The notes under the pieces: model-generated
The model's input: only the letters and a program-made list of their open reading frames with translations
Databases searched by the model: none
Told to the model about the DNA's origin: nothing
Shown: one piece after another, positions 1-64,000 of the stretch
Numbering within the stretch: position 1 is the stretch's first letter
Layout: every line of letters begins with the position of its first letter
DNA from: Lacrimispora sphenoides
Lineage (GTDB): Bacteria; Bacillota; Clostridia; Lachnospirales; Lachnospiraceae
Reading direction: 5' to 3'
Assembly (NCBI RefSeq): GCF_900105215.1
Contig: NZ_FOIP01000002.1
Span: forward strand, 1,674,001-1,738,000
Length of the DNA stretch: 64,000 bases
Position numbers and translations under genes: made by a program

Positions 1-1094
1 TTTAAAACCGGATACCGCTCGTTATTGGATATCTGTGTCCATATCTTTGATTCAGTGGAAGGCTCGGTCCTGGCGTTTAACATATCCGTGTTGACGATGG
101 CCATCAACTCTGCAACCTGCAAAGCCTCATCCTTTGCCGCCTGTCCTGTCAGGATATAATCAGACTTCACATAGCCGGTAATGTTACCGGACTGAATCTT
201 ATACCAGCCATCCGTCGTCTCTAAAATATTTCCTGCGGCTTTGCTTGGCATCTTTGCAATAACCTTGCCGTTTTCATTCGGCTCTTCTCTTACATTCAAA
301 TAATTATCCACGTCGGAAATACCGATGTTCTTATAGAGATTGAATATCATGGCCTTTAGATCCAGTTTTCTGGCTTCATTCAGTCCATATTCCATTTTAA
401 CGTAATCCGCGGATAAATACCCGGCCGGGATCTGTATCCAGCCCTCAGTCTGTCCTAAGACCTCATACCGCTCATTGGAAAGCGCCTGGCCTACCACATC
501 TGAACTGGTGGAGGGTTCCTTCCTGATGTTCATGCTATCGGTCTGAACGATAGCTCTTAACTTCACCAGATCCATTGCTTTCTTTTTTGCGTCTTCCCCA
601 GTTAAAACAAATTCGGAATTTATATATCCTTCAATCCCGCCGGAAGATATTTTGCACCAGCCAGATTCCGTATTCTCCAGGATATCGCAGGCACTGTCTC
701 CCTGGAGTTTTCCGATTACATCCTCCTCGGTTCCCGGCGCTTTTCTCACGTTTAAGTATCCTGATACCTGAATGATCCCTAAATTCTTATAGGAATTTAC
801 AACCTTTTCTTTTTCGTCCTTTTCCTTTGCTGCCTGAGCTTCAGACTCGGCTTCTGCATTTATGCCTGCTGATTCCTCCAGCTTTATTGCTGTGGCCTCG
901 GATCCTGTTGCAAGCCCTGCAGGTTTTGCAGAGAGGTGATTCTTCACCGCCATCCCCACTGCGGAAATAACTGCTACACAGAGAACCACTGTACCTCCCA
1001 TTGCCAAAAGTTTCTTATAATCATTCTTACTGCGTTTTTTTCTTGCCTTATCCAAACGAATTATATAATCTTTTTTCTCGTTGTTATTTTCCAT
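1..1094 (-). CDS. SH3b-repeat membrane-anchored protein, 3' end outside window
   Basis: Reading leftward from ATG 1094 the frame stays open to the window edge, giving 364 residues without a stop. After a short basic N-terminus there is one membrane segment (about residues 22-42), an Ala/Glu-rich linker, then bacterial SH3 modules with the pattern LNVR..P....VIG......GW.KI.SG..GY. Modules 1 and 3 resemble each other, as do 2 and 4 (the last is cut), so a two-module unit has been duplicated. The protein is membrane-anchored with SH3b modules outside the cell. Such modules usually bind peptidoglycan, and a catalytic domain (for example NlpC/P60 or a SleB-type hydrolase) may follow beyond the edge, which I cannot see. 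An in-frame ATG at 1112 is an alternative start; the GGAG before 1094 decided the choice. Confidence 0.8.
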   Translation of the reverse strand, partial: MENNNEKKDYIIRLDKARKKRSKNDYKKLLAMGGTVVLCVAVISAVGMAVKNHLSAKPAGLATGSEATAIKLEESAGINAEAESEAQAAKEKDEKEKVVNSYKNLGIIQVSGYLNVRKAPGTEEDVIGKLQGDSACDILENTESGWCKISSGGIEGYINSEFVLTGEDAKKKAMDLVKLRAIVQTDSMNIRKEPSTSSDVVGQALSNERYEVLGQTEGWIQIPAGYLSADYVKMEYGLNEARKLDLKAMIFNLYKNIGISDVDNYLNVREEPNENGKVIAKMPSKAAGNILETTDGWYKIQSGNITGYVKSDYILTGQAAKDEALQVAELMAIVNTDMLNARTEPSTESKIWTQISNNERYPVL

Positions 1095-1163
1095 CCTGTA
1101 CTTTCTCTCCATATTCCTGTTTTCTAGCGGAAAGCCAATTCAGACTAAAAGTCTATCTGCCTA

Positions 1164-1172
1164 AGTATAGCA
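1164..1172 (-). promoter_or_regulatory. extended -10 promoter of SH3b gene
   Basis: On the minus strand TATACT (1164-1169) is preceded by TGC, forming an extended -10 element about 70 nt before the start of the SH3b gene. The -35 region is weak (TCGCAA-like). Confidence 0.5.
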
Positions 1173-1291
1173 TAAAATGTCATTATTTGCGATATAACTA
1201 CAACAAAAAATTATTAAGATTATGTTACATATATTAAGAAAGATACATCCGGAAAAGGCAGATTTGAATCATAAGCCTCCAGGCACGAGAA

Positions 1292-1340
1292 CAAAAAACA
1301 GGACAGGAAACCCTATAAAAGGTTCCATGTCCTGTTTTTT
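1292..1340 (-). terminator. terminator after ABC transporter operon
   Basis: A long inverted repeat (AACAGGACA...GGTTCC with its mirror) is flanked by A-runs on one side and T-runs on the other. It lies just past the stop of the ABC ATPase gene. The symmetric A/T tails mean it could work in both directions. Confidence 0.75.
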
Positions 1341-1346
1341 CAACGG

Positions 1347-2144
1347 CTATTTCGCCAGAATCATTCTGTCATTTGAAAATTCCTCACCGCTTGCCTCTTC
1401 GAATTTCTTAAGAAGGTCCTCAACTTCCAGCTTCTTTTTTTCTTCCCCTGACACATCATATATGATGCGTCCTTCATGCATCATGACAAGCCTGTTGCCG
1501 ATCTGGATCGCATCCTTCATGTTATGAGTGATCATAAGAGTCGTGAGATTTTGCTCTTTCACAATCTCCTGTGTAATTTCCAGAACCTTTTTAGCAGTTT
1601 TGGGGTCAAGCGCAGCGGTATGCTCATCAAGAAGAAGCAGTTTTGGCTTTTTTAAGGTCGCCATCAACAAGGTAAGCGCCTGTCTCTGGCCTCCGGAAAG
1701 AAGCCCGACCTTATTGGTCATACGGTCCTGAAGTCCAAGACCCAGTTTTTTTATCGCCTCATGGTAAAAAGCCTTTTCGCTGGTCTTAATTCCCCAGGCA
1801 AGGCCTCTTCCCTGCCCCCGCCGATAAGCCAAAGCCATATTTTCCTGTATTTCCATTCCGGCGGCAGTTCCCAGCATAGGATCCTGGAATACCCTTCCGA
1901 TATATTTAGCTCTTTTATACTCCGGGTCCCTGGAAATATTAATCTCATCAATCTGGATCTTACCGGAATCAATCGGGTACACTCCTGCTATCATGTTTAA
2001 CATTGTGGATTTCCCTGCTCCATTACCGCCGATCACCGTAACAAAGTCACCCTCATTCAGATGGAGGTCAATGCCATTCAATGCCTTTTTTTCATTGATG
2101 GTGTTCCTATTAAATGTTTTTCTGACATTCTTAATATCCAGCAC
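1347..2144 (-). CDS. ABC transporter ATP-binding protein (TrpXYZ-type system)
   Basis: This 265-residue ATPase powers the neighbouring permease. Walker A is GGNGAGKST, the signature is LSGGQRQ, and Walker B is LLLLDEHTAALDP; the DEHTAALDP form is typical of the ATPases paired with ABC_sub_bind (TrpX-type) binding proteins. The start is GTG at 2144: AGGAGGAG sits seven bases upstream, and the upstream frame to 2186 overlaps the permease end and has no Shine-Dalgarno. It is the third gene of a binding protein-permease-ATPase operon. Substrate cannot be read from sequence; characterised relatives in streptococci carry tryptophan. Confidence 0.88.
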   Translation of the reverse strand: MLDIKNVRKTFNRNTINEKKALNGIDLHLNEGDFVTVIGGNGAGKSTMLNMIAGVYPIDSGKIQIDEINISRDPEYKRAKYIGRVFQDPMLGTAAGMEIQENMALAYRRGQGRGLAWGIKTSEKAFYHEAIKKLGLGLQDRMTNKVGLLSGGQRQALTLLMATLKKPKLLLLDEHTAALDPKTAKKVLEITQEIVKEQNLTTLMITHNMKDAIQIGNRLVMMHEGRIIYDVSGEEKKKLEVEDLLKKFEEASGEEFSNDRMILAK

Positions 2145-2146
2145 GG

Positions 2147-3064
2147 TTATTCTCCTCCTTCTGTATAAGATTTCCTGATGCGCCATTTATTCACCATGAC
2201 TGGCACGCAAAGCGCCACTGCAACGATTGCAGCCGACAAAAGCTTCATATCATTGGCATCCATACCCATTCTTAAAACCATGGCACGGATCACGAAATAT
2301 ATGACAGAACCCACGACTGCAGAGATAAGCTTACTTGCAAAGGAACGAAGTTTTCCCATCAGCACATCACCAATTACAATAGCCGCAAGGCCAATGACTA
2401 TCGCACCGGTGCCCATACCGATATCCGCGTATTTCTGGCTTTGACAGACCAGTCCTCCGGAAAGTCCTACAAGTCCGTTGCTGATGGTGAGGGCTAAAAG
2501 CTTTGTCCAGTTTGTATTGACGCCCTGAGCGCGTATCATTGCCTGATTATTCCCTGTAGCACGCATGGCACTGCCGATTTCTGTTCCAAAGAACCAGTAA
2601 AGAAAGAAAATCATTACGATTGCCAGGCCGATTCCGATGATCATTGCGGCGGCCTGCTTGCTTAACCCGGTTACCGCTATGAATTTAGACATAATTGTAT
2701 CAGTCTTTAAAAGCGGTACATTACTCTTTCCACCCATAATCCGGAGATTTATGGACCAAAGACCGATCTGTGTCAGGATTCCTGCCAGTATCGCCGGTAT
2801 TTCAAAGATCGTATGCAACAACCCTGTCACTGCCCCGGCTGCCATCCCGGCCACTGCCGCAATCCCTAAGGCAATCCAGGGATCAACGTTAAAATTAAGT
2901 ATCATAACGGCGCAAACACAGCCGCCCATGGCAAAGCTTCCATCTACCGTCAAATCGGCAATGTCCAATAGTTTGTAGGTAATGTAAACTCCTAAAACCA
3001 TAATCCCCCATAAAACCCCCTGAACAACTGCATCCTGAAGGGATACCAACAAACCACTCATCAA
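2147..3064 (-). CDS. ABC transporter permease (TrpY-like)
   Basis: A 305-residue integral membrane protein with about eight hydrophobic segments and the BPD_transp_2 look of branched-chain/TrpY-type permeases: a Gly/Ala-rich core and a KLLDIADLTVDGSFAMGG motif near the N-terminus, characteristic of this small family. It lies two bases upstream of the ATPase GTG start, so the two are translationally coupled. Function: forms the membrane channel of the uptake system whose binding protein is encoded upstream. Confidence 0.88.
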   Translation of the reverse strand: MMSGLLVSLQDAVVQGVLWGIMVLGVYITYKLLDIADLTVDGSFAMGGCVCAVMILNFNVDPWIALGIAAVAGMAAGAVTGLLHTIFEIPAILAGILTQIGLWSINLRIMGGKSNVPLLKTDTIMSKFIAVTGLSKQAAAMIIGIGLAIVMIFFLYWFFGTEIGSAMRATGNNQAMIRAQGVNTNWTKLLALTISNGLVGLSGGLVCQSQKYADIGMGTGAIVIGLAAIVIGDVLMGKLRSFASKLISAVVGSVIYFVIRAMVLRMGMDANDMKLLSAAIVAVALCVPVMVNKWRIRKSYTEGGE

Positions 3065-3112
3065 TCATTCCTCCGCGTATTTTCTCGTTTCATATTTCCT
3101 GCAATGCCCAAA

Positions 3113-3213
3113 GGGCTTTCATAGACATAAATGCCTTACATAAAGAATGAAAGCCCATCCTTTATGTAAAGCATCTATGGCCGGCAGGCGGACCCTTCAA
3201 ACAGGTCCCGCCT
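3113..3213 (-). repeat. intergenic hairpins with competing pairings between binding protein and permease
   Basis: Perfect 10-bp inverted repeats at 3113-3122/3147-3156 and 3136-3145/3160-3169 interleave, so they cannot both form. The second extends outward to 3120-3125/3174-3179. A separate stable GC hairpin lies at 3183-3215. No clear U-run follows, so this looks like an mRNA processing, stabilising or attenuating region rather than a simple terminator. It may let the binding protein be made in excess of the permease. Confidence 0.5.
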
Positions 3214-3234
3214 GCCGCTCATTTTTTAAACCGC

Positions 3235-4272
3235 TTATTTAAGGCTGGAAATATCAATTCCCAGGGTCTTTGCTGTTTCCTCATTGACAGTCAGCTTACA
3301 CTTATCCAAAGGAAGGTATTCAATCGGCATCTTGGAGATATCCGCACCCTCTGTCAGGATCTTTACTGCCTGCTGTCCGGTTAAGTAACCCAGTTCATAA
3401 TAATCAATGCCATATGTAGCAAGACCGCCGGCATTTACCATACCTTCTTCTCCGCAGATTACCGGAATACCGTTTTCATTCGCTACCATGCTCACGGTTG
3501 CCATACCTGCTGCAATGGTATTATCGGTAGGAGTATAGAGTGCATCTACTTTGCCTACCATGGAGGTAACAACCGTCTGGATCTCGTTGGAGTTGGAAAC
3601 GGTGTACTCTACCGCTGTCATGCCTTCCGCTTCAATTGCATCTTTTGCCATCTTAGCCTGGATTTCAGAGTTGGATTCTGCGGAGCAGAAAAGAATTCCC
3701 ACGGTTTTTGCATCAGGGAGAATCTTTTTTAAGAGAGCTATCTGCTCTTTCACAGGAGTTAAATCAGAGGTGCCGCTTACGTTTCCTCCTGGGTTATCGT
3801 TGCTCTCAACCAGATCAGATGATGCCGGATCAGTGACCGCTGTCAACAGAATCGGGATATCGCTTGTGGCTCCTGCCACAGCCTGAGCCGCCGGTGTTGC
3901 GATCGCGAGGATCAAATCGTCGTTGTCATTAACCAGCTTGCTGGCAATGGTCTGGCACGTAGGCTGGTCACCGGAGGCGTTCTGCTGGTCAACGGTATAG
4001 TTAAGACCTGCATCATCAAGCGCCTGGATAAAGCCTTTATTGGATGCATCTAAGGCTGCATGCTGTACAAGCTGGAGAACCCCGATTTTATACTGCTTTC
4101 CATCTGCTGTCTTTTCTCCTGTGGATTCTGCTGCTTCACTTGTTTTTTCTGCTGCAGTCGTGGTTTCCGGAGCTGAGGTCGCCGTGTCTGGTGCTTTGCT
4201 GCCGCATGCCGTTAAGGACAACATCATTGCGCCGGCAAGGACCAATGATAAAACATTTGCTGATTTCTTCAT
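3235..4272 (-). CDS. ABC transporter substrate-binding lipoprotein (TrpX-like)
   Basis: A 345-residue lipoprotein with a signal peptide ending in the lipobox LTAC (Cys about residue 23), then a Thr/Glu-rich linker and an ABC_sub_bind fold (KIGVLQLVQHAALD near residue 60, periplasmic-binding type). It captures the solute outside the cell and passes it to the permease. ATG 4272 is used because AGGAGAG lies ten bases upstream; an earlier in-frame start at 4296 has no ribosome site. It is the first gene of the three-gene uptake operon, behind a strong consensus promoter. The related streptococcal TrpX binds tryptophan; the ligand here is not proven. Confidence 0.88.
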   Translation of the reverse strand: MKKSANVLSLVLAGAMMLSLTACGSKAPDTATSAPETTTAAEKTSEAAESTGEKTADGKQYKIGVLQLVQHAALDASNKGFIQALDDAGLNYTVDQQNASGDQPTCQTIASKLVNDNDDLILAIATPAAQAVAGATSDIPILLTAVTDPASSDLVESNDNPGGNVSGTSDLTPVKEQIALLKKILPDAKTVGILFCSAESNSEIQAKMAKDAIEAEGMTAVEYTVSNSNEIQTVVTSMVGKVDALYTPTDNTIAAGMATVSMVANENGIPVICGEEGMVNAGGLATYGIDYYELGYLTGQQAVKILTEGADISKMPIEYLPLDKCKLTVNEETAKTLGIDISSLK

Positions 4273-4325
4273 AATCTTCTCTCCTCTTCCTTCCAAAATT
4301 TCGTCCTTTTTGGAACTTAATTCGT

Positions 4326-4354
4326 ATCATACTACAAAAAAGATTAGCCGTCAA
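4326..4354 (-). promoter_or_regulatory. sigma-A promoter of the TrpXYZ-type operon
   Basis: Minus strand -35 TTGACG (4349-4354) and -10 TATGAT (4326-4331) are separated by exactly 17 bp, close to consensus, and sit about 55 bp before the binding-protein start. No T-box or riboswitch is visible in the leader. Confidence 0.8.
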
Positions 4355-4448
4355 TTTTATTGCTTTAAATTTATGCGTTTTTAATGTGCTAAAGTACATT
4401 TTTGTAAAAAATGACGAAAGCTGGTCCCACATTTCCCGCTTTATTCAT

Positions 4449-4488
4449 TAAAAAAACCGGAGAATCTATGTTCTCCGGTTTTTTTTAA
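4449..4488 (-). terminator. bidirectional terminator after yitT-like gene
   Basis: AACCGGAGAA and its mirror TTCTCCGGTT flank a six-base loop, with A-run before and T-run after. It ends the YitT-family gene transcript and partly overlaps its stop region. Confidence 0.8.
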
Positions 4489-5348
4489 TTGGCAAGAAAT
4501 CCTTTTCCTATTATCTCGCTGGAATTAGATATCAGTATAAACGCTGTTGGTTCCACAGTACGTATATAATTTTTTAGCTTAAGTGCCTGTGAACGCTTCA
4601 TGGTCGTCAGGATGACTGTCTTTTTATGATGACTGAACGCGCCCTGTGCCTCATAAACCGTGGCACTCCGGTTAAGTCCATGAATGATATAATCACAGAT
4701 GGGCCCCGGATCATCACAAATGATGCTGAAACACTTGCACAGATTAATGTTTTCGATGACATCGCCAATCACAAGGGATTTGGCTAATAAACCAAGGGAA
4801 GAGAATAACCCTGTCTCCGGTCCAAATACAAAGTAGGCCAGAATGACTCCTGTCACATCCACCAGCAAAAGCACGGTTCCAATATTAAGGCTGGTGTACC
4901 GTTTCAGAATCATGGCGATAATATCCGTTCCCCCGCTGGAAGCTCCGGTGTTAAAAAGGAGCGCAGAACCTACGCTTGGCAAAAGTATCGCAAAGATCAG
5001 TTCCAAAAGTGGTTCCCTGGTAAGAGGCCTTGTAATCGGATACAGCCGTTCCAAAAAGTAAAGAAATAGGGACATCATGAGGGTGGCATAAACCGTTTTA
5101 ATCCCAAAGCTCCGTCCCAGGAAGAGAAAGCCAGCCACCAGTAAAACTGTATTCACAATGGTTGTGAACTCACTGGCCGACCAATGGGTTAATGCACTGA
5201 TAACCGTCGCAAACCCTGTGACACCTCCGAATGCAAAATTATTGGGGAATTTGAAGAAATAAATCCCCACTACCATAATCCAGATGCTGAACGTGATCAG
5301 TCCATACTCTGCAAGCGTTCTCAGTGTTTTGTTTTCTATCTGCTTCAT
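4485..5348 (-). CDS. YitT family membrane protein (DUF2179 tail)
   Basis: A 287-residue protein with five or six hydrophobic helices in the first 200 residues, typical of the YitT_membrane family (F..GG.TG..T.., then NTGASSGGTDIIA). A C-terminal soluble DUF2179 domain (about 215-280) contains HHKKTVILTTMKRSQ and a GKGF ending. The family is common in Firmicutes, often in several paralogues; its transport substrate or role is not established. It stands alone with its own terminator. Confidence 0.85.
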   Translation of the reverse strand: MKQIENKTLRTLAEYGLITFSIWIMVVGIYFFKFPNNFAFGGVTGFATVISALTHWSASEFTTIVNTVLLVAGFLFLGRSFGIKTVYATLMMSLFLYFLERLYPITRPLTREPLLELIFAILLPSVGSALLFNTGASSGGTDIIAMILKRYTSLNIGTVLLLVDVTGVILAYFVFGPETGLFSSLGLLAKSLVIGDVIENINLCKCFSIICDDPGPICDYIIHGLNRSATVYEAQGAFSHHKKTVILTTMKRSQALKLKNYIRTVEPTAFILISNSSEIIGKGFLAN

Positions 5349-5495
5349 GACTGTTTGTCTATCTCCCTCCGGCTCCTTTAAGCCGGTTCTGTACGTTTTT
5401 GAGTGAATTTATAGTTTCCTTTCACTCCCACTCGACTATACCTCAAAGGGGCGGTAATTACAAACACAATTCCATCTGATATTCTCACAGTCTTT

Positions 5496-7013
5496 CTATT
5501 GTGAACAAGGAGTAAATCCGACACTGGCAAGGAACCGTCCAAACCCATTCCGTCCCTGCTCATCGCATTTGTATACGCCGGAATCCTCCAGAACCCGTTC
5601 AAATACCAGGCCAACTTCCTTCTTTAAAATTTCATCCACATTTTCTTTTGTCACTTCTTCATATTTTCCAAGGAAAGCCTCCGCCCAATCTGCATGCTTT
5701 TCAATGGCTTCTTCATCTCTTATGCTTTTCCCTTCCACAATGCACTGAGCCAGCAGGTTCAGCTCTACCTTCAGCCTGGAAGGCAGGACAGCCAATCCCA
5801 TGACTTCAATTAAGCCGATATTCTCTTTCTTGATATGATGTAGCTCCTGATGAGGGTGGTAAACTCCAAGAGGGAATTCTTCTGTGGTGATATTATTTCT
5901 TAAGACCAGATCAAGTTCGTATACACCATCCCGCATTCTGGCAATAGGGGTGATGGTGTTGTGAGGCTCTCCGTCTGTTTCTGCAAAAATAAAGGCTTCC
6001 TCGTCCGTATAAGCCCTCCAGGCATCAAGAATCTTAGTTCCAAGGGCGATTAGGTCCTCCGGATTTTTGCTTCTGGTGCGCAGTACGGACATCGGCCATT
6101 TCACGATTCCGGCTTCCACTCCCTCAAAGCCTTCCAACTGGAAACAACTCTCCATGGGGGCCTTTGCCATGGCAAAATCATAATTTCCTCCCTGAAAGTG
6201 GTCATGGGACAGGATGGATCCTCCTACAATGGGAAGATCTGCATTGGAACCAAGGAAGTAGTGAGGAAACATTTTGACAAAATCAAACAATTTTACAAAG
6301 GTATCTCTCTCTATCTTCATGGGAATATGCTTTCCGTTGAAAACGATACAGTGCTCGTTATAATAAACATAGGGGGAATACTGAAAGCCCCACTCACTGT
6401 TATTGATTTCAAGACGGATGATTCTGTGGTTATTTCTGGCCGGATGATTGGTCCTTCCGGCATAGCCCTCATTTTCCATACAAAGCTGGCATTTGGGATA
6501 ACCGCCTTGTTTTGCAAGCTTTGCTGCGGCAATCGCCTTTGGATCCTTCTCAGGCTTTGATAAATTCACCGTAATATCCAGGTCACCGTATTTGGTAGGG
6601 GTCACCCACCGCATATCCTTTTTAATCCGGTACCGCCTGATATAATCGGAATCCTGGCTTAGTTTATAATAATATCCGGTTGCAGCCTCAGGCGACTGGC
6701 CCTGATACAGCTCCCAGAATGTTTTTTCTATTTCGCTAGGTCTTGGCATCAGACAATTCATCAGTTTTGTATCAAACAAATCCCGGTATGTAACACTGTC
6801 TTCTTCTATGATTCCGGCCTGGCATGCATAATCAAGTAATTCCTGCAAAACAGCTTCCAGATCAATATCTTCCGGTACTCCATCAGACTCCTCATACTCG
6901 TCCATCATCATTACATCAAGGATTTGGTTAAGGGCATAATACCGGTCCGCTTCTCCGATCAAGCCTGTGTTCCGTCCATATTGTACCAGTTTCTTAATTG
7001 CCTCGTAAATCAT
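5496..7013 (-). CDS. galT: UDP-glucose--hexose-1-phosphate uridylyltransferase (class II GalT)
   Basis: 505 residues, the normal length of the Firmicute class II GalT and much longer than the E. coli type. It moves UMP from UDP-glucose to galactose-1-phosphate in the Leloir pathway. Family-typical stretches include GGSILSHDHFQGG (the His-rich active-site region, about residue 265-280), HNTITPIAR and GVYHPHQELHHIKKENIGLIEVMG. The start ATG 7013 has AGGAGG nine bases upstream and a consensus promoter 45 bp upstream. No galK or galE is adjacent, so the rest of the pathway must be encoded elsewhere. Confidence 0.93.
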   Translation of the reverse strand: MIYEAIKKLVQYGRNTGLIGEADRYYALNQILDVMMMDEYEESDGVPEDIDLEAVLQELLDYACQAGIIEEDSVTYRDLFDTKLMNCLMPRPSEIEKTFWELYQGQSPEAATGYYYKLSQDSDYIRRYRIKKDMRWVTPTKYGDLDITVNLSKPEKDPKAIAAAKLAKQGGYPKCQLCMENEGYAGRTNHPARNNHRIIRLEINNSEWGFQYSPYVYYNEHCIVFNGKHIPMKIERDTFVKLFDFVKMFPHYFLGSNADLPIVGGSILSHDHFQGGNYDFAMAKAPMESCFQLEGFEGVEAGIVKWPMSVLRTRSKNPEDLIALGTKILDAWRAYTDEEAFIFAETDGEPHNTITPIARMRDGVYELDLVLRNNITTEEFPLGVYHPHQELHHIKKENIGLIEVMGLAVLPSRLKVELNLLAQCIVEGKSIRDEEAIEKHADWAEAFLGKYEEVTKENVDEILKKEVGLVFERVLEDSGVYKCDEQGRNGFGRFLASVGFTPCSQ

Positions 7014-7057
7014 TGTGATGTTCCTCCTGGTTTTTTTTATCCTAATATACCTATCCC

Positions 7058-7086
7058 ATTATACATTTCCAAAAGCGGCAAAACAA
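7058..7086 (-). promoter_or_regulatory. galT promoter
   Basis: Minus strand -35 TTGTTT (7081-7086), 17-bp spacer, -10 TATAAT (7058-7063), followed after 44 bp by the galT start. Confidence 0.7.
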
Positions 7087-7103
7087 TATCCTATATTTTG
7101 TTT

Positions 7104-7619
7104 TTATTGCATTTTTTTAATAAAATTACTGATCCGGCTTATAATCATGCCGCCCAGGATCCCTATGATAAGTCCGGCTGCTGTACCGGCGATCAAAAGA
7201 AAGGGTAGATAAAAGAATACTCCGGCCTGTTTGACCACAAGGGCAGCCACGCAAACCTGTCCGATGTTATGCCCCACGCCTCCAAGAATACTGATTCCCG
7301 TTGTGCCCATCCAGTTTTTTCTCTTGCAAAGAACCATTAGAAGCAGGCTTAAGCTCCAGCCTCCCAGGCTGTAGAGCATGGCAAACAAGTTTCCAAAGGT
7401 AAATCCGGTGAGAACGATCCGCAAAAGTGAAATGACAACCGTTCCGCCTGTCCCAACCGTATAGAGCCCCACAACCGTGACCAGATTGGCAAGCCCCAGC
7501 TTTACACCCGGTATTCCAAGGGAAATGGGAATCAGGGTTTCTACAAAGCTGAGAACAAACGCCAGTGCAATCAGCATTCCGTACAACGCTGCCACATGTG
7601 CTGAATTTTTTACTTTCAT
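7104..7619 (-). CDS. Gx transporter / Hpre_diP_synt_I family membrane protein
   Basis: A 171-residue protein with five hydrophobic segments and the family signature ETLIP...GIPGVKLGLANLV near residue 30-50, followed by a Gly-rich GGVGHNIGQ segment. The family is annotated as 'heptaprenyl diphosphate synthase component I' or 'Gx transporter' and looks like an ECF-type S component; in related clostridia it often lies beside a NusG-II domain protein, absent here. The start is ATG 7619 with AGGAGAG upstream; the longer frame to 7649 lacks a ribosome site. Substrate unknown. Confidence 0.82.
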   Translation of the reverse strand: MKVKNSAHVAALYGMLIALAFVLSFVETLIPISLGIPGVKLGLANLVTVVGLYTVGTGGTVVISLLRIVLTGFTFGNLFAMLYSLGGWSLSLLLMVLCKRKNWMGTTGISILGGVGHNIGQVCVAALVVKQAGVFFYLPFLLIAGTAAGLIIGILGGMIISRISNFIKKMQ

Positions 7620-7681
7620 AAGAGCTCTCCTTTTTCCTGCATTCAGCATTTATCTTATCACACTTTGACATTTATGTAAAA

Positions 7682-7731
7682 GAAAATCCCGGAGAGCATC
7701 CTCATTATTATGAAAGTGCTCTCCGGGATTG
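7682..7731 (-). terminator. terminator after degV-like gene
   Basis: A perfect 14-bp inverted repeat (AATCCCGGAGAGCA and mirror) with a T-rich tail on the minus strand, immediately downstream of the DegV gene. Confidence 0.75.
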
Positions 7732-7734
7732 GAA

Positions 7735-8622
7735 CTAATCTGTTCTTTTATCACCCCAGAAAAATAATGCCACAGTACCCGGTCCGGTATGGGAGCCGAT
7801 GACTGCTCCAATGCTGTTTAACAGTACCTTTCCGGAAAGCTTTTGGAAGCGTTCCTCCACCAGGACCGCTACCTCCCTGGCATCATTTTCACAGGCGGAA
7901 TAAGAAAGAAAGCATTTGCCGCTGTAATCTCTCCCGCCCTTTGCATGGGCTTCCATTGTGTTTATAATCTCCTGGATGGCCTTTTTCTTGGTACGGATCT
8001 TCTGCCTTGGAATCAGATGTCCTGTGTTGTCAATGCTCATGAGAGGGCAGATATTAAGCACCGTGCCAAGCATTGCGGATGTGGCTGAAATCCTGCCTCC
8101 CCGCTTAAAACTGGTCAAATCTGTGGAGAAAAACCAGTGATGCACGAACAATTTATTATTCTCCGTCCATTCGGTGGCCTCTTCCAGGGAGACCCCTTTA
8201 TCCCTTAAGTCTGCCACTGAATCGGTCAGAAGACCATAGCCGGAAGAAGCGCCCAGGGAGTCCACAATGACGATCTTTCTATCCGGATATCTGGAACTCA
8301 TTTCCTCTCTGGCTACGCATGCAGAATTGTAGGTTCCTGAAATACCGGAGGAAAGAGTGAGATGCAATATATCTTTGCCTTCCTTTAAAAATGGTTCAAA
8401 AAAATCACAATATTCTTCCACATTTACCTGGGAAGTCACTGGGGTCGCACCTTTGGCGATCCGGTCATAAAACTCAGGAAAGGGAATGCTCTGCCCTAAG
8501 TCATCCGGATAGGTAACGCCATCCATTGTATAGTGAAAACACACATAGGGAATATGGCGCTGCTCAAAAAATTCCTTCTTCATATCTACCGTAGAACAGC
8601 AGGTTAAAATAAAACTTCCCAT
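7735..8622 (-). CDS. DegV family fatty-acid-binding protein
   Basis: 295 residues, the usual DegV length. The N-terminus FILTCCSTVDM carries the ligand-proximal Ser/Thr cluster, SSGISGTYNSA (about residue 88-98) is the hallmark lipid-carboxylate binding loop, and a KRGGRIS segment follows near residue 173. Family members bind long-chain fatty acids; in some Firmicutes (FakB) they present the fatty acid to FakA kinase. No fakA is adjacent. Only 37 bp separate it from the upstream histidine kinase, so it may be partly read through from the Pho operon as well as having its own AT-rich promoter there. Confidence 0.88.
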   Translation of the reverse strand: MGSFILTCCSTVDMKKEFFEQRHIPYVCFHYTMDGVTYPDDLGQSIPFPEFYDRIAKGATPVTSQVNVEEYCDFFEPFLKEGKDILHLTLSSGISGTYNSACVAREEMSSRYPDRKIVIVDSLGASSGYGLLTDSVADLRDKGVSLEEATEWTENNKLFVHHWFFSTDLTSFKRGGRISATSAMLGTVLNICPLMSIDNTGHLIPRQKIRTKKKAIQEIINTMEAHAKGGRDYSGKCFLSYSACENDAREVAVLVEERFQKLSGKVLLNSIGAVIGSHTGPGTVALFFWGDKRTD

Positions 8623-8659
8623 ATCTGCACACCTCCTATCATTTACTGAATCAATATTA

Positions 8660-10060
8660 TCATATTTTCTCTTGAATTGGAATCTTTACCATAAATTCCG
8701 TTCCCATATCAAGCTCCGACCGAACGGTAATGGTCCCATGATAGAAATTTACAATGTGTTTTACAATGGATAGTCCAAGGCCTGTTCCGCCCTGTTTTTT
8801 GCTCCGTCCTTTGTCTACCCGGTAAAAGCGTTCAAAGATACGGCTTAAGGATTCTTTTGGAATACCCATTCCATTATCCTTCACACGGATTATTACATTG
8901 CGGTCCTCTTCTGTCACCGTGACCCAAACTTCGCCGCCCGGCTTATTGTATTTTACTGCATTGCTTATGAGATTTCCAAATAGTTCCTTCATTTGCTGTC
9001 CATTGGCGTAAATACAAAGTGGTTTGCAATCCACATGGACAGTGACTTCATGGGATGCAGCCAGTGGCTTTAAAGATTCGACGATGTCGCCTACAAGAAT
9101 GGACAGGCGCACATCATTTTTTAATACCTCTGCTTCTTTAGCCTCAAGCCGGGAGATCATAAGGATGTCATTGATGAGATGATTCATGTTGACCGCTTCC
9201 TTTTTGATGCGTCTTATGAAATCCATCTTTTGTTCTTCATCCTGAATGATCCCGCTTTCTAAAAGCTCCGCATAGCCCTGAACCGATGTGATTGGGGTTT
9301 TTAACTCATGGGAAGCATTACTGAAAAATTCCTGGCGAATTTGCTTTTCAAGCTCAATCTGGTTTAAATATTCTTTTACGTTCTTAGACATTTCCGTTGT
9401 CGTTTCCGCAATAATATTAATTTCCGGATACTGGTATTTTTCAAAAGATAGGTCTGTATAGTCCCCGTTTACTTTTAACATCTCCTGAGAAATTTCTTTT
9501 AACGGCTTTGTAATGGATTTTGAAAAGCTGTCCGCCGAAAACGCGGAATACATAATGGCCATCAGAAAGCTGAGCCAGATCGAAGGTAATAGAAGCATCA
9601 GGTATTCTTTCATGCCGGAATAGGGAATTGCCATACGAAGAATATAATCCGCCCGTGAGGAGCGGATCGCCACATAAAGCATATTTACCTTAAGGGTCTT
9701 GGAATAGCGTCTGGCTGTGCCCGTTCCCTCCACAAGAGCCTCCTTCACTTCTTCCCTGTCCAGATGATTATCCAGGGAAGCGGCCGGTACATTCCCAGTA
9801 TCGGCCACAATACTTCCATCCATGCGTATAATTGTAAAACGGCTCTCATTCTCACTGAGTACCTGCTTTAAATCCCCTATTTCACCGGCAAGATTACTGG
9901 AATAATCCAGAATCTCATCCATAGCTCTTAAGGTGTATGTCATGTCTTTTCTGGAATTTTTAAGCAATGCGCTGCTGGAAGCAATATAAAATACAGAACT
10001 GCTTAGTATCAGCACTACCAGAATGATCTGGATAAATTTTTTAAAGATCACGCTTCTCAT
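8660..10060 (-). CDS. sensor histidine kinase, PhoR-like
   Basis: A 466-residue membrane kinase: TM1 at about residues 8-28, an extracytoplasmic sensor region, TM2 at about 155-175, HAMP, then HisKA with SHELKTPITS holding the phosphoacceptor His (about residue 250) and an HATPase_c domain with NAVKYN (N box), DNGMGIP (G1) and GGTGLGLS (G2). It follows the response regulator gene and probably phosphorylates it. Because a Na/Pi symporter heads the operon and Pho-box-like repeats precede it, I infer a phosphate-starvation sensor. ATG 10060 has AGGGA upstream; the earlier ATG 10072 has none. Confidence 0.88.
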   Translation of the reverse strand: MRSVIFKKFIQIILVVLILSSSVFYIASSSALLKNSRKDMTYTLRAMDEILDYSSNLAGEIGDLKQVLSENESRFTIIRMDGSIVADTGNVPAASLDNHLDREEVKEALVEGTGTARRYSKTLKVNMLYVAIRSSRADYILRMAIPYSGMKEYLMLLLPSIWLSFLMAIMYSAFSADSFSKSITKPLKEISQEMLKVNGDYTDLSFEKYQYPEINIIAETTTEMSKNVKEYLNQIELEKQIRQEFFSNASHELKTPITSVQGYAELLESGIIQDEEQKMDFIRRIKKEAVNMNHLINDILMISRLEAKEAEVLKNDVRLSILVGDIVESLKPLAASHEVTVHVDCKPLCIYANGQQMKELFGNLISNAVKYNKPGGEVWVTVTEEDRNVIIRVKDNGMGIPKESLSRIFERFYRVDKGRSKKQGGTGLGLSIVKHIVNFYHGTITVRSELDMGTEFMVKIPIQEKI

Positions 10061-10102
10061 AGATTCCCTCATTCTGCGGATATAGCCAGACGATTGATTG
10101 TC

Positions 10103-10792
10103 CTACTCTTCCGTCTTAATAAAACGATAGCCTACGCCGCGGATTGTCTTGATGCAGGAACCCCCGTTTTCTCCCAGCTTTTGCCGGAGCGTACGGATAT
10201 GCATGTCCAGAGTCCTGGTCTCTCCATCGTAATCATACCCCCAGATGTGGTTTAAAAGCTCATCTCTGGTAACGACCTTATTATGGTTCTCCATTAAATA
10301 CTGCAAAAGCTCAAACTCTTTTAACGTCAGTTCAACCTTAACGCCGTCACAATAGACCTCTCTTGTTTTTTTATTTAAACTTAAGCAATATTGATTCAAT
10401 TCGTTTGCGTTCGCCTCTCCCCTGGTGCTCCGCCGCAAAAGGCTCCGGATTCTGGCTGCCAGTTCCATGACTCCAAATGGCTTTGTCATGTAGTCGTCTG
10501 CTCCGCCGTCAAGTCCTGCCACCTTATCAAACTCCCTGTCTTTTGCGGTAAGAATAAGAATGGGAATATCTTTCAAAGACTCATTTTTCCGAATCCTGCG
10601 AATGGCTGTCAGTCCGTCCATACCAGGAAGCATCAGATCAAACACAGCCAGTGCCGGTTTATCTGATTCAATATGCCTTAAGGCATCTTCCGCCATCTCA
10701 AAAGCGGATACTTCATAGCCAAAACCTTCCAGGGCAATTTTAATTAAGTCCCTGATATTGTCATCGTCTTCAATTACATAGATACGTTCCAT
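10103..10792 (-). CDS. response regulator, PhoB/PhoP-like (OmpR family)
   Basis: 229 residues: receiver domain 1-120 with acidic pair EDDD, phospho-acceptor Asp in FDLMLPGMDG (about 52) and Lys in MTKPFG; C-terminal winged helix with the GYDYDGETRTLDMHIRTLRQKLG and RGVGYRF signatures. OmpR-family regulators bind direct repeats spaced about 11 bp, which is the arrangement found upstream of the operon. The gene sits between the Na/Pi symporter and the kinase and is probably autoregulated. Confidence 0.9.
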   Translation of the reverse strand: MERIYVIEDDDNIRDLIKIALEGFGYEVSAFEMAEDALRHIESDKPALAVFDLMLPGMDGLTAIRRIRKNESLKDIPILILTAKDREFDKVAGLDGGADDYMTKPFGVMELAARIRSLLRRSTRGEANANELNQYCLSLNKKTREVYCDGVKVELTLKEFELLQYLMENHNKVVTRDELLNHIWGYDYDGETRTLDMHIRTLRQKLGENGGSCIKTIRGVGYRFIKTEE

Positions 10793-10828
10793 ACATTCTC
10801 CTTTCTTATTTCCCGCCCACGCTTTCTG

Positions 10829-12484
10829 TTACATTTCATCCCTCACGTAACCGGCGATATTATGGGCATGGTCTGAAATACGTTCCAGATTGCTCAGTGC
10901 ATCCAAAAAGATAATTCCATTTTCCGGTTTACATGTCTGAGCGGATAAACGTTCGATATGACGTTCTCTTAATTCCTCCTCCAGGCTGTCCACACGTTCT
11001 TCGCTCTGAATCACTGCGCGGACCTCTGACATGTCTCCAGTCTCCCTGGCTTTTATGGCATGCTCCAAAGAGGAACGAACTTCCTTGAGCATTTCCTTGA
11101 TTTCATTTTCTGCACCATTTGAAAAAATTATGTTCCGGTTGTATTTTTCTATTGCCAGCTCAGATAAGTTCTCACAATGATCGCTGACCCGCTCAAAGTC
11201 ACTGATTGTATAAAATAAGTTTTTAACCAGAAGATGCTGCTCCTCATTTAAGGACTGGTTATTAAGTTTTATCAGATAATCTGTGAGTATCTTTTCATAA
11301 TCATTGATTTTCTGTTCCATTTTTTCCACCAGCTTTGCCTCTGCTTTGTTGTTGCCAAGAAGAGCCGCCGCCGCAAGATCTAAGTTTTCCATGGCAGCAT
11401 ATCCCATACTCACAACTTCATGATTCACATTCTCGATAGCAAAGGAAGGGGTTTCTAAAATTCTTTCATCTAGATGACGTTTCATCTGGGTATCAGAATC
11501 AACCGGTGATTCTTTCTGATCTTCCCGTACAAGCAGACCGGAAGCCTTTACCAAAAGCCCGGCAAATGGGAATAAAATGATGGTATTGCTCACATTAAAT
11601 ATCGTATGGAAGATGGATATTCCCACACTGCTGATTCGTGATGCTGCGAAAACCGGATTCAGTTTAAACACGACAAACATGACGCATCCGAAAATGACAG
11701 CACCCACCACATTAAAAAGAAGATGAATGACAGCGGCACGCTTTGCGGTTTTATTAGCTCCAACGCTGGAAAGCAGGGCAGTAACACAGGTACCGATATT
11801 TTGCCCTAAAGTGATAAATATCGCTGACTGCCAGTTTACGATACCATTGAGAGCCAGTGTCTGCAAAATTCCTACAGATGCTGAGGAGCTTTGAATGATA
11901 CCGGTAACAACAAGGCCTGCCAAAATTCCAAGAAAAGGGTTTCTTCCTAAAACAGAAAAGGCCTGGCTGAAAATTGGTGCGTTCCGGTAAGGCGTAATGG
12001 AGTCAGACATAAAGGAAAGTCCTATAAACAGCACACCAAAGCCTACCAGAATTTCTCCAACCTGTTTTTTCTTCCCGCTTCCGGTAAAAAGGCTTAAAAC
12101 AGCGCCCACGCCTACCAGTGCCGGAGCAAAAAACTCGGGTTTCATCATCTCTCCCCATTCACTCATGGATACGATCCAGCTGGTGACAGTTGTTCCGATG
12201 TTAGCACCCATAATAATACCAACGGCCTGCTGCAGATTGATGATCCCGGCATTTACAAAGCCTACCACCATGACTGTGGTGGCCGAGCTGCTCTGAATGA
12301 TGGCGGTAATTCCAGTTCCCAAAAGCACACCCATGAGCCGGTTGCTGGTAAGGACTCCTAAAAGCTGCTGCATTTTGTGGCCTGCTGATTTTTGCAGCCC
12401 ATCGGCCATAGCATCCATTCCATAAAGGAACATTCCCAGTCCCCCAATGAATTTAAATAGCATTTGTAAATCTGCGATTGACAT
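10829..12484 (-). CDS. Na/Pi cotransporter family protein with PhoU-like tail
   Basis: 551 residues. The N-terminal half holds two PNaS repeats with the paired motifs GITAIIQSSSATTV (about residue 58-72) and GIIQSSSASVG, the signature of sodium-phosphate symporters (NptA/YjbB type). The last about 200 residues form a helical PhoU-like domain. It likely imports or balances phosphate with Na+. It is the first gene of the operon with PhoB- and PhoR-like genes, which supports a phosphate role. The start ATG 12484 has GGAGG upstream. Confidence 0.9.
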   Translation of the reverse strand: MSIADLQMLFKFIGGLGMFLYGMDAMADGLQKSAGHKMQQLLGVLTSNRLMGVLLGTGITAIIQSSSATTVMVVGFVNAGIINLQQAVGIIMGANIGTTVTSWIVSMSEWGEMMKPEFFAPALVGVGAVLSLFTGSGKKKQVGEILVGFGVLFIGLSFMSDSITPYRNAPIFSQAFSVLGRNPFLGILAGLVVTGIIQSSSASVGILQTLALNGIVNWQSAIFITLGQNIGTCVTALLSSVGANKTAKRAAVIHLLFNVVGAVIFGCVMFVVFKLNPVFAASRISSVGISIFHTIFNVSNTIILFPFAGLLVKASGLLVREDQKESPVDSDTQMKRHLDERILETPSFAIENVNHEVVSMGYAAMENLDLAAAALLGNNKAEAKLVEKMEQKINDYEKILTDYLIKLNNQSLNEEQHLLVKNLFYTISDFERVSDHCENLSELAIEKYNRNIIFSNGAENEIKEMLKEVRSSLEHAIKARETGDMSEVRAVIQSEERVDSLEEELRERHIERLSAQTCKPENGIIFLDALSNLERISDHAHNIAGYVRDEM

Positions 12485-12516
12485 AGCATCCTCCGTTTTT
12501 CATGATAATACATTTT

Positions 12517-12595
12517 TGTAAATACTATATCAAAACTATGTAAAGTAAAATGCACATAAATGTAAAATTTATGTAAATTTTTGTCTTAATGTAAA
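12517..12595 (-). promoter_or_regulatory. Pho-box-like repeat array and promoter of the Na/Pi-phoB-phoR operon
   Basis: The minus strand carries TTTACA hexamers (plus-strand TGTAAA) at 12517, 12539, 12561, 12572 and 12590. The first four keep an exact 11- or 22-bp register, one face of the helix. A -10 TATAGT lies at 12524-12529 with no good -35, as expected for an activated promoter; the repeats at 12539-12577 fall at roughly -20 to -60. Known PhoP boxes in Bacillus are TTAACA-like hexamers spaced 11 bp. The array overlaps the 3' end of the dipeptidase gene. Confidence 0.7.
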
Positions 12596-13578
12596 ATTTC
12601 TTTGTAGACACGAAGGACGTTTCCATAAAAAACTGCCTCAATTTCGCTTTCCGAAAATCCCTCTTTTTTCATATAAACTTCCAATAGGGGTAAGTCTTCC
12701 GGAGATTTCATTTCTAAATTTCCCCCGATGCCGTCAAAATCTGATCCAAGCCCAATACACTGGATGCCTCCCACCTTTTTCATATGCTTCATATGTAAAA
12801 CCATATCTTCCACCCGGCTTAAGGCTCCTTCCCCCTTCTTCCAGTCATGAAGAAAATCAGCGCAATAATTGATTCCGGTCACGCCGCCTCGTTCGGAAAG
12901 CTTTCTAATCATATCGTCCGTTAAGTTTCTGGGATTGGAGGCAATGGTTCTTGCATTGGAATGGCTGGCTACAAATGGTTTTTCCGTATACTTGAACATA
13001 TCTTCTATCCCCGCATCTGACAAATGGGAGACATCGATAACCATTCCCAGCCGTTCCATCTCCTGAACAAATTCGATTCCCTTTTCCGTAAGCCCATGCT
13101 CCATCTCCGGCTCAAAAAAGGCCTCTCCGTTTTCCTCCCAGATCCGGTTGGGATGCCCCAGCTCATTTTTATAGTTCCATGTAAGAGTGGCCATCCGAAC
13201 TCCCAGACGGTAAAAATTTCTTAAGAATGCCAGTTCTCCCTGGCAGACGCCTCCCTCTTCTATGGTAAGCATGGCAGACATCTTCCCATTCTTCCGGTTT
13301 TCTTCAATATCCTTGTAGCCTTTTACAATACCAATGATATCCTCATATTGTTCCAGCTCCGTGTAAAAGAGGTCAACAAGCTTCATACAATATTCAAACG
13401 GATGCTCCTGCCTGGCGAGATTTGTATACAAAGCAAAGTTCTGTAAGCAATAATCACCTTTTTTCATTCGCTCCAAGTCAATATGACAGTCATTTTTTAA
13501 GATAGAAAAGACCTTTCCCTCTTCCCTCCGGTAAAAAAGCTCTGAAATGGTATCACAATGCATATCAACAACTTTCAT
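12586..13578 (-). CDS. membrane dipeptidase (M19, renal dipeptidase family)
   Basis: 330 residues. The start region VVDMHCDTI contains the HxD zinc ligands, TIEEG (about residue 124-128) supplies the bridging Glu, and IDVSHLSD and SHSNAR give further metal and active-site His residues; GLGSDFDG near the C-terminus is the family's Asp motif. Members cleave dipeptides, including some D-amino-acid and cysteinyl dipeptides. It lacks a signal peptide, so it acts in the cytoplasm. It stands alone on the minus strand, and its 3' end carries the Pho-box array of the next operon. Confidence 0.9.
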   Translation of the reverse strand: MKVVDMHCDTISELFYRREEGKVFSILKNDCHIDLERMKKGDYCLQNFALYTNLARQEHPFEYCMKLVDLFYTELEQYEDIIGIVKGYKDIEENRKNGKMSAMLTIEEGGVCQGELAFLRNFYRLGVRMATLTWNYKNELGHPNRIWEENGEAFFEPEMEHGLTEKGIEFVQEMERLGMVIDVSHLSDAGIEDMFKYTEKPFVASHSNARTIASNPRNLTDDMIRKLSERGGVTGINYCADFLHDWKKGEGALSRVEDMVLHMKHMKKVGGIQCIGLGSDFDGIGGNLEMKSPEDLPLLEVYMKKEGFSESEIEAVFYGNVLRVYKEILH

Positions 13579-13617
13579 AAATTCTTCCCTTTCTCATAAT
13601 TCAAAGTATTTACTCTA

Positions 13618-13656
13618 CGCAAAAGGAGCAGCCCAAAAATGAGCTACTCCTTTGGT
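13618..13656 (-). terminator. terminator after the first MacB-type operon
   Basis: Inverted repeat CAAAGGAG.AGC with GCTGCTCCTTTTG around an AT-rich loop, about 60 bp beyond the permease stop. The U-run is short (four). Confidence 0.55.
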
Positions 13657-13711
13657 AACTATGCAAATAGTATCACCAATATGATATATTTGCAAGAAAA
13701 TGTTCGGTTTA

Positions 13712-14896
13712 TTATTCGCTTCGCAGAGCATCAATGGGATTTAAATCAGCAGCCCTTCTGGCAGGCATATAGCCAAACAAAAGGCCGATCCCTACGGATA
13801 CGCTGAAGGAAACCATGACGGCACCGGACGTTGGTGTGGCATTCATTCCCATGGCAGAACCAATGATGGTAGTTGCCACGGAGCCCACCAGGATACCCAC
13901 AACCCCGCCAAGAGAGCTGGTAACTGCGGCCTCTATTACAAACTGCTGCATGATGTTACGTTTTTTTGCCCCCAGCGCCTTCCTGATTCCGATTTCTCTG
14001 GTACGCTCCGTTACGGACACCAGCATGATATTCATAACTCCAACTCCGGCAACTAAAAGGGAGATTCCGGCGATTCCGCCAAGCATCATGGACATCATGG
14101 ACATCATGGAATTTAGGGAGTTTAATAGCTCACTCATAGCATTAATCCGGTACAGGTCCTCATCTTTGAAAATCCCATAAAGAAAGGTATTGATGGCCTC
14201 TTTGGCCTCTGTAGAATGGTCCATGTCGGCGGTGGCAAAGACATAGCTGTTTATGTCTGCAGTGTTGTTCAACTTGGCGGCACTGCTGTAGGGAAGGTAC
14301 AAAACGTCGTCTGAACCGCCGTCCTTAAGCTCATCCTCATCCTGTCTGGATACCACACCAACGATCTGATAGGCATAACCGTTTATTTTTATGGTCTGGC
14401 CAATGGCTTTTTCTGCTCCTCCATATAATTCCCAGGCCACATAATACCCTGCAACACAAACTTTTTGCCTGGATATGACATCGGAATATTGGAGGAACCG
14501 CCCTGAATCCAGGGTCTGATCCTTCATCTCCAGATATTCCTCGCTGACACCGGATACCGAAGTATTGGTCAGGGATTCCGTACCGTTTTTTAAGGTAGAG
14601 GACAAGGAAACCTTTGGCGTCATCTGAGAAAAAAGATTTTTGTTGTCTTCATAAAATTGATACATCTGATCCACGGTTACGGACCTGGATGAAAGATTGG
14701 TTACGTTCACATTAATCTGGTTGGTACCCATGCTGGTAAACTGTTCCGTCATATAGGACATTTGTCCGTTTACAAGACTCACCAGAATGATGACCGATGC
14801 CACGCCGATAATGATTCCAAGCATGGTGAGAAAGGATCGCATCTTATTGCCCCAGATGCTCTTTAAAGCCATTTTAAAGGATTGCAGAATATTCAT
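13712..14896 (-). CDS. MacB-type ABC transporter permease
   Basis: 394 residues with the MacB_PCD/FtsX layout: TM1 at about 20-45 preceded by WGNKMRSFLTMLGIIIGVASVI, a large extracytoplasmic domain (about 50-260), then three C-terminal helices with VTERTREIGIRKALGAK between them. Together with the ATPase upstream (23-bp gene overlap) and the HlyD-type adaptor it forms an efflux pump that moves substrate from or at the membrane. A tandem Ser-Met-Met repeat lies just before TM2. Substrate unknown; relatives export antimicrobial peptides or macrolides. Confidence 0.88.
   Translation of the reverse strand: MNILQSFKMALKSIWGNKMRSFLTMLGIIIGVASVIILVSLVNGQMSYMTEQFTSMGTNQINVNVTNLSSRSVTVDQMYQFYEDNKNLFSQMTPKVSLSSTLKNGTESLTNTSVSGVSEEYLEMKDQTLDSGRFLQYSDVISRQKVCVAGYYVAWELYGGAEKAIGQTIKINGYAYQIVGVVSRQDEDELKDGGSDDVLYLPYSSAAKLNNTADINSYVFATADMDHSTEAKEAINTFLYGIFKDEDLYRINAMSELLNSLNSMMSMMSMMLGGIAGISLLVAGVGVMNIMLVSVTERTREIGIRKALGAKKRNIMQQFVIEAAVTSSLGGVVGILVGSVATTIIGSAMGMNATPTSGAVMVSFSVSVGIGLLFGYMPARRAADLNPIDALRSE
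14084..14110. repeat. three perfect 9-bp tandem repeats inside the MacB-type permease
   Basis: CATCATGGA occurs three times in a row, encoding Ser-Met-Met three times before TM2. In-frame repeats of this kind can gain or lose units by slippage without breaking the frame. Confidence 0.8.
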
Positions 14897-15581
14897 TTAC
14901 GTCTCCATCGAAATTAATCTTACCATCGTGTACCCGGATCACCCGCCTGGCTTCCTTTGCAATGGCGCTGTCATGGGTGATCATAACGATGGTATTCCCT
15001 TCATCGTTCAGCTTTTTTAAGAAATTAAGGACTTCCCGGCTGGTTTTTGAATCCAGAGCCCCCGTAGGCTCATCGGCCAGAATCAGGGAGGGATCTCCTG
15101 CCAGCGCCCTTGCAATGGAAACCCTCTGCTGCTGGCCTCCGGAAAGCTGGTTGGGGAAATTTTTCCACTTTTCCGCCAGGCCAACCCGTTCCAGAGAGGC
15201 CATGGCGCGTTTGTTACGTTCATTGGTTCCTGCCCCTGCATATAATAGGGGCAGTTCCACATTTTCAAGAAGATTCAGTCTGGGAAGCAGATTGTACTGC
15301 TGGAAGATAAAGCCAATCATCTTATTCCGTATCCCAGCCAGCTGGTTATCCGACATCCTGCCCACATCCTCACCGCCCAGAAGATATTCTCCTGACGTGG
15401 GGACATCCAGTGCGCCTATAATATTCATGAGCGTGGATTTTCCGCTTCCCGACTTTCCTACAATAGCCACGAACTCCCCGTGGCAAATGGTTAAGGATAC
15501 GCCGTTGTTTGCACGGACCTCCTCCTCTCCCATCTGATATACTTTATAGATATCCTTTAATTCAATCAAGGTATTTTCCAC
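14874..15581 (-). CDS. MacB/LolD-type ABC transporter ATPase
   Basis: 235 residues with Walker A GKSGSGKST, Q-loop IFQQYNLLPRL, signature LSGGQQQR and Walker B LILADEPTGALDS, the ADEPTGALDS form being typical of the MacB/LolD/FtsE branch. It energises the permease whose gene it overlaps. Translation begins at GTG 15581, with AGGAGG ten bases before it. Third gene of the SLH-adaptor-ATPase-permease operon. Confidence 0.92.
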   Translation of the reverse strand: MENTLIELKDIYKVYQMGEEEVRANNGVSLTICHGEFVAIVGKSGSGKSTLMNIIGALDVPTSGEYLLGGEDVGRMSDNQLAGIRNKMIGFIFQQYNLLPRLNLLENVELPLLYAGAGTNERNKRAMASLERVGLAEKWKNFPNQLSGGQQQRVSIARALAGDPSLILADEPTGALDSKTSREVLNFLKKLNDEGNTIVMITHDSAIAKEARRVIRVHDGKINFDGDVNEYSAIL

Positions 15582-15604
15582 GCTATATAACCTCCTTGCA
15601 GCCC

Positions 15605-17380
15605 TTAAGGCTGGCGGTCGCCGTTGCCTGTACTGCGGCTTCCGCTACCGGAGCCACCGCCTTCACTGCGGTACCTGACTCCGGAACCAGAGCCGGAGCC
15701 GCCTGGGCCTACGTTTACACCGCCCATACCTCCCGGCATCATAATGTTTGTTGAGGTGCCTACAGTGGTTTGTGCAACGTAGACCTCCTGGTTCTCTTCC
15801 AACCCGCTGGTAATTTCCACATAATCATCACTGATTAAGCCTGTGGTAACTTCTACCGCCCGAAAGCCTGCCGGAATATTCCCCTGGGGCTCCTTCACCG
15901 TATCATCCTTTACATAGACCTGATTTCCCCGTATCAGCGCATCGGCCGGTACGGCAAGGACGTCAGCAGCTTTATCCAGAATGATCACTCCATCTACGTT
16001 CATACCGGGGAGAAGCTCATCCATGCCATCATTTAAGGTGACAGTAACAGGATAATTGGTAACACCATTGGAAGTAGAACTCTCAAGGCTGACATTGGTA
16101 ACTGTTCCGGAAAAGGTTTTACCGGTTACGGCATCTGCCGTAATGTTTACTTCCTGGCCTACTTTCACGGACTTTACGTCCAATTCATCCACAGACATTT
16201 TAAAAGTATAGGCGGACATATCGTATATGACTGCCAGAGTTGTACTGCCGCTGGAGCTTTTGGTAATCTTATCTCCCGCTTTCACGGTTTTTGTAATGAC
16301 CTTTCCGGATATAGGAGCGGTAATGGTGTAGTTATCATAAGTATTCTCGGTGCTCTCCAGCTTGCTTTTTGCTCCTTCCAGAGTTTCCTGGGCCTTTTCC
16401 ATGGTATCTTTATAAGTGCGCAGCAGTTTATCCGCAGACTTGCTTTCCATTGTAAATAGAGGAGTGCCCTTCGTTACATAATCACCTTCATGCACCAGCA
16501 GGGTTCCTACCTCCACGTTGGAGGATAAGTCCGCTTTCATGGTCGACTCAAGCTTGGGTTCAAACGTTGCTTCCACACTGCACACATAATCGCCTATCGC
16601 TGCCGTAGCCGGGGTTTCCGTGGTAAGACCGCCTGGATTTGTAACCTCAATGGTGACATAACGAACGATACGCCCTCCTGTTAAGGTTACATCCATATTG
16701 CTGACAGAAGTGACTGCGCCCTGAATCTGCTCTCCCGTATCTGTAAGGGTCAGAACTGCCGCCTGTCCGGCCGTTATCTGGGCTGCCTCTCCGGAGAGGA
16801 ACGGAAGCTTGATCTTCATGGTTTTATCATCATAAATAGAGGCAATTTCCGTATTGTTTCCTACTTTATCTCCTTCCTTAATGGAAAGCGATTTTATGTA
16901 CCCGCTCTCTGTGGATTTATAGGTATTTCCGCTGTAATCACCTAAAGCAGAATTATAATCATTCAGCGCAGTTTGATAATTTTCCTGGGCTCTGGACAGG
17001 GAGTTATTCACCGATGTCATCTCCGATTCCATGGATGACGTATCAATCTGGTAGAGGATCTGTCCCTTTTCTACCTCGTCTCCCTCTTCAAAATCTGCTG
17101 CAATGACTTCTCCTTCCACCAAAGAGGTAATGTCATAGGTATTCTGAGGAGAAATGGTTCCAGAGGAGGATAGCTCAGAGACAATGTCCTGCTTCGTAAC
17201 TTTTGCAGTTCTTATGCTCTTTGATTCGGCGGATGCTTCCTTTGATTTTTTAAAGCTTGCCGCCGCCATCACTCCTGCCAGCACCGCAAGGATTATGATA
17301 AGAAGGATCAAAATCTTTTTTCCCTTTATCCGACCTTTTCTTTTTTCTTTTGAAAATAATTTCTGAATGACTTTTTTCAT
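15605..17380 (-). CDS. HlyD/RND-type efflux adaptor protein
   Basis: A 591-residue adaptor with an N-terminal membrane anchor (about residues 24-44), a first biotinyl/lipoyl-like half (GEVIAADFEEGDEVEKGQILYQI), a second one in the middle (VHEGDYVTKGTPLFTM), helical hairpin segments, a beta-barrel region, and a Gly/Ser-rich tail of about 40 residues. Having two lipoyl-like blocks makes it longer than the usual 350-450-residue adaptor. It would join the MacB-type permease to the cell envelope. It starts 22 bp after the SLH-protein gene and ends 23 bp before the ATPase. Confidence 0.87.
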   Translation of the reverse strand: MKKVIQKLFSKEKRKGRIKGKKILILLIIILAVLAGVMAAASFKKSKEASAESKSIRTAKVTKQDIVSELSSSGTISPQNTYDITSLVEGEVIAADFEEGDEVEKGQILYQIDTSSMESEMTSVNNSLSRAQENYQTALNDYNSALGDYSGNTYKSTESGYIKSLSIKEGDKVGNNTEIASIYDDKTMKIKLPFLSGEAAQITAGQAAVLTLTDTGEQIQGAVTSVSNMDVTLTGGRIVRYVTIEVTNPGGLTTETPATAAIGDYVCSVEATFEPKLESTMKADLSSNVEVGTLLVHEGDYVTKGTPLFTMESKSADKLLRTYKDTMEKAQETLEGAKSKLESTENTYDNYTITAPISGKVITKTVKAGDKITKSSSGSTTLAVIYDMSAYTFKMSVDELDVKSVKVGQEVNITADAVTGKTFSGTVTNVSLESSTSNGVTNYPVTVTLNDGMDELLPGMNVDGVIILDKAADVLAVPADALIRGNQVYVKDDTVKEPQGNIPAGFRAVEVTTGLISDDYVEITSGLEENQEVYVAQTTVGTSTNIMMPGGMGGVNVGPGGSGSGSGVRYRSEGGGSGSGSRSTGNGDRQP

Positions 17381-17402
17381 TCCGGCTTCTCCTGTTAATC
17401 TT

Positions 17403-18491
17403 CTATTCTATATAATCAATGACAGTCCGGGTTTCATTTCCATCCTTATCTACAGACAGGGTATAGACCAGATTCACGGTATCACCTACCCGAAGGTCCC
17501 CATAGGAAGAAAATGCAAACTTCATCTCAGTGCTGGTAAGCTCATAGGTGTTGCCGTCATCCAGTATGATTGCTCCCGGTGTCATTAAATCAGAAGAATC
17601 ATAAACAACGTTTGTGATTTCCCCAAATACGGCGGAGCGTCCGCTTTCATTTTCGTTTCCAATGGTATAAAGCCACACGGTTTTAGAAATGGTATGATAA
17701 TATACCAGAACTCCGTCTTCGCTTTCCAAGGAAACATCAATCGCATTGCTGGAATTATTAACAGGTTCTCCATCAAGATAAATATTGGCTTCACTAAGCT
17801 TAAAAGGCAGAATGGATTTGAGCCTGCTGCTGCTTTTTGCGATCTTCGGTCCCTTGATGCTGTTGTCGACCATTGAAAACGGATCGATCTCCCCATCACT
17901 GGTCAATTCGCAGTCCAAGCTTTTTCCAAACATGGTTCCAGATTTCGTATCTGTTTTTAACAAATTATAAAACAGGTTGATGCAGTCTTCTTTATTTAAG
18001 ACTTCCAAAGCTTCTTTATTCAGATTTTCATCCAATTCCAGAAAATGATATTTGGAAAGCCTGGAACCGGTCTGGTCACCTGTAAAGTCAGAATTTACAT
18101 AGCCCAAAAGTCCTAAAACTCCTTTTACCCCTTCCTGAAGTGTTATGGAATCGTCTGGTTTAAAATTTCCTCCTAAATATCCGTTCATCCACCCCTGTTC
18201 CGCTGCAATCCTGATTTGGGATGCATATTCATGGTTTCTTGGAACATCGGCAAATACGGAAGTGTTGCTGGTCTTGCCGGCCGTGCTTCGATAGGAGGAT
18301 GCATTTACCAGCATGCTGGCAAATTCTCCCCGCGTTACCGACAGATTCAGATTCCCGGTGTTCATGATTCCCGAAACTCCGACTACCTTTTTTCTTAAAT
18401 CAAAACTACTTGACGCCTCAGTTATCATAGGGCTGACTGCCGTCGCGGCCATTACAAAAGCCAGGGAAGCCGCTATTTTACGTCCGTTCAT
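17403..18491 (-). CDS. S-layer homology (SLH) domain protein heading the efflux operon
   Basis: 362 residues with a signal peptide (about 1-27), then SLH-like modules (VTRGEFASMLVNA near residue 55 and NGYLGGNFKPDDSITLQEGVKGVLGLLGY near 105), followed by a region without a domain I recognise. SLH modules bind secondary cell-wall polymers, so the protein is probably wall-bound. Start ATG 18491 follows AGAGGAG; an upstream in-frame start at 18515 has no ribosome site. As first gene of the operon it may anchor or cap the efflux complex in a cell without an outer membrane; this is inference. Confidence 0.82.
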   Translation of the reverse strand: MNGRKIAASLAFVMAATAVSPMITEASSSFDLRKKVVGVSGIMNTGNLNLSVTRGEFASMLVNASSYRSTAGKTSNTSVFADVPRNHEYASQIRIAAEQGWMNGYLGGNFKPDDSITLQEGVKGVLGLLGYVNSDFTGDQTGSRLSKYHFLELDENLNKEALEVLNKEDCINLFYNLLKTDTKSGTMFGKSLDCELTSDGEIDPFSMVDNSIKGPKIAKSSSRLKSILPFKLSEANIYLDGEPVNNSSNAIDVSLESEDGVLVYYHTISKTVWLYTIGNENESGRSAVFGEITNVVYDSSDLMTPGAIILDDGNTYELTSTEMKFAFSSYGDLRVGDTVNLVYTLSVDKDGNETRTVIDYIE

Positions 18492-18526
18492 CCAGTTTCT
18501 CCTCTCATCATTCAAATCTGAAACTT

Positions 18527-18581
18527 ATTTTAACAGGCGCTTATGTCTGTTTTGTGACAGTAAGCTGAAATTAACCTGAAA
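18527..18581 (-). promoter_or_regulatory. candidate promoter and response-regulator site of the efflux operon
   Basis: On the minus strand an extended -10 (TG-T-TAAAAT, core 18527-18532) lies about 35 bp before the SLH gene. CTGAAA direct repeats on the plus strand at 18565 and 18576 are 11 bp apart, the spacing bound by OmpR-family regulators, and fall near -45; a third copy is at 18518. The divergent two-component system is the likely regulator. The -35 is weak. Confidence 0.4.
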
Positions 18582-18759
18582 CTTGGTATTTCTGACGAAA
18601 AGTTCCTCGTATTCTTTATACCATAGCAGACTCTGGGTATGTTATTTCAGCTTATTTTAAGCTTAATCCATTATGATTAACATAACTAAGGAAAATTTCT
18701 TAACTGCCGCGTTCTCCGAATAAATATGCGAGCATATTTGTACGCACAAAAATGTAAGA

Positions 18760-18788
18760 TTGCCTAACAGGCAGTCTCAGCTTATAAT
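18760..18788 (+). promoter_or_regulatory. promoter of the divergent two-component operon
   Basis: -35 TTGCCT (18760-18765), 17-bp spacer, -10 TATAAT (18783-18788), 45 bp before the response regulator ATG. The remaining 18590-18760 stretch is AT-rich and I see no gene in it. Confidence 0.75.
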
Positions 18789-18832
18789 AGATGTCAACAG
18801 GTACATAATAATAAATATAGGAGAATCGAATC

Positions 18833-19507
18833 ATGAAGGTATTGATTGTAGAAGACGAAGTAAGGCTGGCCGATGCTTTGGGACAGATTATGAAGGAACA
18901 ACATTACCAGGCTGATATTGTGTATAATGGTACTGACGGTTTGTCCTGCGGTCTTTCCGGGGAATATGACGTCATTGTTTTAGATGTCATGCTGCCGGGA
19001 GAAAATGGTTTTCAAGTGGTGAAAAAGCTGAGAGAGGCCCGCATCCAGACTCCTGTTCTCATGCTGACCGCTCGGGATGACATTCAGGATAAGGTAACCG
19101 GACTTGACAGAGGAGCTGATGACTATATGACAAAGCCCTTTATACCGGAAGAACTGTTAGCCCGCATCAGAGCCCTCTCCCGCCGCCAGGGAGAAGTGAT
19201 TGTAGAAGAAATGAAATTCGGAGACTTGACACTTACTCTCTCCGCAAATGATTTATGCTGCGGCACCAAATCCATTCATCTTGGATATAAGGAATTTGAA
19301 GTGTTAAAGATCCTTATGAGCAATTCCGGAAGGATCGTTTCAAAGGAAACTCTCATCTCAAGGGTATGGGGCAGCGATTCCGACGCAGAGGACAATAATG
19401 TTGAGGCTTATATTTCCTTTTTACGCAAAAAGCTGAATTTTGTGGGTTCAAGGGTGGAAATCAGCACTCTCCGAAAGGTCGGATACCGCCTGGAGGAAAC
19501 AACATGA
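18833..19507 (+). CDS. response regulator (OmpR family)
   Basis: 224 residues: receiver domain with EDE acidic pocket, phospho-Asp in VLDVMLPGENG (about 51) and MTKPF Lys; C-terminal winged helix with VWGSDSDAEDNNVEAYISFLRKKL and TLRKVGYRL, the CiaR/ArlR-like pattern rather than PhoB. It overlaps the kinase gene by four bases (ATGA). Divergent transcription from the SLH-HlyD-MacB operon suggests it controls that pump, perhaps in response to envelope stress. Confidence 0.9.
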   Translation: MKVLIVEDEVRLADALGQIMKEQHYQADIVYNGTDGLSCGLSGEYDVIVLDVMLPGENGFQVVKKLREARIQTPVLMLTARDDIQDKVTGLDRGADDYMTKPFIPEELLARIRALSRRQGEVIVEEMKFGDLTLTLSANDLCCGTKSIHLGYKEFEVLKILMSNSGRIVSKETLISRVWGSDSDAEDNNVEAYISFLRKKLNFVGSRVEISTLRKVGYRLEETT

Positions 19508-20772
19508 TAAAAAAATTAAGAAGACGGTTAGTTTTGGTTAACATGATTTTTGTAATAACCATTCTTTCCGCAGTTCTTGGTATCTTTTACTACGCCAATT
19601 TTAAACGCATCGAGCGGCAGACCGTCATGGCTCTTTACCAGGCCGCCGACCGAAACCAGCCGGACCATCTGCCGGATAAGGTGGAAATCACCCGCAGACC
19701 TCAAAGGAATCTGCCGCCTCTTGTCCCTATTTTCGTGGTTAATTTAAACAATCGCAACTCCATAGAAAACATAAGGGAAAACAATTTAACGGTTACAAGG
19801 GAGCTGGCTTCTACCCTGGTGGAGCTGGCAAAAGCAAATGACTCTTCCCAGGGGGAACTTAAGGATTATTCTCTTCGCTACCTTAAAGTTTCCTCCGCAG
19901 AGGGTACGAAAATAGTATTTGCAGACCAAAGATATGAACGGAATAATTTAAAAGCCCTCCTGATCAATTGTTTTTTGGTCTTTCTTGCGGCGGTTTTTCT
20001 TTTTTTGATCCTGAGTATTTTCCTTTCCCGTCTGGCGTTAAGGCCTGCGGAAACCGCATGGCGGATGCAAAACCAGTTCATTGCCGATGCATCCCATGAA
20101 CTTAAGACACCTCTTACTGTGATCCTGGCCAATTTACAGATTCTTTCCCTTCATAAGGAATGCACCATCATGGATCAGCAGAAATGGCTGAACAACACAA
20201 AAGAAGAGGCAGAACGCATGAAACAGCTTGTGGAAGAACTGCTCTTTTTGGCCCGCTCCGATACTGGGGCCGTCCAGGCCTCCCAGATGGCAATGGCTCC
20301 TCTGGATTTCAGTGACATCGTATTAAACGGAGTCCTGCTTTTTGAATCCGTTGCCTTTGAAAATAAGGTGAACCTGGAAAATAAAATTGATCCCGGCATT
20401 ATCCTGGAAGGCTGGGAAGTCCAGCTAAAGCAGGTAATCAACATCCTGCTGGACAATGCCTGCAAATACGCTGGAAAACATGGTTCCGTATCTGTCAGCT
20501 TAAAGAAATCATCCCATAATGCCGTCTTGACCGTTCAAAATACGGGAGACCCTATTCCCGAAAAGGAGCAGATCCATGTCTTTGAGCGGTTTTATCGGAC
20601 GGATGAATCAAGAGTCCGTAAGGAAGGAGGCTATGGACTTGGCCTTTCCATTGCAAAGACCATTGTTGACCACCATAAGGGAAAGATTAACCTGACCAGC
20701 AGCCTTGAAACAGGAACTATTTTTACCGTCAGCCTTCCCCTCTCTTCCCGCCAACATATAAACAGAACATAA
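19504..20772 (+). CDS. sensor histidine kinase
   Basis: 422 residues: TM1 at about 11-30, an extracellular region, TM2 at about 155-175, then HisKA with SHELKTPLTV (phospho-His about residue 200) and HATPase_c with DNACKYAG, a degenerate G1 (NTGDPIPE) and GGYGLGLS. No clear HAMP domain is seen; the kinase core follows TM2 closely. It partners the response regulator with which it overlaps by four bases and ends at a strong terminator. Confidence 0.88.
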   Translation: MIKKLRRRLVLVNMIFVITILSAVLGIFYYANFKRIERQTVMALYQAADRNQPDHLPDKVEITRRPQRNLPPLVPIFVVNLNNRNSIENIRENNLTVTRELASTLVELAKANDSSQGELKDYSLRYLKVSSAEGTKIVFADQRYERNNLKALLINCFLVFLAAVFLFLILSIFLSRLALRPAETAWRMQNQFIADASHELKTPLTVILANLQILSLHKECTIMDQQKWLNNTKEEAERMKQLVEELLFLARSDTGAVQASQMAMAPLDFSDIVLNGVLLFESVAFENKVNLENKIDPGIILEGWEVQLKQVINILLDNACKYAGKHGSVSVSLKKSSHNAVLTVQNTGDPIPEKEQIHVFERFYRTDESRVRKEGGYGLGLSIAKTIVDHHKGKINLTSSLETGTIFTVSLPLSSRQHINRT

Positions 20773-20817
20773 AAAAGGAGCAATTGCAGGTTTTTACCTC
20801 AATTGCTCCCTTCTTTT
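20772..20817. terminator. convergent bidirectional terminator
   Basis: AAGGAGCAATTG and its mirror CAATTGCTCC around a loop, with A-run upstream and T-rich tail downstream. It lies between the kinase gene (plus) and the alarmone synthetase gene (minus) and can serve both. Confidence 0.8.
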
Positions 20818-20819
20818 AT

Positions 20820-21530
20820 TTATTTAGAAACTGCAATTCCATGATCCTCAATTCTCTTTCTGATACCCAGCATTCTTTCGTCGGTCTGTGCGATCACGTC
20901 CGCACACTCCCGCAGTTCTTCGCTGATTTCCTGGGAGTACTCTTCCACTTCTTTTTTATATTTTAATTGGTGGTCCAGACTGGCCCAGAAATCCATGGCA
21001 ATGGTACGGATCTGGACCTCTGCCCTCATCCATTTTTTCTGGTCGGAAAAGAACACGGGGATCTCTACGATCATATGATAGCTGCGATAACCATTTTTTT
21101 TGGGGTGGCGGATGTAATCCTTAATGGCAATGATATGTACATCATCCTGGCGTGCCAGCATATCTGCCACTGCATAAATATCATCAAGGAACGAGCATAT
21201 TACGCGGATTCCTGCAACATCATCCAGATTTTCCATCATGGATTCCAGGGAAACCGGCAACCCTCTGCGCTGCAGCTTTTCCACAATGCTGATGGGCTTC
21301 TTTACTCTTGATTTAACCATTTCAATTGGGTTTCTGGAGTTCCTAACTGACAGTTCATCATTAAGGACTTCCAGCTTTGTCTTGATCTCCCGGATGGCAC
21401 AGGTATACATCATCATAGCTTCCTGAAACTGGTATGCCTGCTTCATAAGCGGGTCCGGAACCTGAACCAGATTGGGAACATTCACAATGGACTGGTTCAA
21501 TTCACTATTGGGGTTCATGCTAATATTCAT
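20820..21530 (-). CDS. small alarmone synthetase (RelA/SpoT synthetase domain only)
   Basis: 236 residues, the size of RelP/RelQ/YjbM-type enzymes. It has only the Rel_Spo synthetase fold: RVKKPISIVEKLQRRG substrate region, DVAGIRVICSFLDD with the catalytic Asp block (about residue 127-140), and HPKKNGYRSYHMIVE. There is no HD hydrolase, TGS or ACT domain. It makes (p)ppGpp from GTP/GDP and ATP under stress. The start ATG 21530 has AGGG upstream. It stands alone, 26 bp downstream of the Mrp gene, and may share its transcript. Confidence 0.9.
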   Translation of the reverse strand: MNISMNPNSELNQSIVNVPNLVQVPDPLMKQAYQFQEAMMMYTCAIREIKTKLEVLNDELSVRNSRNPIEMVKSRVKKPISIVEKLQRRGLPVSLESMMENLDDVAGIRVICSFLDDIYAVADMLARQDDVHIIAIKDYIRHPKKNGYRSYHMIVEIPVFFSDQKKWMRAEVQIRTIAMDFWASLDHQLKYKKEVEEYSQEISEELRECADVIAQTDERMLGIRKRIEDHGIAVSK

Positions 21531-21556
21531 TCTTATCCCTCGAAACTTACATTACT

Positions 21557-22393
21557 TTAAGCTTTCTCTGCTGCCGAAACTGCCTCGTTAAGCCAGTTCA
21601 CCTCTAAATACTCGACCGTACCGCCATCCACTGCGGCTGCGATCTGTGGATCAATGGGGATTTTAGCCAGAACAGTAAGACCATTCACTTTGGCTGCTTC
21701 ATCTACGCGGCTCTCCCCAAATACAGAAATCTGCTTCCCACAGTCCGGGCAAATCAAGTAACTCATGTTTTCCACCAGCCCCAGAATCGGTATGTTCATC
21801 TTTTTCGCCATATTTACCGCTTTTTCAACAATCATGGTAACCAGCTCCTGAGGAGAGGTGACAATGATAATTCCGTCCACAGGAAGGGACTGGAACACGG
21901 TTAAGGGCACATCTCCGGTTCCCGGAGGCATGTCCACGAACATGTAGTCAATATTATCCCATAGGGCTTCCTGCCAGAACTGTTTCACAGCTCCTGCAAT
22001 GACCGGCCCCCGCCAAATGACAGGATCCGTCTCATGATCCAGAATCAGATTCGCTGACATCACTTCAATTCCTGTTGCCGTGATAGCCGGGATCATAAGA
22101 CCACCAGGCGTCATGCCCACACCGTAATCCGAAAGGCCAAAGGCCTTTGGAATGGAAGGGCCGGTTATATCCGCATCAAGGATTGCCGTTTTATAACCTT
22201 TCCCGTTCATACCTACAGCCATCAGGGACGTTACCAGGGATTTGCCCACGCCGCCCTTTCCGCTTACAACCCCAATTACCTTTTTTACTGTGCTGGCAGG
22301 GTTAAGGGGTTCTAAAAAGCTTACCTGTTCCTCTCGGCTGCCGCAGTTCTCCTGGCAGGTATTACAATTATGAGTACAATTTACCTCACTCAT
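21557..22393 (-). CDS. Mrp/NBP35-type P-loop ATPase, Fe-S carrier
   Basis: 278 residues. An N-terminal Cys cluster (C-x3-C-x2-C-x3-C within residues 6-17) resembles NBP35; GKGGVGKS is the deviant Walker A; the CPDCG motif (about residue 216-219) is the bridging Fe-S ligand pair of the ApbC/Mrp dimer. It binds and passes on [4Fe-4S] clusters in the cytoplasm. The N-terminal ferredoxin-like cysteines are more common in clostridial and eukaryotic members than in E. coli Mrp. Its start overlaps the HAD gene end by eight bases. Confidence 0.9.
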   Translation of the reverse strand: MSEVNCTHNCNTCQENCGSREEQVSFLEPLNPASTVKKVIGVVSGKGGVGKSLVTSLMAVGMNGKGYKTAILDADITGPSIPKAFGLSDYGVGMTPGGLMIPAITATGIEVMSANLILDHETDPVIWRGPVIAGAVKQFWQEALWDNIDYMFVDMPPGTGDVPLTVFQSLPVDGIIIVTSPQELVTMIVEKAVNMAKKMNIPILGLVENMSYLICPDCGKQISVFGESRVDEAAKVNGLTVLAKIPIDPQIAAAVDGGTVEYLEVNWLNEAVSAAEKA

Positions 22394-23204
22394 TGATGAT
22401 TCCTCCTAATGAATTATAGTCTAATATATGGAAGACGGCTTTTTTTAAGCCATCTGTTTCTATCGAATCCGTAACATAACCGGCCGCACTCTTTACTTCG
22501 TCAGAGGCATTTCCCATGGCAATACCAAGGCCCGCACCGGTTATCATGGAAATATCGTTATTGCCGTCGCCAATGGCAGCCATCTCACCGGCAGAAAAGC
22601 CGTAATGCTCTGCCATCTTCATGATCCCGTTCCACTTACTTCCGCCTGCGGGAATCACATCACAGCCCATCTCATCATGCCAGCGCATGAACTCACAGCC
22701 GCAAAGATACTTCTTCAGCTTCTGCTCCATGTCGTAGGATACATAAGGTATTATCTGGTAAATACGCTGGTTTTTGGCCCGTTCTACATTTAAAACCGGA
22801 GGAATCCTGGTTCCTATATCTGACTGGACCTTTTCCACTACATGATTCACCATATTGATGTACATGCGGTCCCCTTCCATAAACATACATGGAAATGGCT
22901 CTTCCTCCAAAAACATTAAAGTTCTCTCAACTTCACCAGGATCTATGGGCAGATCATAAATGATCCTGTCCCCGCTATAGCAATACTGGCCGTTTAGCGT
23001 CACATAGCCGTCAAAGGGAATTCCCTCCAGAAGGTTTTCTTCTTCCATTTCAAGCTTATGGCGACCCGTTGCAATAAACAGCAGGATTCCTGTCTTTCTG
23101 GCTTCCAAAAGTGCCTCTTTTGTACTGTCCGGAATCCGTTTTGTTTGAAAATCCCGAAGCGTTCCATCAATATCAAAAAAAATGGCCTTTATCTTCTTTT
23201 CCAC
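22386..23204 (-). CDS. HAD family hydrolase (Cof-type)
   Basis: 272 residues with all four HAD motifs: FFDIDGTL (nucleophile Asp), IATGRH, GSKWNG (Lys) and GDGNNDISMI. The insertion between motifs II and III is the C2B cap of the Cof subfamily, which dephosphorylates sugar or cofactor phosphates; the substrate is not predictable. Start is GTG 23204, because the nearby ATG upstream is in another frame. Translationally coupled to the Mrp gene. Confidence 0.85.
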   Translation of the reverse strand: MEKKIKAIFFDIDGTLRDFQTKRIPDSTKEALLEARKTGILLFIATGRHKLEMEEENLLEGIPFDGYVTLNGQYCYSGDRIIYDLPIDPGEVERTLMFLEEEPFPCMFMEGDRMYINMVNHVVEKVQSDIGTRIPPVLNVERAKNQRIYQIIPYVSYDMEQKLKKYLCGCEFMRWHDEMGCDVIPAGGSKWNGIMKMAEHYGFSAGEMAAIGDGNNDISMITGAGLGIAMGNASDEVKSAAGYVTDSIETDGLKKAVFHILDYNSLGGIINE

Positions 23205-23279
23205 TTTTCCATCATTCCTTCTTAATCTGATTATTCTTATCTGTGCCCGTCACAACATGCAAACACTTAAGATTATAAT

Positions 23280-23475
23280 ATATCTTATCTGAACTTGCAA
23301 CGCAAAGGAAGATAAAAGGACGTTTTGGGCCGTTCCGACAAGCTGCGATAGCAGCTATGAGGTTATGCCCGGTGAAGCGTGGCACGCTGTGAGCAAGCAG
23401 GGCCGCAGATTGCAAATATCCGATTCTTGGCAAAAGGCCTGTGCCGTCATCAATGACGCTACAGGCCTTTGTTTT
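23280..23475 (+). ncRNA. candidate small RNA or structured intergenic element
   Basis: Between the HAD gene and the folate transporter lies a 200-bp stretch of distinctly higher G+C than other spacers. It contains local hairpins (AGCTGC-GATA-GCAGCT; AGCGTG-G-CACGCT) and ends on the plus strand in a strong hairpin (AAAGGCCTGT with its mirror, 23434-23470) followed by TTTGTTTTTT. A TATAAT is at about 23274. No plus-strand gene precedes the terminator, so an independent plus-strand transcript is possible. A minus-strand frame exists but looks non-coding. Confidence 0.35.
23432..23475. terminator. terminator after folT
   Basis: AAAGGCCTGT and ACAGGCCTTT flank an inner GCGTCA/TGACG stem. The U-run is strong on the plus strand and only four on the minus strand, so it stops plus-strand transcription better and folT transcription more weakly. 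Confidence 0.65.
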
Positions 23476-24048
23476 TTATTTTGTTCCCGCAGTCCTAACA
23501 TTACGGATAGTTTTAAAAACCCCCATGGTATCCAGCGCTTTTGACATGGAATAAAAAATCATGGAATCAATCGGCCACATGACCAGGTTTTTAAGTGCCC
23601 TTGCCGGAAGAAGTACCATAAAGCCCTTTCCGTACAGGATAGAAAGACACATGGTATTAAGTATCACGTTACATACCAGCATGACTAAAAGCTTGGAAAC
23701 CAGGACCCTTCTTAAGGTGATCGGCTTTCTGTAATACATGCAGCCATACATGATACCTGCCAGAACAGTTACCAGGGTCAGTCCCGGAAAAAATGCTCCC
23801 GTAGGCTTTAAGAGGTATTTAAGCACATCCATACTTCCGGAAAAAAGGCCTCCTACTACCGGACCAAACAGGTATGAAACCATTCCATTGGGAATGGAAG
23901 AAAAACTGATCCGGATGTAATTTCCCATGTTAATGGAAAACATGCCCAAAACAATTGCTACTGCGCCAAACATGGCGGCTGTGGTAATGGTTCTTACAGA
24001 CTTCAGCTCTCTGTAAGAATCGGTGAACAAAGTGACGAATTTTTTCAT
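23476..24048 (-). CDS. folT: folate-family ECF transporter S component
   Basis: 190 residues, about five to six helices, with the S-component pattern MFGAVAIVLGMFSINMG...IRISFSSIPNGMVSYLFGPVVGG. The motif at residues 24-70 matches the FolT/ECF 'S component' group. It binds folate and uses a shared energising module (EcfA/A'/T) encoded elsewhere. The THF riboswitch in its leader independently points to folate. ATG 24048 has AGGAGG upstream, the site that the riboswitch can mask. Confidence 0.87.
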   Translation of the reverse strand: MKKFVTLFTDSYRELKSVRTITTAAMFGAVAIVLGMFSINMGNYIRISFSSIPNGMVSYLFGPVVGGLFSGSMDVLKYLLKPTGAFFPGLTLVTVLAGIMYGCMYYRKPITLRRVLVSKLLVMLVCNVILNTMCLSILYGKGFMVLLPARALKNLVMWPIDSMIFYSMSKALDTMGVFKTIRNVRTAGTK

Positions 24049-24054
24049 AAAAAA

Positions 24055-24205
24055 TACCTCCTTTGCAGACCTCTAACTACAACCGGAGATAATATTCCTA
24101 TCTTCTGATGCAGCGGGATGCGACCGATGTACCGCAAGAAAATCTTTTCGTCCGGCTGACAACTCCCTGTTCAGCTGGCACTTAACGCACACGGGTCTAC
24201 TCTGC
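24055..24205 (-). promoter_or_regulatory. THF riboswitch with ribosome-site-masking platform
   Basis: The minus-strand leader of folT holds the THF-riboswitch landmarks in order: GCAGAGTAGA, GCGTTAAGTG, the GGACGAAAAG...GCGGT segment and GCATCCCGCTGC (24109-24205). Downstream, TATCTCC (24085-24091) can pair with GGAGGTA of the ribosome site (24055-24061, one G-U). Binding of tetrahydrofolate would therefore be expected to block translation. Family assignment rests on conserved blocks and the folT context; the expression platform is my inference. Confidence 0.85.
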
Positions 24206-24241
24206 GACTATTAAATTGTATTTTGTAACGCCATCAGTATA

Positions 24242-24793
24242 TCATAGATTTCCTGGAAAGCAAATATTTTTTTTAGATTTTCTTCCTTTCTCCACTATGT
24301 AATGAACAAAAAAAGCGATCAAAACGCCAAGAATCAGCCCTCCCAGTACATCGGTGGGAAAATGAACAAACAGATACATTCTGGAAAAACCGATAAGCGC
24401 CGCCAGTATCAGGGCCGCAGTTCCCCATTTCCGATTGTAAAGCCAGATGCTAACAGCTCCTTCAAAAGATGCCAGGGTATGCCCGGAGGGAAAGGAATAG
24501 TCTCTTGGATTATGAATTAAAAGGGGCACGCTGCTGTCGATCCAACAAGGCCTTTCTCTGGCAATCACGTTCTTAAGGAACGTATTTCCAACCAAAAAGC
24601 CGGCTGCCAGGGATAAAATAACACAAAGTCCCACGATTCTTGTCTTTTTAAAACACAGCAAAATAACTCCGGTGAGGATCCAGAAAATCCCGTGATCTCC
24701 CAGACTGGTTATCTCCTTCATAAGCACATCCAGCCAGGGAGTATGTAACGATTGTAAAAAATACAGAATACCAAATTCCGTACCAGCCATCAT
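24242..24793 (-). CDS. PAP2 family phosphatase
   Basis: 183 residues, about five helices, with the three-part PAP2 active site: KNVIARERPC (about residue 70), YSFPSGHTL (about 98-106) and SRMYLFVHFPTDVLGG (about 137-152). Membrane phosphatase of the lipid-phosphate or undecaprenyl-diphosphate type. ATG 24793 has AAGGAG upstream. Its roughly 100-nt leader carries a structured motif shared with the ABC ATPase gene near 50 kb. Confidence 0.9.
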   Translation of the reverse strand: MMAGTEFGILYFLQSLHTPWLDVLMKEITSLGDHGIFWILTGVILLCFKKTRIVGLCVILSLAAGFLVGNTFLKNVIARERPCWIDSSVPLLIHNPRDYSFPSGHTLASFEGAVSIWLYNRKWGTAALILAALIGFSRMYLFVHFPTDVLGGLILGVLIAFFVHYIVEKGRKSKKNICFPGNL

Positions 24794-24830
24794 GATTTTT
24801 TACTCCTTTTCATTCATGTGTCTATTATAT

Positions 24831-24905
24831 CAAGCAATGAGCCAACCTCCTCTTTAGCGGCATTTGGCGAATGCAGAGAAATATTAGGCACTAGTATCTA
24901 TTATA
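24831..24905 (-). promoter_or_regulatory. promoter plus structured leader motif, copy 1
   Basis: Minus strand: -10 TATAAT (24900-24905) with TTGTTA 18 bp upstream, then ACTAG, then GCATTCGCCAA...TTGGCTCATTGCTTG (24831-24874). GCCAA and TTGGC pair, and the outer GCA/TGC can pair around an internal loop. The same skeleton occurs at 50197-50307 with GCCAG/CTGGC. Confidence 0.55.
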
Positions 24906-24958
24906 CATTGTTCTCCTTAAATTTAACAACAAAAAAATTGCCATGATAATAAAACCAT

Positions 24959-24987
24959 TTGACAAGCCCTAAATTTAAGTTTAGGAT
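24959..24987 (+). promoter_or_regulatory. lrgA promoter with operator-like palindrome
   Basis: -35 TTGACA (24959-24964) and -10 TAGGAT (24982-24987), spacer 17. Inside the spacer lies a palindrome CCTAAA-N6-TTTAGG (24968-24985), a likely repressor or activator site. Confidence 0.65.
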
Positions 24988-25032
24988 AAACCATAGTTGA
25001 AAAGTCAGGAAGGACACTAAGGAGGCTATTTA

Positions 25033-25404
25033 ATGAAATACATCAGACAATTCACTATAATTCTATTTATATCTCTGGCAGGAGAAATCATACATCTGTT
25101 GGTTCCTCTTCCGGTCCCCGCAAGCATCTATGGTCTACTGATCATGCTGATCGGGTTAAGGAAGAAATGGATTCCATTGGAGGCAGTCGAGGACGTCAGC
25201 ATATTTCTCATAGACATCATGCCATTGATGTTTATCCCGGCGGCCGTCGGACTTCTGGATTCCTGGGGAGTACTAAGGCCCATTTTAGTTCCTTTTCTGG
25301 TCATCACCCTGCTTTCCACAATCATCGTGATGGTAATTACCGGAAAAGTGACTCAGCTATTTATTAATAACAACAGAAATGGAAAGGCAGAAAAAAATGA
25401 GTAA
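25033..25404 (+). CDS. lrgA: CidA/LrgA family holin-like protein
   Basis: 123 residues, four hydrophobic helices, with the LrgA motif GEIIHLLVPLPVPASIYGL near residue 17-35 and DIMPLMFIPAAVGL near residue 65. With LrgB it is thought to modulate murein hydrolase activity or export small metabolites such as pyruvate in other Firmicutes. It overlaps the lrgB start by eight bases. Own promoter with a palindromic operator; no LytSR pair or LysR regulator is adjacent. Confidence 0.88.
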   Translation: MKYIRQFTIILFISLAGEIIHLLVPLPVPASIYGLLIMLIGLRKKWIPLEAVEDVSIFLIDIMPLMFIPAAVGLLDSWGVLRPILVPFLVITLLSTIIVMVITGKVTQLFINNNRNGKAEKNE

Positions 25405-26089
25405 TACAGTAAGTGATTTTTTGTTTTTTGGTGCAGTGCTCAGTCTCTTAAGCTATGAGCTGGGACTCCGTTTAAAGAAAAAATTCAAATGGGCTATCTT
25501 CAACCCTCTTTTAATATCCATCTGTGTTGTCATGGTATTTCTGTCTGTATTTCACATTGATTATGAGGTGTACGATAAAAGCGCCAAATACATCAGTTAT
25601 CTTTTAACGCCGGCCACCATTTGCCTGGCAATCCCTCTTTACCGCCAGATGGAACTGCTTAAGAAGCATTCAAAAGCCATTATAGCCGGAACCCTGACCG
25701 GGGTTTTCACCACAATGACCACCGTACTGCTTCTGGCTCTGGTCTTTGGTTTAAATCATCAGGAGTATGTTACATTTCTGCCAAAGTCCATTACCACAGC
25801 CATTGCAATGGGAATTACGGAGGAAATGAAGGGATATGTGACCATAACGGTAGCCAGCATCATCATCACTGGCATCCAGGGAAGCATCATTGCGGAAGCT
25901 GTGTGCAAGATATTTAAAATTACGGACCCCATTGCCAAGGGCATTGCCATCGGTTCAGCTTCCCATGCCGTGGGAACTACAAAAGCTTTGGAAATGGGGG
26001 AAATCGAAGGGGCTATGAGCAGCCTTGCCATAGCAACCTCCGGACTTTGTACCGTTATATTTGCTTCTGTATTCTCTGGCTTCCTGTAA
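25397..26089 (+). CDS. lrgB: LrgB family membrane protein
   Basis: 230 residues, about six or seven helices, with the LrgB landmarks FNPLLISI, YLLTPATICLAIPLY, LPKSITTAIAMGI and the C-terminal GSASHAVGTTKALEMGEIEGAMSSLA block. It pairs with LrgA. ATG 25397 overlaps the lrgA stop (ATGAGTAA) and follows AAAGG; an in-frame ATG at 25379 lies inside lrgA without a ribosome site. Confidence 0.9.
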   Translation: MSNTVSDFLFFGAVLSLLSYELGLRLKKKFKWAIFNPLLISICVVMVFLSVFHIDYEVYDKSAKYISYLLTPATICLAIPLYRQMELLKKHSKAIIAGTLTGVFTTMTTVLLLALVFGLNHQEYVTFLPKSITTAIAMGITEEMKGYVTITVASIIITGIQGSIIAEAVCKIFKITDPIAKGIAIGSASHAVGTTKALEMGEIEGAMSSLAIATSGLCTVIFASVFSGFL

Positions 26090-26143
26090 TATCCTCTCCC
26101 ATCTCAAAGAGTTCTGCTTGAGAAGGGATTAACTTGCAAAGAT

Positions 26144-26198
26144 AACAGGAGGTTTAAAAAGCATAATTTCAAAAGTTATGCTTTTTAAACCTCCTGTT
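26144..26198. terminator. 23-bp-stem terminator after lrgAB, bidirectional
   Basis: A perfect 23-bp inverted repeat (AACAGGAGGTTTAAAAAGCATAA, split here for description as 26144-26166 and 26176-26198) with a nine-base loop. It is between convergent lrgB and the flagellin methylase gene. Confidence 0.85.
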
Positions 26199-26230
26199 GT
26201 CTGACCTGTTAATTCTATATTTGATTAACC

Positions 26231-27391
26231 CTAAAGCATTTGAAGAATCTCCTCCAGACCAAAGTTTTTATCCGTCCGGAATATTCGTTCCATTTCATTG
26301 AGGTTCACATCCGAATGCTCTACCTCTCGGGAAAACCGGTGAGACAGATGAACAAATTCCTTAAAATCCAGGCTGCCGTCATTTCTTTTAAAAACAGCCT
26401 GGGCTATTTCCTGAATAAGAATTGTGCTTACTGCGGCAAGCTTTACTTTCACATAGGGGTGTTCGTCATAAACAGCTCCGCAGAAATAGGTGAAGATAAA
26501 GTATACCATAAGCTGTTCGCTCCACCGCTCCCATTGACGCTTACGGCCTTCATCCTCCATTAAATACCAGTGAAAAGCTTTTCTGTTTTCCTCATAGCTT
26601 TCTGCACCGGCATCAAACAATATCCTTTTAAGAGTACCCAAATATTGTGGCCAGCTCTCATTAAGCACTTCAAGCTTTCCAAACAGAGAAAACCATTTCT
26701 TCATCTTTTTATAACGGATCCTGTCTTCTATCCTGCGAACAGCCATTTTCTTTTCTACCATCTCGGCTCCGGCCGTCCCTTGATACCGTTTCATTAATTC
26801 ATCCAACTCAAATAATTTTTCCTCATTGATTCTCCGTTGCATATCATGAGAAAACCCCAGTGCCATGGCAGTGCGCAGACTGCAATCCATGTCCCGGTTT
26901 TGCAGGAAGGATAAAATCAGGTCCCTTGCATCCATAAGCTTGGTAAACAATAAAAAATCAAAATCAGGATAGGACTCCTTTCTTTCATCCTCTTTTGTAA
27001 AAAAACGGACAGGATCTTTACAGCCAAGAATCAGACCGGCAGCTTCCTCACAGGATAAGGACAGAGAAATTTCCCTGACCCCTTCGTATTCTTCTATATG
27101 CCTTGGATAATCCCGGCAGGTTTTGCAAAGCATTCCCGGGCCGGCTTCTTTATAGATATCGCACAGATTGTCCTTATTTAAGAACGCACACCGGCCGTCA
27201 CACTGCTTAAAGGAGCCATTTTTCCAGTCAATCCACTGATTAAGCCTTCTGCCAAAAGCATCCTTTCGCATTTGGTATCGTTTCTTAGTATGATCATCGA
27301 TCATGATGGCCCAGCCTGCACAGCAGGTATCCGGGCACTCTCCGGCTACACAGCGGAATTTATTATAATAATGAGGTATTGTATACTGCAT
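26231..27391 (-). CDS. fliB: flagellin lysine-N-methylase (FliB-like)
   Basis: 386 residues beginning YTIPHYYNKF. The N-terminus holds a Cys-rich block: CVAGECPDTCCAGW (about residue 14-27) and, further on, C-x3-CAFL, LCDIY and MLCKTCRDYPR, the YkgJ-like metal-binding pattern of FliB. The rest is helical with no known catalytic motif. FliB methylates flagellin lysines in Salmonella, and clostridial homologues are often annotated the same way. ATG 27391 has CAGGAGC upstream; the longer frame to 27472 lies in the neighbouring terminator. No flagellar genes are adjacent. Confidence 0.85.
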   Translation of the reverse strand: MQYTIPHYYNKFRCVAGECPDTCCAGWAIMIDDHTKKRYQMRKDAFGRRLNQWIDWKNGSFKQCDGRCAFLNKDNLCDIYKEAGPGMLCKTCRDYPRHIEEYEGVREISLSLSCEEAAGLILGCKDPVRFFTKEDERKESYPDFDFLLFTKLMDARDLILSFLQNRDMDCSLRTAMALGFSHDMQRRINEEKLFELDELMKRYQGTAGAEMVEKKMAVRRIEDRIRYKKMKKWFSLFGKLEVLNESWPQYLGTLKRILFDAGAESYEENRKAFHWYLMEDEGRKRQWERWSEQLMVYFIFTYFCGAVYDEHPYVKVKLAAVSTILIQEIAQAVFKRNDGSLDFKEFVHLSHRFSREVEHSDVNLNEMERIFRTDKNFGLEEILQML

Positions 27392-27432
27392 AAATAATTG
27401 CTCCTGTTTTTGATAACGATTATACCTCAAAT

Positions 27433-27474
27433 AAAAATGGGGTGCAACCCATTTAAATGAGCGGAACCCCATTT
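27433..27474 (-). terminator. terminator after ytaF
   Basis: AAAATGGGGT and its mirror ACCCCATTTT, with T-rich tail in the minus direction, just beyond the ytaF stop. Confidence 0.75.
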
Positions 27475-27484
27475 TATAATCAGA

Positions 27485-28105
27485 TTATAATTTCCCAAAT
27501 GCAAGGAACAAAAACAGTATACCGCTGACCCAGGTCAAATCCCAGCCTTTTAACGCTGCAATCTTATGTCCCAGAAATAGGCCGATATACATGACGGCAG
27601 TACCCACAACCATGGCGGAAAGGGCCGTAAGCCCCGGTGGAATCATCAGAAATCCGGATAAAGCCCCAGCTACCAGACTGTCCAAGGACATGGCCAGGGA
27701 AAACATGATGGTTTCCTTCCAGGACAGAGACTTCGAGTGATCCCAGTCTGCCGCCAAAGGATTCCCGTATATATTTATGATGATGCTCAGGCCGGAAATA
27801 GAGAATGTAAGATTCTTTTGAACGTTTACATGGTTGTTAATATATTTTTTAATGGTATAATCCAGAAGCTTTATAATGCCCAGAAGAAACAGGCAGGAAA
27901 ATGCAGCCCCTTTTGCAAAACTTTCCGGTACCAATCCGCTGATCACGCTTCCAAATATAAGAGCAGCTCCCAGACAGCCGCTGCAAATCAAATTTACTGC
28001 GATAACCTTTCCGCAGGAAATCTTCAGACGGTTAGCCCCGTAGGCAATGCTGGCAACAAAGGTGTCGGTGCAAAGCGCCAGCACAAGAATTAATATATCA
28101 CGCAT
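27485..28105 (-). CDS. ytaF: sporulation membrane protein YtaF (MntP-like)
   Basis: 206 residues, six helices, with the MntP-type repeat motifs: ALCTDTFVASIAYG near the N-terminus and LAMSLDSLVAGALSG in the second half. Between them lies ADWDHSKSLSWKET, the DxDxSxxLxxxE insert that separates YtaF from the manganese exporter MntP. B. subtilis ytaF is sporulation-associated with unclear function; a cation export role is possible from the fold. Single-gene unit with its own terminator. Confidence 0.83.
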   Translation of the reverse strand: MRDILILVLALCTDTFVASIAYGANRLKISCGKVIAVNLICSGCLGAALIFGSVISGLVPESFAKGAAFSCLFLLGIIKLLDYTIKKYINNHVNVQKNLTFSISGLSIIINIYGNPLAADWDHSKSLSWKETIMFSLAMSLDSLVAGALSGFLMIPPGLTALSAMVVGTAVMYIGLFLGHKIAALKGWDLTWVSGILFLFLAFGKL

Positions 28106-28198
28106 ATCCTGGCAAACTTACCTTTTTATTTTAATATATTCATTCATGGCCTGTCTGGGACCCCGGAATCTATCGAATTTTCCACTCCTATACAAGAA

Positions 28199-28233
28199 CA
28201 AAAAAGCAGGGGCTGTAATATGCCCCTGCTTCT
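28199..28233 (-). terminator. terminator after the PTS operon
   Basis: AGCAGGGGC and GCCCCTGCT around an eight-base loop, followed in the minus direction by six T. It closes the licT-IIA-HPr-IIBC operon. Confidence 0.85.
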
Positions 28234-28243
28234 TGCCTGTTTA

Positions 28244-29680
28244 TTACTGGCACAGCTTCTTAAATTCATCTGCAACAAACTGTACCTGGGGTCCTACGAT
28301 AACCTGTACGCTGGTCTTACCTGGCCTGATGACACCGGCAACGCCTGCGGATTTGATCTTCTTCTCGTCTACCAGAGTATAATCTTTGATCTCCAGTCTT
28401 AATCTTGTAATACAGTTATCGATGCTGGTGATGTTATTCTTACCGCCAAGTCCTTCCAGAAGAATGGAAGCAACTGCCGTATAGTCGTTATTGGAAAGAG
28501 TGACTATGTTTTCATCTACATCATCATCTTCTCGTCCCGGAGTCTTAAAGTTAAACATTAAGATTGCAAGGCGGAACACGAAGTAGTAAACAGCTGCATA
28601 AACAAGGCCCAGCGGGATAATAAGCAGAGGATTTACAGCCATAGGAGCCTTAAAGCTCAAGAACCAGTCAACGAAACCTGCACTGAAGTTAAAGCCTGCA
28701 CGTACAGGAAGCAGGGCGCAGATTGTTAAGGAAATACCAGTTAAAATTGCATGGATTAAGTAAAGGCCTGGAGCAAGGAACATGAAAGCGAATTCCAGAG
28801 GTTCCGTTACGCCTGTAAAGAAGGAACAAACTGCTGCTGCAAGCAATAAACCATATGCATTTTTCTTTTTACCAGGTTTTGCGGTATGATACATAGCCAA
28901 AGCTGCAGCCGGAAGACCGAACATCATAACCGGGAAAAATCCTGTCATGTACTGACCTGTCTGACCCAGGACACCATTTCCTGACCAGAAATTACCAAGG
29001 TCGTTTACTCCTGCAACGTCAAACCAGAATACGGAGTTCAGTGCGTGATGGAGACCTACCGGGATCAGAAGACGGTTGAAGAAACCATAAATACCAGCTC
29101 CTATTGCGCCCAATCCCAGGATGCCCTTACCAAATGCAACCAATCCTGAATATACAACCGGCCATATAAAGAATAAAACAAGGCAGGCTACCAAAGAAAC
29201 AAGTGCTGTGACAATGGCAACAGACCGTTTACCACTGAAGAATGCCAACGCATCAGGAAGCTTGGTATTCTTAAACCTGTTATAGCAGCTGGAACCGATA
29301 ATACCGGATACGATACCGATAAACTGGTTTCCAATCTTACCAAAAGCAGGATTCACTTCGCTGACATCAATTCCTTTCAGCATGGCAACCACTCCAGGTG
29401 AAAGAATCGTCTGAATCATCAGCCAGGAAACAATGGCTGCAAGTGCTGCGGTACCCTCATGGTCATCTGCCATACCAACACCTACACCGATTGCAAACAG
29501 AACTGCCATGTTATCGATGATGGCGCCTCCTGCCTTAATTAAAAAGGCAGCAATGGCACTGTTAGCCCCCCAGCCGGTGGGGTCAATCCAGTAACCAATT
29601 CCCATCAGGATGCCTGCCGCAGGCAAACATGCCACCGGAAGCATCAATGACTTACCTAGTTTTTGCAAATACTTCATCAT
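28244..29680 (-). CDS. PTS IIBC component, glucose/N-acetylglucosamine family
   Basis: 478 residues. The IIC domain (about 1-370, ten or so helices) begins YLQKLGKSLMLPVACLPAAG and contains the substrate-site segment GVTEPLEFAFMFL and PVGLHHALNSVFWFD; the linked C-terminal IIB domain (about 400-478) has the phospho-Cys in DNCITRLRLEI. It imports and phosphorylates the sugar, most likely N-acetylglucosamine (best overall resemblance) or glucose. No IIA domain is fused; IIA is encoded upstream in the operon. ATG 29680 follows AAAGGGG. Confidence 0.88.
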   Translation of the reverse strand: MMKYLQKLGKSLMLPVACLPAAGILMGIGYWIDPTGWGANSAIAAFLIKAGGAIIDNMAVLFAIGVGVGMADDHEGTAALAAIVSWLMIQTILSPGVVAMLKGIDVSEVNPAFGKIGNQFIGIVSGIIGSSCYNRFKNTKLPDALAFFSGKRSVAIVTALVSLVACLVLFFIWPVVYSGLVAFGKGILGLGAIGAGIYGFFNRLLIPVGLHHALNSVFWFDVAGVNDLGNFWSGNGVLGQTGQYMTGFFPVMMFGLPAAALAMYHTAKPGKKKNAYGLLLAAAVCSFFTGVTEPLEFAFMFLAPGLYLIHAILTGISLTICALLPVRAGFNFSAGFVDWFLSFKAPMAVNPLLIIPLGLVYAAVYYFVFRLAILMFNFKTPGREDDDVDENIVTLSNNDYTAVASILLEGLGGKNNITSIDNCITRLRLEIKDYTLVDEKKIKSAGVAGVIRPGKTSVQVIVGPQVQFVADEFKKLCQ

Positions 29681-29751
29681 AATAAAGAAACCCCTTTCTT
29701 TTTGTCCTAACGGACATTTTTTATCCACACCTGCTGCCAAGCAGGTTCAGA

Positions 29752-30006
29752 TCACATTTCTTCCAAAACGGTGCAAAGCGCGGTCATGGCCGCCGCCTCA
29801 TCCTCTCCGTCAAACCGAAACCGGATGATGCTTCCTCTTTTGGCTCCAAGCCCCATTAATGCCAAAAGGCTTTTACAATCCGCTTTGTCTGATTCCCACT
29901 GGGCTTCTATGCTGCACGAATATTTCCTTGCTTCCATAAAGATCATGGAAGCCGGCCTGGCATGAAGTCCCAGGGGATCTTTTAATTCATACAAATACTC
30001 CCTCAT
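29752..30006 (-). CDS. HPr-family phosphocarrier protein
   Basis: 84 residues, full HPr length. LHARPAS carries the phospho-His (about residue 15), and KSLLALMGLGAK carries a Ser near position 46, the possible HPr-kinase site. It transfers phosphate from enzyme I to IIA. Being encoded inside a sugar-specific operon rather than with ptsI, it may be a dedicated paralogue. Its start region overlaps nothing, but the IIA stop is eight bases upstream. Confidence 0.9.
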   Translation of the reverse strand: MREYLYELKDPLGLHARPASMIFMEARKYSCSIEAQWESDKADCKSLLALMGLGAKRGSIIRFRFDGEDEAAAMTALCTVLEEM

Positions 30007-30014
30007 TTTAATAC

Positions 30015-30509
30015 CTATAATTCGATGATTGGTTCCAGTTCCTTTACCTGCATCCCTGTATGGCATACCATATCCGGATAATTCGGCGTATTACAGACGA
30101 TAACCGGAGTAATCACCTCATATCCTGCTTCCTTTATGGCTGCCATGTCAAATTCAAGAAGAAGCTCCCCAGCTTTCACTTTGTCTCCTTGCTTTTTATG
30201 AGCAGTATAATGCTCCCCTTTTAAATTGACCGTATCAAGTCCTACATGGACAATGATCTCAGCGCCTTCCGGAGTCGTTATGCTGACAGCATGCTTTGTC
30301 TCAAACACCACCGTCAGGATTCCGTCGGCCGGAGCCACAATTCTACCTTTTGCCGGAATAATGGCGACTCCTTTTCCAAGAATCTCCTGGCTGAATGTGG
30401 GATCATTCACTTCACTTAAGGGTACTACTGTTCCTTCAACCGGGGCCAGAATTTTTTCTCTTTCTTTTTCTCCCCCTCCACCGAATATTTTTTTTAATGA
30501 ATCAAACAT
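30015..30509 (-). CDS. PTS IIA component, glucose family (Crr-like)
   Basis: 164 residues of the EIIA-Glc fold: PVEGTVVPLSEVNDPTFS, AKGRIVAPADG, the two active-site His in FETKHAVSI (about residue 74) and VHVGLDTVNLKGE (about 89). It passes phosphate from HPr to the IIB domain. A Gly-rich N-terminal start (MFDSLKKIFGGGG) is usual for stand-alone IIA proteins. Second gene of the operon, 18 bp after the antiterminator gene; AAAGGAG precedes the start. Confidence 0.93.
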   Translation of the reverse strand: MFDSLKKIFGGGGEKEREKILAPVEGTVVPLSEVNDPTFSQEILGKGVAIIPAKGRIVAPADGILTVVFETKHAVSITTPEGAEIIVHVGLDTVNLKGEHYTAHKKQGDKVKAGELLLEFDMAAIKEAGYEVITPVIVCNTPNYPDMVCHTGMQVKELEPIIEL

Positions 30510-30527
30510 AAATGATTCTCCTTTCTA

Positions 30528-31355
30528 CTATAGCCTCATTCTCTTGATGTGAACCGCCAGATATGCGGTCTCTTCTTCTGTTACATCGTGATGGTATGTT
30601 TCCATGATATAATCCTTAATTTTTAAACTGCACCTATATTCCTCCGGGTACATCTCGGATATTAATTGGTTAAATTCAACATTCCCGCTGTTTAACAGCT
30701 CCTTTGTAACGATTCTTTGTGCCAGAAACCTTAAATGGGTAACAAACCGCTGATAATTTAAAGACATTTCATCAGGTTCCATTGAAAAATATTCTTTCAC
30801 AATCCCTACGGTATTCTGGATCAGGTTTGTGATATCAATGGTATCACGCATGGCGGTATTAAATTCCGCATTGACGATGTGAAACGCAATGAATCCCGCC
30901 TCGTCAACAGGAAGGGTTATTCCTATCCTCCGCTCAATTAATGCGATGGCGTATTCACCGATTAAGTATTCCTCTTTGTAAAAGGTTTTTATCTCATTAA
31001 GCAGAGGGTTAGAAAACTTCATCTTCTGCTTAAATCGGTGAATGGCAAAATTGATGTGGTCCGTCAGCGTTATGTATATGTTTTGATTAAGACTCCTGTT
31101 TAATACGCTTTTCGCGTAATTTATGATTTCCGTAGAAACCTGGATGTGTTCAAGGGGAAGGTTCACCAGCAATTCTTTAAATTTGTCAACATTGTTCTGG
31201 CTGTCCAGACGGAATACTTTTTCAACTGCGCTCTCCGGAATCTCTTTTCCCGGCTTCATACCGAAACCGATTCCCCTGCCCATGACTATAATTTCTTTTC
31301 CATCCGGCTCCAGCGCACTGACAATATTGTTATTGATTATTTTGTCAATTTTCAT
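30528..31355 (-). CDS. licT: BglG/LicT-family transcription antiterminator
   Basis: 275 residues: RNA-binding CAT domain (1-57, KIDKIINNNIVSALEPDGKE), then two PRD domains with the regulatory His residues (LTDHINFAIHR in PRD1; LRFLAQRIV and VHIKRMR in PRD2). It binds RAT hairpins and prevents early termination when sugar is present and PRDs are suitably phosphorylated. The RAT lies in front of its own gene, so the whole PTS operon including the regulator is controlled. ATG 31355; the longer frame to 31397 lies in the terminator. Confidence 0.92.
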   Translation of the reverse strand: MKIDKIINNNIVSALEPDGKEIIVMGRGIGFGMKPGKEIPESAVEKVFRLDSQNNVDKFKELLVNLPLEHIQVSTEIINYAKSVLNRSLNQNIYITLTDHINFAIHRFKQKMKFSNPLLNEIKTFYKEEYLIGEYAIALIERRIGITLPVDEAGFIAFHIVNAEFNTAMRDTIDITNLIQNTVGIVKEYFSMEPDEMSLNYQRFVTHLRFLAQRIVTKELLNSGNVEFNQLISEMYPEEYRCSLKIKDYIMETYHHDVTEEETAYLAVHIKRMRL

Positions 31356-31375
31356 ACAATGTCCCATCCTATAAA

Positions 31376-31437
31376 ATAAAAAACCAACTTCGACCACGAA
31401 AATAAAATTTCATTTTCCATAATCAAAATTGGTTTTG
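31376..31437 (-). terminator. leader terminator controlled by LicT
   Basis: Minus-strand AAAACCAA and TTGGTTTT form the outer stem, followed by a T-rich tract. Its 5' arm shares AAAACC with the 3' side of the RAT, so the two are mutually exclusive. Confidence 0.75.
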
Positions 31438-31458
31438 CCTGCTTTCCAGTAACAATCC
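31431..31458 (-). promoter_or_regulatory. RAT (ribonucleic antiterminator) site
   Basis: Minus strand reads GGATTGTTACTGG-AAA-GCAGGCAAAACC, closely matching known LicT/BglG RAT sequences, and directly overlaps the leader terminator. Confidence 0.88.
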
Positions 31459-31479
31459 ACTTTATATATCCTTGCTATA

Positions 31480-31507
31480 ACTATACCAGTTATTTCAAAA
31501 AAGTCAA
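31480..31507 (-). promoter_or_regulatory. promoter of the licT PTS operon
   Basis: -35 TTGACT (31502-31507), 16-bp spacer, extended -10 TGG-TATAGT (31480-31485). Predicted transcripts begin about 15 nt before the RAT. Confidence 0.75.
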
Positions 31508-31572
31508 TAAAATTTTATACATTATTTATATTTTTTATAATTCCTCGATTTTTTGCCTAAATCCTCTCTCCT

Positions 31573-32445
31573 TTAATTTCCCGAAGGATCAAAAGCATCT
31601 CTTAAAGCGTCTCCAATGAAATTAATACTGACAACCAGCAATATGATCATCAGTCCCGGCGGTACCCACAACCATGGCTTGGAAGTGAGGATGGAGATGG
31701 ATTGAGCTCCATTTAACATATTGCCAAGGCTGGACTGTGGCGGTTGAATCCCCATACCAAGAAAGCTTAGGGCTGCTTCATCTAACATCGATATGGCGAT
31801 AACCGAAGTCGCATATACCAGAATGGGTGCGACCGTATTGGGAAGTATCTCAGAAAACAGGATATAACGCTTTGGCATTCCTGCGACGCGGTCCCCCTGA
31901 ATAAAATTCATCTCCCGGATGGATAAAACATTCCCTCTGACCAGCCGGGCAATTCCGGGCCAATCAACAAAACCGAGAATCAGAATAATATTTAAAAGGC
32001 CCGGGCGAAAGATCGCGGCAGAAACTAATACAAGCAGGATATAAGGAAAGGACATGACCATATCAGTAAACCGCATGATAATCATATCAAGGATTCCTCC
32101 GAAGAACCCGGATACCAGGCCCAGAACCACACCCACAACCGTGGATACAGCAGTAGCAGCAAATCCTACCAACAATGAGATTCGAACGGCGTACAGCATT
32201 CTGCTTAATACATCCCTTCCCACCTGGTCGGTTCCAAGCAGATGCTTTAAGGAAGGCGGATCGCTGAATCCACCGACCACCTTATTCGGGTCATAAGGCG
32301 AAAGAACCGGCGCCAGCAGCGCACATAGGAGGATTATAGCCAGGAACACGGTGCTGGCCACAGCCAATTTGTGTTTTAAGAACCGCCTCATTACCGTATT
32401 GCGGTATGCATTATCTTCACTGATTATTGTTTTATCTCTATTCAT
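31573..32445 (-). CDS. oligopeptide-type ABC permease (OppC/DppC-like)
   Basis: 290 residues with an N-terminal OppC_N segment (KLAVASTVFLAIILLCALLAP), six helices and the EAA loop region GPGIARLVRGNVLSIREMNFIQ... as WPGIARLVRGN followed by a conserved DEAALSFLGMGIQPP block near the C-terminus. Last gene of an SBP-ATPase-ATPase-permease-permease operon. It forms half of the membrane channel with the OppB-like partner. Confidence 0.9.
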   Translation of the reverse strand: MNRDKTIISEDNAYRNTVMRRFLKHKLAVASTVFLAIILLCALLAPVLSPYDPNKVVGGFSDPPSLKHLLGTDQVGRDVLSRMLYAVRISLLVGFAATAVSTVVGVVLGLVSGFFGGILDMIIMRFTDMVMSFPYILLVLVSAAIFRPGLLNIILILGFVDWPGIARLVRGNVLSIREMNFIQGDRVAGMPKRYILFSEILPNTVAPILVYATSVIAISMLDEAALSFLGMGIQPPQSSLGNMLNGAQSISILTSKPWLWVPPGLMIILLVVSINFIGDALRDAFDPSGN

Positions 32446-32461
32446 ACATTTTCTCCTGCTT

Positions 32462-33406
32462 TTAATACGTAATCGTCGGATCTACCAGTGCGTAGATGAT
32501 ATCTGTCAGCAGGTTTGCCACCAGAACAACAATGGCGGACATCAGACAGACGCCCATAATGACCGGATAATCTCTGCTGATAATTGCACTCATGGTCATC
32601 ATCCCGAGCCCTGGCCAGGAAAATACCTGTTCTATGATGATGGCTCCGCCAAACAAGATCGGTATATGCATCCCGAATACAGTAATGACCGGAATTAACG
32701 CATTGCGAAGCGCATGTTTATTAATCACCAGAAATCGGCCAATTCCTTTTGCCCTTGCCGTTCGCAGATAATCCATCCGAAGTATCTCAAGCATGGCGCT
32801 GCGGATATAACGGATATTTGTCCCCGCCATGGAGGTCGCCAATACAATCACAGGCATGATCATATGCCTGAGGACATCAATGGCACTTTTCTGCGCTCCC
32901 AGGGTATACATACCGCTGGAGGGCAGCCAGCCAAGCCTGACGGTAAAAAGATAGATCAGCACCAATGCCAGGAAAAAACTGGGGACACTGCTTCCAAGGA
33001 AGGAAAGCGTAACTACGGTATAGTCCTGCGGTGTATATTTGTGGACTGCGCTATAGATTCCTGCCGGTACCGCAATCAGCATACTGACAAATAACGAGAC
33101 GGACATGAGCAGTAACGTTGGCCCAATATAGATTTTAATCATTTGGCTTACCGGTTGGAAACTCTTCATGGAATATCCCATGTTGCCCTGAAGTAGATTT
33201 GTCAGCCAGATCCAGTATTGTACATAGACAGGCTTATTAAGGCCCAAAGCTATTCTTTTCGTTTCGATGGCCGCCTCGGACACTCTGGGGCCCTGGAGCA
33301 GTTCCAATGGACTTCCTACCATAGTCATGATCAGAAAATCGATTACGGTTATGCCTATCAGGACCGGGATAGCGATAAGAATACGCTTAATAATATATTT
33401 AAGCAT
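32462..33406 (-). CDS. oligopeptide-type ABC permease (OppB/DppB-like)
   Basis: 314 residues, six helices, beginning MLKYIIKRILIAIPVLIGIT and with the EAA-type loop DYLRTARAKGI near residue 210, ending with DIIYALVDP. Start is ATG 33406, placed inside the end of the upstream ATPase gene (8-bp overlap) and preceded by AAAGGAGG that itself lies in that gene; a GTG at 33412 sits too close to that site. Channel partner of the OppC-like protein. Confidence 0.9.
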   Translation of the reverse strand: MLKYIIKRILIAIPVLIGITVIDFLIMTMVGSPLELLQGPRVSEAAIETKRIALGLNKPVYVQYWIWLTNLLQGNMGYSMKSFQPVSQMIKIYIGPTLLLMSVSLFVSMLIAVPAGIYSAVHKYTPQDYTVVTLSFLGSSVPSFFLALVLIYLFTVRLGWLPSSGMYTLGAQKSAIDVLRHMIMPVIVLATSMAGTNIRYIRSAMLEILRMDYLRTARAKGIGRFLVINKHALRNALIPVITVFGMHIPILFGGAIIIEQVFSWPGLGMMTMSAIISRDYPVIMGVCLMSAIVVLVANLLTDIIYALVDPTITY

Positions 33407-34418
33407 CCGCACCCTCCTTTGGCCGTTTACCCAGGGTCAGCACCGGACAGGCCGCCAGGTGCCCGCTTCCTGGCTGGACCTGGATCAGCGCCGGCTCCGA
33501 TCGTTTGCATTCCTCTATGGCATAGGGACACCGGCTGTGAAAATGACAGCCGGAAGGAAGATCCTTATTGGAAGGCAGTTCCCCCTGCAATATTACTCTT
33601 TTTCTGCCTCTGGCCTCAGGATCGGGAATCGGTGCTGCACTGCACAATGCCTGCGTATAAGGGTGCACCGGATTATCAAACAGTTCTTTTGCATCCGCAA
33701 GCTCCACAATTTTCCCAAGATACATGACGGCAATTCGGTCACTGATGTATTTGACCGCATCCAGACCGTGGCCAATAAACAGATAGGTAAGCTTTAGCTC
33801 CTTTTGCAGATCACGAAGCAGATTAAGAATCTGAGCCTGTATTGATACATCAAGGGCACTGACCGGCTCATCACAGATGATCAGCCTGGGGTTAAGAGAC
33901 AGCGCTCTTGCGATTCCAATCCTTTGCCGTTGCCCGCCGGAGAACTCATGAGGATAACGCCCCTTCGTATTTTTCGGAAGTCCCACCATATCAAGCAGGC
34001 GGTCAACCTCCCTATGGACATTCTGTTTTGTAGTGACGCCATGATACAGCATTGGATAGGATAGAGTTTCAAAAATACGTTTTTTCGGATTAAGGGAGGT
34101 ATAAGGATCCTGAAACACCATCTGTATCTGGGTGCGGATTTGCCTCATTCCAGCCGCCGACCGGTCCGTGAACGGCTGTCCTTCATATACAATGCTGCCC
34201 TCTGTGGGAGTTTCTAACGCTGCCAGCTGCCGCCCTATGGTGGATTTGCCACAGCCGGATTCACCTACCAGTCCCAGAGTTTCTCCCGGATATAGTTCAA
34301 AATCCACACCGTTCACAGCATGGATGAACCCAACTGTATGTGGAATAATACCGTCGCGAACCGGATAATATTTTTTTAATCCCTTTATCTCTGCCAGAGG
34401 TTGTCGTTCCTTTTGCAT
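33399..34418 (-). CDS. oligopeptide-type ABC ATPase (OppF/DppF-like)
   Basis: 339 residues: Walker A GESGCGKST, Q-loop MVFQDPYTSLNPKKRI, signature FSGGQRQRIGIA, Walker B LIICDEPVSALDVS, and the C-terminal oligo_HPY segment with GCHFHSRCPYA, a Cys-containing motif that in many Opp/Dpp ATPases binds an Fe-S cluster. Third gene in the operon; works as a heterodimer with the OppD-like ATPase. Confidence 0.92.
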   Translation of the reverse strand: MQKERQPLAEIKGLKKYYPVRDGIIPHTVGFIHAVNGVDFELYPGETLGLVGESGCGKSTIGRQLAALETPTEGSIVYEGQPFTDRSAAGMRQIRTQIQMVFQDPYTSLNPKKRIFETLSYPMLYHGVTTKQNVHREVDRLLDMVGLPKNTKGRYPHEFSGGQRQRIGIARALSLNPRLIICDEPVSALDVSIQAQILNLLRDLQKELKLTYLFIGHGLDAVKYISDRIAVMYLGKIVELADAKELFDNPVHPYTQALCSAAPIPDPEARGRKRVILQGELPSNKDLPSGCHFHSRCPYAIEECKRSEPALIQVQPGSGHLAACPVLTLGKRPKEGADA

Positions 34419-34421
34419 TTG

Positions 34422-35423
34422 TTAATTCCTTCCTGACGCCTGCGTCTTCTTCTCCCGGATTTCTTCTGCCCGCCAGCATCTTATCCCGTGACTATCTTCT
34501 ATTTCAACCAGACTTTGCTCCAGATCACAGCCATCGGCCAAATACGGGCAGCGGTTTGCAAAGCGGCAGCCGGTGATCTCACCGTAATGCTCTGGAACAG
34601 TACCCTTAATCGTCAGCAGTTCTCTCTCTTCTTTATCTCTGATACTGGGAATGGATTTCAGCAGAGCCTGTGTATAAGGGTGTCCCGGCTTTTTAAATAA
34701 ATCGAGAACGCCTGCCTCCTCCACAATCTGTCCGGCATACATAACCATAACCCGGTCCGCCATTTCTGCAACCAGTCCCATGTCATGGGTAATTAAAATG
34801 ATTGACATATGAAGCTCTTCACGCAAGTTCCTTAAGAGTTCCATAATTTGTGCCTGAATCGTAACATCCAGCGCAGTGGTTGGCTCATCCGCAATGAGAA
34901 GCTTCGGATCACAGGCAAGCGCCATGGCGATCATTGCCCGTTGCCGCATTCCTCCAGACAGTGTATGCGGATATTTGTTCATAATAGAAGAAGGATCCGG
35001 AAGCCCCACCTTATCCAGGAGGAGCAGTGCCCGTTCCTTCGCTGTTTTCCTGTCCAGGTTCATATGTATTCGCATAGCTTCCATGATCTGGTTCCCAATG
35101 GTGAATAACGGATTTAAGCTGGCCATGGAATCCTGAAAGATCATGGTCATCTTACTTCCGCGAATACGGTCCAATTCCTCATCCGGCAGATTAAGCAGCT
35201 CCTGCCCGTCAAAGACCACCTTACCTCCTGTGATTTTACCATTTTCTCCAAGCAGACCCATGACCGACAGAAGCGTAACGCTCTTGCCGGAGCCGGATTC
35301 TCCAACGATGCACAGGATCTCACCTTGATTTACACGAAGGCTGACCCTGTCTAAACATTTGATATCTCCGGCACCGGTAGAGAACGCCATTTCCAGCGAA
35401 TCTACTTCCAGCAGCGGTGTCAT
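34422..35423 (-). CDS. oligopeptide-type ABC ATPase (OppD/DppD-like)
   Basis: 333 residues: Walker A GESGSGKSV, Q-loop MIFQDSMASLNPLFTI, signature LSGGMRQRAMIA, Walker B LLIADEPTTALDVT, and C-terminal GCRFANRCPYLADGC (oligo_HPY with Cys). ATG 35423 overlaps the stop of the binding-protein gene (ATGA), indicating translational coupling; an in-frame start at 35438 is further inside that gene. Confidence 0.92.
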   Translation of the reverse strand: MTPLLEVDSLEMAFSTGAGDIKCLDRVSLRVNQGEILCIVGESGSGKSVTLLSVMGLLGENGKITGGKVVFDGQELLNLPDEELDRIRGSKMTMIFQDSMASLNPLFTIGNQIMEAMRIHMNLDRKTAKERALLLLDKVGLPDPSSIMNKYPHTLSGGMRQRAMIAMALACDPKLLIADEPTTALDVTIQAQIMELLRNLREELHMSIILITHDMGLVAEMADRVMVMYAGQIVEEAGVLDLFKKPGHPYTQALLKSIPSIRDKEERELLTIKGTVPEHYGEITGCRFANRCPYLADGCDLEQSLVEIEDSHGIRCWRAEEIREKKTQASGRN

Positions 35424-37102
35424 TGTGTCACATCCCATTGGTGGATATTATTAAAAGAGCCATATACATCCGGCGTTGCATTCTCCACCCTTTTATTCAC
35501 AGCTCCGATTGCACTTATGATATAGGCAGAAATCATTGGGGCCTCCTGCTGCATGACGGTATCGATCTTTCTATATTCTTTCTTGATTTCACTAATGTCA
35601 CTGGTAGCCTGGGTTGCCGCCAGGGCCTGTGTTACGGTATCATTCACATAGCCGGTCCAACCGTCCGCAGATAATAACCAGTTAACGTCCGGATAAGGAT
35701 CTACCGGTGCATAGGTATACTGCACTGCCAGCAAATCAAAATCCTTACTTCCCGCTTTGGTCATTAAGCTGGATAAGTCCACGGTTGTCACCTGAATCTT
35801 AAGTCCGATTTCCTGCAGCTTCGCAGCGATATAATCTGCGGCCTGGCAGAAAGTGGAATCTCCACTGTTTACATAGAAGTTCAATGTCCTTGAATCATCC
35901 CAGCCGTCTGCAACTGCCTGGGCGACTAATTCCTTTGCTTTTTCCGGATCATAAACAGCGGGCGTAAGGCCCTCATCATAGAAAGGTCCCGCACTGGACA
36001 GGAAACCGTCAACCACTTCGCCTTTTCCGTTTAAAAGCCCTGTTATTATGGATGGGCGGTCAATTCCATAAAGAATCGCCTGACGGATGCGGGGATCCGT
36101 AACCGTGGTGGTATTAAAGAAGATCGACTGGTTGATAACAGGAGCACCATAGTTGACCGTCACATTCGCAAGGGCTTCTACGCTGGCATAATCCTCCTGC
36201 AGGATATTGCCGGTGGTCTGCTGCACAAAATCAATCTCTCCTGATTGCAGCCCGGTCAGCAATTGTGCCGCAGGTACGATCTTGATATTTAACCTGTTAA
36301 TCTTTGGAGCGCCCTTCCAGTATGTATCATTTGCCTCATAGGACACATAATGCTGCAAATCAACGGAAGTGATGCGGTAGGGTCCGTTAACTACCGTCGG
36401 AGCGTTGAACCAGTCATAACCTGCCAGATCCTCATCCGCTACGTTCTCAAGAACATGTTTGGGCAGTGTCAGTATATAGCGTCCATATGTATTCTGGAAG
36501 GTGGTAAGAGCCATCTGATATTTGGTCGTGAATTCGACGGTTTTATTGTCGATTGCTTTAACACCGGATATCTCCGTCGCTCCCGCCTCCGAAAATCCAT
36601 CGTCGCCCACGCCTTCAATGGCATAGAGCGCCATGCTTGCATTGGCACGGACAGGGCTTGACAGCTTAAGAACGGTGTATACGACGTCATCCGCAGTTAC
36701 TGCCTGACCGTCGGACCAGCTTGCGTTCGGATCAATATTCACTGTAAAATGAATATTGTCCTCCGTAGTAATAGAAGAAGCCAGCATCCCCTCAAACTCC
36801 AGATTGCTGTTTAATTCAACAAGAGGCAGGAATTCCATTGCCGTGGAGGTCTTCATGATCTCAGTTGCATCCATCAACAGTGGGTTGACGCTGCTGATAG
36901 AATCGGTCATTCCAATATTAACGATCTTATCCTCCGAACTCTCACCTTTTGCGGAATTATCCTCTGCCGCATTTCCCTTAGCCGGATTCTCAGCTCCCGG
37001 ATTGGAATTTGGCTTTGCACAGGCCGCAAGAGATACTACCATGCCGAAAACAAGCATGGATCCAATTACCTTATGCAGTTTTTGAAAGACTACTTTTTTC
37101 AT
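35420..37102 (-). CDS. extracellular solute-binding lipoprotein (SBP_bac_5)
   Basis: 560 residues. Signal peptide with lipobox LAAC (Cys about residue 28), a low-complexity Asn/Ala/Glu linker, then the family-5 fold: NPLLMD, a YTVLKLSSP segment, the NGPYRITS and NDTYWKGAPKI motifs (about 240-265) and IRQAILYGIDR (about 340). Family 5 proteins bind oligopeptides, dipeptides, nickel or other ligands. The ligand here is undetermined; the nearby hydrogenase makes nickel a thought, but no specific nickel-site evidence is visible. First gene of the operon, behind a near-consensus promoter. Confidence 0.9.
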   Translation of the reverse strand: MKKVVFQKLHKVIGSMLVFGMVVSLAACAKPNSNPGAENPAKGNAAEDNSAKGESSEDKIVNIGMTDSISSVNPLLMDATEIMKTSTAMEFLPLVELNSNLEFEGMLASSITTEDNIHFTVNIDPNASWSDGQAVTADDVVYTVLKLSSPVRANASMALYAIEGVGDDGFSEAGATEISGVKAIDNKTVEFTTKYQMALTTFQNTYGRYILTLPKHVLENVADEDLAGYDWFNAPTVVNGPYRITSVDLQHYVSYEANDTYWKGAPKINRLNIKIVPAAQLLTGLQSGEIDFVQQTTGNILQEDYASVEALANVTVNYGAPVINQSIFFNTTTVTDPRIRQAILYGIDRPSIITGLLNGKGEVVDGFLSSAGPFYDEGLTPAVYDPEKAKELVAQAVADGWDDSRTLNFYVNSGDSTFCQAADYIAAKLQEIGLKIQVTTVDLSSLMTKAGSKDFDLLAVQYTYAPVDPYPDVNWLLSADGWTGYVNDTVTQALAATQATSDISEIKKEYRKIDTVMQQEAPMISAYIISAIGAVNKRVENATPDVYGSFNNIHQWDVTQ

Positions 37103-37215
37103 AATTGTCCTCCTCCTTAAATAAACATAATTTTCTCAGATATTTGTCCTGCGCATTGTACGCATTTCTTATATTAAGAATACATATATGTTTAGTATGA
37201 AATATCCTTTTTTAC

Positions 37216-37244
37216 ATAGTATTATGATTTTGTTTTTTTGTCAA
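37216..37244 (-). promoter_or_regulatory. promoter of the Opp-type operon
   Basis: -35 TTGACA (37239-37244), 17-bp spacer, -10 TACTAT (37216-37221), about 115 nt upstream of the binding-protein start. The remaining spacer is AT-rich with no further feature seen. Confidence 0.8.
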
Positions 37245-37317
37245 CCATATTAATTACAATCTGCAGCAAGTCCTTATAAGAACACCCTAATCGTCTTACA
37301 CACTGTTTCATGACAGC

Positions 37318-37365
37318 AAAGAAGTCCGGAACGCCCTGTTTATCAGGCCTCCCAGACTTTTTACT
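37318..37365 (-). terminator. terminator after sigK
   Basis: AAAGTCTGG...CCTG pairs with its mirror CAGG...CCGGACTT around ATAA, downstream of the sigK stop. The T-tail is interrupted (TTCTTT). Confidence 0.6.
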
Positions 37366-37403
37366 CAACCATCAGAGATGGGATAATTTAATAATGCTTC
37401 TTT

Positions 37404-37772
37404 TTAAATACAATTCTTTTTAAGTTCGTCTCTCAACCGCTCCAAAGCCTTTTTTTCCAGCCTGGATACGTAGGATCTGGAGATTCCCATGACATCCGCG
37501 ATCTCCCGCTGTGTATACTCTTTTCCTCCATGCAGACCGTACCTCATTCCGATTATGGTTTTTTCATTTTCCTTAAGACAACTGTCAAAGGCCTCATACA
37601 GTTCCTTAATATCCTGTTTTAAAATAATAGATTCCAGAGTCTCCTTATTTTCCATTTCAATGACATCTACTAGACTTACAGTCTCTCCATCCTTGTCTAC
37701 GCCGATGGGTTCAAACAAAGAAACCTCTTTTGAATATTTCTTGTTCGCACGAAGAAGCATTAGGATTTCATT
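37404..37772 (-). CDS. sigK: sigma-K 3' segment (SpoIIIC part), split by skin element
   Basis: This frame encodes the last 121 residues of the sporulation sigma factor: from EILMLLRANKKYSKEVSLFEPIG through region 3 to region 4 (YTQREIADVMGISRSYVSRLEKKALERL, DNA-binding helix-turn-helix). In B. subtilis the same part is called spoIIIC. It has no start of its own: upstream of AAT 37772 the frame runs into recombinase DNA. Joined at AATG to the 43712-43993 segment it gives a continuous 210-residue SigK with VEN-EILM at the joint, the sequence conserved in intact SigK proteins. SigK directs late mother-cell genes (coat, cortex). Confidence 0.92.
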   Translation of the reverse strand, partial: NEILMLLRANKKYSKEVSLFEPIGVDKDGETVSLVDVIEMENKETLESIILKQDIKELYEAFDSCLKENEKTIIGMRYGLHGGKEYTQREIADVMGISRSYVSRLEKKALERLRDELKKNCI

Positions 37773-37794
37773 TGCTAGAGTCACCTTGCGGCTC
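37760..37794 (-). other. attachment site at the sigK 3' junction
   Basis: Shared core AATG (37769-37772) and a further ATCCTA two bases on. The element-side arm GAGCCGC (minus strand; plus 37788-37794) begins 16 bp from the central AA. The recombinase stop codon TGA (37768-37770) uses bases of the core. Confidence 0.8.
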
Positions 37795-39453
37795 TGGTAA
37801 TTCAGGCACCTTCGAGCCAAACAGGTACAGATGAACATTCTCTCCATCCCATATGACCTTATACACAAATGTACGGACCGCCGCCCGTCTTTGCCGGACA
37901 TCCATAAGGTCTATCACCTGTTGAAAAGAAGACAGGGTCTGCTTAATGAACTGTAATTCTGTATCGGAAAGCTCTTTATTTTCTGTGTTAAGGGAAAGCT
38001 CCCATAACCGTCGCTCCATTTCCCCTTTTCTTTTATGGAGTCCTTCGATTTGCTGTATGATATATCCTTCTGCCCCGGTTCCTCCGGCTTTTCCAAGGGA
38101 GGCCGCCAGTCCGTTTATTTCTCCTTCCATATTCTTCAGTTCACCCTTTAAACGGGATATATCCCATTCCGCTTCCTCTTTGCTGTCATCCACTGCCTTT
38201 TTGCTCCGGCAAAGCTGCTTTTGAAATTCACTCCAATCCACAGATATTTTTTTGATTTCCTCCAAGACCATCTGATCCAGCATATTTCCATTAACATTCT
38301 TCATTCCGCAGCATTTCATACGGCTTTTTTCCTTCATGGTGCATAAATAAGAATAGATCTGTTCCCCTTCGTCATTGTACCGGCCGGACAGCTTTGGCCG
38401 CATATAACCGCCGCAGCCGCCGCAAAAGAGAATTCCGGACAGCAAAGCCACATTACTGCGGGGTTTCCGGTAATTTTTTGATTTATTTTGGTCCAGCTGC
38501 AGTTGAACCTTGACCCACATGGAGCCGGAAATCACTCCTTTATGCTTTCCAACTGCCACGATCCATTCTTCCATATCTTTCATCTCGTGAGTTTTTCCGG
38601 CTTTTTGAAGGGTACGGTTATATGCAATCACCCCATGGTTTCCGTCAAAGGCTTCTCTTTCTGCAAACAGATCCACGTTCTTTTCCCGTAAATACTCATA
38701 GGCCTCCTGATCTGCAATCATATAAACCGGATTGGTCAATATTCCTTTTAATGCAAAACGGCTGAATAAACGGTCATATTTTGTCCTATGACCATTCTGG
38801 AGCAAATAGGTTTCAGTCTGAGTCAGTGATCCTGTCTCTAAGAATTTCTCGTAAATAACCTTGATTAGATTTGCCTCTTCCGGAATCATCTTAAGCTTAA
38901 ATGCTTTTTTCACCTTACCGTCTATGGTCACGGAGGACACGCTCTCCGACGTATAACCCGTAGGAGTATTTCCTCCCAGCCATCTTCCGCTTTTGGAGAG
39001 CTCCAGCATATTATCCCGGATGCGTTCCGCAATTGTCTCTCTCTCCAACTGAGAGAAAACAGAAGCAATGTACATCATGGCCCGCCCCATGGGAGAGGAT
39101 GTGTCAAATTGCTCTTTTATGGAGATAAAGGAAATATGAAGTTCATTAAGTTCTTCAATCAGATTTGCAAAATCACCGATATTACGGCTTATCCGGTCAA
39201 GACGGTAGCATACCACCGCCGTAAATTTCTTCTTTTTTGCTTCCTGCATCATGACTTTAAACTGAGGCCGTTCAAGGTTTCCACCGGAGAACCCCTCATC
39301 CTCATATACACAGGCGCTGTCAGCGAAACACGCTCCATAATGTGCGGAAATGTATTGTCTGCACAGCTCGATCTGGTTTCCGATGCTCTCTCCTTTTCCG
39401 GTAAATTTTGATTTTCTTGAATAAATTGCAAACCGCTCTTTCCCGGCTTCCAC
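37768..39453 (-). CDS. spoIVCA: large serine recombinase of the sigK skin element (SpoIVCA-like)
   Basis: 561 residues. N-terminal resolvase domain with catalytic Ser in YSRKS (about residue 15), YRLDRISRN (about 83) and the helix E region SVFSQLERETIAERIRDNM; a recombinase domain (GNTPTGYT); a zinc ribbon (C-x2-C ... C-x4-C around residue 340-375); a coiled coil (about 405-500). GTG 39453 is preceded by AAGGAGG. The stop codon lies in the crossover core. Its position at the edge of the sigK interruption is that of SpoIVCA in other spore formers, so it should excise the element in the mother cell. Confidence 0.93.
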   Translation of the reverse strand: MEAGKERFAIYSRKSKFTGKGESIGNQIELCRQYISAHYGACFADSACVYEDEGFSGGNLERPQFKVMMQEAKKKKFTAVVCYRLDRISRNIGDFANLIEELNELHISFISIKEQFDTSSPMGRAMMYIASVFSQLERETIAERIRDNMLELSKSGRWLGGNTPTGYTSESVSSVTIDGKVKKAFKLKMIPEEANLIKVIYEKFLETGSLTQTETYLLQNGHRTKYDRLFSRFALKGILTNPVYMIADQEAYEYLREKNVDLFAEREAFDGNHGVIAYNRTLQKAGKTHEMKDMEEWIVAVGKHKGVISGSMWVKVQLQLDQNKSKNYRKPRSNVALLSGILFCGGCGGYMRPKLSGRYNDEGEQIYSYLCTMKEKSRMKCCGMKNVNGNMLDQMVLEEIKKISVDWSEFQKQLCRSKKAVDDSKEEAEWDISRLKGELKNMEGEINGLAASLGKAGGTGAEGYIIQQIEGLHKRKGEMERRLWELSLNTENKELSDTELQFIKQTLSSFQQVIDLMDVRQRRAAVRTFVYKVIWDGENVHLYLFGSKVPELPEPQGDSSK

Positions 39454-39509
39454 CTGGCCCTTCCTCCTTACTAAAGCATTACGCTGCGTTTTGCCCCCTT
39501 AATCCCAAA

Positions 39510-39538
39510 CATACAGGACATGGGAGGCAACATACATT
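39510..39538 (+). promoter_or_regulatory. sigma-E-like promoter before the small skin ORF
   Basis: CATACATT (39531-39538) matches the sigma-E -10 consensus CATACAnT; CATACA 15 bp upstream is a moderate -35. A sigma-A-like TATAAT overlaps at 39538-39543 with AGGACA 17 bp before it. So mother-cell expression is possible but not the only reading. Confidence 0.4.
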
Positions 39539-39566
39539 ATAATAACAGTCTATATCAGGTCCGTTT

Positions 39567-39728
39567 ATGAATATGATCGTATATCAGCCCAAAACAGAAG
39601 AAGACAGAAAAGAATTGAGAAAAAAAGCTGCACTCCTGCATAGTCAGGCTGTCATTCAATACATCCAGCAGCTTTCCTGCCCGAATGACCAAAAACAGGC
39701 TCTTATGGAAGAGCTTCACACAATCTGA
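39567..39728 (+). CDS. small protein, candidate recombination directionality factor
   Basis: A 53-residue frame starting NMIVYQPKTEEDRKELRKK: hydrophobic strand, charged helix, then a second helix with SCPNDQKQALMEEL. No domain is recognised with certainty, although similar small ORFs sit beside serine recombinases in clostridial elements as far as I recall. It is the only gene on the plus strand of the element, divergent from the recombinase, and its last 13 bases overlap the tail of the hydrogenase large-subunit gene. In C. difficile a small skin-encoded protein is the excision factor; size and position make this one a candidate. The ribosome site is weak (AGGT). Confidence 0.5.
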   Translation: MNMIVYQPKTEEDRKELRKKAALLHSQAVIQYIQQLSCPNDQKQALMEELHTI

Positions 39729-40162
39729 ATTGTATTCATATACTTCCCGCTTAAGAAAACATGAGTGGCGCAGGACACGCAGGGATCAAAAGACCGTATG
39801 ATCCTTCCGATTTCCATAGGCTCTGTTGCATCTTTTACAGGTGCCCCCATCAGTGCCTGTTCTCCGGTTCCCTTCATTCCATTTGTCTGTGTTGACAGAT
39901 TCCATGCAGACGGGGTTATGATCTGGTAAAAGGCTATCTTACTGTTGTCAATATACAGCCAATGGCCCAGGGCTCCCCGTGTCGTATCCACCAGTCCTTT
40001 CCCCGATGCCTGCACAGGAATCTCATATTCCCTCTGCATGGATACTCCCGGGATCAGATGATCGATAAGGGTCTGCATAATTTCCACAATTTTCTTAGCT
40101 TCCAGCACTCTTGCAATGGTCCGGTCCATGGCAGAGATCCCGTTTCTGTACTCGCCGGAGAG
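39716..40162 (-). pseudogene. [NiFe] hydrogenase large subunit, C-terminal part after in-frame UGA
   Basis: Downstream of TGA 40163-40165 the same frame continues LSGEYRNGISAMDRTIARVLEAK to the C-terminal nickel-site motif DPCVSCATH (two Cys), followed by a 14-residue tail VFLSGKYMNTIQIV that the maturation protease would remove after His. An internal ATG at 40129 is possible, but there is no good ribosome site and the piece could not work alone. Together with the upstream part it makes a 458-codon frame, a normal length for the family. Whether the whole is expressed depends on the UGA. Confidence 0.85.
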
Positions 40163-41092
40163 TCACTGCCTTGCCAACGGCCCTACCTCATAAGGGATAT
40201 TATTGTATCTCGGCGCTTTTATCCAGGAATATGCCTGGGGTTTATTTCTGTCCGGTTCATCATTTTCGTTGAACCAGGCGTATTCGTCTTCCTGAGTTAT
40301 AAGGGCAGGATCAAAGGGGGATGTCTGTCCATTAGAATAAACCAGAGGATCCACATAGAGCGTTCCTAAATTTTTATAATGGTTAAAGCTCCCATAGGAA
40401 AGTAAGTTGCCGTAGCCTCCGCCGTAATGATAATACTCCGGATAAAAGGTTCCGATTGTGTATACGTCCGGAACCATTTTTTCAATGATAAACTGTCCAA
40501 TGTCATATAGGATAGATTTTATGGTAATGATCTTATCTGCTGAGATCGGCGAAGTGATCCCTCCAATGAATATTCCGTGATTATGAGGAACTTTTCCTCC
40601 AAGAATGGCCAGCATCTGATGCGCAGCCCTGCTGAACTGAAGGGATTCAAAATAATCGTTTACCATTTTATCGTTTATGTCCTTTGGAAGCCTGTAATCA
40701 TTGTGATCTGTCTTAAACAGCGGATAATCCTCAGGAAGCTTTACAAAATCCGGCAAGGTAAACTGGTAAAAATGTCTTAAGTGATTTTGCAGGAACTCGC
40801 AGGCATGAAGAAGGTCCCTTAAATACCTTCCCTGCTCAGAGGGGACAATGTTCAATGCTTCTTCCAGGGCAAGAGCAGAAGCCATGGAATGTGCGGTTGA
40901 ACAGATACCGCAGATGCGCTGTGTAAAATAAACAGCATCAAAAGGACTTCTGCCCTGAAGCATTTTTTCAAATCCACGGAACATCAGGCCTCTCATTTTT
41001 GCATCCACCACTGACCGTTCTTCAATATCGGCATCAATTTCCATGAAGCCGCTGATACGGGTCACAGGATTAATGGTTATTCTCTCGGCCAT
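40163..41092 (-). CDS. [NiFe] hydrogenase large subunit, N-terminal part up to in-frame UGA
   Basis: 309 residues starting at ATG 41092 (GGGGAG upstream). RITINPVTRISGFMEID is the family N-terminus, and RICGICSTAHSMAS (about 58-71) supplies the first pair of nickel-ligand Cys. It ends at TGA in the conserved context GPLARQ-*-LSGEY, where relatives commonly have Trp (GPLARMWMSGEY-like), so TGG to TGA is the simplest explanation. The second ligand pair is lost if translation stops. The large subunit carries the Ni-Fe centre that oxidises or makes H2. It lies three bases after the small-subunit gene. Confidence 0.85.
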   Translation of the reverse strand: MAERITINPVTRISGFMEIDADIEERSVVDAKMRGLMFRGFEKMLQGRSPFDAVYFTQRICGICSTAHSMASALALEEALNIVPSEQGRYLRDLLHACEFLQNHLRHFYQFTLPDFVKLPEDYPLFKTDHNDYRLPKDINDKMVNDYFESLQFSRAAHQMLAILGGKVPHNHGIFIGGITSPISADKIITIKSILYDIGQFIIEKMVPDVYTIGTFYPEYYHYGGGYGNLLSYGSFNHYKNLGTLYVDPLVYSNGQTSPFDPALITQEDEYAWFNENDEPDRNKPQAYSWIKAPRYNNIPYEVGPLARQ

Positions 41093-41094
41093 AT

Positions 41095-42000
41095 TTACTC
41101 CCCTCTCATAGTGTCATAGGTGATAAAAGGCTCCATTGCATCAGGAAATCCAAACTGAGCACACCCGATGCAGGGCGAATCACCTCCTATGGGCCAGTTG
41201 ACATGCCCGTTCCATTGGCGAATGGGACAGTCGATCTGGGTAACCGGACCTTTACAGCCCATCATGTACATACAGGTTTCCTGTCCGAGCTTCGTTGCAA
41301 AGATGCCGCTGTCAAAATAAGATCTCCTTGGACATCTGTCGTGAATGGTAATGCTGTAAAACATCAAGGGACGGTCTCTGCTATCAAGCGGGGGTTCCCC
41401 ATATAATATCAGATATGCCAGAGTGCCCATAAACCAGTCCGGATGACATGGACAGCCTGTTAATTTAATCACTTTTCTCTGCAAAACCTCCTGTACTCCC
41501 ACACACTGAGTTGGATTGGGCCTTGCCGCCGACACGCCTCCGTGGGAAGCGCAGGCTCCCACGGCAATCACATGGGCCGCCTGTTCACCCAGTCTTTTAA
41601 CCGCCTCATATCCGGTAATCTCCCTGCCGTTGTGCCGGCCGATGACGTTATAAGAACCGTTGTCTTTTAAAGATACTGCACCTTCCACAGCAAGGATATA
41701 ATCACTGCCTATCACGTTGAACAACTGATCCATGGCCTTGTTTCCAAAAGAATTCATCAGACTGTTGCTGTATATAAAATTAGTCATTTGAGTGAGCAGA
41801 TACTTAAAATCCGGATTTTGCCCGTCCAAAAGGGAGATGGTATTACCAGAGCAGCCATTTAATTCAAGCCAGACAAGATTCCGCTTTTGCCGCGTCTCAC
41901 CAGCGATTTCATCCCTTACCCTGTTCACAAGACTTTCCGTTGTTTTTAACCTGCTTTCCTGATAAGGACATTCAAAGCTTCCGCAATCCAAACGTTTCAC
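41095..42000 (-). CDS. [NiFe] hydrogenase small subunit
   Basis: About 301 residues. LELNGCSGNTIS (first Cys of the proximal cluster), a VGACASHGG loop, LTGCPCHPDWF, and the C-terminal Cys series HDRCPRR, MGCKGP, IDCPIRQWN, SPCIGCAQFGFPD match Fe-S ligands of uptake-type small subunits. There is no Tat signal, unlike exported enzymes, so this one is cytoplasmic or at the inner face. The GTG at 42000 lies five bases after the cytochrome-b5-like stop; an alternative ATG at 42069 would overlap that gene by 64 bases. Passes electrons between the Ni-Fe centre and a partner. Confidence 0.88.
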   Translation of the reverse strand: MKRLDCGSFECPYQESRLKTTESLVNRVRDEIAGETRQKRNLVWLELNGCSGNTISLLDGQNPDFKYLLTQMTNFIYSNSLMNSFGNKAMDQLFNVIGSDYILAVEGAVSLKDNGSYNVIGRHNGREITGYEAVKRLGEQAAHVIAVGACASHGGVSAARPNPTQCVGVQEVLQRKVIKLTGCPCHPDWFMGTLAYLILYGEPPLDSRDRPLMFYSITIHDRCPRRSYFDSGIFATKLGQETCMYMMGCKGPVTQIDCPIRQWNGHVNWPIGGDSPCIGCAQFGFPDAMEPFITYDTMRGE

Positions 42001-42005
42001 CAGCT

Positions 42006-42476
42006 TTACTCTGTAGCCAAATAGCCGATGATCGGTAATCTGGTCAGGACCATTGCTCCCGGATGACATGTTGCAAAATTAACTGATAAATCATTTCCTG
42101 GATCAAGACCAAAATGGCTGTCTCCTTTCCAGACGGAATTATTTGTCACATCATACACCACTCCGTTTACCGCTACATAAGCCGGAGCTCCGTTCTTTCC
42201 ATTGTATAGGGATAACTCTTCCAGGGTAAAGTATCTTGGAACTTCCTCCTCAGCTTGATTTGCATGGATGTTCTGATATGGATACTGTGTTTCTTCCATA
42301 TCCACTTGATTTGTCTGGCTAAAATATTTGATATGACTTTCCAGCATAAACACTTCACTGCTCAAATGATCCAACACAACGTTATTGTTGTACTGGTTGG
42401 AATGAAGTCTCTCTATATCCTCGTTCATGTGCTTGATGCAGTTCCCGATATAATTCAAAAACATATTTAATTCCAT
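42006..42476 (-). CDS. cytochrome b5-like heme/steroid-binding domain protein
   Basis: 156 residues. The first 75 form a helical region with coiled-coil character and no known domain; residues about 82-155 are a Cyt-b5-like domain (RYFTLEELSLYNGKNG, PAYVAVNGVVYDVT, W.GDSHFGLDPGNDLS, THPG-like CHPGA, LPIIGYL). The two axial His positions are not both of the classical HPGG type, so heme binding is uncertain. Between the HypA-like and small-subunit genes, it may be the redox or docking partner of the hydrogenase. ATG 42476 follows GGGAGG. Confidence 0.78.
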   Translation of the reverse strand: MELNMFLNYIGNCIKHMNEDIERLHSNQYNNNVVLDHLSSEVFMLESHIKYFSQTNQVDMEETQYPYQNIHANQAEEEVPRYFTLEELSLYNGKNGAPAYVAVNGVVYDVTNNSVWKGDSHFGLDPGNDLSVNFATCHPGAMVLTRLPIIGYLATE

Positions 42477-42542
42477 GAAATAACCTCCCATAATAAAATA
42501 CTGAATGATTGATATTTTTACCGGACAACAGTCAGGCCTTTC

Positions 42543-42800
42543 TCATTGGGATATCTCACCTTCAATTTCATCTATAACCGCAGTAAGCGGCTCTATATCC
42601 TGTTTAAGAACCTGTATGTTTGTCCAGTCTCCAATCAGCGTATTATTTCTTTCTGAAAAATAGTCACGGATGCTGTCTTCACTTATATGGCTGTTTGTAT
42701 GTACCGTAATTGTTAAATAAAAAATCTTCTCAATGAAATTCTCCCCGCATATTTCGACAATTGCTTCATATATATTCTGATTTAGGAACGTATCATGCAT
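42543..42800 (-). CDS. short HypA-like protein lacking the zinc domain
   Basis: 85 residues beginning Met-His-Asp, as in HypA nickel chaperones where Met1-His2-Glu3 binds nickel. The rest resembles the HypA N-terminal fold (IYEAIVEIC, FYLTITVHTNSHISEDSIRDYF, WTNIQVLKQDI). The usual C-terminal zinc ribbon (two CxxC) is missing. It overlaps the protease gene by eight bases and may deliver nickel to the large subunit. The family resemblance is weak, so an unrelated small accessory protein remains possible. Confidence 0.5.
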   Translation of the reverse strand: MHDTFLNQNIYEAIVEICGENFIEKIFYLTITVHTNSHISEDSIRDYFSERNNTLIGDWTNIQVLKQDIEPLTAVIDEIEGEISQ

Positions 42801-43254
42801 TAGTGATTTCCTCCGATATGATTTTTTTTATTGCGCATTCAATTACCCTGCAGATCTGGGGCAGTTTATCCCTTAAAACAGTGCTTATTTCCTGGTCAAA
42901 GCCGATTTCGCAGATTTCTATGCCCATCAGGTACCCTTTAAATGGACTGCCATATAGCTTCATGAGTTCCACCATACTCAAATCATGCTGCATGGAGAAT
43001 AAGGAAGGCTGTGACATCACATCTTCAAGGCTGGTCAGATGAACGCTTCCCGGCTCCGCTCCAGAAGAAAGTGCATCAAGGATGAAAACAAAGTCACCCT
43101 TATCTAGTAAATAAAAGCAGTTTTGAAAATCGGTTTCACCAATGATCACATGAATATCCTGGCGGGTCAGCCGGTCTTCCAAGATTTCGGCAGCTTTAAT
43201 TGCTATGGCGTCATCCTTCATAAAACGATTGCCGATAGCAACTAACTTCACCAT
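42793..43254 (-). CDS. hydrogenase maturation protease (HyaD/HycI family)
   Basis: 153 residues. AIGNRFMKDDAIA is the N-terminal GN..M.DD motif with the nickel-sensing acidic residue (about 16), FILDALSSG holds the second Asp, and SMQHDLSM the His. The enzyme removes the C-terminal tail of the large subunit after nickel insertion. First gene of the skin hydrogenase operon, preceded by AAGGGGG. HypBCDEF are not in the window, so the cell must supply them elsewhere. Confidence 0.88.
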   Translation of the reverse strand: MVKLVAIGNRFMKDDAIAIKAAEILEDRLTRQDIHVIIGETDFQNCFYLLDKGDFVFILDALSSGAEPGSVHLTSLEDVMSQPSLFSMQHDLSMVELMKLYGSPFKGYLMGIEICEIGFDQEISTVLRDKLPQICRVIECAIKKIISEEITNA

Positions 43255-43289
43255 ACCCTTGCCCCCTTCTCAAAATTGTTATTTATCAA

Positions 43290-43316
43290 TATATATGTTG
43301 GACAAATTTAAATATT
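43290..43316 (-). promoter_or_regulatory. candidate sigma-E-like promoter of the hydrogenase operon
   Basis: GAATATT (core 43311-43316), 13 bp, CATATATA (43290-43297). The -35 fits the sigma-E pattern kmATATT well; the -10 fits CATACAnT only partly. It starts about 40 bp before the protease gene. The remaining 43320-43508 spacer is AT-rich and holds no gene that I can see. Confidence 0.3.
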
Positions 43317-43508
43317 CTTTGCCGGGGGGATTATTGGCGGAAAGGTGGCTGTATTCCTGATACGTTCCGGAAATATTAGGATGATTTTCCCAAAACCTTT
43401 ATGCATTACTCACATAAACTTTCATAAACTTTTGTTTCTTTTGCACATATTTTTGCAATTGTTTCGAAAAATCAAGCTTGCACCCTTACCACTTTAAGGA
43501 TATACTGA

Positions 43509-43727
43509 TCAGGAATCAACCATGGATTTGGTCAAAATATCGTAAGCCGATGTGTTAGAAGAAATTGCAGCTTCCAGCGACATTTTATCCGGTCTCGCCG
43601 AAGATTTGCATGCTATGATCTTAGAATTTAATATATAACCGTCAGGAACCGGTGTATGCTCTGCTGCTGCAGGCATACACCGGTTCCTTGCTTTCGCCCC
43701 GTATGGAGCCGCTATGATAGGATACCA
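43509..43727 (-). other. potential C-terminal extension of the recombinase after excision
   Basis: Next to the 5' sigK junction, in the phase that follows the recombinase in the excised circle, the frame stays open for 72 codons (WYPIIAAPYG ... DILTKSMVDS). In the integrated form it has no start of its own. On excision the recombinase stop TGA becomes TGG and reading would continue through it. Whether it is ever translated is unknown. Confidence 0.4.
43645..43687. repeat. perfect 15-bp inverted repeat beside the 5' attachment site
   Basis: GGAACCGGTGTATGC (43645-43659) and its exact mirror (43673-43687) with a 13-base loop, 19 bp inside the element arm. No clear U-run follows on either strand. 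It could end transcripts of the truncated sigK or act in recombination. Confidence 0.6.
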
Positions 43728-43745
43728 TTCTCCACACACTTGGCC
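43706..43745 (-). other. attachment site at the sigK 5' junction
   Basis: Core AATG (43726-43729) followed at the same distance as in the other site by ATCCTA. The element-side arm GCGGCTC (minus; plus 43706-43712) starts 16 bp from the central AA, an exact mirror of the GAGCCGC arm at the other end. Confidence 0.8.
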
Positions 43746-43993
43746 GCATAAGTGGCTAGTCTGGAGCCTCTGTCCGGGTGAAAGGTATTGACGGCTTTTA
43801 TAAGTCCTATGGTACCTACGGAAAGAAGATCTTCCATATCATAATCTGTATTCTGATATTTTTTTGCCACATGTGCCACCAGACGCATATTTCGCTCGAT
43901 GAGTGTGGCTCTCGCCTCCTGATCCCCTTCCTGGTATCGTTCCAGACACTCTCGTTCTTCTCGCGCAGTTAAAGGTTTGGGAAAAGTTTTCAA
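43712..43993 (-). CDS. sigK: sigma-K 5' segment (SpoIVCB part), split by skin element
   Basis: 93 codons: KTFPKPLTAREERECLERY, then regions 1.2-2 with NMRLVAHVAKKY, DMEDLLSVGTIGLIKAVNTF and LATYAAKCVEN; the final GILS comes from the element before TAG. The first 89 residues belong to SigK. TTG 43993 follows AAGGTGG, and an in-frame TAA lies 24 bases upstream, so there is no pro-sequence, as in C. difficile and unlike B. subtilis. Activity in the mother cell would then depend mainly on excision. A CATAAAAT motif upstream resembles a sigma-E -10. Confidence 0.92.
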   Translation of the reverse strand: MKTFPKPLTAREERECLERYQEGDQEARATLIERNMRLVAHVAKKYQNTDYDMEDLLSVGTIGLIKAVNTFHPDRGSRLATYAAKCVENGILS

Positions 43994-44091
43994 AGAAAGC
44001 CACCTTAAACTTACTTACTCTCATTTTATGCCGGCCTTCTCTTTAAAGTGCTTTTACAAAAAATATAGGCTGGTACTTATTTTCCTTTCCA

Positions 44092-45270
44092 TTAATGATG
44101 GAACAGACGAAGCCCTGTAAAAGCCATGGCCATCCCATATTGGTCACACGTTTCAATTACCTGGTCATCACGGACCGATCCCCCAGGCTGGGCTACGTAC
44201 TTTACACCGCTTCTGTATGCTCGGTCAATGTTATCGCCAAATGGGAAGAAAGCATCAGATCCCAGGGAAACCTCAGTCAGCCGACTAAGCCAGGCCTTCT
44301 TTTCTTCTCCTGTAAATACGGCTGGCTTTACCCTGAAAATATTTTCCCATCTGTTGTCAGCAATAACATCCATATAATCTTCTCCAATGTAGACATCAAT
44401 GGCATTGTCCAGGTCGGCACGACTGATGCCATCCACAAACGGCAGCTCCAAGACCTGTGGTGCCTGGCGAAGAAACCAGTTATCCGCTTTATTTCCTGCC
44501 AGCCTTGTGCAGTGGATGCGGGACTGCTGACCAGCCCCGATCCCAATCGCTTGTCCGTCCTTTGCAAAACAGACAGAATTGGACTGGGTATATTTTAAAG
44601 TAATAAGGGAAATAATCAGGTCAATTTTTGCTGATGGGGGGATATCCTGGTTTTTTGTCACCACATTCTTTAAAAGATCTTCATGAATTTTCTCTTCATT
44701 TCTTCCCTGCTCAAACATAATCCCAAAAACTTGTTTTCTCTCAAGCGGCTCCGGCTGGTAATCCTGGTCAATTTGAATGATGTTGTAATTGCCGTTTTTC
44801 TTTGACTTTAAGATATCCAGGGCTTCCGGTTCATACCCTGGGGCGATAACGCCGTCCGACACTTCCCGTTTGATTATTCTGGCAGTATCCGTATCACAGA
44901 TATCCGACAGGGAAATGAAATCTCCGAAAGAAGACATACGGTCGGCACCTCTTGCCCTTGCATAGGCACAGGCCAGGGGGGAAAGCCCTTCCATATCCTC
45001 TACCCTGTAGATCTTTGCAAGGATCCGGTCAAGAGGCAGTCCCACTGCGGCACCGGCCGGAGACACATGTTTAAAAGAAGCCGCCGCAGGAAGGCCGGTC
45101 GCTTCCTTTAATTCTTTTACCAGCTGCCATCCATGAAAGGCATCCAGGAAATTGATATATCCCGGCCGGCCGCTTAAGACCTTAATTGGAAGCTCTTTCC
45201 CTCGTGGCATAAAAATCCTTGAGGGCTTCTGATTCGGGTTACAGCCATATTTTAATTCCAGCTCGTTCAT
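44092..45270 (-). CDS. purH: AICAR transformylase (PurH transformylase domain only)
   Basis: 392 residues, matching the AICARFT half of bifunctional PurH without the N-terminal IMP cyclohydrolase domain. Landmarks include [51 protein letters not shown] and [12 protein letters not shown]. It adds the formyl group from 10-formyl-THF to AICAR. The missing cyclohydrolase step is supplied by the upstream PurO-like gene. ATG 45270 has AGGAG nine bases before it; the earlier ATG 45288 overlaps the upstream stop. Confidence 0.92.
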
Positions 45271-45284
45271 CTTTTGTACTCCTG

Positions 45285-45998
45285 TCATTGATTTTTATTT
45301 ACAATCCGTGTTTCATAAGCTCCGGATTCTATGTCAATATATCTTACAAAGAGAGAAATCTTATTCTCCTCATGGAGGCTTTCCCATATCATGGCAGTAA
45401 ATTCATCCAGGTCATCAAGGGTAGCTGCCACCTTTGGTTCCCCTTCAAAGCTTGGCAAAGGACTTCCATCATGCATATAGGTATGAATGAAATGGGCTTC
45501 ACCTGCCTCAGGATTATCATAGGCAAAGGTATAACGATTGCAGGAATCCGGGTTCCCACGATTGCTCTTTATGATGGACATGGCGTAGTTGAAGCGTCCG
45601 TCTTCTATGTGCATGATCCCGGAAATACGGGGCGTATAATTCGGGCTATCCGGTTCAAATTCCCGGCACCGTAAGGACTGTTCAAACGTCAGCTGTATGT
45701 CCATTCCCTCGTAAATGGTATCGGTCTGATCTCCGTTTGTCACGATGGTCTTATTGCCCATAACCCGCACCGGAGCGTAAATAATAAGGCTGGGGTCTGT
45801 GACCTTCGAGGGATCAAAGGCCTGGGTACGGATTCCTTCCCCTTCCTCTACGAATACACGGTTGCGGCTGTTATCGCTTCTTCCCATAATAAAATAAGCG
45901 GCAACCGCCTTTGTTCCATCCGGCGTTTTTCCCATAATAATGCCTCTTCCCGGATAGGAATTACTCTTTAAATCGTCTTGTAAAGAAATCAAACTCAT
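45285..45998 (-). CDS. purO: IMP cyclohydrolase, PurO-like
   Basis: 237 residues of the archaeal-type IMP cyclohydrolase family (PF07826): [55 protein letters not shown] and FVRYIDIE. It closes the IMP ring, the last step of purine synthesis. Coupled with the transformylase gene downstream, it replaces bifunctional PurH. ATG 45998 follows AAAGGAG; the frame upstream to 46055 lies in the riboswitch terminator. Controlled by the ZTP riboswitch. Confidence 0.88.
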
Positions 45999-46057
45999 CA
46001 GATCTGGTCTCCTTTCTGAATGAAACACAATGAACTCATTTGGCTCGCTGTTCACGC

Positions 46058-46095
46058 AAAAAACCGCCTGGGCATCCCATAGGGTGCCCAGGCGG
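46058..46095 (-). terminator. riboswitch-controlled terminator before purO
   Basis: CCGCCTGGGCA and TGCCCAGGCGG (minus direction: the second arm is followed by six T at 46058-46063). The first arm as transcribed is the conserved 3' block of the ZTP aptamer, so aptamer and terminator compete. Confidence 0.88.
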
Positions 46096-46158
46096 TCGGC
46101 TTTTTACGTATCGTGCTCCCCGTGGTAAAAATCCACTTATCCGCCAGTCGCACGTACC
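46085..46158 (-). promoter_or_regulatory. ZTP (pfl) riboswitch
   Basis: Minus-strand leader with the pfl/ZTP blocks in order: GTGCGACTGGCGG, GTGG...CCACGGGGAGCACG, a linker, then GCCG and CCGCCTGGGCA. ZTP or ZMP (AICAR) binding should stabilise the aptamer and prevent termination, turning on the AICAR-consuming genes purO-purH. The gene context agrees fully. Confidence 0.92.
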
Positions 46159-46167
46159 TTGTACATC

Positions 46168-46196
46168 ATCATATAATATTCTCTAAAAAAAAGCAA
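46168..46196 (-). promoter_or_regulatory. purO-purH promoter
   Basis: -35 TTGCTT (46191-46196), 17-bp spacer, -10 TATGAT (46168-46173); transcription should begin just before the aptamer. Confidence 0.8.
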
Positions 46197-46231
46197 CCCT
46201 CTTTTTTACCCGAGTCAAGTAAACCCCTTAG

Positions 46232-47593
46232 TTATTCATTCCTTATGGCTGCAAGAGGACTTAGCTTCATGGCTCTTAGGGCAGGGAAAAATCCTGCGGC
46301 CATTCCTACAAAAACAGCAAAACCAACGGCTGTTAGGGAAAGCCAGGGAGGAATCCTGGAAAGATCGCCAGGCATATTGGACATAAAACGGCCCGAAAGG
46401 AATCTGTTAATAAGGAAAGAAACCCCATAGCTGAACAGGATTCCCGTTATGCCTCCTAAAAATCCGATAAAACCTGACTCCAGAAGGAACATGTTCCTGA
46501 TATTGTTCATATCGCAGCCAAGGACCTTTAAGATCCCGATTTCCTTTGTTCTTTCGTAAATGGACATCATCATGGTATTGGCGATACCAATTGCCGCCAC
46601 AAATAGGGATACAGCTCCGATTCCTCCTAAAAGAGCCTGAACCATCTTGGCCTGCTTCTGAGACTGCTCCAGCCACTCCATGTTGCTATTGGCCTGAAAG
46701 CCCATATCTGTAATCGCTTTTTGTACCGCTGTTACATTGTTCATATCATCCACTTCCACAACCGCCTGCTGATAAATAAAATAGTTGTAGGGTTTTCCCT
46801 TTTTATTGGTTGGCTGGTTGGGAATGGGCTTCTTTTTAAAAATCTGTTTTAACTGGGACTTCAGCGCTTCTAAATCCACATAAACGCTATAACTGTAGTT
46901 ATTCCAATCCTCCGGCCCGCCTTCCACCAGGCCGGCCGTTGGTATGAGATACTTTTTGGGCGGTTTGACGGTTACACCGCCTTCCCCAGTTCCCCCGTTT
47001 TGGGACTGATAATAGGCATCCATATCAAAAATAACAAACATGGGCCTATTTATAAAATCAATATCAGGAATGCTGGAGGAATCGTCATAATAGTTGTTAC
47101 GATTGCTTTTAGGGTTGCTGAAATTCCTGGCAACCATATTCCCTACAATCATCTGTAAGTCTTTTTTTCCCGCTTCTGGAATTTGCCCTTCCTTTAAGGG
47201 AATATTTTTCATGTACTCCTGGGTGACTCCGATCAGGTTGATATAAGCCTGGTAAGCACCCTGAGTCATCATAACACTGGTTTCCAGAAGGGGGGATGCT
47301 GCATTCACATGATCGATCCGTTCAAACTGTGCAATCACATCATCCGTCATGTAATTTGGGTCCTTGCTGCTTTCATTTCCTCCCCACATGGCATTGGAAT
47401 ATACGGAAACTTCCGTAAGGCTTCCATAGGAAGCGATCTGTTCCATGGTAAGTTCATTAAAGCCGATCCCCAAAGACACCATGACAACAATGGAAGCCGT
47501 ACCGATCAAAACTCCCAGAACCGTTAAAAATGTCCTTAGCTTCCTGCGTCTTAAGTTATTTACACTCATGGAAAGCAAATCGCTAAATTTCAT
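46232..47593 (-). CDS. MacB/FtsX-type ABC permease (second efflux operon)
   Basis: 453 residues: TM1 at about 17-42 after NNLRRRKLRTFLTVLGVLIGTAS, a large outer domain (about 45-320) with Gly/Tyr-rich inserts, three C-terminal helices and YERTKEIGILKVLGCDMNNIRNMFLLESG between them. It overlaps the surface-protein gene upstream by 11 bases. With the ATPase at the operon head it forms a MacB-type machine; no HlyD-type adaptor is encoded here. Confidence 0.88.
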   Translation of the reverse strand: MKFSDLLSMSVNNLRRRKLRTFLTVLGVLIGTASIVVMVSLGIGFNELTMEQIASYGSLTEVSVYSNAMWGGNESSKDPNYMTDDVIAQFERIDHVNAASPLLETSVMMTQGAYQAYINLIGVTQEYMKNIPLKEGQIPEAGKKDLQMIVGNMVARNFSNPKSNRNNYYDDSSSIPDIDFINRPMFVIFDMDAYYQSQNGGTGEGGVTVKPPKKYLIPTAGLVEGGPEDWNNYSYSVYVDLEALKSQLKQIFKKKPIPNQPTNKKGKPYNYFIYQQAVVEVDDMNNVTAVQKAITDMGFQANSNMEWLEQSQKQAKMVQALLGGIGAVSLFVAAIGIANTMMMSIYERTKEIGILKVLGCDMNNIRNMFLLESGFIGFLGGITGILFSYGVSFLINRFLSGRFMSNMPGDLSRIPPWLSLTAVGFAVFVGMAAGFFPALRAMKLSPLAAIRNE

Positions 47594-49427
47594 TGTCTTT
47601 TTCCTCTTCTAATTCTTCCAGTGCTTCCTTTTTCTTTTTACGCCTTTTTAGCACATATACGGTTCCAATGGTTCCTATCACCAGGACGGCAATCACCGCT
47701 GGAATGATGATCTTTCCATATTTGGAAGTGCCTTCCGGCTCTGTTACTGCCGGAAATTCTCCTGAACCATCCATTCCGGGATCTAAATCTTCCTGTTCCG
47801 TTACCGTTAAACTTATCTCTTTTTCGACGGGTTCGCTGACCACCCCATTTTCATCCTCATAGGTGATCATAATCTTAATTTTCCCATCATCCATGGTCGG
47901 CGCTGTTCCGCTGATCATGGCATCCACATTTCCAGATTCTCCTGGCTTTATATTTCCTACATAGCTGTTGGTCTGCTGGATGGAATCTCCCACAAAGGCC
48001 ACCATTACGTTGTAAAGGAGAACCTTTCCCGTGTTATTAATGGGAAACATTACATTTGTCTCTGAACCTACGGAAATCGTATCTGGCATTACCTCGATCG
48101 TTCCCGTGTTCAACCTGGAAACCTGCTTAACAGGAATGTTTACTGTCACCTTTTCTTCCGCGTTTTTAAATTCAGGGCTGTCGTACTTTTCGTTGATGGT
48201 GATGGCATAGGTTCTTTGATCCACCCATGCTCCCGCCCGAAGCTTTAACTTTATATCCGTGGTCTGGCCTGCGGGAAGAGAATTCACAACAATCGATGAG
48301 GAACCGGAATCCATGGTAAATACCGCGCTGTCTGTAACTTTTTCTGATTCCAGGTTAAAGAGGAGGTTGGTTGCTGCCACGTTTTCGGAGGCGTTTTTCA
48401 TATGGAGGATCATTTCAAATTCCTCCCCGGCATAAACTGTCTCCGGGTTCGTCTGGAACCCATCTACAATGATTCTGGCCTTTGTTCTGTCATTGGCATT
48501 GAAATCACCGGTCTCCTCTTCCTTGTCTTTATTCTGAACTTTGACATAAAAGGTCTCTTCCGCTTTCTGGACGTCACCGTCCGTGCTGTCGCGGTATTCG
48601 ATCGTAAAGGTAATGGGATAGTATCCGCTGTAAACATCCTTGCGGATATTCATGCTGTAGGGAATCTCCACCGTTTCACCGCCGCCCATGCGGTCATAAT
48701 GTCTGGTGTAGTTACCATCGTTAATATCAAATGGGAACTTTGTGCTGTCCTGGTCCAGCTTCATCCGGACATTCACATCAAAAGCCGTAACTTGGGAGGC
48801 ATTGCGGACGTTCATATTAAAATTCATGGTTTGAGGATAGATGCCAAAAGGCGTATTCTGGTTTTCACCCAGCTCAAACTGGATCGTCCCTTCATCTTTC
48901 CCGGATTCCGTGGTTGATGAGGATTTTGTGATCCAGATGTTGACCTTTTCGTAGCTGGAATGGGCGCCGTCATCCTTTTTTGATGCATCCGTTACGACTT
49001 CCAAAGGTACCAGGTAATAACCCTCTGCAATATCTCTTCGAACCCTTCCAGTAAGAGAAATACTCTTAGATGATCCGCTCTTTACTGTTCCCAGCTTTTT
49101 GTTGTCAAAAGTACTGGAAGTAATTTCAAAAGGAAAGACTGATCCAGTATATTTCGAATCTTCATCTGCGTCTTCCGTTGCCCGGTATTCCTGTTCCGCC
49201 AGATCCCGGTCAAACCTCACAGCCACATTGTTTAAATCATTGCCGCTATTATTCGTAAAAACCATATTAATGGTAACGTTTTCCCCGGTCTTTCCTGACG
49301 GAGTCTTCTTAACATCTATGTAAGTGTTTTTGCTTAGGTCATACTGGGCAAAAGCCGCACCGGGCATGGCTCCTATGATCATAAGGGCCGCAAGCAGCCA
49401 TAAAATCCCTTTCCTAACCTTCTTCAT
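47583..49427 (-). CDS. large surface protein with COG1361-like domains
   Basis: 614 residues: signal peptide (about 1-27), four or five beta-rich repeats of the COG1361/NEW3 type (TINMVFTNNSGNDLNNVAV; FEMILHMKNASENVAATNL; TNVMFPINNTGKVLLYNVMV), one C-terminal membrane helix (about 580-600, GKIIIPAVIAVLVIGTIGTV) and a Lys/Glu tail. It is an anchored extracellular protein, probably the envelope-spanning part of the ABC machine. ATG 49427 follows GGAGG. It overlaps the ATPase gene by 14 bases and the permease gene by 11, so the three are tightly coupled. Confidence 0.8.
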   Translation of the reverse strand: MKKVRKGILWLLAALMIIGAMPGAAFAQYDLSKNTYIDVKKTPSGKTGENVTINMVFTNNSGNDLNNVAVRFDRDLAEQEYRATEDADEDSKYTGSVFPFEITSSTFDNKKLGTVKSGSSKSISLTGRVRRDIAEGYYLVPLEVVTDASKKDDGAHSSYEKVNIWITKSSSTTESGKDEGTIQFELGENQNTPFGIYPQTMNFNMNVRNASQVTAFDVNVRMKLDQDSTKFPFDINDGNYTRHYDRMGGGETVEIPYSMNIRKDVYSGYYPITFTIEYRDSTDGDVQKAEETFYVKVQNKDKEEETGDFNANDRTKARIIVDGFQTNPETVYAGEEFEMILHMKNASENVAATNLLFNLESEKVTDSAVFTMDSGSSSIVVNSLPAGQTTDIKLKLRAGAWVDQRTYAITINEKYDSPEFKNAEEKVTVNIPVKQVSRLNTGTIEVMPDTISVGSETNVMFPINNTGKVLLYNVMVAFVGDSIQQTNSYVGNIKPGESGNVDAMISGTAPTMDDGKIKIMITYEDENGVVSEPVEKEISLTVTEQEDLDPGMDGSGEFPAVTEPEGTSKYGKIIIPAVIAVLVIGTIGTVYVLKRRKKKKEALEELEEEKDNEI

Positions 49428-50169
49428 ATCCCATGTCCTCCTTCGTAACCTCATGATGCTGTTCCTCATGATGCTGTTCTTCGATTTTAACGATCTTTCC
49501 ATCTACTATATGGAATTGTCTGTCTGCAAACTTTGCAATATAATTATCATGTGTAACCATGACCAGAGTCTGATTCTGCTCCCGAACGATTTTCTGCATT
49601 AAACTTAAAATTTCCCTGGTGGTCTTGGAATCTAAGTTTCCAGTTGGCTCATCCGCAAAGATGATCTTAGGATCCACTGCCAAAGCTCTTGCAATGCCGA
49701 CTCTCTGCTGCTGACCTCCTGACATCTCATTGGCCATATGCTTCATCTGTTTCTCAAGCCCCACCAGCTTTATGTATTCCTTTGCCTTTTCATTTCTTGT
49801 TTTCTTCGGCACTCCCCGAAATGACAGAGGCATAGCCACATTCTCTACCGCGTTCATAGTCTGTATAAGATTATAGGACTGAAAAATAAAACCCACGTGC
49901 TTTCTGCGGAATGATACCAGCTGATTTTCCGAAAGCTTTTCTATATGGTTCCCTCCAATGACAATCTCTCCCTTTGACGGCTTCTCAAGGCCGGCCAACA
50001 TATTTAAGAGAGTGGATTTACCGGAACCGGAGGGGCCCACGATCGCACAGAACTCTCCCTTATATATAGTAAAGTCCACGCCGTTTAACGCATAGACCTT
50101 TGTGTTTCCCACTTTGTACACCTTGTAGAGATTCTTGACCTGAATCATAGGTGACTTTTTTTCCGCCAA
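49414..50169 (-). CDS. MacB/LolD-type ABC ATPase (second efflux operon)
   Basis: 251 residues: Walker A GPSGSGKST, Q-loop IFQSYNLIQTM, signature MSGGQQQR, Walker B IIFADEPTGNLDS. The C-terminus has a duplicated His/Glu segment (EEQHH-EEQHH-E), possibly metal-binding. Start is TTG 50169 with AAAGGGGG nine bases upstream; ATG 50148 is the alternative. The 127-nt leader carries the structured motif also found before PAP2. Confidence 0.88.
   Translation of the reverse strand: MAEKKSPMIQVKNLYKVYKVGNTKVYALNGVDFTIYKGEFCAIVGPSGSGKSTLLNMLAGLEKPSKGEIVIGGNHIEKLSENQLVSFRRKHVGFIFQSYNLIQTMNAVENVAMPLSFRGVPKKTRNEKAKEYIKLVGLEKQMKHMANEMSGGQQQRVGIARALAVDPKIIFADEPTGNLDSKTTREILSLMQKIVREQNQTLVMVTHDNYIAKFADRQFHIVDGKIVKIEEQHHEEQHHEVTKEDMGYEEG
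49451..49480. repeat. 15-bp tandem duplication in the ABC ATPase 3' end
   Basis: Two 15-bp units differing by one base encode the repeated EEQHH at the C-terminus of the ATPase. A recent in-frame duplication is likely. Confidence 0.75.
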
Positions 50170-50196
50170 AATAGATACCCCCTTTCTTTATTTATG

Positions 50197-50307
50197 CAAG
50201 CAATGAGCCAGGCACAGGAATACAGACATTCTTGTATCTGGCGAATGCTGCTAGTGTCAACGATCCTGTACCTGTTGCAGGACACTTGACTTTGCATACA
50301 CATTATA
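50197..50307 (-). promoter_or_regulatory. promoter plus structured leader motif, copy 2
   Basis: Minus strand: -10 TATAAT (50302-50307), a hairpin AGTGTCCTG...CAGGAT...GACACT, ACTAG, then GCATTCGCCAG...CTGGCTCATTGCTTG (50197-50248). GCCAG/CTGGC pair here where copy 1 has GCCAA/TTGGC, a compensatory change. The internal loop bases are identical in the two copies. Confidence 0.55.
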
Positions 50308-50436
50308 CAACAAGATATTTCCATCGGTCATTCTTTATTTTCTTAAGCTTCCTTAAATATTCCTTACAGGAGGGAAGCTGCTAATTTCTGGAAAAATGGC
50401 ATACGAAAAGATTATATCATAAATTTTAAAAAAGTG

Positions 50437-50465
50437 TGGAAATTTTCTAACGGATACTGTATAAT
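50437..50465 (+). promoter_or_regulatory. pyrBI promoter
   Basis: TGGAAA (50437-50442), 17-bp spacer, TATAAT (50460-50465), 49 bp before pyrB. No PyrR-type attenuator or terminator is visible in the short leader. Confidence 0.6.
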
Positions 50466-50514
50466 AGATGGGATAGAATTTTAAACCATAATTTAGTGGA
50501 TAAAGGAGATTCTT

Positions 50515-51438
50515 ATGAGACATTTACTTAACCCGTTAGACTTTAGTGTGGAAGAGACAGGACAACTCTTAGACCTGGCGAAAGATATCGAGGAAAATCT
50601 TCCAAAATATTCTCATGTATGCGATGGAAAAAAATTAGCGACATTATTTTATGAGCCAAGTACAAGAACTCGTTTGAGTTTCGAGGCTGCCATGTTAAAT
50701 CTGGGCGGCAGTGTACTAGGCTTTTCTTCTGCCGACTCCAGTTCTGCCGCAAAAGGAGAAAGTGTTGCTGATACCATTCGGGTTCTCTCCTGCTACGCAG
50801 ACATATGTGCCATGAGACATCCAAAGGAAGGTGCTCCACTGGTAGCTGCCAACCATTCCAGCATACCGGTCATCAATGCCGGTGACGGAGGCCACCAGCA
50901 TCCGACCCAGACCCTTACTGATCTGCTTTCCATCAATTCTTTAAAAGGCCGTTTGAATGATCTGACCATTGGCCTCTGTGGCGACTTAAAATTTGGCCGC
51001 ACGGTTCACTCTCTGATTAATGCTCTTGTACGTTACGAAAACATCAAATTCATCTTAATTTCCCCCCCAGAGCTACGGGTGCCTGAATACATCCGAGAAG
51101 ATGTACTGAAAGCCAACAACATTGAATTTGTAGAAATGGACAGCCTTGACGATGCCATGCCTTCTCTTGATATCCTCTATATGACCCGCGTTCAGAAGGA
51201 ACGCTTCTTCAATGAGGAAGATTACATCCGTTTGAAAGACTGCTACATTCTGGACAAAAAGAAAATGAAACTGGCGAAAAAAGATATGTATGTTCTTCAC
51301 CCTCTTCCAAGAGTCAACGAAATCTCAGTGGAGGTTGACGAGGATCCCCGAGCCGCCTACTTTAAGCAGGCACAGTACGGCGTGTATGTGCGTATGGCTC
51401 TTATCATGACATTACTGGAGGTAGAAAAATCATGTTAA
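50515..51438 (+). CDS. pyrB: aspartate carbamoyltransferase catalytic subunit
   Basis: 307 residues. [13 protein letters not shown] (about residue 45-57, carbamoyl-phosphate site), [26 protein letters not shown] and [10 protein letters not shown] are the ATCase hallmarks. It makes N-carbamoyl-aspartate in pyrimidine synthesis. The downstream pyrI overlaps by seven bases, so the enzyme is the class B type with regulatory chains, feedback-controlled by nucleotides. AAAGGAG precedes the start. Confidence 0.97.
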
Positions 51439-51857
51439 ATATCAGCGGATTAAAAGAAGGAATCGTATTAGACCACATTGAAGCCGGCAAAAGTCTGGAA
51501 ATCTATTATAACCTGGGTCTGGACAAGCTGGACTGCCAGGTCGCCATCATTAAGAATGCAAGAAGCAATAAGATGGGAAAAAAGGACATCATAAAAATTG
51601 AAGGCGGCTTAGACCACATTGATTTAGACATCCTGGGATATATTGACCATAACATTACGGTTAACATTATTAAGGATAACCTGATTGTGGAAAAGAAGAC
51701 CTTAAGCCTTCCTAATAAGATCACCAACGTGATACAATGCAAAAACCCCCGCTGCATTACCTCCATCGAGCAGGGGCTTCCTCATGTATTCTATCTTGCC
51801 GATGAGCAGAAAGAAGTTTACCGCTGTCGGTATTGCGAAGAAAAATATTCTAAATAA
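51432..51857 (+). CDS. pyrI: aspartate carbamoyltransferase regulatory subunit
   Basis: 141 residues. The N-terminal allosteric domain contains [19 protein letters not shown], and the C-terminal zinc domain has four Cys: CKNPRC (about 109-114) and CRYCEEKY. It binds nucleotides and tunes PyrB. Slightly shorter than E. coli PyrI (153). Overlaps pyrB and ends at a strong terminator. Confidence 0.95.
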
Positions 51858-51860
51858 TTC

Positions 51861-51900
51861 AAAAACTGCCTTCCCGGAATATAAGGAAGGCAGTTTTTTA
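51861..51900 (+). terminator. terminator after pyrBI
   Basis: AAAACTGCCTTCC and GGAAGGCAGTTTT around a short loop, with T-run downstream. Confidence 0.88.
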
Positions 51901-51968
51901 TTCTTTCCATATGATCTGCTCTGATAAGGAACAGAGACATTACATACGTATCCACTTCTCTAAGTTTT

Positions 51969-52310
51969 GAGTAAGACGATAAGCCGGGTTATGTCATTGA
52001 ATGGCCATCTATCTAGGCCTGCCGTCGCCAGCAGGCTCAAGCGACCTACCCGGGAGCAGACGGGCCGCCTTATGCTCCCTGTTCGGTCTTGCTTCGGATG
52101 GGGTTTACATGGACCCCTCCTGTTACCAGAAGGGCGGTGGTCTCTTACACCACCTTTCCACCCTTACCGCATTAAGCGGCGGTATATTTCTGTTGCACTT
52201 TCCCTGGAGTCGCCTCCGCCAGACGTTATCTGGCATCCTGCCCTGTGAAGCCCGGACTTTCCTCACCTGCAGCCTTTCGGCTTTGCAGCTGCGGCCATTT
52301 GTCTTACTCA
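51969..52310 (-). ncRNA. rnpB: RNase P RNA, bacterial class A
   Basis: On the minus strand the gene begins GAGTAAGACAAATGGCC and ends TTATCGTCTTACTC, the two ends pairing as P1. Universal blocks are present: GAGGAAAGTCCGGGCT, ACAGAAATATACCGCC, GGTAAGGGTGGAAAGGTG, and AGACCGAACAGGG-type J/P segments with the 3' AACCCGGCTTAT. It is the catalytic RNA that trims tRNA 5' ends. Apparent reading frames on either strand here are chance. Confidence 0.96.
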
Positions 52311-52320
52311 AAACTATATT

Positions 52321-52397
52321 ATGAAAAACTGTTTTCATAATCGGATGGACGGTGCTAAAAAACAGCACCTTTTATGAGAAGCGAAAAAGACAGCTTC
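52321..52397 (-). repeat. three consecutive hairpins between the uridine-kinase-like gene and rnpB
   Basis: Inverted repeats at 52321-52338 (ATGAAAA/TTTTCAT), 52351-52369 (GGTGCT/AGCACC) and about 52371-52393 (TTATGAGAAGC/GCTTCTCATAA). The last can end the upstream transcript; the first lies in the rnpB promoter region (TATAGT just before the gene). Confidence 0.55.
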
Positions 52398-52453
52398 TCA
52401 TAAGCTATACTAACATATCATACATTTCTTAATTTGTAAAGCTACTTTCCGGT

Positions 52454-54115
52454 TTAAACCTTAAAACAGCTTCCTCCTATAAATTCTCTGACAATGGAAT
52501 TGCGTGGGATATCCTCACAATTAACCCCAAGAAAATAATCCAGGAATTTTAGCAGGCGCTTTGCTTCCATATATTCCGGGGATTCTCTGGGAATGCCAAA
52601 TAACAGCGGTTCTGCATACTGCTTCAGCACAGCCAGTTCATAGACCGTAGCCGAGTTGAACATCATATCCGCAGATTCCTGGAAGGGGAAAATATACTCT
52701 TCCTCTCCTGCTCTCACCGCCGGCCACATGCGTATGGTGTCCTGCGCGGAAGCGCCCCTTGTCCTGGCATCCCGTACCATCCGCCTGATCAGGCGGCAAT
52801 CGGTTGTTGGAATCCGGTTGTGTTCATCAATATTCAACTGAGTCAGTGCACTTACATATACACGGAATTTACTGTCCTTTGGCAGGGTATAGGAGAGCCT
52901 GTCATTTAAGCAATGGATCCCTTCGATAACCAGGATATCGTCTTTTCCCAGTTTAAGATAATCACCTCGGTACTCCCTGACCCCTGTTTTAAATTGGTAC
53001 CGCGGCATTTCCACTGTTTCTCCGGCCAGAAGAGCCGTCATGTCTTTATTAAACTGTTCAATATCCAGACTTTCTAAAACCTCATAATTGTAGCTTCCGT
53101 CCGGATTTTTCGGACTGTCTACCCGATTGACAAAATAATCGTCCACGGCAATGGGATGAGGGATCATTCCCTGAGCCTTTAGCTGAACGGACAGCCGGTG
53201 GGAAAAGGTGGTTTTTCCGGATGAGGACGGTCCGGCGATCATTACAAATTTTTTGCTCCTGTCAGCGCCAATTCGTTCCGCGATCTCAGCAATTTTCTTT
53301 TCCTGTAAGGCCTCCTGAATTAAAATCAGTTCATTGATATTACCCGATGCAATCTCTTCATTCAGAGCGCCTACATGGGATACATTCAACCGTTCCCCCC
53401 ATTTTACACTCTCCTTCAGCACACGGAACAGCTTCTTCTTCTTTTCCGGCTCGAATACAGGCACTTCTTTGGGGTTTTCCTTCTGGGGCAGCATGAGCAT
53501 AAAGCCGTCATCATGTAATATCAGGTCAAAATACTTAACATATCCGGTATTCTGTACCATGTATCCATAATAATAGTCTTCAAAGCCGCCTATGCTGTAG
53601 ATATTGACACGGGAAACCCGGCGGTAGCGAAACAGTCTTTCTTTGTCATACATCCGGTGCTTGTGAAATAAATCAATGGCATCGTCCGTGTTTACGCTCC
53701 GTTTCATAATCGGGATTTTTTGGCTCACATACTCCTGCATGCGGGCTTTTACCCGGGAAAGCAGTTCCTCAGTCAGTCCAATCTTTCCGTGAGCCTCTAT
53801 ATAATAGCCTTTTCCAAGAGAAAAATCCACAGTCACTTTTTCAATATTTTCTGCGCCAGCCACATCGTAAAAGGCTTTCATCATAACAAATATTGCGCTT
53901 CTGTGATAAGTCTGGATTCCGGGCTGATCCTTCCCTGTAAAGAAACGAAGGCTGCAGTCGAACTGGACTGTTTTATGGAGCTCACTTAATTTTCCGTTTA
54001 TGCTTACCAGTAAGATATCATTTTCATATTGGGGCTGATATTCTTTTGCAATCTCTTGATAAGACGTTCCAATTGGGTATTGCTTTTCTACACCGTTTAT
54101 AGTAACAACTGCCAT
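52454..54115 (-). CDS. TGS/SAD-uridine kinase-like nucleoside kinase
   Basis: 553 residues with fused parts: TGS domain (1-60), a region like the threonyl-tRNA synthetase second additional domain (about 65-230), then a PRK/uridine kinase domain (about 290-500) with P-loop GPSSSGKTTF, substrate segment VDDYFVNR and LVIEGIHCLN. The kinase part probably phosphorylates a nucleoside; the role of the tRNA-synthetase-like front is unknown. The fusion is common in clostridia. AAGGAGG precedes ATG 54115. Eleven bases after nif3, in one transcript. Confidence 0.88.
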   Translation of the reverse strand: MAVVTINGVEKQYPIGTSYQEIAKEYQPQYENDILLVSINGKLSELHKTVQFDCSLRFFTGKDQPGIQTYHRSAIFVMMKAFYDVAGAENIEKVTVDFSLGKGYYIEAHGKIGLTEELLSRVKARMQEYVSQKIPIMKRSVNTDDAIDLFHKHRMYDKERLFRYRRVSRVNIYSIGGFEDYYYGYMVQNTGYVKYFDLILHDDGFMLMLPQKENPKEVPVFEPEKKKKLFRVLKESVKWGERLNVSHVGALNEEIASGNINELILIQEALQEKKIAEIAERIGADRSKKFVMIAGPSSSGKTTFSHRLSVQLKAQGMIPHPIAVDDYFVNRVDSPKNPDGSYNYEVLESLDIEQFNKDMTALLAGETVEMPRYQFKTGVREYRGDYLKLGKDDILVIEGIHCLNDRLSYTLPKDSKFRVYVSALTQLNIDEHNRIPTTDCRLIRRMVRDARTRGASAQDTIRMWPAVRAGEEEYIFPFQESADMMFNSATVYELAVLKQYAEPLLFGIPRESPEYMEAKRLLKFLDYFLGVNCEDIPRNSIVREFIGGSCFKV

Positions 54116-54126
54116 TCGCTTCCTCC

Positions 54127-54948
54127 TTATATGAATGTTTCAGGAAATTCTACTTCCGCCTTGCAGATTTCTAAGTCCTCCCCTACTTCTTTCTCCAGAT
54201 ACTCTTCCAGAAAGTCCAAAAACAGATATTCCAGGCCGTAATGGCCGGCATCAATGACAGCCATATGGTTTGCAGCGGCATCAATCCCACTGTGGTGGCC
54301 GATATCGCCTGTTATAAAGACTTTCACACCTGCAGCCAGAGCCGGTTTGATCATACTTCCTCCGGATCCAGGACTTATGCCTACAAAACGTACGGCCGCT
54401 CCTGGTGCTGCCTCTCCATAAACAGTGACAAAGGGAAGATGAAACCGCTCCTTCACAAGAACAGCGATCTCCTTTACTGTCATCTCTTCCTTAAGATACC
54501 CCGTTTTCCCGATTCCATATACCATTTCCCTGGAACCTTCCGTTGTTTCTTTAAGCATCACGCCTTCTTTATCCAGCACGTTTAAATCTGTAAGCCCAAG
54601 CTTTTGTGCGGCCGCATCAGCCATACAGCCAGGAGCGGCATCAAAGTTTGTATGCATGGCATAATAAGAGATGTCATTGCGAATCAGGCTTATAATACGT
54701 CTGGATATAAAATCCTTATCATTAATTCTATTCAAAGGCTTGAAAATAAGGGGATGATGGGTAATCAATAAATCCGCTCCCCACCGGACAGCATTTTCCA
54801 CCACCTCGTCAGTAGCATCTAAGGCAATAAAAACCTTTTTTACTTCTTTATCACTACGGCCTGCTAAAAGGCCCACATTATCCCAATCACAGGCACAAAC
54901 TGGCGGCGCCAGCTGTTCCAGTTTTTCTATGAGTTTATCGCACTGCAT
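54127..54948 (-). CDS. Nif3-like dinuclear metal centre protein
   Basis: 273 residues, with CDWDNVGLLAGR, the two His of LLITHHPLIFK (about 61-71), YAMHTNFDAAPGCM and the C-terminal GDIGHHSGIDAA and AGHYGLE motifs, all metal ligands of the family. Biochemical role is unsettled (annotated as GTP cyclohydrolase I type 2 or YqfO). In Firmicutes it regularly follows trmK, as here, with a 14-bp overlap. Confidence 0.92.
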   Translation of the reverse strand: MQCDKLIEKLEQLAPPVCACDWDNVGLLAGRSDKEVKKVFIALDATDEVVENAVRWGADLLITHHPLIFKPLNRINDKDFISRRIISLIRNDISYYAMHTNFDAAPGCMADAAAQKLGLTDLNVLDKEGVMLKETTEGSREMVYGIGKTGYLKEEMTVKEIAVLVKERFHLPFVTVYGEAAPGAAVRFVGISPGSGGSMIKPALAAGVKVFITGDIGHHSGIDAAANHMAVIDAGHYGLEYLFLDFLEEYLEKEVGEDLEICKAEVEFPETFI

Positions 54949-55636
54949 CCTGTGCCTCCTTGTTATAGGCTAGTTCCAGCTTCAGCTCTTCCATTCTTCT
55001 GACCGCTGCCTCCGTCTGGCTCCCGGAAAGCCCTCTCATGATCTGCTCCAGCTGCTCTTCTTCCTTTATTAAATATTCTTTTAAAACAGGATCTTTGGAT
55101 TCCAGCAGGCTCCTTCCATAGCGGTAGGAAATCTCGCGTTCATCTTTATCGCCTGTTTTTATCTTTCTGCTGATTCCCATTACGGAATAGAACTTTCCTT
55201 CTTCTTTTATCATAGTCTCCCGCTCAATAAAAAATTCCTGTTCTTCCAGGAATCTGCGCACCTTGTCCAGTTCTGAGTGAGGGGATAGGACCCAGTAGGA
55301 AATGCCTTCCCATAAATCACGGCCTTCCTCAAGTATATGTATGATCAGCTCACCGCCCATGCCAGCTATGACCACACAGTCTGCTTCGTTCTGCTCTAAT
55401 TTTAAAAGTCCGTCGCTTAAACGGACTTCCACATGAGTTTGCAGACCTGCCTCCTGGATATGGGCCTGGGCCCTTAACAAGGGGCCCTTCCGCACATCCA
55501 TGGCAATGGCATATTTTGCTTTTCCTTCCTGTACCAGATGGATAGGAATATAACCATGATCCGTTCCAATATCTGCAATTCTGCTTCCTTCCGGAACAAA
55601 GGAAGCGATCGTTTCCAAACGCCTTGATAACTTCAT
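54935..55636 (-). CDS. trmK: tRNA (adenine22-N1)-methyltransferase
   Basis: 233 residues, Rossmann methyltransferase: ADIGTDHGYIPIHL (SAM motif I, about 20-33), VIAGMGGELI (about 88-97) and WVLSPHSELDKVRRFL. The C-terminal helical region matches TrmK. It methylates A22 in tRNA. Located between rpoD and nif3, the standard Firmicute order. Confidence 0.92.
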   Translation of the reverse strand: MKLSRRLETIASFVPEGSRIADIGTDHGYIPIHLVQEGKAKYAIAMDVRKGPLLRAQAHIQEAGLQTHVEVRLSDGLLKLEQNEADCVVIAGMGGELIIHILEEGRDLWEGISYWVLSPHSELDKVRRFLEEQEFFIERETMIKEEGKFYSVMGISRKIKTGDKDEREISYRYGRSLLESKDPVLKEYLIKEEEQLEQIMRGLSGSQTEAAVRRMEELKLELAYNKEAQDAVR

Positions 55637-55657
55637 CTTAAACTCCGTCTTGTATCT

Positions 55658-56863
55658 TTAATCATCCAGATAGTCCTTAAGCTTCTTGCTTCTGCTGGGA
55701 TGGCGCAGTTTACGCAATGCTTTTGCCTCTATCTGACGAATCCGTTCTCTCGTAACATTAAATTCTTTCCCTACCTCTTCTAAGGTTCTGGGCCGCCCGT
55801 CATCAAGTCCGAAACGCAGCTTTAAGACCTTTTGCTCCCGTTCGGTCAGGGTGTCAAGCACCTCCATTAACTGTTCATGGAGCATGGTAAATGTGGCGGC
55901 ATCGGCCGGAACTGCAACTTGCTCATCCTGAATAAAATCTCCAAGATGGCTGTCCTCTTCCTCTCCGATAGGTGTCTCTAGGGATACAGGTTCCTGGGAT
56001 ACCTTCATGATTTCTCTGACCCGGTCAACCTGCATATCTGCTCTGGCTGCTATTTCCTCCGGCACCGGCTCTCTGCCCAGCTCCTGTAAAAGCTGTCTGG
56101 ACACACGAACCAGGCGGTTGATGGTCTCCACCATATGAACCGGAATCCGGATGGTACGGGCCTGGTCCGCTATGGCGCGGGTGATGGCCTGTCTGATCCA
56201 CCAGGTCGCATAGGTGCTGAACTTATAACCTTTCCGGTAATCAAACTTTTCCACAGCCTTAATAAGTCCTAAGTTTCCTTCCTGAATCAGATCTAAAAAC
56301 TGCATTCCCCGCCCGACATAGCGCTTGGCAATGCTGACCACTAGACGCAGATTGGCCTCTGTCAGCCTCTGCTTTGCATCATCATCTCCCAGCTCAATTC
56401 TTTTGGCGAGCTCAATTTCATCTTCACTGGAAAGAAGAGGTACCTTGCCGATCTCCTTCAAATACATGCGGACCGGATCTTCCACACTGATACCTTCCGG
56501 AACGGATAAATCAATACTTTCCATATCGATTTCTTCTTCATCCTCGATATCTTCTTCTATGAACAGATCCTCATCAAGATCCAGTTCCTCACCGCCGATT
56601 TGAAGTACATCTACCTTATTGCTTTCCAGAAAATCATAAATCTGATCCAGCTTATCCGAGTCTAAGTTCTCTCCCACAAAAAAATCCAGAACCTCCTGGT
56701 TTTCCAGCACATTCCGTTTCTTTTTTGCAAGGAGAAGAAGCTGATTTAATTTTTCCTCAAATGCAGCGGCTGACTCCAAAGCCTTAAGCTCTGCAGCCTG
56801 TTCCTCTTCCGTTTTTTTTGACCCCACCATTTTATCTGCTGCCTTCTTCACATTATCGTCCAT
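55658..56863 (-). CDS. rpoD: RNA polymerase major sigma factor
   Basis: 401 residues. Region 1.1-like acidic N-terminus, region 1.2 ([16 protein letters not shown]), 2.x ([57 protein letters not shown]), 3 and 4.2 ([23 protein letters not shown]). It recognises the TTGACA/TATAAT promoters seen through the window. Start ATG 56863 after AAGGATGG; an earlier in-frame ATG at 56881 overlaps the spacer to dnaG. Confidence 0.97.
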
Positions 56864-56902
56864 GTTCTTCCATCCTTCCACAGCCTGCCTATAGTGTACA
56901 CC

Positions 56903-58672
56903 CTAATCCAGCGAAATATGCAAATCCTTTAACGCAGCCTGTTCCTTTATAATATTCTGCAGTTCCAAAATCCCCGCTGCATGACGGCTGGCATAATCCA
57001 GACTGTTTTTTTTCACTTTCATAATTGTTTCCGAAAACGCCTTTTTTTGCTCTTCATTATCTAGGGACTCTTTTAAGCTCGCATGAAAAAGACCTGCGAC
57101 TGCCCGGTATTGACCTTCATCATGAATGAAATGATTTAAGATCTCGGCCGGATTCAATGTTCCGGCAGCGTGTCCGTCAAAAACCATCCGTGCCACCTTG
57201 TGATACAGTTCTTCTATAAAATCATCAGGAGTAACAACTCCTTCAATCTTATCAAATAATAATGGATTTTCAATGAGCCAGGTGAGAAGCAGCCTTTGGG
57301 ACTGCTTTACACCGTCTTCCTTTTCCTTTTTCCTCTTGTTTTTTAAGTTTCCCTCTTCTTCCCTCTGAGCAGAAACTGATGGTCCAAGAGAAGCGCCCAG
57401 GCGGTTGACCAGACGTTTTAAATCATCATAATTGATAAAATATTCCCTGGATACCGCCTCCAAATAATTCTCACGTTCCAGGGCTTCCGGGAATTCCAGA
57501 AGTTTCCTGGCTACCTGATTATAAAATTCTGTTTTCTGCTCCGGATCATCCATTTTATAATTCTTTTTCAGCACATCAATTTCAAACAGGAAGCTGTTGC
57601 GGGCCTCATCGATCCGTTTACGGAATTCTTCTGCCCCCTGATTCTTTATGAACTCATCCGGATCTTTATATGGCTGCATGTTAAGCACACGGATGGAGAT
57701 TCCCGCTTCCTTAAGAATGGGAATGGCACGGAGGGCAGCCTTAACGCCAGCGCCGTCGCTGTCATAGGTGAGAACCACTTTATCCGTATACCGTTTTAAA
57801 AGCTGGGCATGCTGGGTGGTAAATGCCGTTCCCAGAGAAGCCACCGCATTGGTAAAACCGGCCTGGTGCATCGCGATCACATCCATGTAGCCCTCGCAGA
57901 TTAATATGTACTTTTCCCGTGAAAGCCTGGCATAATTAAGACCATATAAATTCCGGCTTTTGTCAAAAAGCTTTGTCTCCGGCGAGTTTAAATACTTTGG
58001 TTCCCCGGCTCCCATGACCCTGCCACCGAAACCAATGACCCGGTTGTTCACATCCATAATAGGAAACATGACCCGGTTCCAAAACTTATCATAGGTCCCC
58101 CGCTCCTCTATGGTCACCAGTCCGGTCTGCTTTAACAGACTATCGTCATATCCCTTGCCCTTTAAATACCGGTAAAGATCATCGCTGGTCTTATTTGAGT
58201 AGCCAAGCCCGAACCTTGTGATGGTCTCGTCACTTAGCTGCCTGTCCCTTAAATAGCGGTAGCCGGTATCACCCTGAGGCTTTTTAAGCTGGTAATAAAA
58301 GTAGCTGGCGGCCAGCTTATTGATTTCCAAAAGAGTGGACCTAAGATCTTCCTGCTCTCTTGCTTCCTTGCTGTACTCTGCCACAGGAAGCTTCACGCCT
58401 GAACGGTCTGCCAGAACTTTTAAGGCCTCAGAGAAGGAATAGTTTTCATATTCCATGATAAACGTCAGTACATTTCCGCCTGCACCGCAGCCAAAGCAGT
58501 AGTACATCTGTTTAGCGGGAGATACGGAAAAGGAAGGGGACTTTTCATTGTGAAAAGGACAGAGACCAAAATAATTGCTTCCCTTCTTCTGCAGCTTGAC
58601 GTATCCCGAGATCACATCCACGATGTCATTCTTCATCCGGACCTCTTCAATTACTTCTTCCGAATATCGCAT
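56903..58672 (-). CDS. dnaG: DNA primase
   Basis: 589 residues: zinc finger C-x2-H...C-x2-C (CPFHNEKSPSF, YYCFGCGAGGN, about 38-66), Toprim domain (ILICEGYMDVIAMHQAGF, TYDSDGAGVKAA, about 255-330) and a C-terminal DnaB-interaction region. It makes RNA primers for DNA replication. Lies between dgt and rpoD in the macromolecular-synthesis cluster. Confidence 0.97.
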   Translation of the reverse strand: MRYSEEVIEEVRMKNDIVDVISGYVKLQKKGSNYFGLCPFHNEKSPSFSVSPAKQMYYCFGCGAGGNVLTFIMEYENYSFSEALKVLADRSGVKLPVAEYSKEAREQEDLRSTLLEINKLAASYFYYQLKKPQGDTGYRYLRDRQLSDETITRFGLGYSNKTSDDLYRYLKGKGYDDSLLKQTGLVTIEERGTYDKFWNRVMFPIMDVNNRVIGFGGRVMGAGEPKYLNSPETKLFDKSRNLYGLNYARLSREKYILICEGYMDVIAMHQAGFTNAVASLGTAFTTQHAQLLKRYTDKVVLTYDSDGAGVKAALRAIPILKEAGISIRVLNMQPYKDPDEFIKNQGAEEFRKRIDEARNSFLFEIDVLKKNYKMDDPEQKTEFYNQVARKLLEFPEALERENYLEAVSREYFINYDDLKRLVNRLGASLGPSVSAQREEEGNLKNKRKKEKEDGVKQSQRLLLTWLIENPLLFDKIEGVVTPDDFIEELYHKVARMVFDGHAAGTLNPAEILNHFIHDEGQYRAVAGLFHASLKESLDNEEQKKAFSETIMKVKKNSLDYASRHAAGILELQNIIKEQAALKDLHISLD

Positions 58673-58713
58673 GAAGCTTCATTTCTCCTTTCTCCTTTTC
58701 AGTTTCATTTGCT

Positions 58714-59724
58714 TTAAACCATTTTCCAGGCTTTTGGGACAAACAGCTCTTCAAATTTATCAATCGCAAATCTGTCACTCATGCCTGCAATGTAATCGCA
58801 GACCGCCTGTTCCCGGCTTTCTTCCCCTTCCTCCATTAAGGTGCGGTATTCCTCCGCAAGCTTGTCCGGGTGTTCCATATAGTAATTAAAAAGCATGACG
58901 ATGAGATGCTGTGCTTTCCCTTCTTCTGCTTTTGGGATATCACTTTTATAAACGTTTTCAAACATCCAGGTGCGCAGCCCCTGCATGGCCTTCTCCATAT
59001 CGGGAGACATTATGATCTCCGGCTTTCCATAGCTGTTGCGGATAATATCATGGATCAGATTGTTAAGTCTTTCACGAACGCTGTGACCCAAGACGCCCGT
59101 ATAGCACTCCGGCAGATCCTCCTCCACAAACATCTTTGCCCTGATGGCATCGTCAATGTCATGGTTGATATAGGCAATCTTATCCGACAGGCGGACAATG
59201 CCCCCTTCTAATGTGGAAGGGTGACCGCTGGTGCGGTGATTTAAGATTCCATCCCGGACCTCCCAGGTAAGGTTTAAGCCCATGCCATCCTTTTCCAAAA
59301 CCTCTACTACCCGTACACTTTGCTTATAATGGGCAAAGCCCTGGGAGCAGATCTTATTCAAAATTGCCTCCCCGGAATGGCCGAATGGGGTATGGCCCAG
59401 ATCATGAGCCAAAGCTATGGCCTCGGTTAAGTCTTCGTTCATGCGCAAAGATTTTGCTATGGTTCTGGCTATCTGGGATACTTCCAGGGTATGAGTCAGT
59501 CTGGTTCTGTAGTGATCCCCTTCCGGGGCCAGAAAAACCTGGGTTTTATGTTTCAGCCTGCGAAATGCCTTGCAGTGAATGATCCGGTCCCGGTCCCGTT
59601 GGTAGGCAGTCCGGATATCACAAGCGTCCTCTTCCCGCTCTCTTCCTTTACTGTTCTTACTGAAAGCGGCATAAGGACTTAAATATGCTTCCTCCCATTG
59701 TTCAGTGGATTCCCTGATATTCAT
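58714..59724 (-). CDS. dgt: deoxyguanosinetriphosphate triphosphohydrolase-like HD protein
   Basis: 336 residues. HD-domain metal ligands: RLTHTLEVSQIAR (H), LAHDLGHTPFGHSGE (HD), and NHDIDDAIRAK (D). It removes triphosphate from dNTPs. Length fits the short Firmicute dGTPase. ATG 59724 has AAGGATG upstream; the frame from 59745 has no site. First gene of the dgt-dnaG-rpoD-trmK-nif3-kinase run. Confidence 0.93.
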   Translation of the reverse strand: MNIRESTEQWEEAYLSPYAAFSKNSKGREREEDACDIRTAYQRDRDRIIHCKAFRRLKHKTQVFLAPEGDHYRTRLTHTLEVSQIARTIAKSLRMNEDLTEAIALAHDLGHTPFGHSGEAILNKICSQGFAHYKQSVRVVEVLEKDGMGLNLTWEVRDGILNHRTSGHPSTLEGGIVRLSDKIAYINHDIDDAIRAKMFVEEDLPECYTGVLGHSVRERLNNLIHDIIRNSYGKPEIIMSPDMEKAMQGLRTWMFENVYKSDIPKAEEGKAQHLIVMLFNYYMEHPDKLAEEYRTLMEEGEESREQAVCDYIAGMSDRFAIDKFEELFVPKAWKMV

Positions 59725-59812
59725 ACAATCACATCCTTCGCCCAAAGTTATGGTACATTATATCATATTTTCAGTAATTATAACACCCTATATTAAAATA
59801 ATTGCATTTCCG

Positions 59813-60643
59813 TCATCTGCCTGCATCCAGGTGTTTCCTGTATTCACTGGGAAGACAGCCATACCGCTTCCTAAATGCTTTGGAAAAGGCCCTGCTGTCC
59901 GGAAATCCATGCTTCATGGCGATCTCACCGATCTCACCGCCGGTCCCTACGAGTTCCCGGACCGCATACTTGACACGCAGGTCAATAAGATAGGTACGGT
60001 AATTGACCTGCGCATATTTTTGAAAGATTCTGGACAGGTAGGTAGGACTGAAGCCAAATCGCCCTGCCACCTCGTCAAGCTTTAAGTCCTGGTCATAATT
60101 TTCTCTCATATACTGAGTCACTTTTGACAGCTTGTCGAGCTGCTTTTTCTGGCGGATGACCTCCTTATCCATGGTCTCCGCCTTAAATTCCGTAACCAAA
60201 AGATACAGAAGTTCATAGAACAGGCTTTTTACCTTCAGGCTATAACCATATTCCTGTTCCTCATATATGGAAAACATGGAAATCACCAGCTGCGTCAGTC
60301 TCTTATTTTGGACCTCATCCTTTTTCTCAAAATTCACATAATTTTCTTCTCCCATATACTCCTCAAAGGTTTCCGCCGGTATTTGAAGAACTATGGTGAT
60401 ATTAGGATTTGGGCATTCAATGGAATGGACTTCATTAGAATTAACCAGCACAAAATCCTGTTTTTCAAGGGATAGGTGGCTGTTGTTGATATAAAAATCA
60501 ATCCTGCCTTCCTGAACCAGAAAAATCTCAACGGAATGGTGCCAGTGTTTCGTGACCTTGTAATTTCCATCTCTCCCCTCAAAAATAAACAGCCGGAAAG
60601 GCAAATCATCATTGGGAATGACCAGTTCATGCCTGACTTCCAT
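59813..60643 (-). CDS. AraC-family transcriptional regulator
   Basis: 276 residues: N-terminal cupin (HWHHSVEIFLVQEGRIDFYI, about 30-50) for ligand sensing, and a C-terminal pair of helix-turn-helix motifs (LDEVAGRFGFSPTYLSRIFQ and IGEIAMKHGFPDSRAFSKAFRKRYG). Probably senses a sugar-like ligand and activates an operon located elsewhere; the neighbours do not show its target. ATG 60643 follows GGGAGG. Confidence 0.9.
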   Translation of the reverse strand: MEVRHELVIPNDDLPFRLFIFEGRDGNYKVTKHWHHSVEIFLVQEGRIDFYINNSHLSLEKQDFVLVNSNEVHSIECPNPNITIVLQIPAETFEEYMGEENYVNFEKKDEVQNKRLTQLVISMFSIYEEQEYGYSLKVKSLFYELLYLLVTEFKAETMDKEVIRQKKQLDKLSKVTQYMRENYDQDLKLDEVAGRFGFSPTYLSRIFQKYAQVNYRTYLIDLRVKYAVRELVGTGGEIGEIAMKHGFPDSRAFSKAFRKRYGCLPSEYRKHLDAGR

Positions 60644-60737
60644 TTCACACCTCCCCAAAAGTACTGATTCTATTATAAATCATTTTGTATATTTTTCCAA
60701 TGGCTTTTCATCTTCCTGTCAGGGCGTTCTTCCCATG

Positions 60738-62441
60738 TTATACAGGAAGGCTGTCGCTCACGCATAAAGCGCCGTATCCAAGCTCAGGATTGGGATATTT
60801 CGTAATTCCGGGCAGAGGCCTGGCACCGCGAATAAAATAAGCCTTAACCTTTTCCCCGAACAGAAACGGATCCCTTCCATCCACAATTCCCCACTGCATC
60901 AAAAGGGCGGCGCTGCCAGTGACAAAAGGAGTTGCAAAGGACGTACCTGTTACCGACTCATATCCGCCTCCGGCCCTTGCCGCAATGATCCCCACTCCTG
61001 GAGCAGCCAGATCCGGTTTTACCAGATTGGTTCTTCTTGTAAATCCTCTGCCGGAAAAATCCGCATAAGACTGATAAGTATCATCATATGCTCCCACGGA
61101 AATGACCTTGTTGGCCGTAGATGGAATGGTCAAAGTGGTTTCAGGCGTGGCTCTTAAAAACCTGGTAGTCTCGCTCAGCACTCCGGCGGACGGGAGCCAG
61201 AGATCGTATTTACCTTCCACGATCTGTCTGGGAGTCAGGCGGAATTTCCATATCCCGCTGTCAATATAGGTATCGAGAGGAAGGAAATCCATATAAATTT
61301 CCTGTGCCACACTGTAAGGTCCGGGCTTCCCATAGTACAGCAAAATCCTTGTATTTCCATAGTTTATGGTTTGAGGTCCCAGGCTGCTGCTGATGGGTCC
61401 GATCACCACTCCGGAAGGTGTTATAATGCTGATGTCAAATAAATCTGCATAAGATTTCCATAGCTGTACACTGAAGCTTCGCTGGTATTGTCCCACGCTC
61501 AGCTCAATTTCCTCGGGACTTGACATTGTCAGGGTTCCGGAAATATGGCCGCCAGCCACCCCTTCGTTACCTGTTCCTACCACAATCACTGTCTTCCCGT
61601 AATTGGATAAGTCATCAAGAAAGGTCTCTAAAAGGCTGGTGCCGTCATGGGATCCATAAGTATTACCAAAGCTTAAATTAATGGCCAGGGGCATCTGCAT
61701 ACTTACCGCTTGTTGTACTGCAAAATTGACCGCACGCATAAGTTCTGTTGTCCTGGGAAACCCGCCTTCCTGAGGAACTCCAAGCTTTACAACTAAAAGC
61801 GGGCTTTCAAAAGCGATTCCCCGGTATTGTCCCCTGTTTTCCCTTCCGTTTCCGGCCGCTATGGATGCCACGGCTGTGCCATGGCCGGAGATATCTACGC
61901 TTGGAACCAGCTTTCTGGCCTCTGTCCTGCTACCGGTAGCCAGGGCGGCATTGATTTCTTCTGCAGTAAACACCCGGTCCAGTGTCTGATCCCACAGCGC
62001 TACGATCCTGGTCGTACCGTCATCATTCCGGAAATCAGCGTGGTAATAATCAATCCCCGAATCAATGATGGCTACCAAAACTCCCCTTCCGGTAAGAGGA
62101 TTGCTTCCCTGCTGGACCAAATTGACACAAGAGGCCGACTTTGCCTGGTTGATGGCAAAAAACAGCCTCTTTGGTTTTTCAACATATTCGATTTGAGGCA
62201 AGGCACTTAACTGGTCAATAAGGGATTCCGGAACTGTAAGTATGGAGTATTCGTTTACCATTTGCTCCACCCGGATTCCAATAAGGGAAAGATTGCTTAT
62301 ATCTCCGGAATGCTTAACGATCACATCCCAAGTTTTTTCCTCGGGATTATATCCTACATTTAAATTGCCTGATTTTTCACGCTCTTCAGGAGTTGCGCTG
62401 AGGGCAAGATTTAACAGGACTTCCAGCTTTTGATCTTGCAT
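60738..62441 (-). CDS. S8 family (subtilisin-like) protease, Csp-like
   Basis: 567 residues. An N-terminal prodomain (about 1-100) is followed by the catalytic domain with Asp in VAIIDSGID (about 125), His in DISGHGTAVASIAAG (about 190) and Ser in GTSFATPFVTGSAALL (about 505), interrupted by a large insert (about 305-430) typical of clostridial Csp-type germination proteases. No signal peptide is seen. Possibly spore-associated, activating cortex hydrolase, given the SpoIID-like gene upstream. ATG 62441 (AGGA upstream) is preferred over 62468. Confidence 0.82.
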   Translation of the reverse strand: MQDQKLEVLLNLALSATPEEREKSGNLNVGYNPEEKTWDVIVKHSGDISNLSLIGIRVEQMVNEYSILTVPESLIDQLSALPQIEYVEKPKRLFFAINQAKSASCVNLVQQGSNPLTGRGVLVAIIDSGIDYYHADFRNDDGTTRIVALWDQTLDRVFTAEEINAALATGSRTEARKLVPSVDISGHGTAVASIAAGNGRENRGQYRGIAFESPLLVVKLGVPQEGGFPRTTELMRAVNFAVQQAVSMQMPLAINLSFGNTYGSHDGTSLLETFLDDLSNYGKTVIVVGTGNEGVAGGHISGTLTMSSPEEIELSVGQYQRSFSVQLWKSYADLFDISIITPSGVVIGPISSSLGPQTINYGNTRILLYYGKPGPYSVAQEIYMDFLPLDTYIDSGIWKFRLTPRQIVEGKYDLWLPSAGVLSETTRFLRATPETTLTIPSTANKVISVGAYDDTYQSYADFSGRGFTRRTNLVKPDLAAPGVGIIAARAGGGYESVTGTSFATPFVTGSAALLMQWGIVDGRDPFLFGEKVKAYFIRGARPLPGITKYPNPELGYGALCVSDSLPV

Positions 62442-62489
62442 ACGACATTCCTGTGTTTTTTCTATCATCCTACGCTGGAACTGTCATTC

Positions 62490-64000
62490 TCATTCCTTAC
62501 TCTGCTCTGCTTCCCGCACTTCCGTGTCGTGATAGAAGAATTTTAAGATATCCTCAAAGTTCTTTCCGCTCTTTGCCATGGCCTGAGCCCCATTCTGGCT
62601 CATTCCAACACCATGCCCAAAGCCTCCCCCGTAGATATGAAAGGTTGTAATGTTATTGTCATCAACGCCCTGATTTTCTATTGCAATATAGGCACTGGGA
62701 AGGGAGTCAAAATTCTTCATGAGAGTACCATCAAGCTTTGTAATGGTCATATATTTATTTCCAAGCTTTGCCCTTACCTGTCCTTCCCCATTGATGGTCA
62801 TGACGCCGTCGGATCCTTCGACCCTTAGTTTTTTAACAATTCCGCCTACTCCACGTTCTGTTACAGTAATGTTCAGGATCGATCCTACTTCGGTGATCTC
62901 TTCCTCCAGCTGCCGGTTCGTGACGGTGGTTTCCCATCGGTACATGGGGAATCCTGAATCAAAGGCTGGATAATCTTTTTTCTTTATAAATTCATCAAAA
63001 TCAGAATTTGTCGACAGATTTAATACTCCCCTGCTATCCTGTAGAAGACTGCCATCCAGATAGGGAAACCCAGCCGGATCACCTCCCCATATGCTCCCGT
63101 CGGTCGTATGTCCGCAAGAGGTGGAGAAATAAAAGGCTTCTATAGGTTTATCATTATAAAACAACAGCTTTCCATAAGTCTCACGTACCGCTTCTTCTGT
63201 TTTTGATGCGGACTGCAGATTGTTATAAACCTGGAATCTGGTGCTGTCATCCACATGGGCTCCGTATTTGCTGTAGGTGTTGCTCTGGATCTGACGGAAC
63301 GCATAGGTTCTGGCACAGACAGCCTGAGCTTTTAAGGCTTCCTTTTCATAGCTGTCAGGCATCTCACTGGGAACAACCTTTGTCAGATAATCCTCCAGGT
63401 ACAACTCATTGACTAAAAGCAGCCCATCGGCTTCCTTACGTATCTCAATCGTACCGTCATAGGCCGGGGTGCCATAGGACCTCTGGATGGAATTAACGGA
63501 AATGGAGTCTCCTTTTTCTAAAGGTGCGATTACAATCCGTCCATCCTTTAGCCGCTCATCTGAGGTATCAATAATCACTTCTGCCTTTGGAGGCACTTTT
63601 ACCGCCTTCTCGCCATAGGTCAATAACAGGCCGCTTTCAGCAGACAGGGTTACAGACGGTTGAAAGATCGATTGGAAATTGGTGGACATCAAAAGGACAC
63701 GAATGCTCTTTGCATCAAATTCCCTTACTAGCAAGGCAGCACATATCCTGCCATGGGCAACAACAAAATCCTGTATATCATATCCTACCAGAATATCGGA
63801 GACACTGCGTTCTTCAAGCTGACCGTATAACCGGTATACTTTAAAATCTTTATCCAGTTTTAAGCTGCCATACCCCTCAACCTCAATAGAATCATCCTTC
63901 ACCGCGAGAACCTTTCCCGATATCTTCTTTTTCTTCAAGGTGACCTTTTGAAGGCTTCCTCTTTTTAAACTGATATCCGCAATATTATTGGCAAAATCCT
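62490..64000 (-). CDS. SpoIID/LytB domain protein, 5' end outside window
   Basis: At least 503 codons; the frame is open to the window edge, so the start lies beyond 64000. A TTG at 63938 is in frame but has no ribosome site. The central and C-terminal part is the SpoIID fold: LYLEDYLTKVVPSEMPDSYEKEALKAQAVCARTYA, STSCGHT and GFGHGVGMSQNGAQAMA. SpoIID-type proteins are lytic transglycosylases of denuded glycan used in engulfment; paralogues act in vegetative wall turnover. The S8 protease gene follows closely. Confidence 0.85.
   Translation of the reverse strand, partial: DFANNIADISLKRGSLQKVTLKKKKISGKVLAVKDDSIEVEGYGSLKLDKDFKVYRLYGQLEERSVSDILVGYDIQDFVVAHGRICAALLVREFDAKSIRVLLMSTNFQSIFQPSVTLSAESGLLLTYGEKAVKVPPKAEVIIDTSDERLKDGRIVIAPLEKGDSISVNSIQRSYGTPAYDGTIEIRKEADGLLLVNELYLEDYLTKVVPSEMPDSYEKEALKAQAVCARTYAFRQIQSNTYSKYGAHVDDSTRFQVYNNLQSASKTEEAVRETYGKLLFYNDKPIEAFYFSTSCGHTTDGSIWGGDPAGFPYLDGSLLQDSRGVLNLSTNSDFDEFIKKKDYPAFDSGFPMYRWETTVTNRQLEEEITEVGSILNITVTERGVGGIVKKLRVEGSDGVMTINGEGQVRAKLGNKYMTITKLDGTLMKNFDSLPSAYIAIENQGVDDNNITTFHIYGGGFGHGVGMSQNGAQAMAKSGKNFEDILKFFYHDTEVREAEQSKE

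What the first reader, a model, noticed from the sequence alone, without database searches (positions are those of the whole stretch)
37404..43993. sigK is split by a 5957-bp skin element whose cargo is a [NiFe] hydrogenase operon
Seen: SigK regions 1.2-2 are at 43712-43993 and regions 3-4 at 37404-37772, both minus strand, with a large serine recombinase, a small ORF and protease, HypA-like, cytochrome-b5-like, small and large hydrogenase genes between them. Joining at AATG restores a 210-residue SigK with VENEILM at the joint. Known: skin elements in Bacillus and C. difficile are prophage-like and are removed in the mother cell. Inference: this is a skin element stripped of phage genes and reused for a metabolic operon. 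H2 metabolism would be lost from the mother cell when sigma-K is switched on, but kept in the spore line. I do not know of a hydrogenase described in a sigK element.
Basis: partly seen in the sequence, partly recalled or inferred. Interest (0 to 1): 0.95.

Follow-up and report, generated by a model that had tools for sequence, protein, structure and literature searches.

The report
Hydrogenase operon inside a sigK switch
In a genus of spore-forming bacteria, the gene for a late sporulation regulator is split by a small removable DNA element that, in most genomes examined, carries a hydrogenase operon which looks as if it is switched on in the mother cell of the spore.

Summary
Confirmed: sigK is split by a 5,957-bp element (AATG core; joined product 210 aa) with a large serine recombinase, a 53-aa divergent ORF and a [NiFe]-hydrogenase operon. 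The nearest other sigK hit is SigE. Both separated sigK parts occur in 22 of 25 genus genomes; two show only the 5' part and one (67% complete) neither. Of 19 elements complete on one contig, all have recombinase, small ORF and a cytochrome-b5 gene; 14 have the hydrogenase. Hydrogenase and recombinase distances track the host's; the hydrogenase is under purifying selection. The small ORF is probably the recombination directionality factor. In this strain alone, of 17 copies, the large-subunit gene has an in-frame TGA. My searches of the held library showed no hydrogenase in a sigK element. New variant of a known kind. Excision and expression are untested.

The parts
43712..43993 (-). sigK 5' part (regions 1.2-2), TTG start, no room for a pro-sequence
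   Evidence: NCBIfam SigK best hit; only seven in-frame codons before the TTG
43706..43729 (-). attL: AATG core (43726-43729) and element-side arm ending GCGGCTC
   Evidence: arm conserved in the 19 elements
43640..43712 (-). long hairpin between the sigK 5' part and the cargo, possible terminator or insulator
   Evidence: predicted -45.7 kcal/mol for 73 nt
43290..43317 (-). sigma-E-like promoter of the cargo operon, GAATATT-N13-CATATATA
   Evidence: second of 326 upstream regions (itself one of them), same score as spoIVA
42793..43254 (-). hydrogenase maturation protease
   Evidence: PF01750, TIGR00072
42543..42800 (-). 85-aa HypA-like protein (weak)
   Evidence: PF01155 E 0.049, below cut-off
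42006..42491 (-). cytochrome-b5-domain protein; a relative is in all 19 complete elements
   Evidence: PF00173
41095..42069 (-). [NiFe]-hydrogenase small subunit (true start probably further in)
   Evidence: TIGR00391, PF14720, PF01058
39716..41092 (-). [NiFe]-hydrogenase large subunit gene, interrupted by an in-frame TGA at 40163-40165
   Evidence: PF00374 on both parts; relatives open
39567..39728 (+). 53-aa divergent ORF, candidate recombination directionality factor
   Evidence: in 19 of 19 complete elements; profile also matches other clostridial sigK elements
39509..39538 (+). conserved promoter-like block before the small ORF (CATACATT)
37768..39453 (-). large serine recombinase
   Evidence: PF00239, PF07508, PF13408; phrog_95 integrase
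37769..37794 (-). attR: element-side arm GAGCCG... and AATG core (37769-37772)
37404..37772 (-). sigK 3' part (regions 3-4)
   Evidence: NCBIfam SigK best hit

Best explanation
The locus is a small, long-resident sigK-intervening element of Lacrimispora. Shown by sequence: it splits sigK at one AATG core, codes for a large serine recombinase and a conserved 53-aa partner, and rejoining restores SigK. [quoted passage not shown] SigK has no pro-sequence, so excision is probably the main brake on it. Inferred: the cargo operon (protease, HypA-like protein, cyt-b5, small and large hydrogenase subunits) is itself read by sigma-E, so a hydrogenase closest to the [NiFeSe] type, with cysteine in place of selenocysteine, is made in the mother cell before and around excision, from the chromosome and then from the excised circle; the forespore keeps the genes unread for the next generation. 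In this strain that last part is probably broken by the TGA in the large subunit.
For: Separated sigK parts in 22 of 25 genus genomes, including one-contig ones. 19 of 19 complete elements rejoin at AATG with CVENEILM; 16 give 210 aa, three (L125, L140, L141) give 216, 217 and 198 aa. Conserved attP arms. The recombinase family sits directly before the SigK 3' part in 71 of the 80 loci kept (the best 80 of 408 relatives). Small ORF in 19 of 19 and in 6 of 6 two-ended elements outside the genus, two of which had been put into the profile. Cargo promoter: in 13 of 14 hydrogenase elements at most 6 of 326 upstream regions from 400 kb of the own genome score as high, in the 14th (L127) 21; spoIVA scores as the window does. 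Inheritance: distance correlation with spoIVA 0.993 (hydrogenase, 14 genomes) and 0.965 (recombinase, 18 genomes), both P 1e-4; hydrogenase dN/dS 0.024-0.099 in 9 pairs. Precedent: in C. difficile the directionality factor CD1234 is under sigma-E and SpoIIID (PMC5025042, passages), and sigma-E also drives an iron hydrogenase, CD3258 (PMC3789822, passages).
Against: No expression or excision data. The sigma-E matrix is made from a recalled consensus; the spoIIID control scores poorly (6.06; 122 of 326 as high), and the small-ORF block is matched by 23-103 of 326. In three of the five hydrogenase-less elements (L125, L140, L141) the cyt-b5 gene has no good sigma-E match (137, 66 and 66 of 326 as high). 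The alpha-galactosidase genes in the five elements looked at have no strong sigma-E match and by eye a TATAAT box. The window's own large subunit is interrupted. The recombinase tree places hydrogenase-less G011 elsewhere than the spoIVA tree does. Two genomes (G001, G016) show only the sigK 5' part. A link between the small ORF and CD1234 was not tested.
Confidence: 0.65

Rival explanations
1. One reading: the operon serves vegetative or spore-line hydrogen metabolism, and excision removes it from the mother cell.
For: The forespore chromosome would keep the element, as reported for other sigK elements (PMC10745906, passages). Some elements carry an alpha-galactosidase gene with a sigma-A-like box, so part of the cargo may be vegetative.
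Against: The hydrogenase operon promoter is sigma-E-like in the 14 hydrogenase elements, strongly in 13 and weakly in one. Other hydrogenases exist in the genome.
Confidence: 0.2
2. The cargo is a passenger: the element is kept only because it regulates sigK, and the hydrogenase rides along without function in sporulation.
For: Five complete elements lack the hydrogenase; this strain's copy is interrupted; other clostridial elements carry other genes (by eye).
Against: Purifying selection on the large subunit (dN/dS 0.024-0.099); single copy in 17 of 25 genomes, 16 without a stop; one genome has hyp maturation genes inside the element.
Confidence: 0.14
3. Assembly or annotation artefact.
For: None found.
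Against: Separated sigK parts in 22 of 25 genomes and the same joints in 19 of 19 complete elements, several in one-contig genomes.
Confidence: 0.01

Closest known systems
skin element of Clostridioides difficile (CD1231 recombinase, CD1234 directionality factor)
   Same: Large serine recombinase plus small partner inside a split sigK; SigK without pro-sequence; partner under sigma-E there, predicted here (PMC5025042, passages)
   Different: 14.6 kb and prophage-like (PMC10745906, passages); site differs from the B. subtilis one; the word hydrogenase does not occur in PMC5025042
skin element of Bacillus subtilis (SpoIVCA)
   Same: Split sigK; recombination at AATGA (PMC10745906, passages), which overlaps the AATG core found here
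   Different: 48 kb, mostly phage genes; SigK with pro-sequence (passages)
sigK island IV of Bacillus cereus biovar anthracis; gin element in gerE of B. cereus
   Same: Removable sporulation-gene elements without phage genes (PMC10745906; PMC5595907; passages)
   Different: 22 kb and 28.6 kb; cargo described as hypothetical, restriction-modification and DNA-metabolism genes, not a metabolic operon
[NiFeSe]-type periplasmic hydrogenase (PDB 5jsu and others)
   Same: Best PDB sequence match of the large subunit of a relative, L138 (E 4e-96)
   Different: Cysteine at the selenocysteine place (DPCVSC; motif recalled); no twin-arginine signal seen by eye in the small subunits listed (motif recalled); operon with a cyt-b5-domain protein

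Membership tests
sigK-intervening (skin-type) element | Splits the sigK coding sequence; rejoining at a short core restores an intact SigK | tested here: met
   19 of 19 complete elements; intact relatives
sigK-intervening (skin-type) element | Codes for its own serine recombinase | tested here: met
sigK-intervening (skin-type) element | No other intact sigK in the genome | tested here: met
   the nearest hit is SigE
sigK-intervening (skin-type) element | Excised in the mother cell during sporulation | not testable with these tools
   needs PCR or reads
sigK-intervening (skin-type) element | Directionality factor under sigma-E (C. difficile type) | tested here: inconclusive
   conserved small ORF; block CATACATT in 10, CATACAAA in 6, CATACAAT in 2, CATATATT in 1 of 19, but a moderate matrix score
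Prophage | Phage structural or replication genes | tested here: not met
   PHROGs on 7 window proteins: recombinase matches integrase, DNA invertase and transposase families; the two hydrogenase subunits tested match two families of unknown function; four have no match
[NiFe] hydrogenase, NiFeSe-like | Large subunit with RxCGxC and DPCxxC motifs, small subunit, protease | tested here: met
   (motifs recalled); the window's large subunit is interrupted
[NiFe] hydrogenase, periplasmic | Twin-arginine signal on the small subunit | tested here: not met
   by eye only, on N-termini
HypA | Pfam HypA above cut-off | tested here: not met
   (E 0.049 in the window, 0.008 in L137, 0.025 in L128)

The most novel reading that the evidence does not exclude
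The sigK element of Lacrimispora is a domesticated developmental cassette: a hydrogenase used only by the mother cell is coded on DNA that the same cell cuts out of its chromosome while using it, and both the enzyme and the cut are set off by sigma-E. The same recombinase family has made sigK a standing dock for exchangeable, phage-free sporulation cargo across Clostridia.
Probability: 0.5. Interest if true: 0.88.

Novelty: new variant of a known kind. Interest (0 to 1): 0.78.

Why it matters
The sigK elements in the papers I saw are described as prophage-like or as islands of unclear use. Here an element found through a genus and inherited with its host carries a conserved redox operon with a mother-cell-type promoter. 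That makes two questions testable: whether cargo of such elements serves sporulation, and what hydrogen does in a sporulating clostridium. It also offers a compact recombinase and candidate directionality-factor pair (elements down to 2,654 bp), and weakens the statement that a skin element is an exception in clostridia (PMC5025042, passage).

Tried and rejected
Assembly artefact: rejected. Second sigK: the candidate is SigE. TGA as a coded residue: rejected as the main reading, since 16 of 17 genus copies have no stop; a sequencing error cannot be excluded. Loss of the pro-sequence as a consequence of the element: rejected, because intact SigK of other Lachnospiraceae often starts near the same FPxPL motif too (of 30 loci given, 19 gave a motif hit, 11 gave none and were dropped; some of the 19 have longer open frames upstream that I did not resolve). 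Small ORF as a named directionality factor: one search gave 11 proteins, the profile search 290, of which 120 were listed, none with a telling name; similarity to CD1234 was not tested. sigma-70 scan of 37300-44150: 14 promoter-like sites against 14.3 in shuffles, 8 terminator-like against 5.8, so uninformative. Phage source of the recombinase: best phage match 39.6% identity (Terrisporobacter phage), so no recent phage origin shown. G+C does not mark the element as foreign: 0.438 against 0.449 for the flanks. Sigma-E match at alpha-galactosidase genes: none strong in the 5 looked at. A pattern search for ATATT-N12-15-CATAYA in the window gave 2 sites against 0.46 expected, one of them the cargo promoter.
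Full report
1. What is there. The reading by eye was right in nearly every particular. The two sigK parts, the recombinase, the small ORF and the hydrogenase genes lie where stated. Cutting at AATG in each joint gives 5,957 bp and a 210-aa SigK. Missed: the large hydrogenase subunit is interrupted by an in-frame TGA at 40163-40165.

2. It is not an artefact and not particular to this strain. The own genome is two contigs, 99.99% complete. Of 25 genomes of the genus, 22 show both sigK parts apart from each other; two (G001, G016) show only the 5' part, and one (G010, 67% complete) neither (whose list is cut at its weak end). I fetched the 18 other elements whose two ends lie on one contig (of 24 other genomes; 5 are broken over contigs or show one end, 1 has none) and with the window studied 19. 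All 19 rejoin at AATG with CVENEILM. In a search of 200 genomes of the family, one per genus, 136 had a match at E 1e-30 or better; near-full-length single frames head the list, so sigK is intact in many. A few have only partial matches (for example G173, G057, G087), which I did not follow.

3. What the elements carry. All 19 have the recombinase (its match is shortened in L142), the divergent small ORF and a cyt-b5-domain gene; 14 also have protease, small and large hydrogenase subunits; 5 do not. Of seven other elements whose ORFs I listed, five have an alpha-galactosidase-like gene (Pfam Melibiase_2 tested for one, L137). The 11.5-kb element L137 also holds hypF (TIGR00143), hypC, hypD and a gene with the AIRS domains expected of hypE; that genome's only HypD match is there. 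Lengths run from 2,654 to 11,508 bp. The hydrogenase large subunit is in 17 of 25 genomes, one copy each: 14 in complete elements, two on a contig with one sigK part (G015, G017), one on a contig with neither (G007). In the family search 2 of 199 other genomes have a relative at E 1e-20 or better. In both it lies apart from an intact sigK with a cyt-b5 gene beside it. Before that operon the sigma-E matrix gives 14.2 in G188 and 11.0 in G106, not ranked against their own genomes. So a cyt-b5-hydrogenase operon, possibly already a sporulation operon, may have entered the sigK element.

4. History. Hydrogenase DNA distances track spoIVA (r 0.993, 14 genomes), and recombinase protein distances do too (0.965, 18 genomes; L142 left out); hydrogenase dN/dS is 0.024-0.099 in the nine pairs computed. 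The five hydrogenase-less genomes form one side of the spoIVA tree (support 0.79), but the recombinase tree places one of them, G011, elsewhere. One gain or one loss is likely, not proven.

5. How excision should work. Of 408 relatives of the recombinase in named genomes the best 80 were kept; in 71 of these the SigK 3' part follows directly, 4 contigs end at once and 5 lack it. The six two-ended elements outside the genus sit at the same SigK residue, five with AATG in both joints, the sixth (L030) with AACG. Their cargo looked free of phage structural genes by eye from ORF starts; it was not family-tested. The arms of the rebuilt circle site are conserved (GAGCCG ... TAGCA-AATG-.tATcCTATCAtAaCGGCT). 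The small ORF is in 19 of 19; a profile made from these and two outside members finds it in 29 of 80 loci, 15 of them Lacrimispora-type, including 6 of 6 two-ended outside elements, 4 of which were not in the profile. Its steady company with the recombinase, small size and own promoter block make it the best candidate for the directionality factor that C. difficile has in CD1234 (PMC5025042, passages). SigK here has no room for a pro-sequence, and C. difficile SigK lacks one (passages), so excision may be the main control; but short N-termini are seen in intact SigK of the family too.

6. When the cargo is read. The block before the operon, GAATATT-N13-CATATATA, scores 16.04 with a matrix made from a recalled Bacillus sigma-E consensus. 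Of 326 upstream regions in 400 kb of the own genome (this site being one of them; gene calls crude) one other scores higher, and spoIVA, the control, scores the same. Relatives keep the block while bases around it change. Counted as background regions scoring at least as high: in 13 of 14 hydrogenase elements 0-6, in L127 21; in the five without hydrogenase 2, 20, 66, 66 and 137. The second control, spoIIID, scores poorly (122), and the small-ORF block gives 23-103, so the matrix misses some sites. The alpha-galactosidase genes show no strong match. I take this as fair, not strong, evidence for mother-cell expression of the hydrogenase, with a precedent in the sigma-E-driven iron hydrogenase of C. 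difficile (PMC3789822, passages).

7. The cargo is real and selected, but the inference that the mother cell loses hydrogen metabolism is the weaker reading: the promoter points to the mother cell, the excised circle would keep it, and five [FeFe] matches and another partial PF00374 match exist elsewhere. In this strain the large subunit is probably not made whole.

8. Print. Searches: sigK and skin element (20 of 55 listed), hydrogenase with sigK and skin element (3 papers), sigK with Lachnospiraceae (1), sigK elements in clostridia (20 of 24), NiFe hydrogenase with sporulation terms (20 of 63), Lacrimispora with sigK or sporulation (20 of 314), core sequence (10 of 41). None of the titles or abstract starts listed reports a hydrogenase in a sigK element. 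Of the three papers I read passages of one (PMC3789822, whose hydrogenase is another enzyme); PMC2530871 and PMC2788229 were seen only as listings. PMC5025042, PMC5595907 and PMC10745906 were read as passages; all others only as listings. The library lacks most subscription papers.

Noticed in passing
L137 (G019) 3947-8458: hypF, hypC, hypD and a hypE-like gene sit inside the sigK element, and the genome has no other HypD match: nearly a self-contained hydrogenase island in a removable element.
   Followed up: partly
L041, L083, L088, L089, L068, L030: Other clostridial sigK elements with the same recombinase family carry varied cargo that by eye includes germination-permease-like, pantothenate-pathway-like and glycosidase-like ORFs.
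   Followed up: partly
L126, L134, L140: The cyt-b5 proteins have long variable linkers rich in P, T, G or Q between an N part and the cyt-b5 domain.
   Followed up: no
window 43640-43712: A long hairpin between the sigK 5' part and the cargo promoter; a similar repeat is visible in L136.
   Followed up: partly
window 40163-40165: In-frame TGA in the large hydrogenase subunit gene, in 1 of 17 genus copies.
   Followed up: yes
L142 / L036: The recombinase match stops at residue 461, so that element's recombinase may be frameshifted; not checked.
   Followed up: no
L125, L140, L141: The rejoined SigK has a different length (216, 217 and 198 aa instead of 210).
   Followed up: no
G173, G057, G087: Only partial SigK matches in these other genera of the family; their sigK may be interrupted too.
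   Followed up: no
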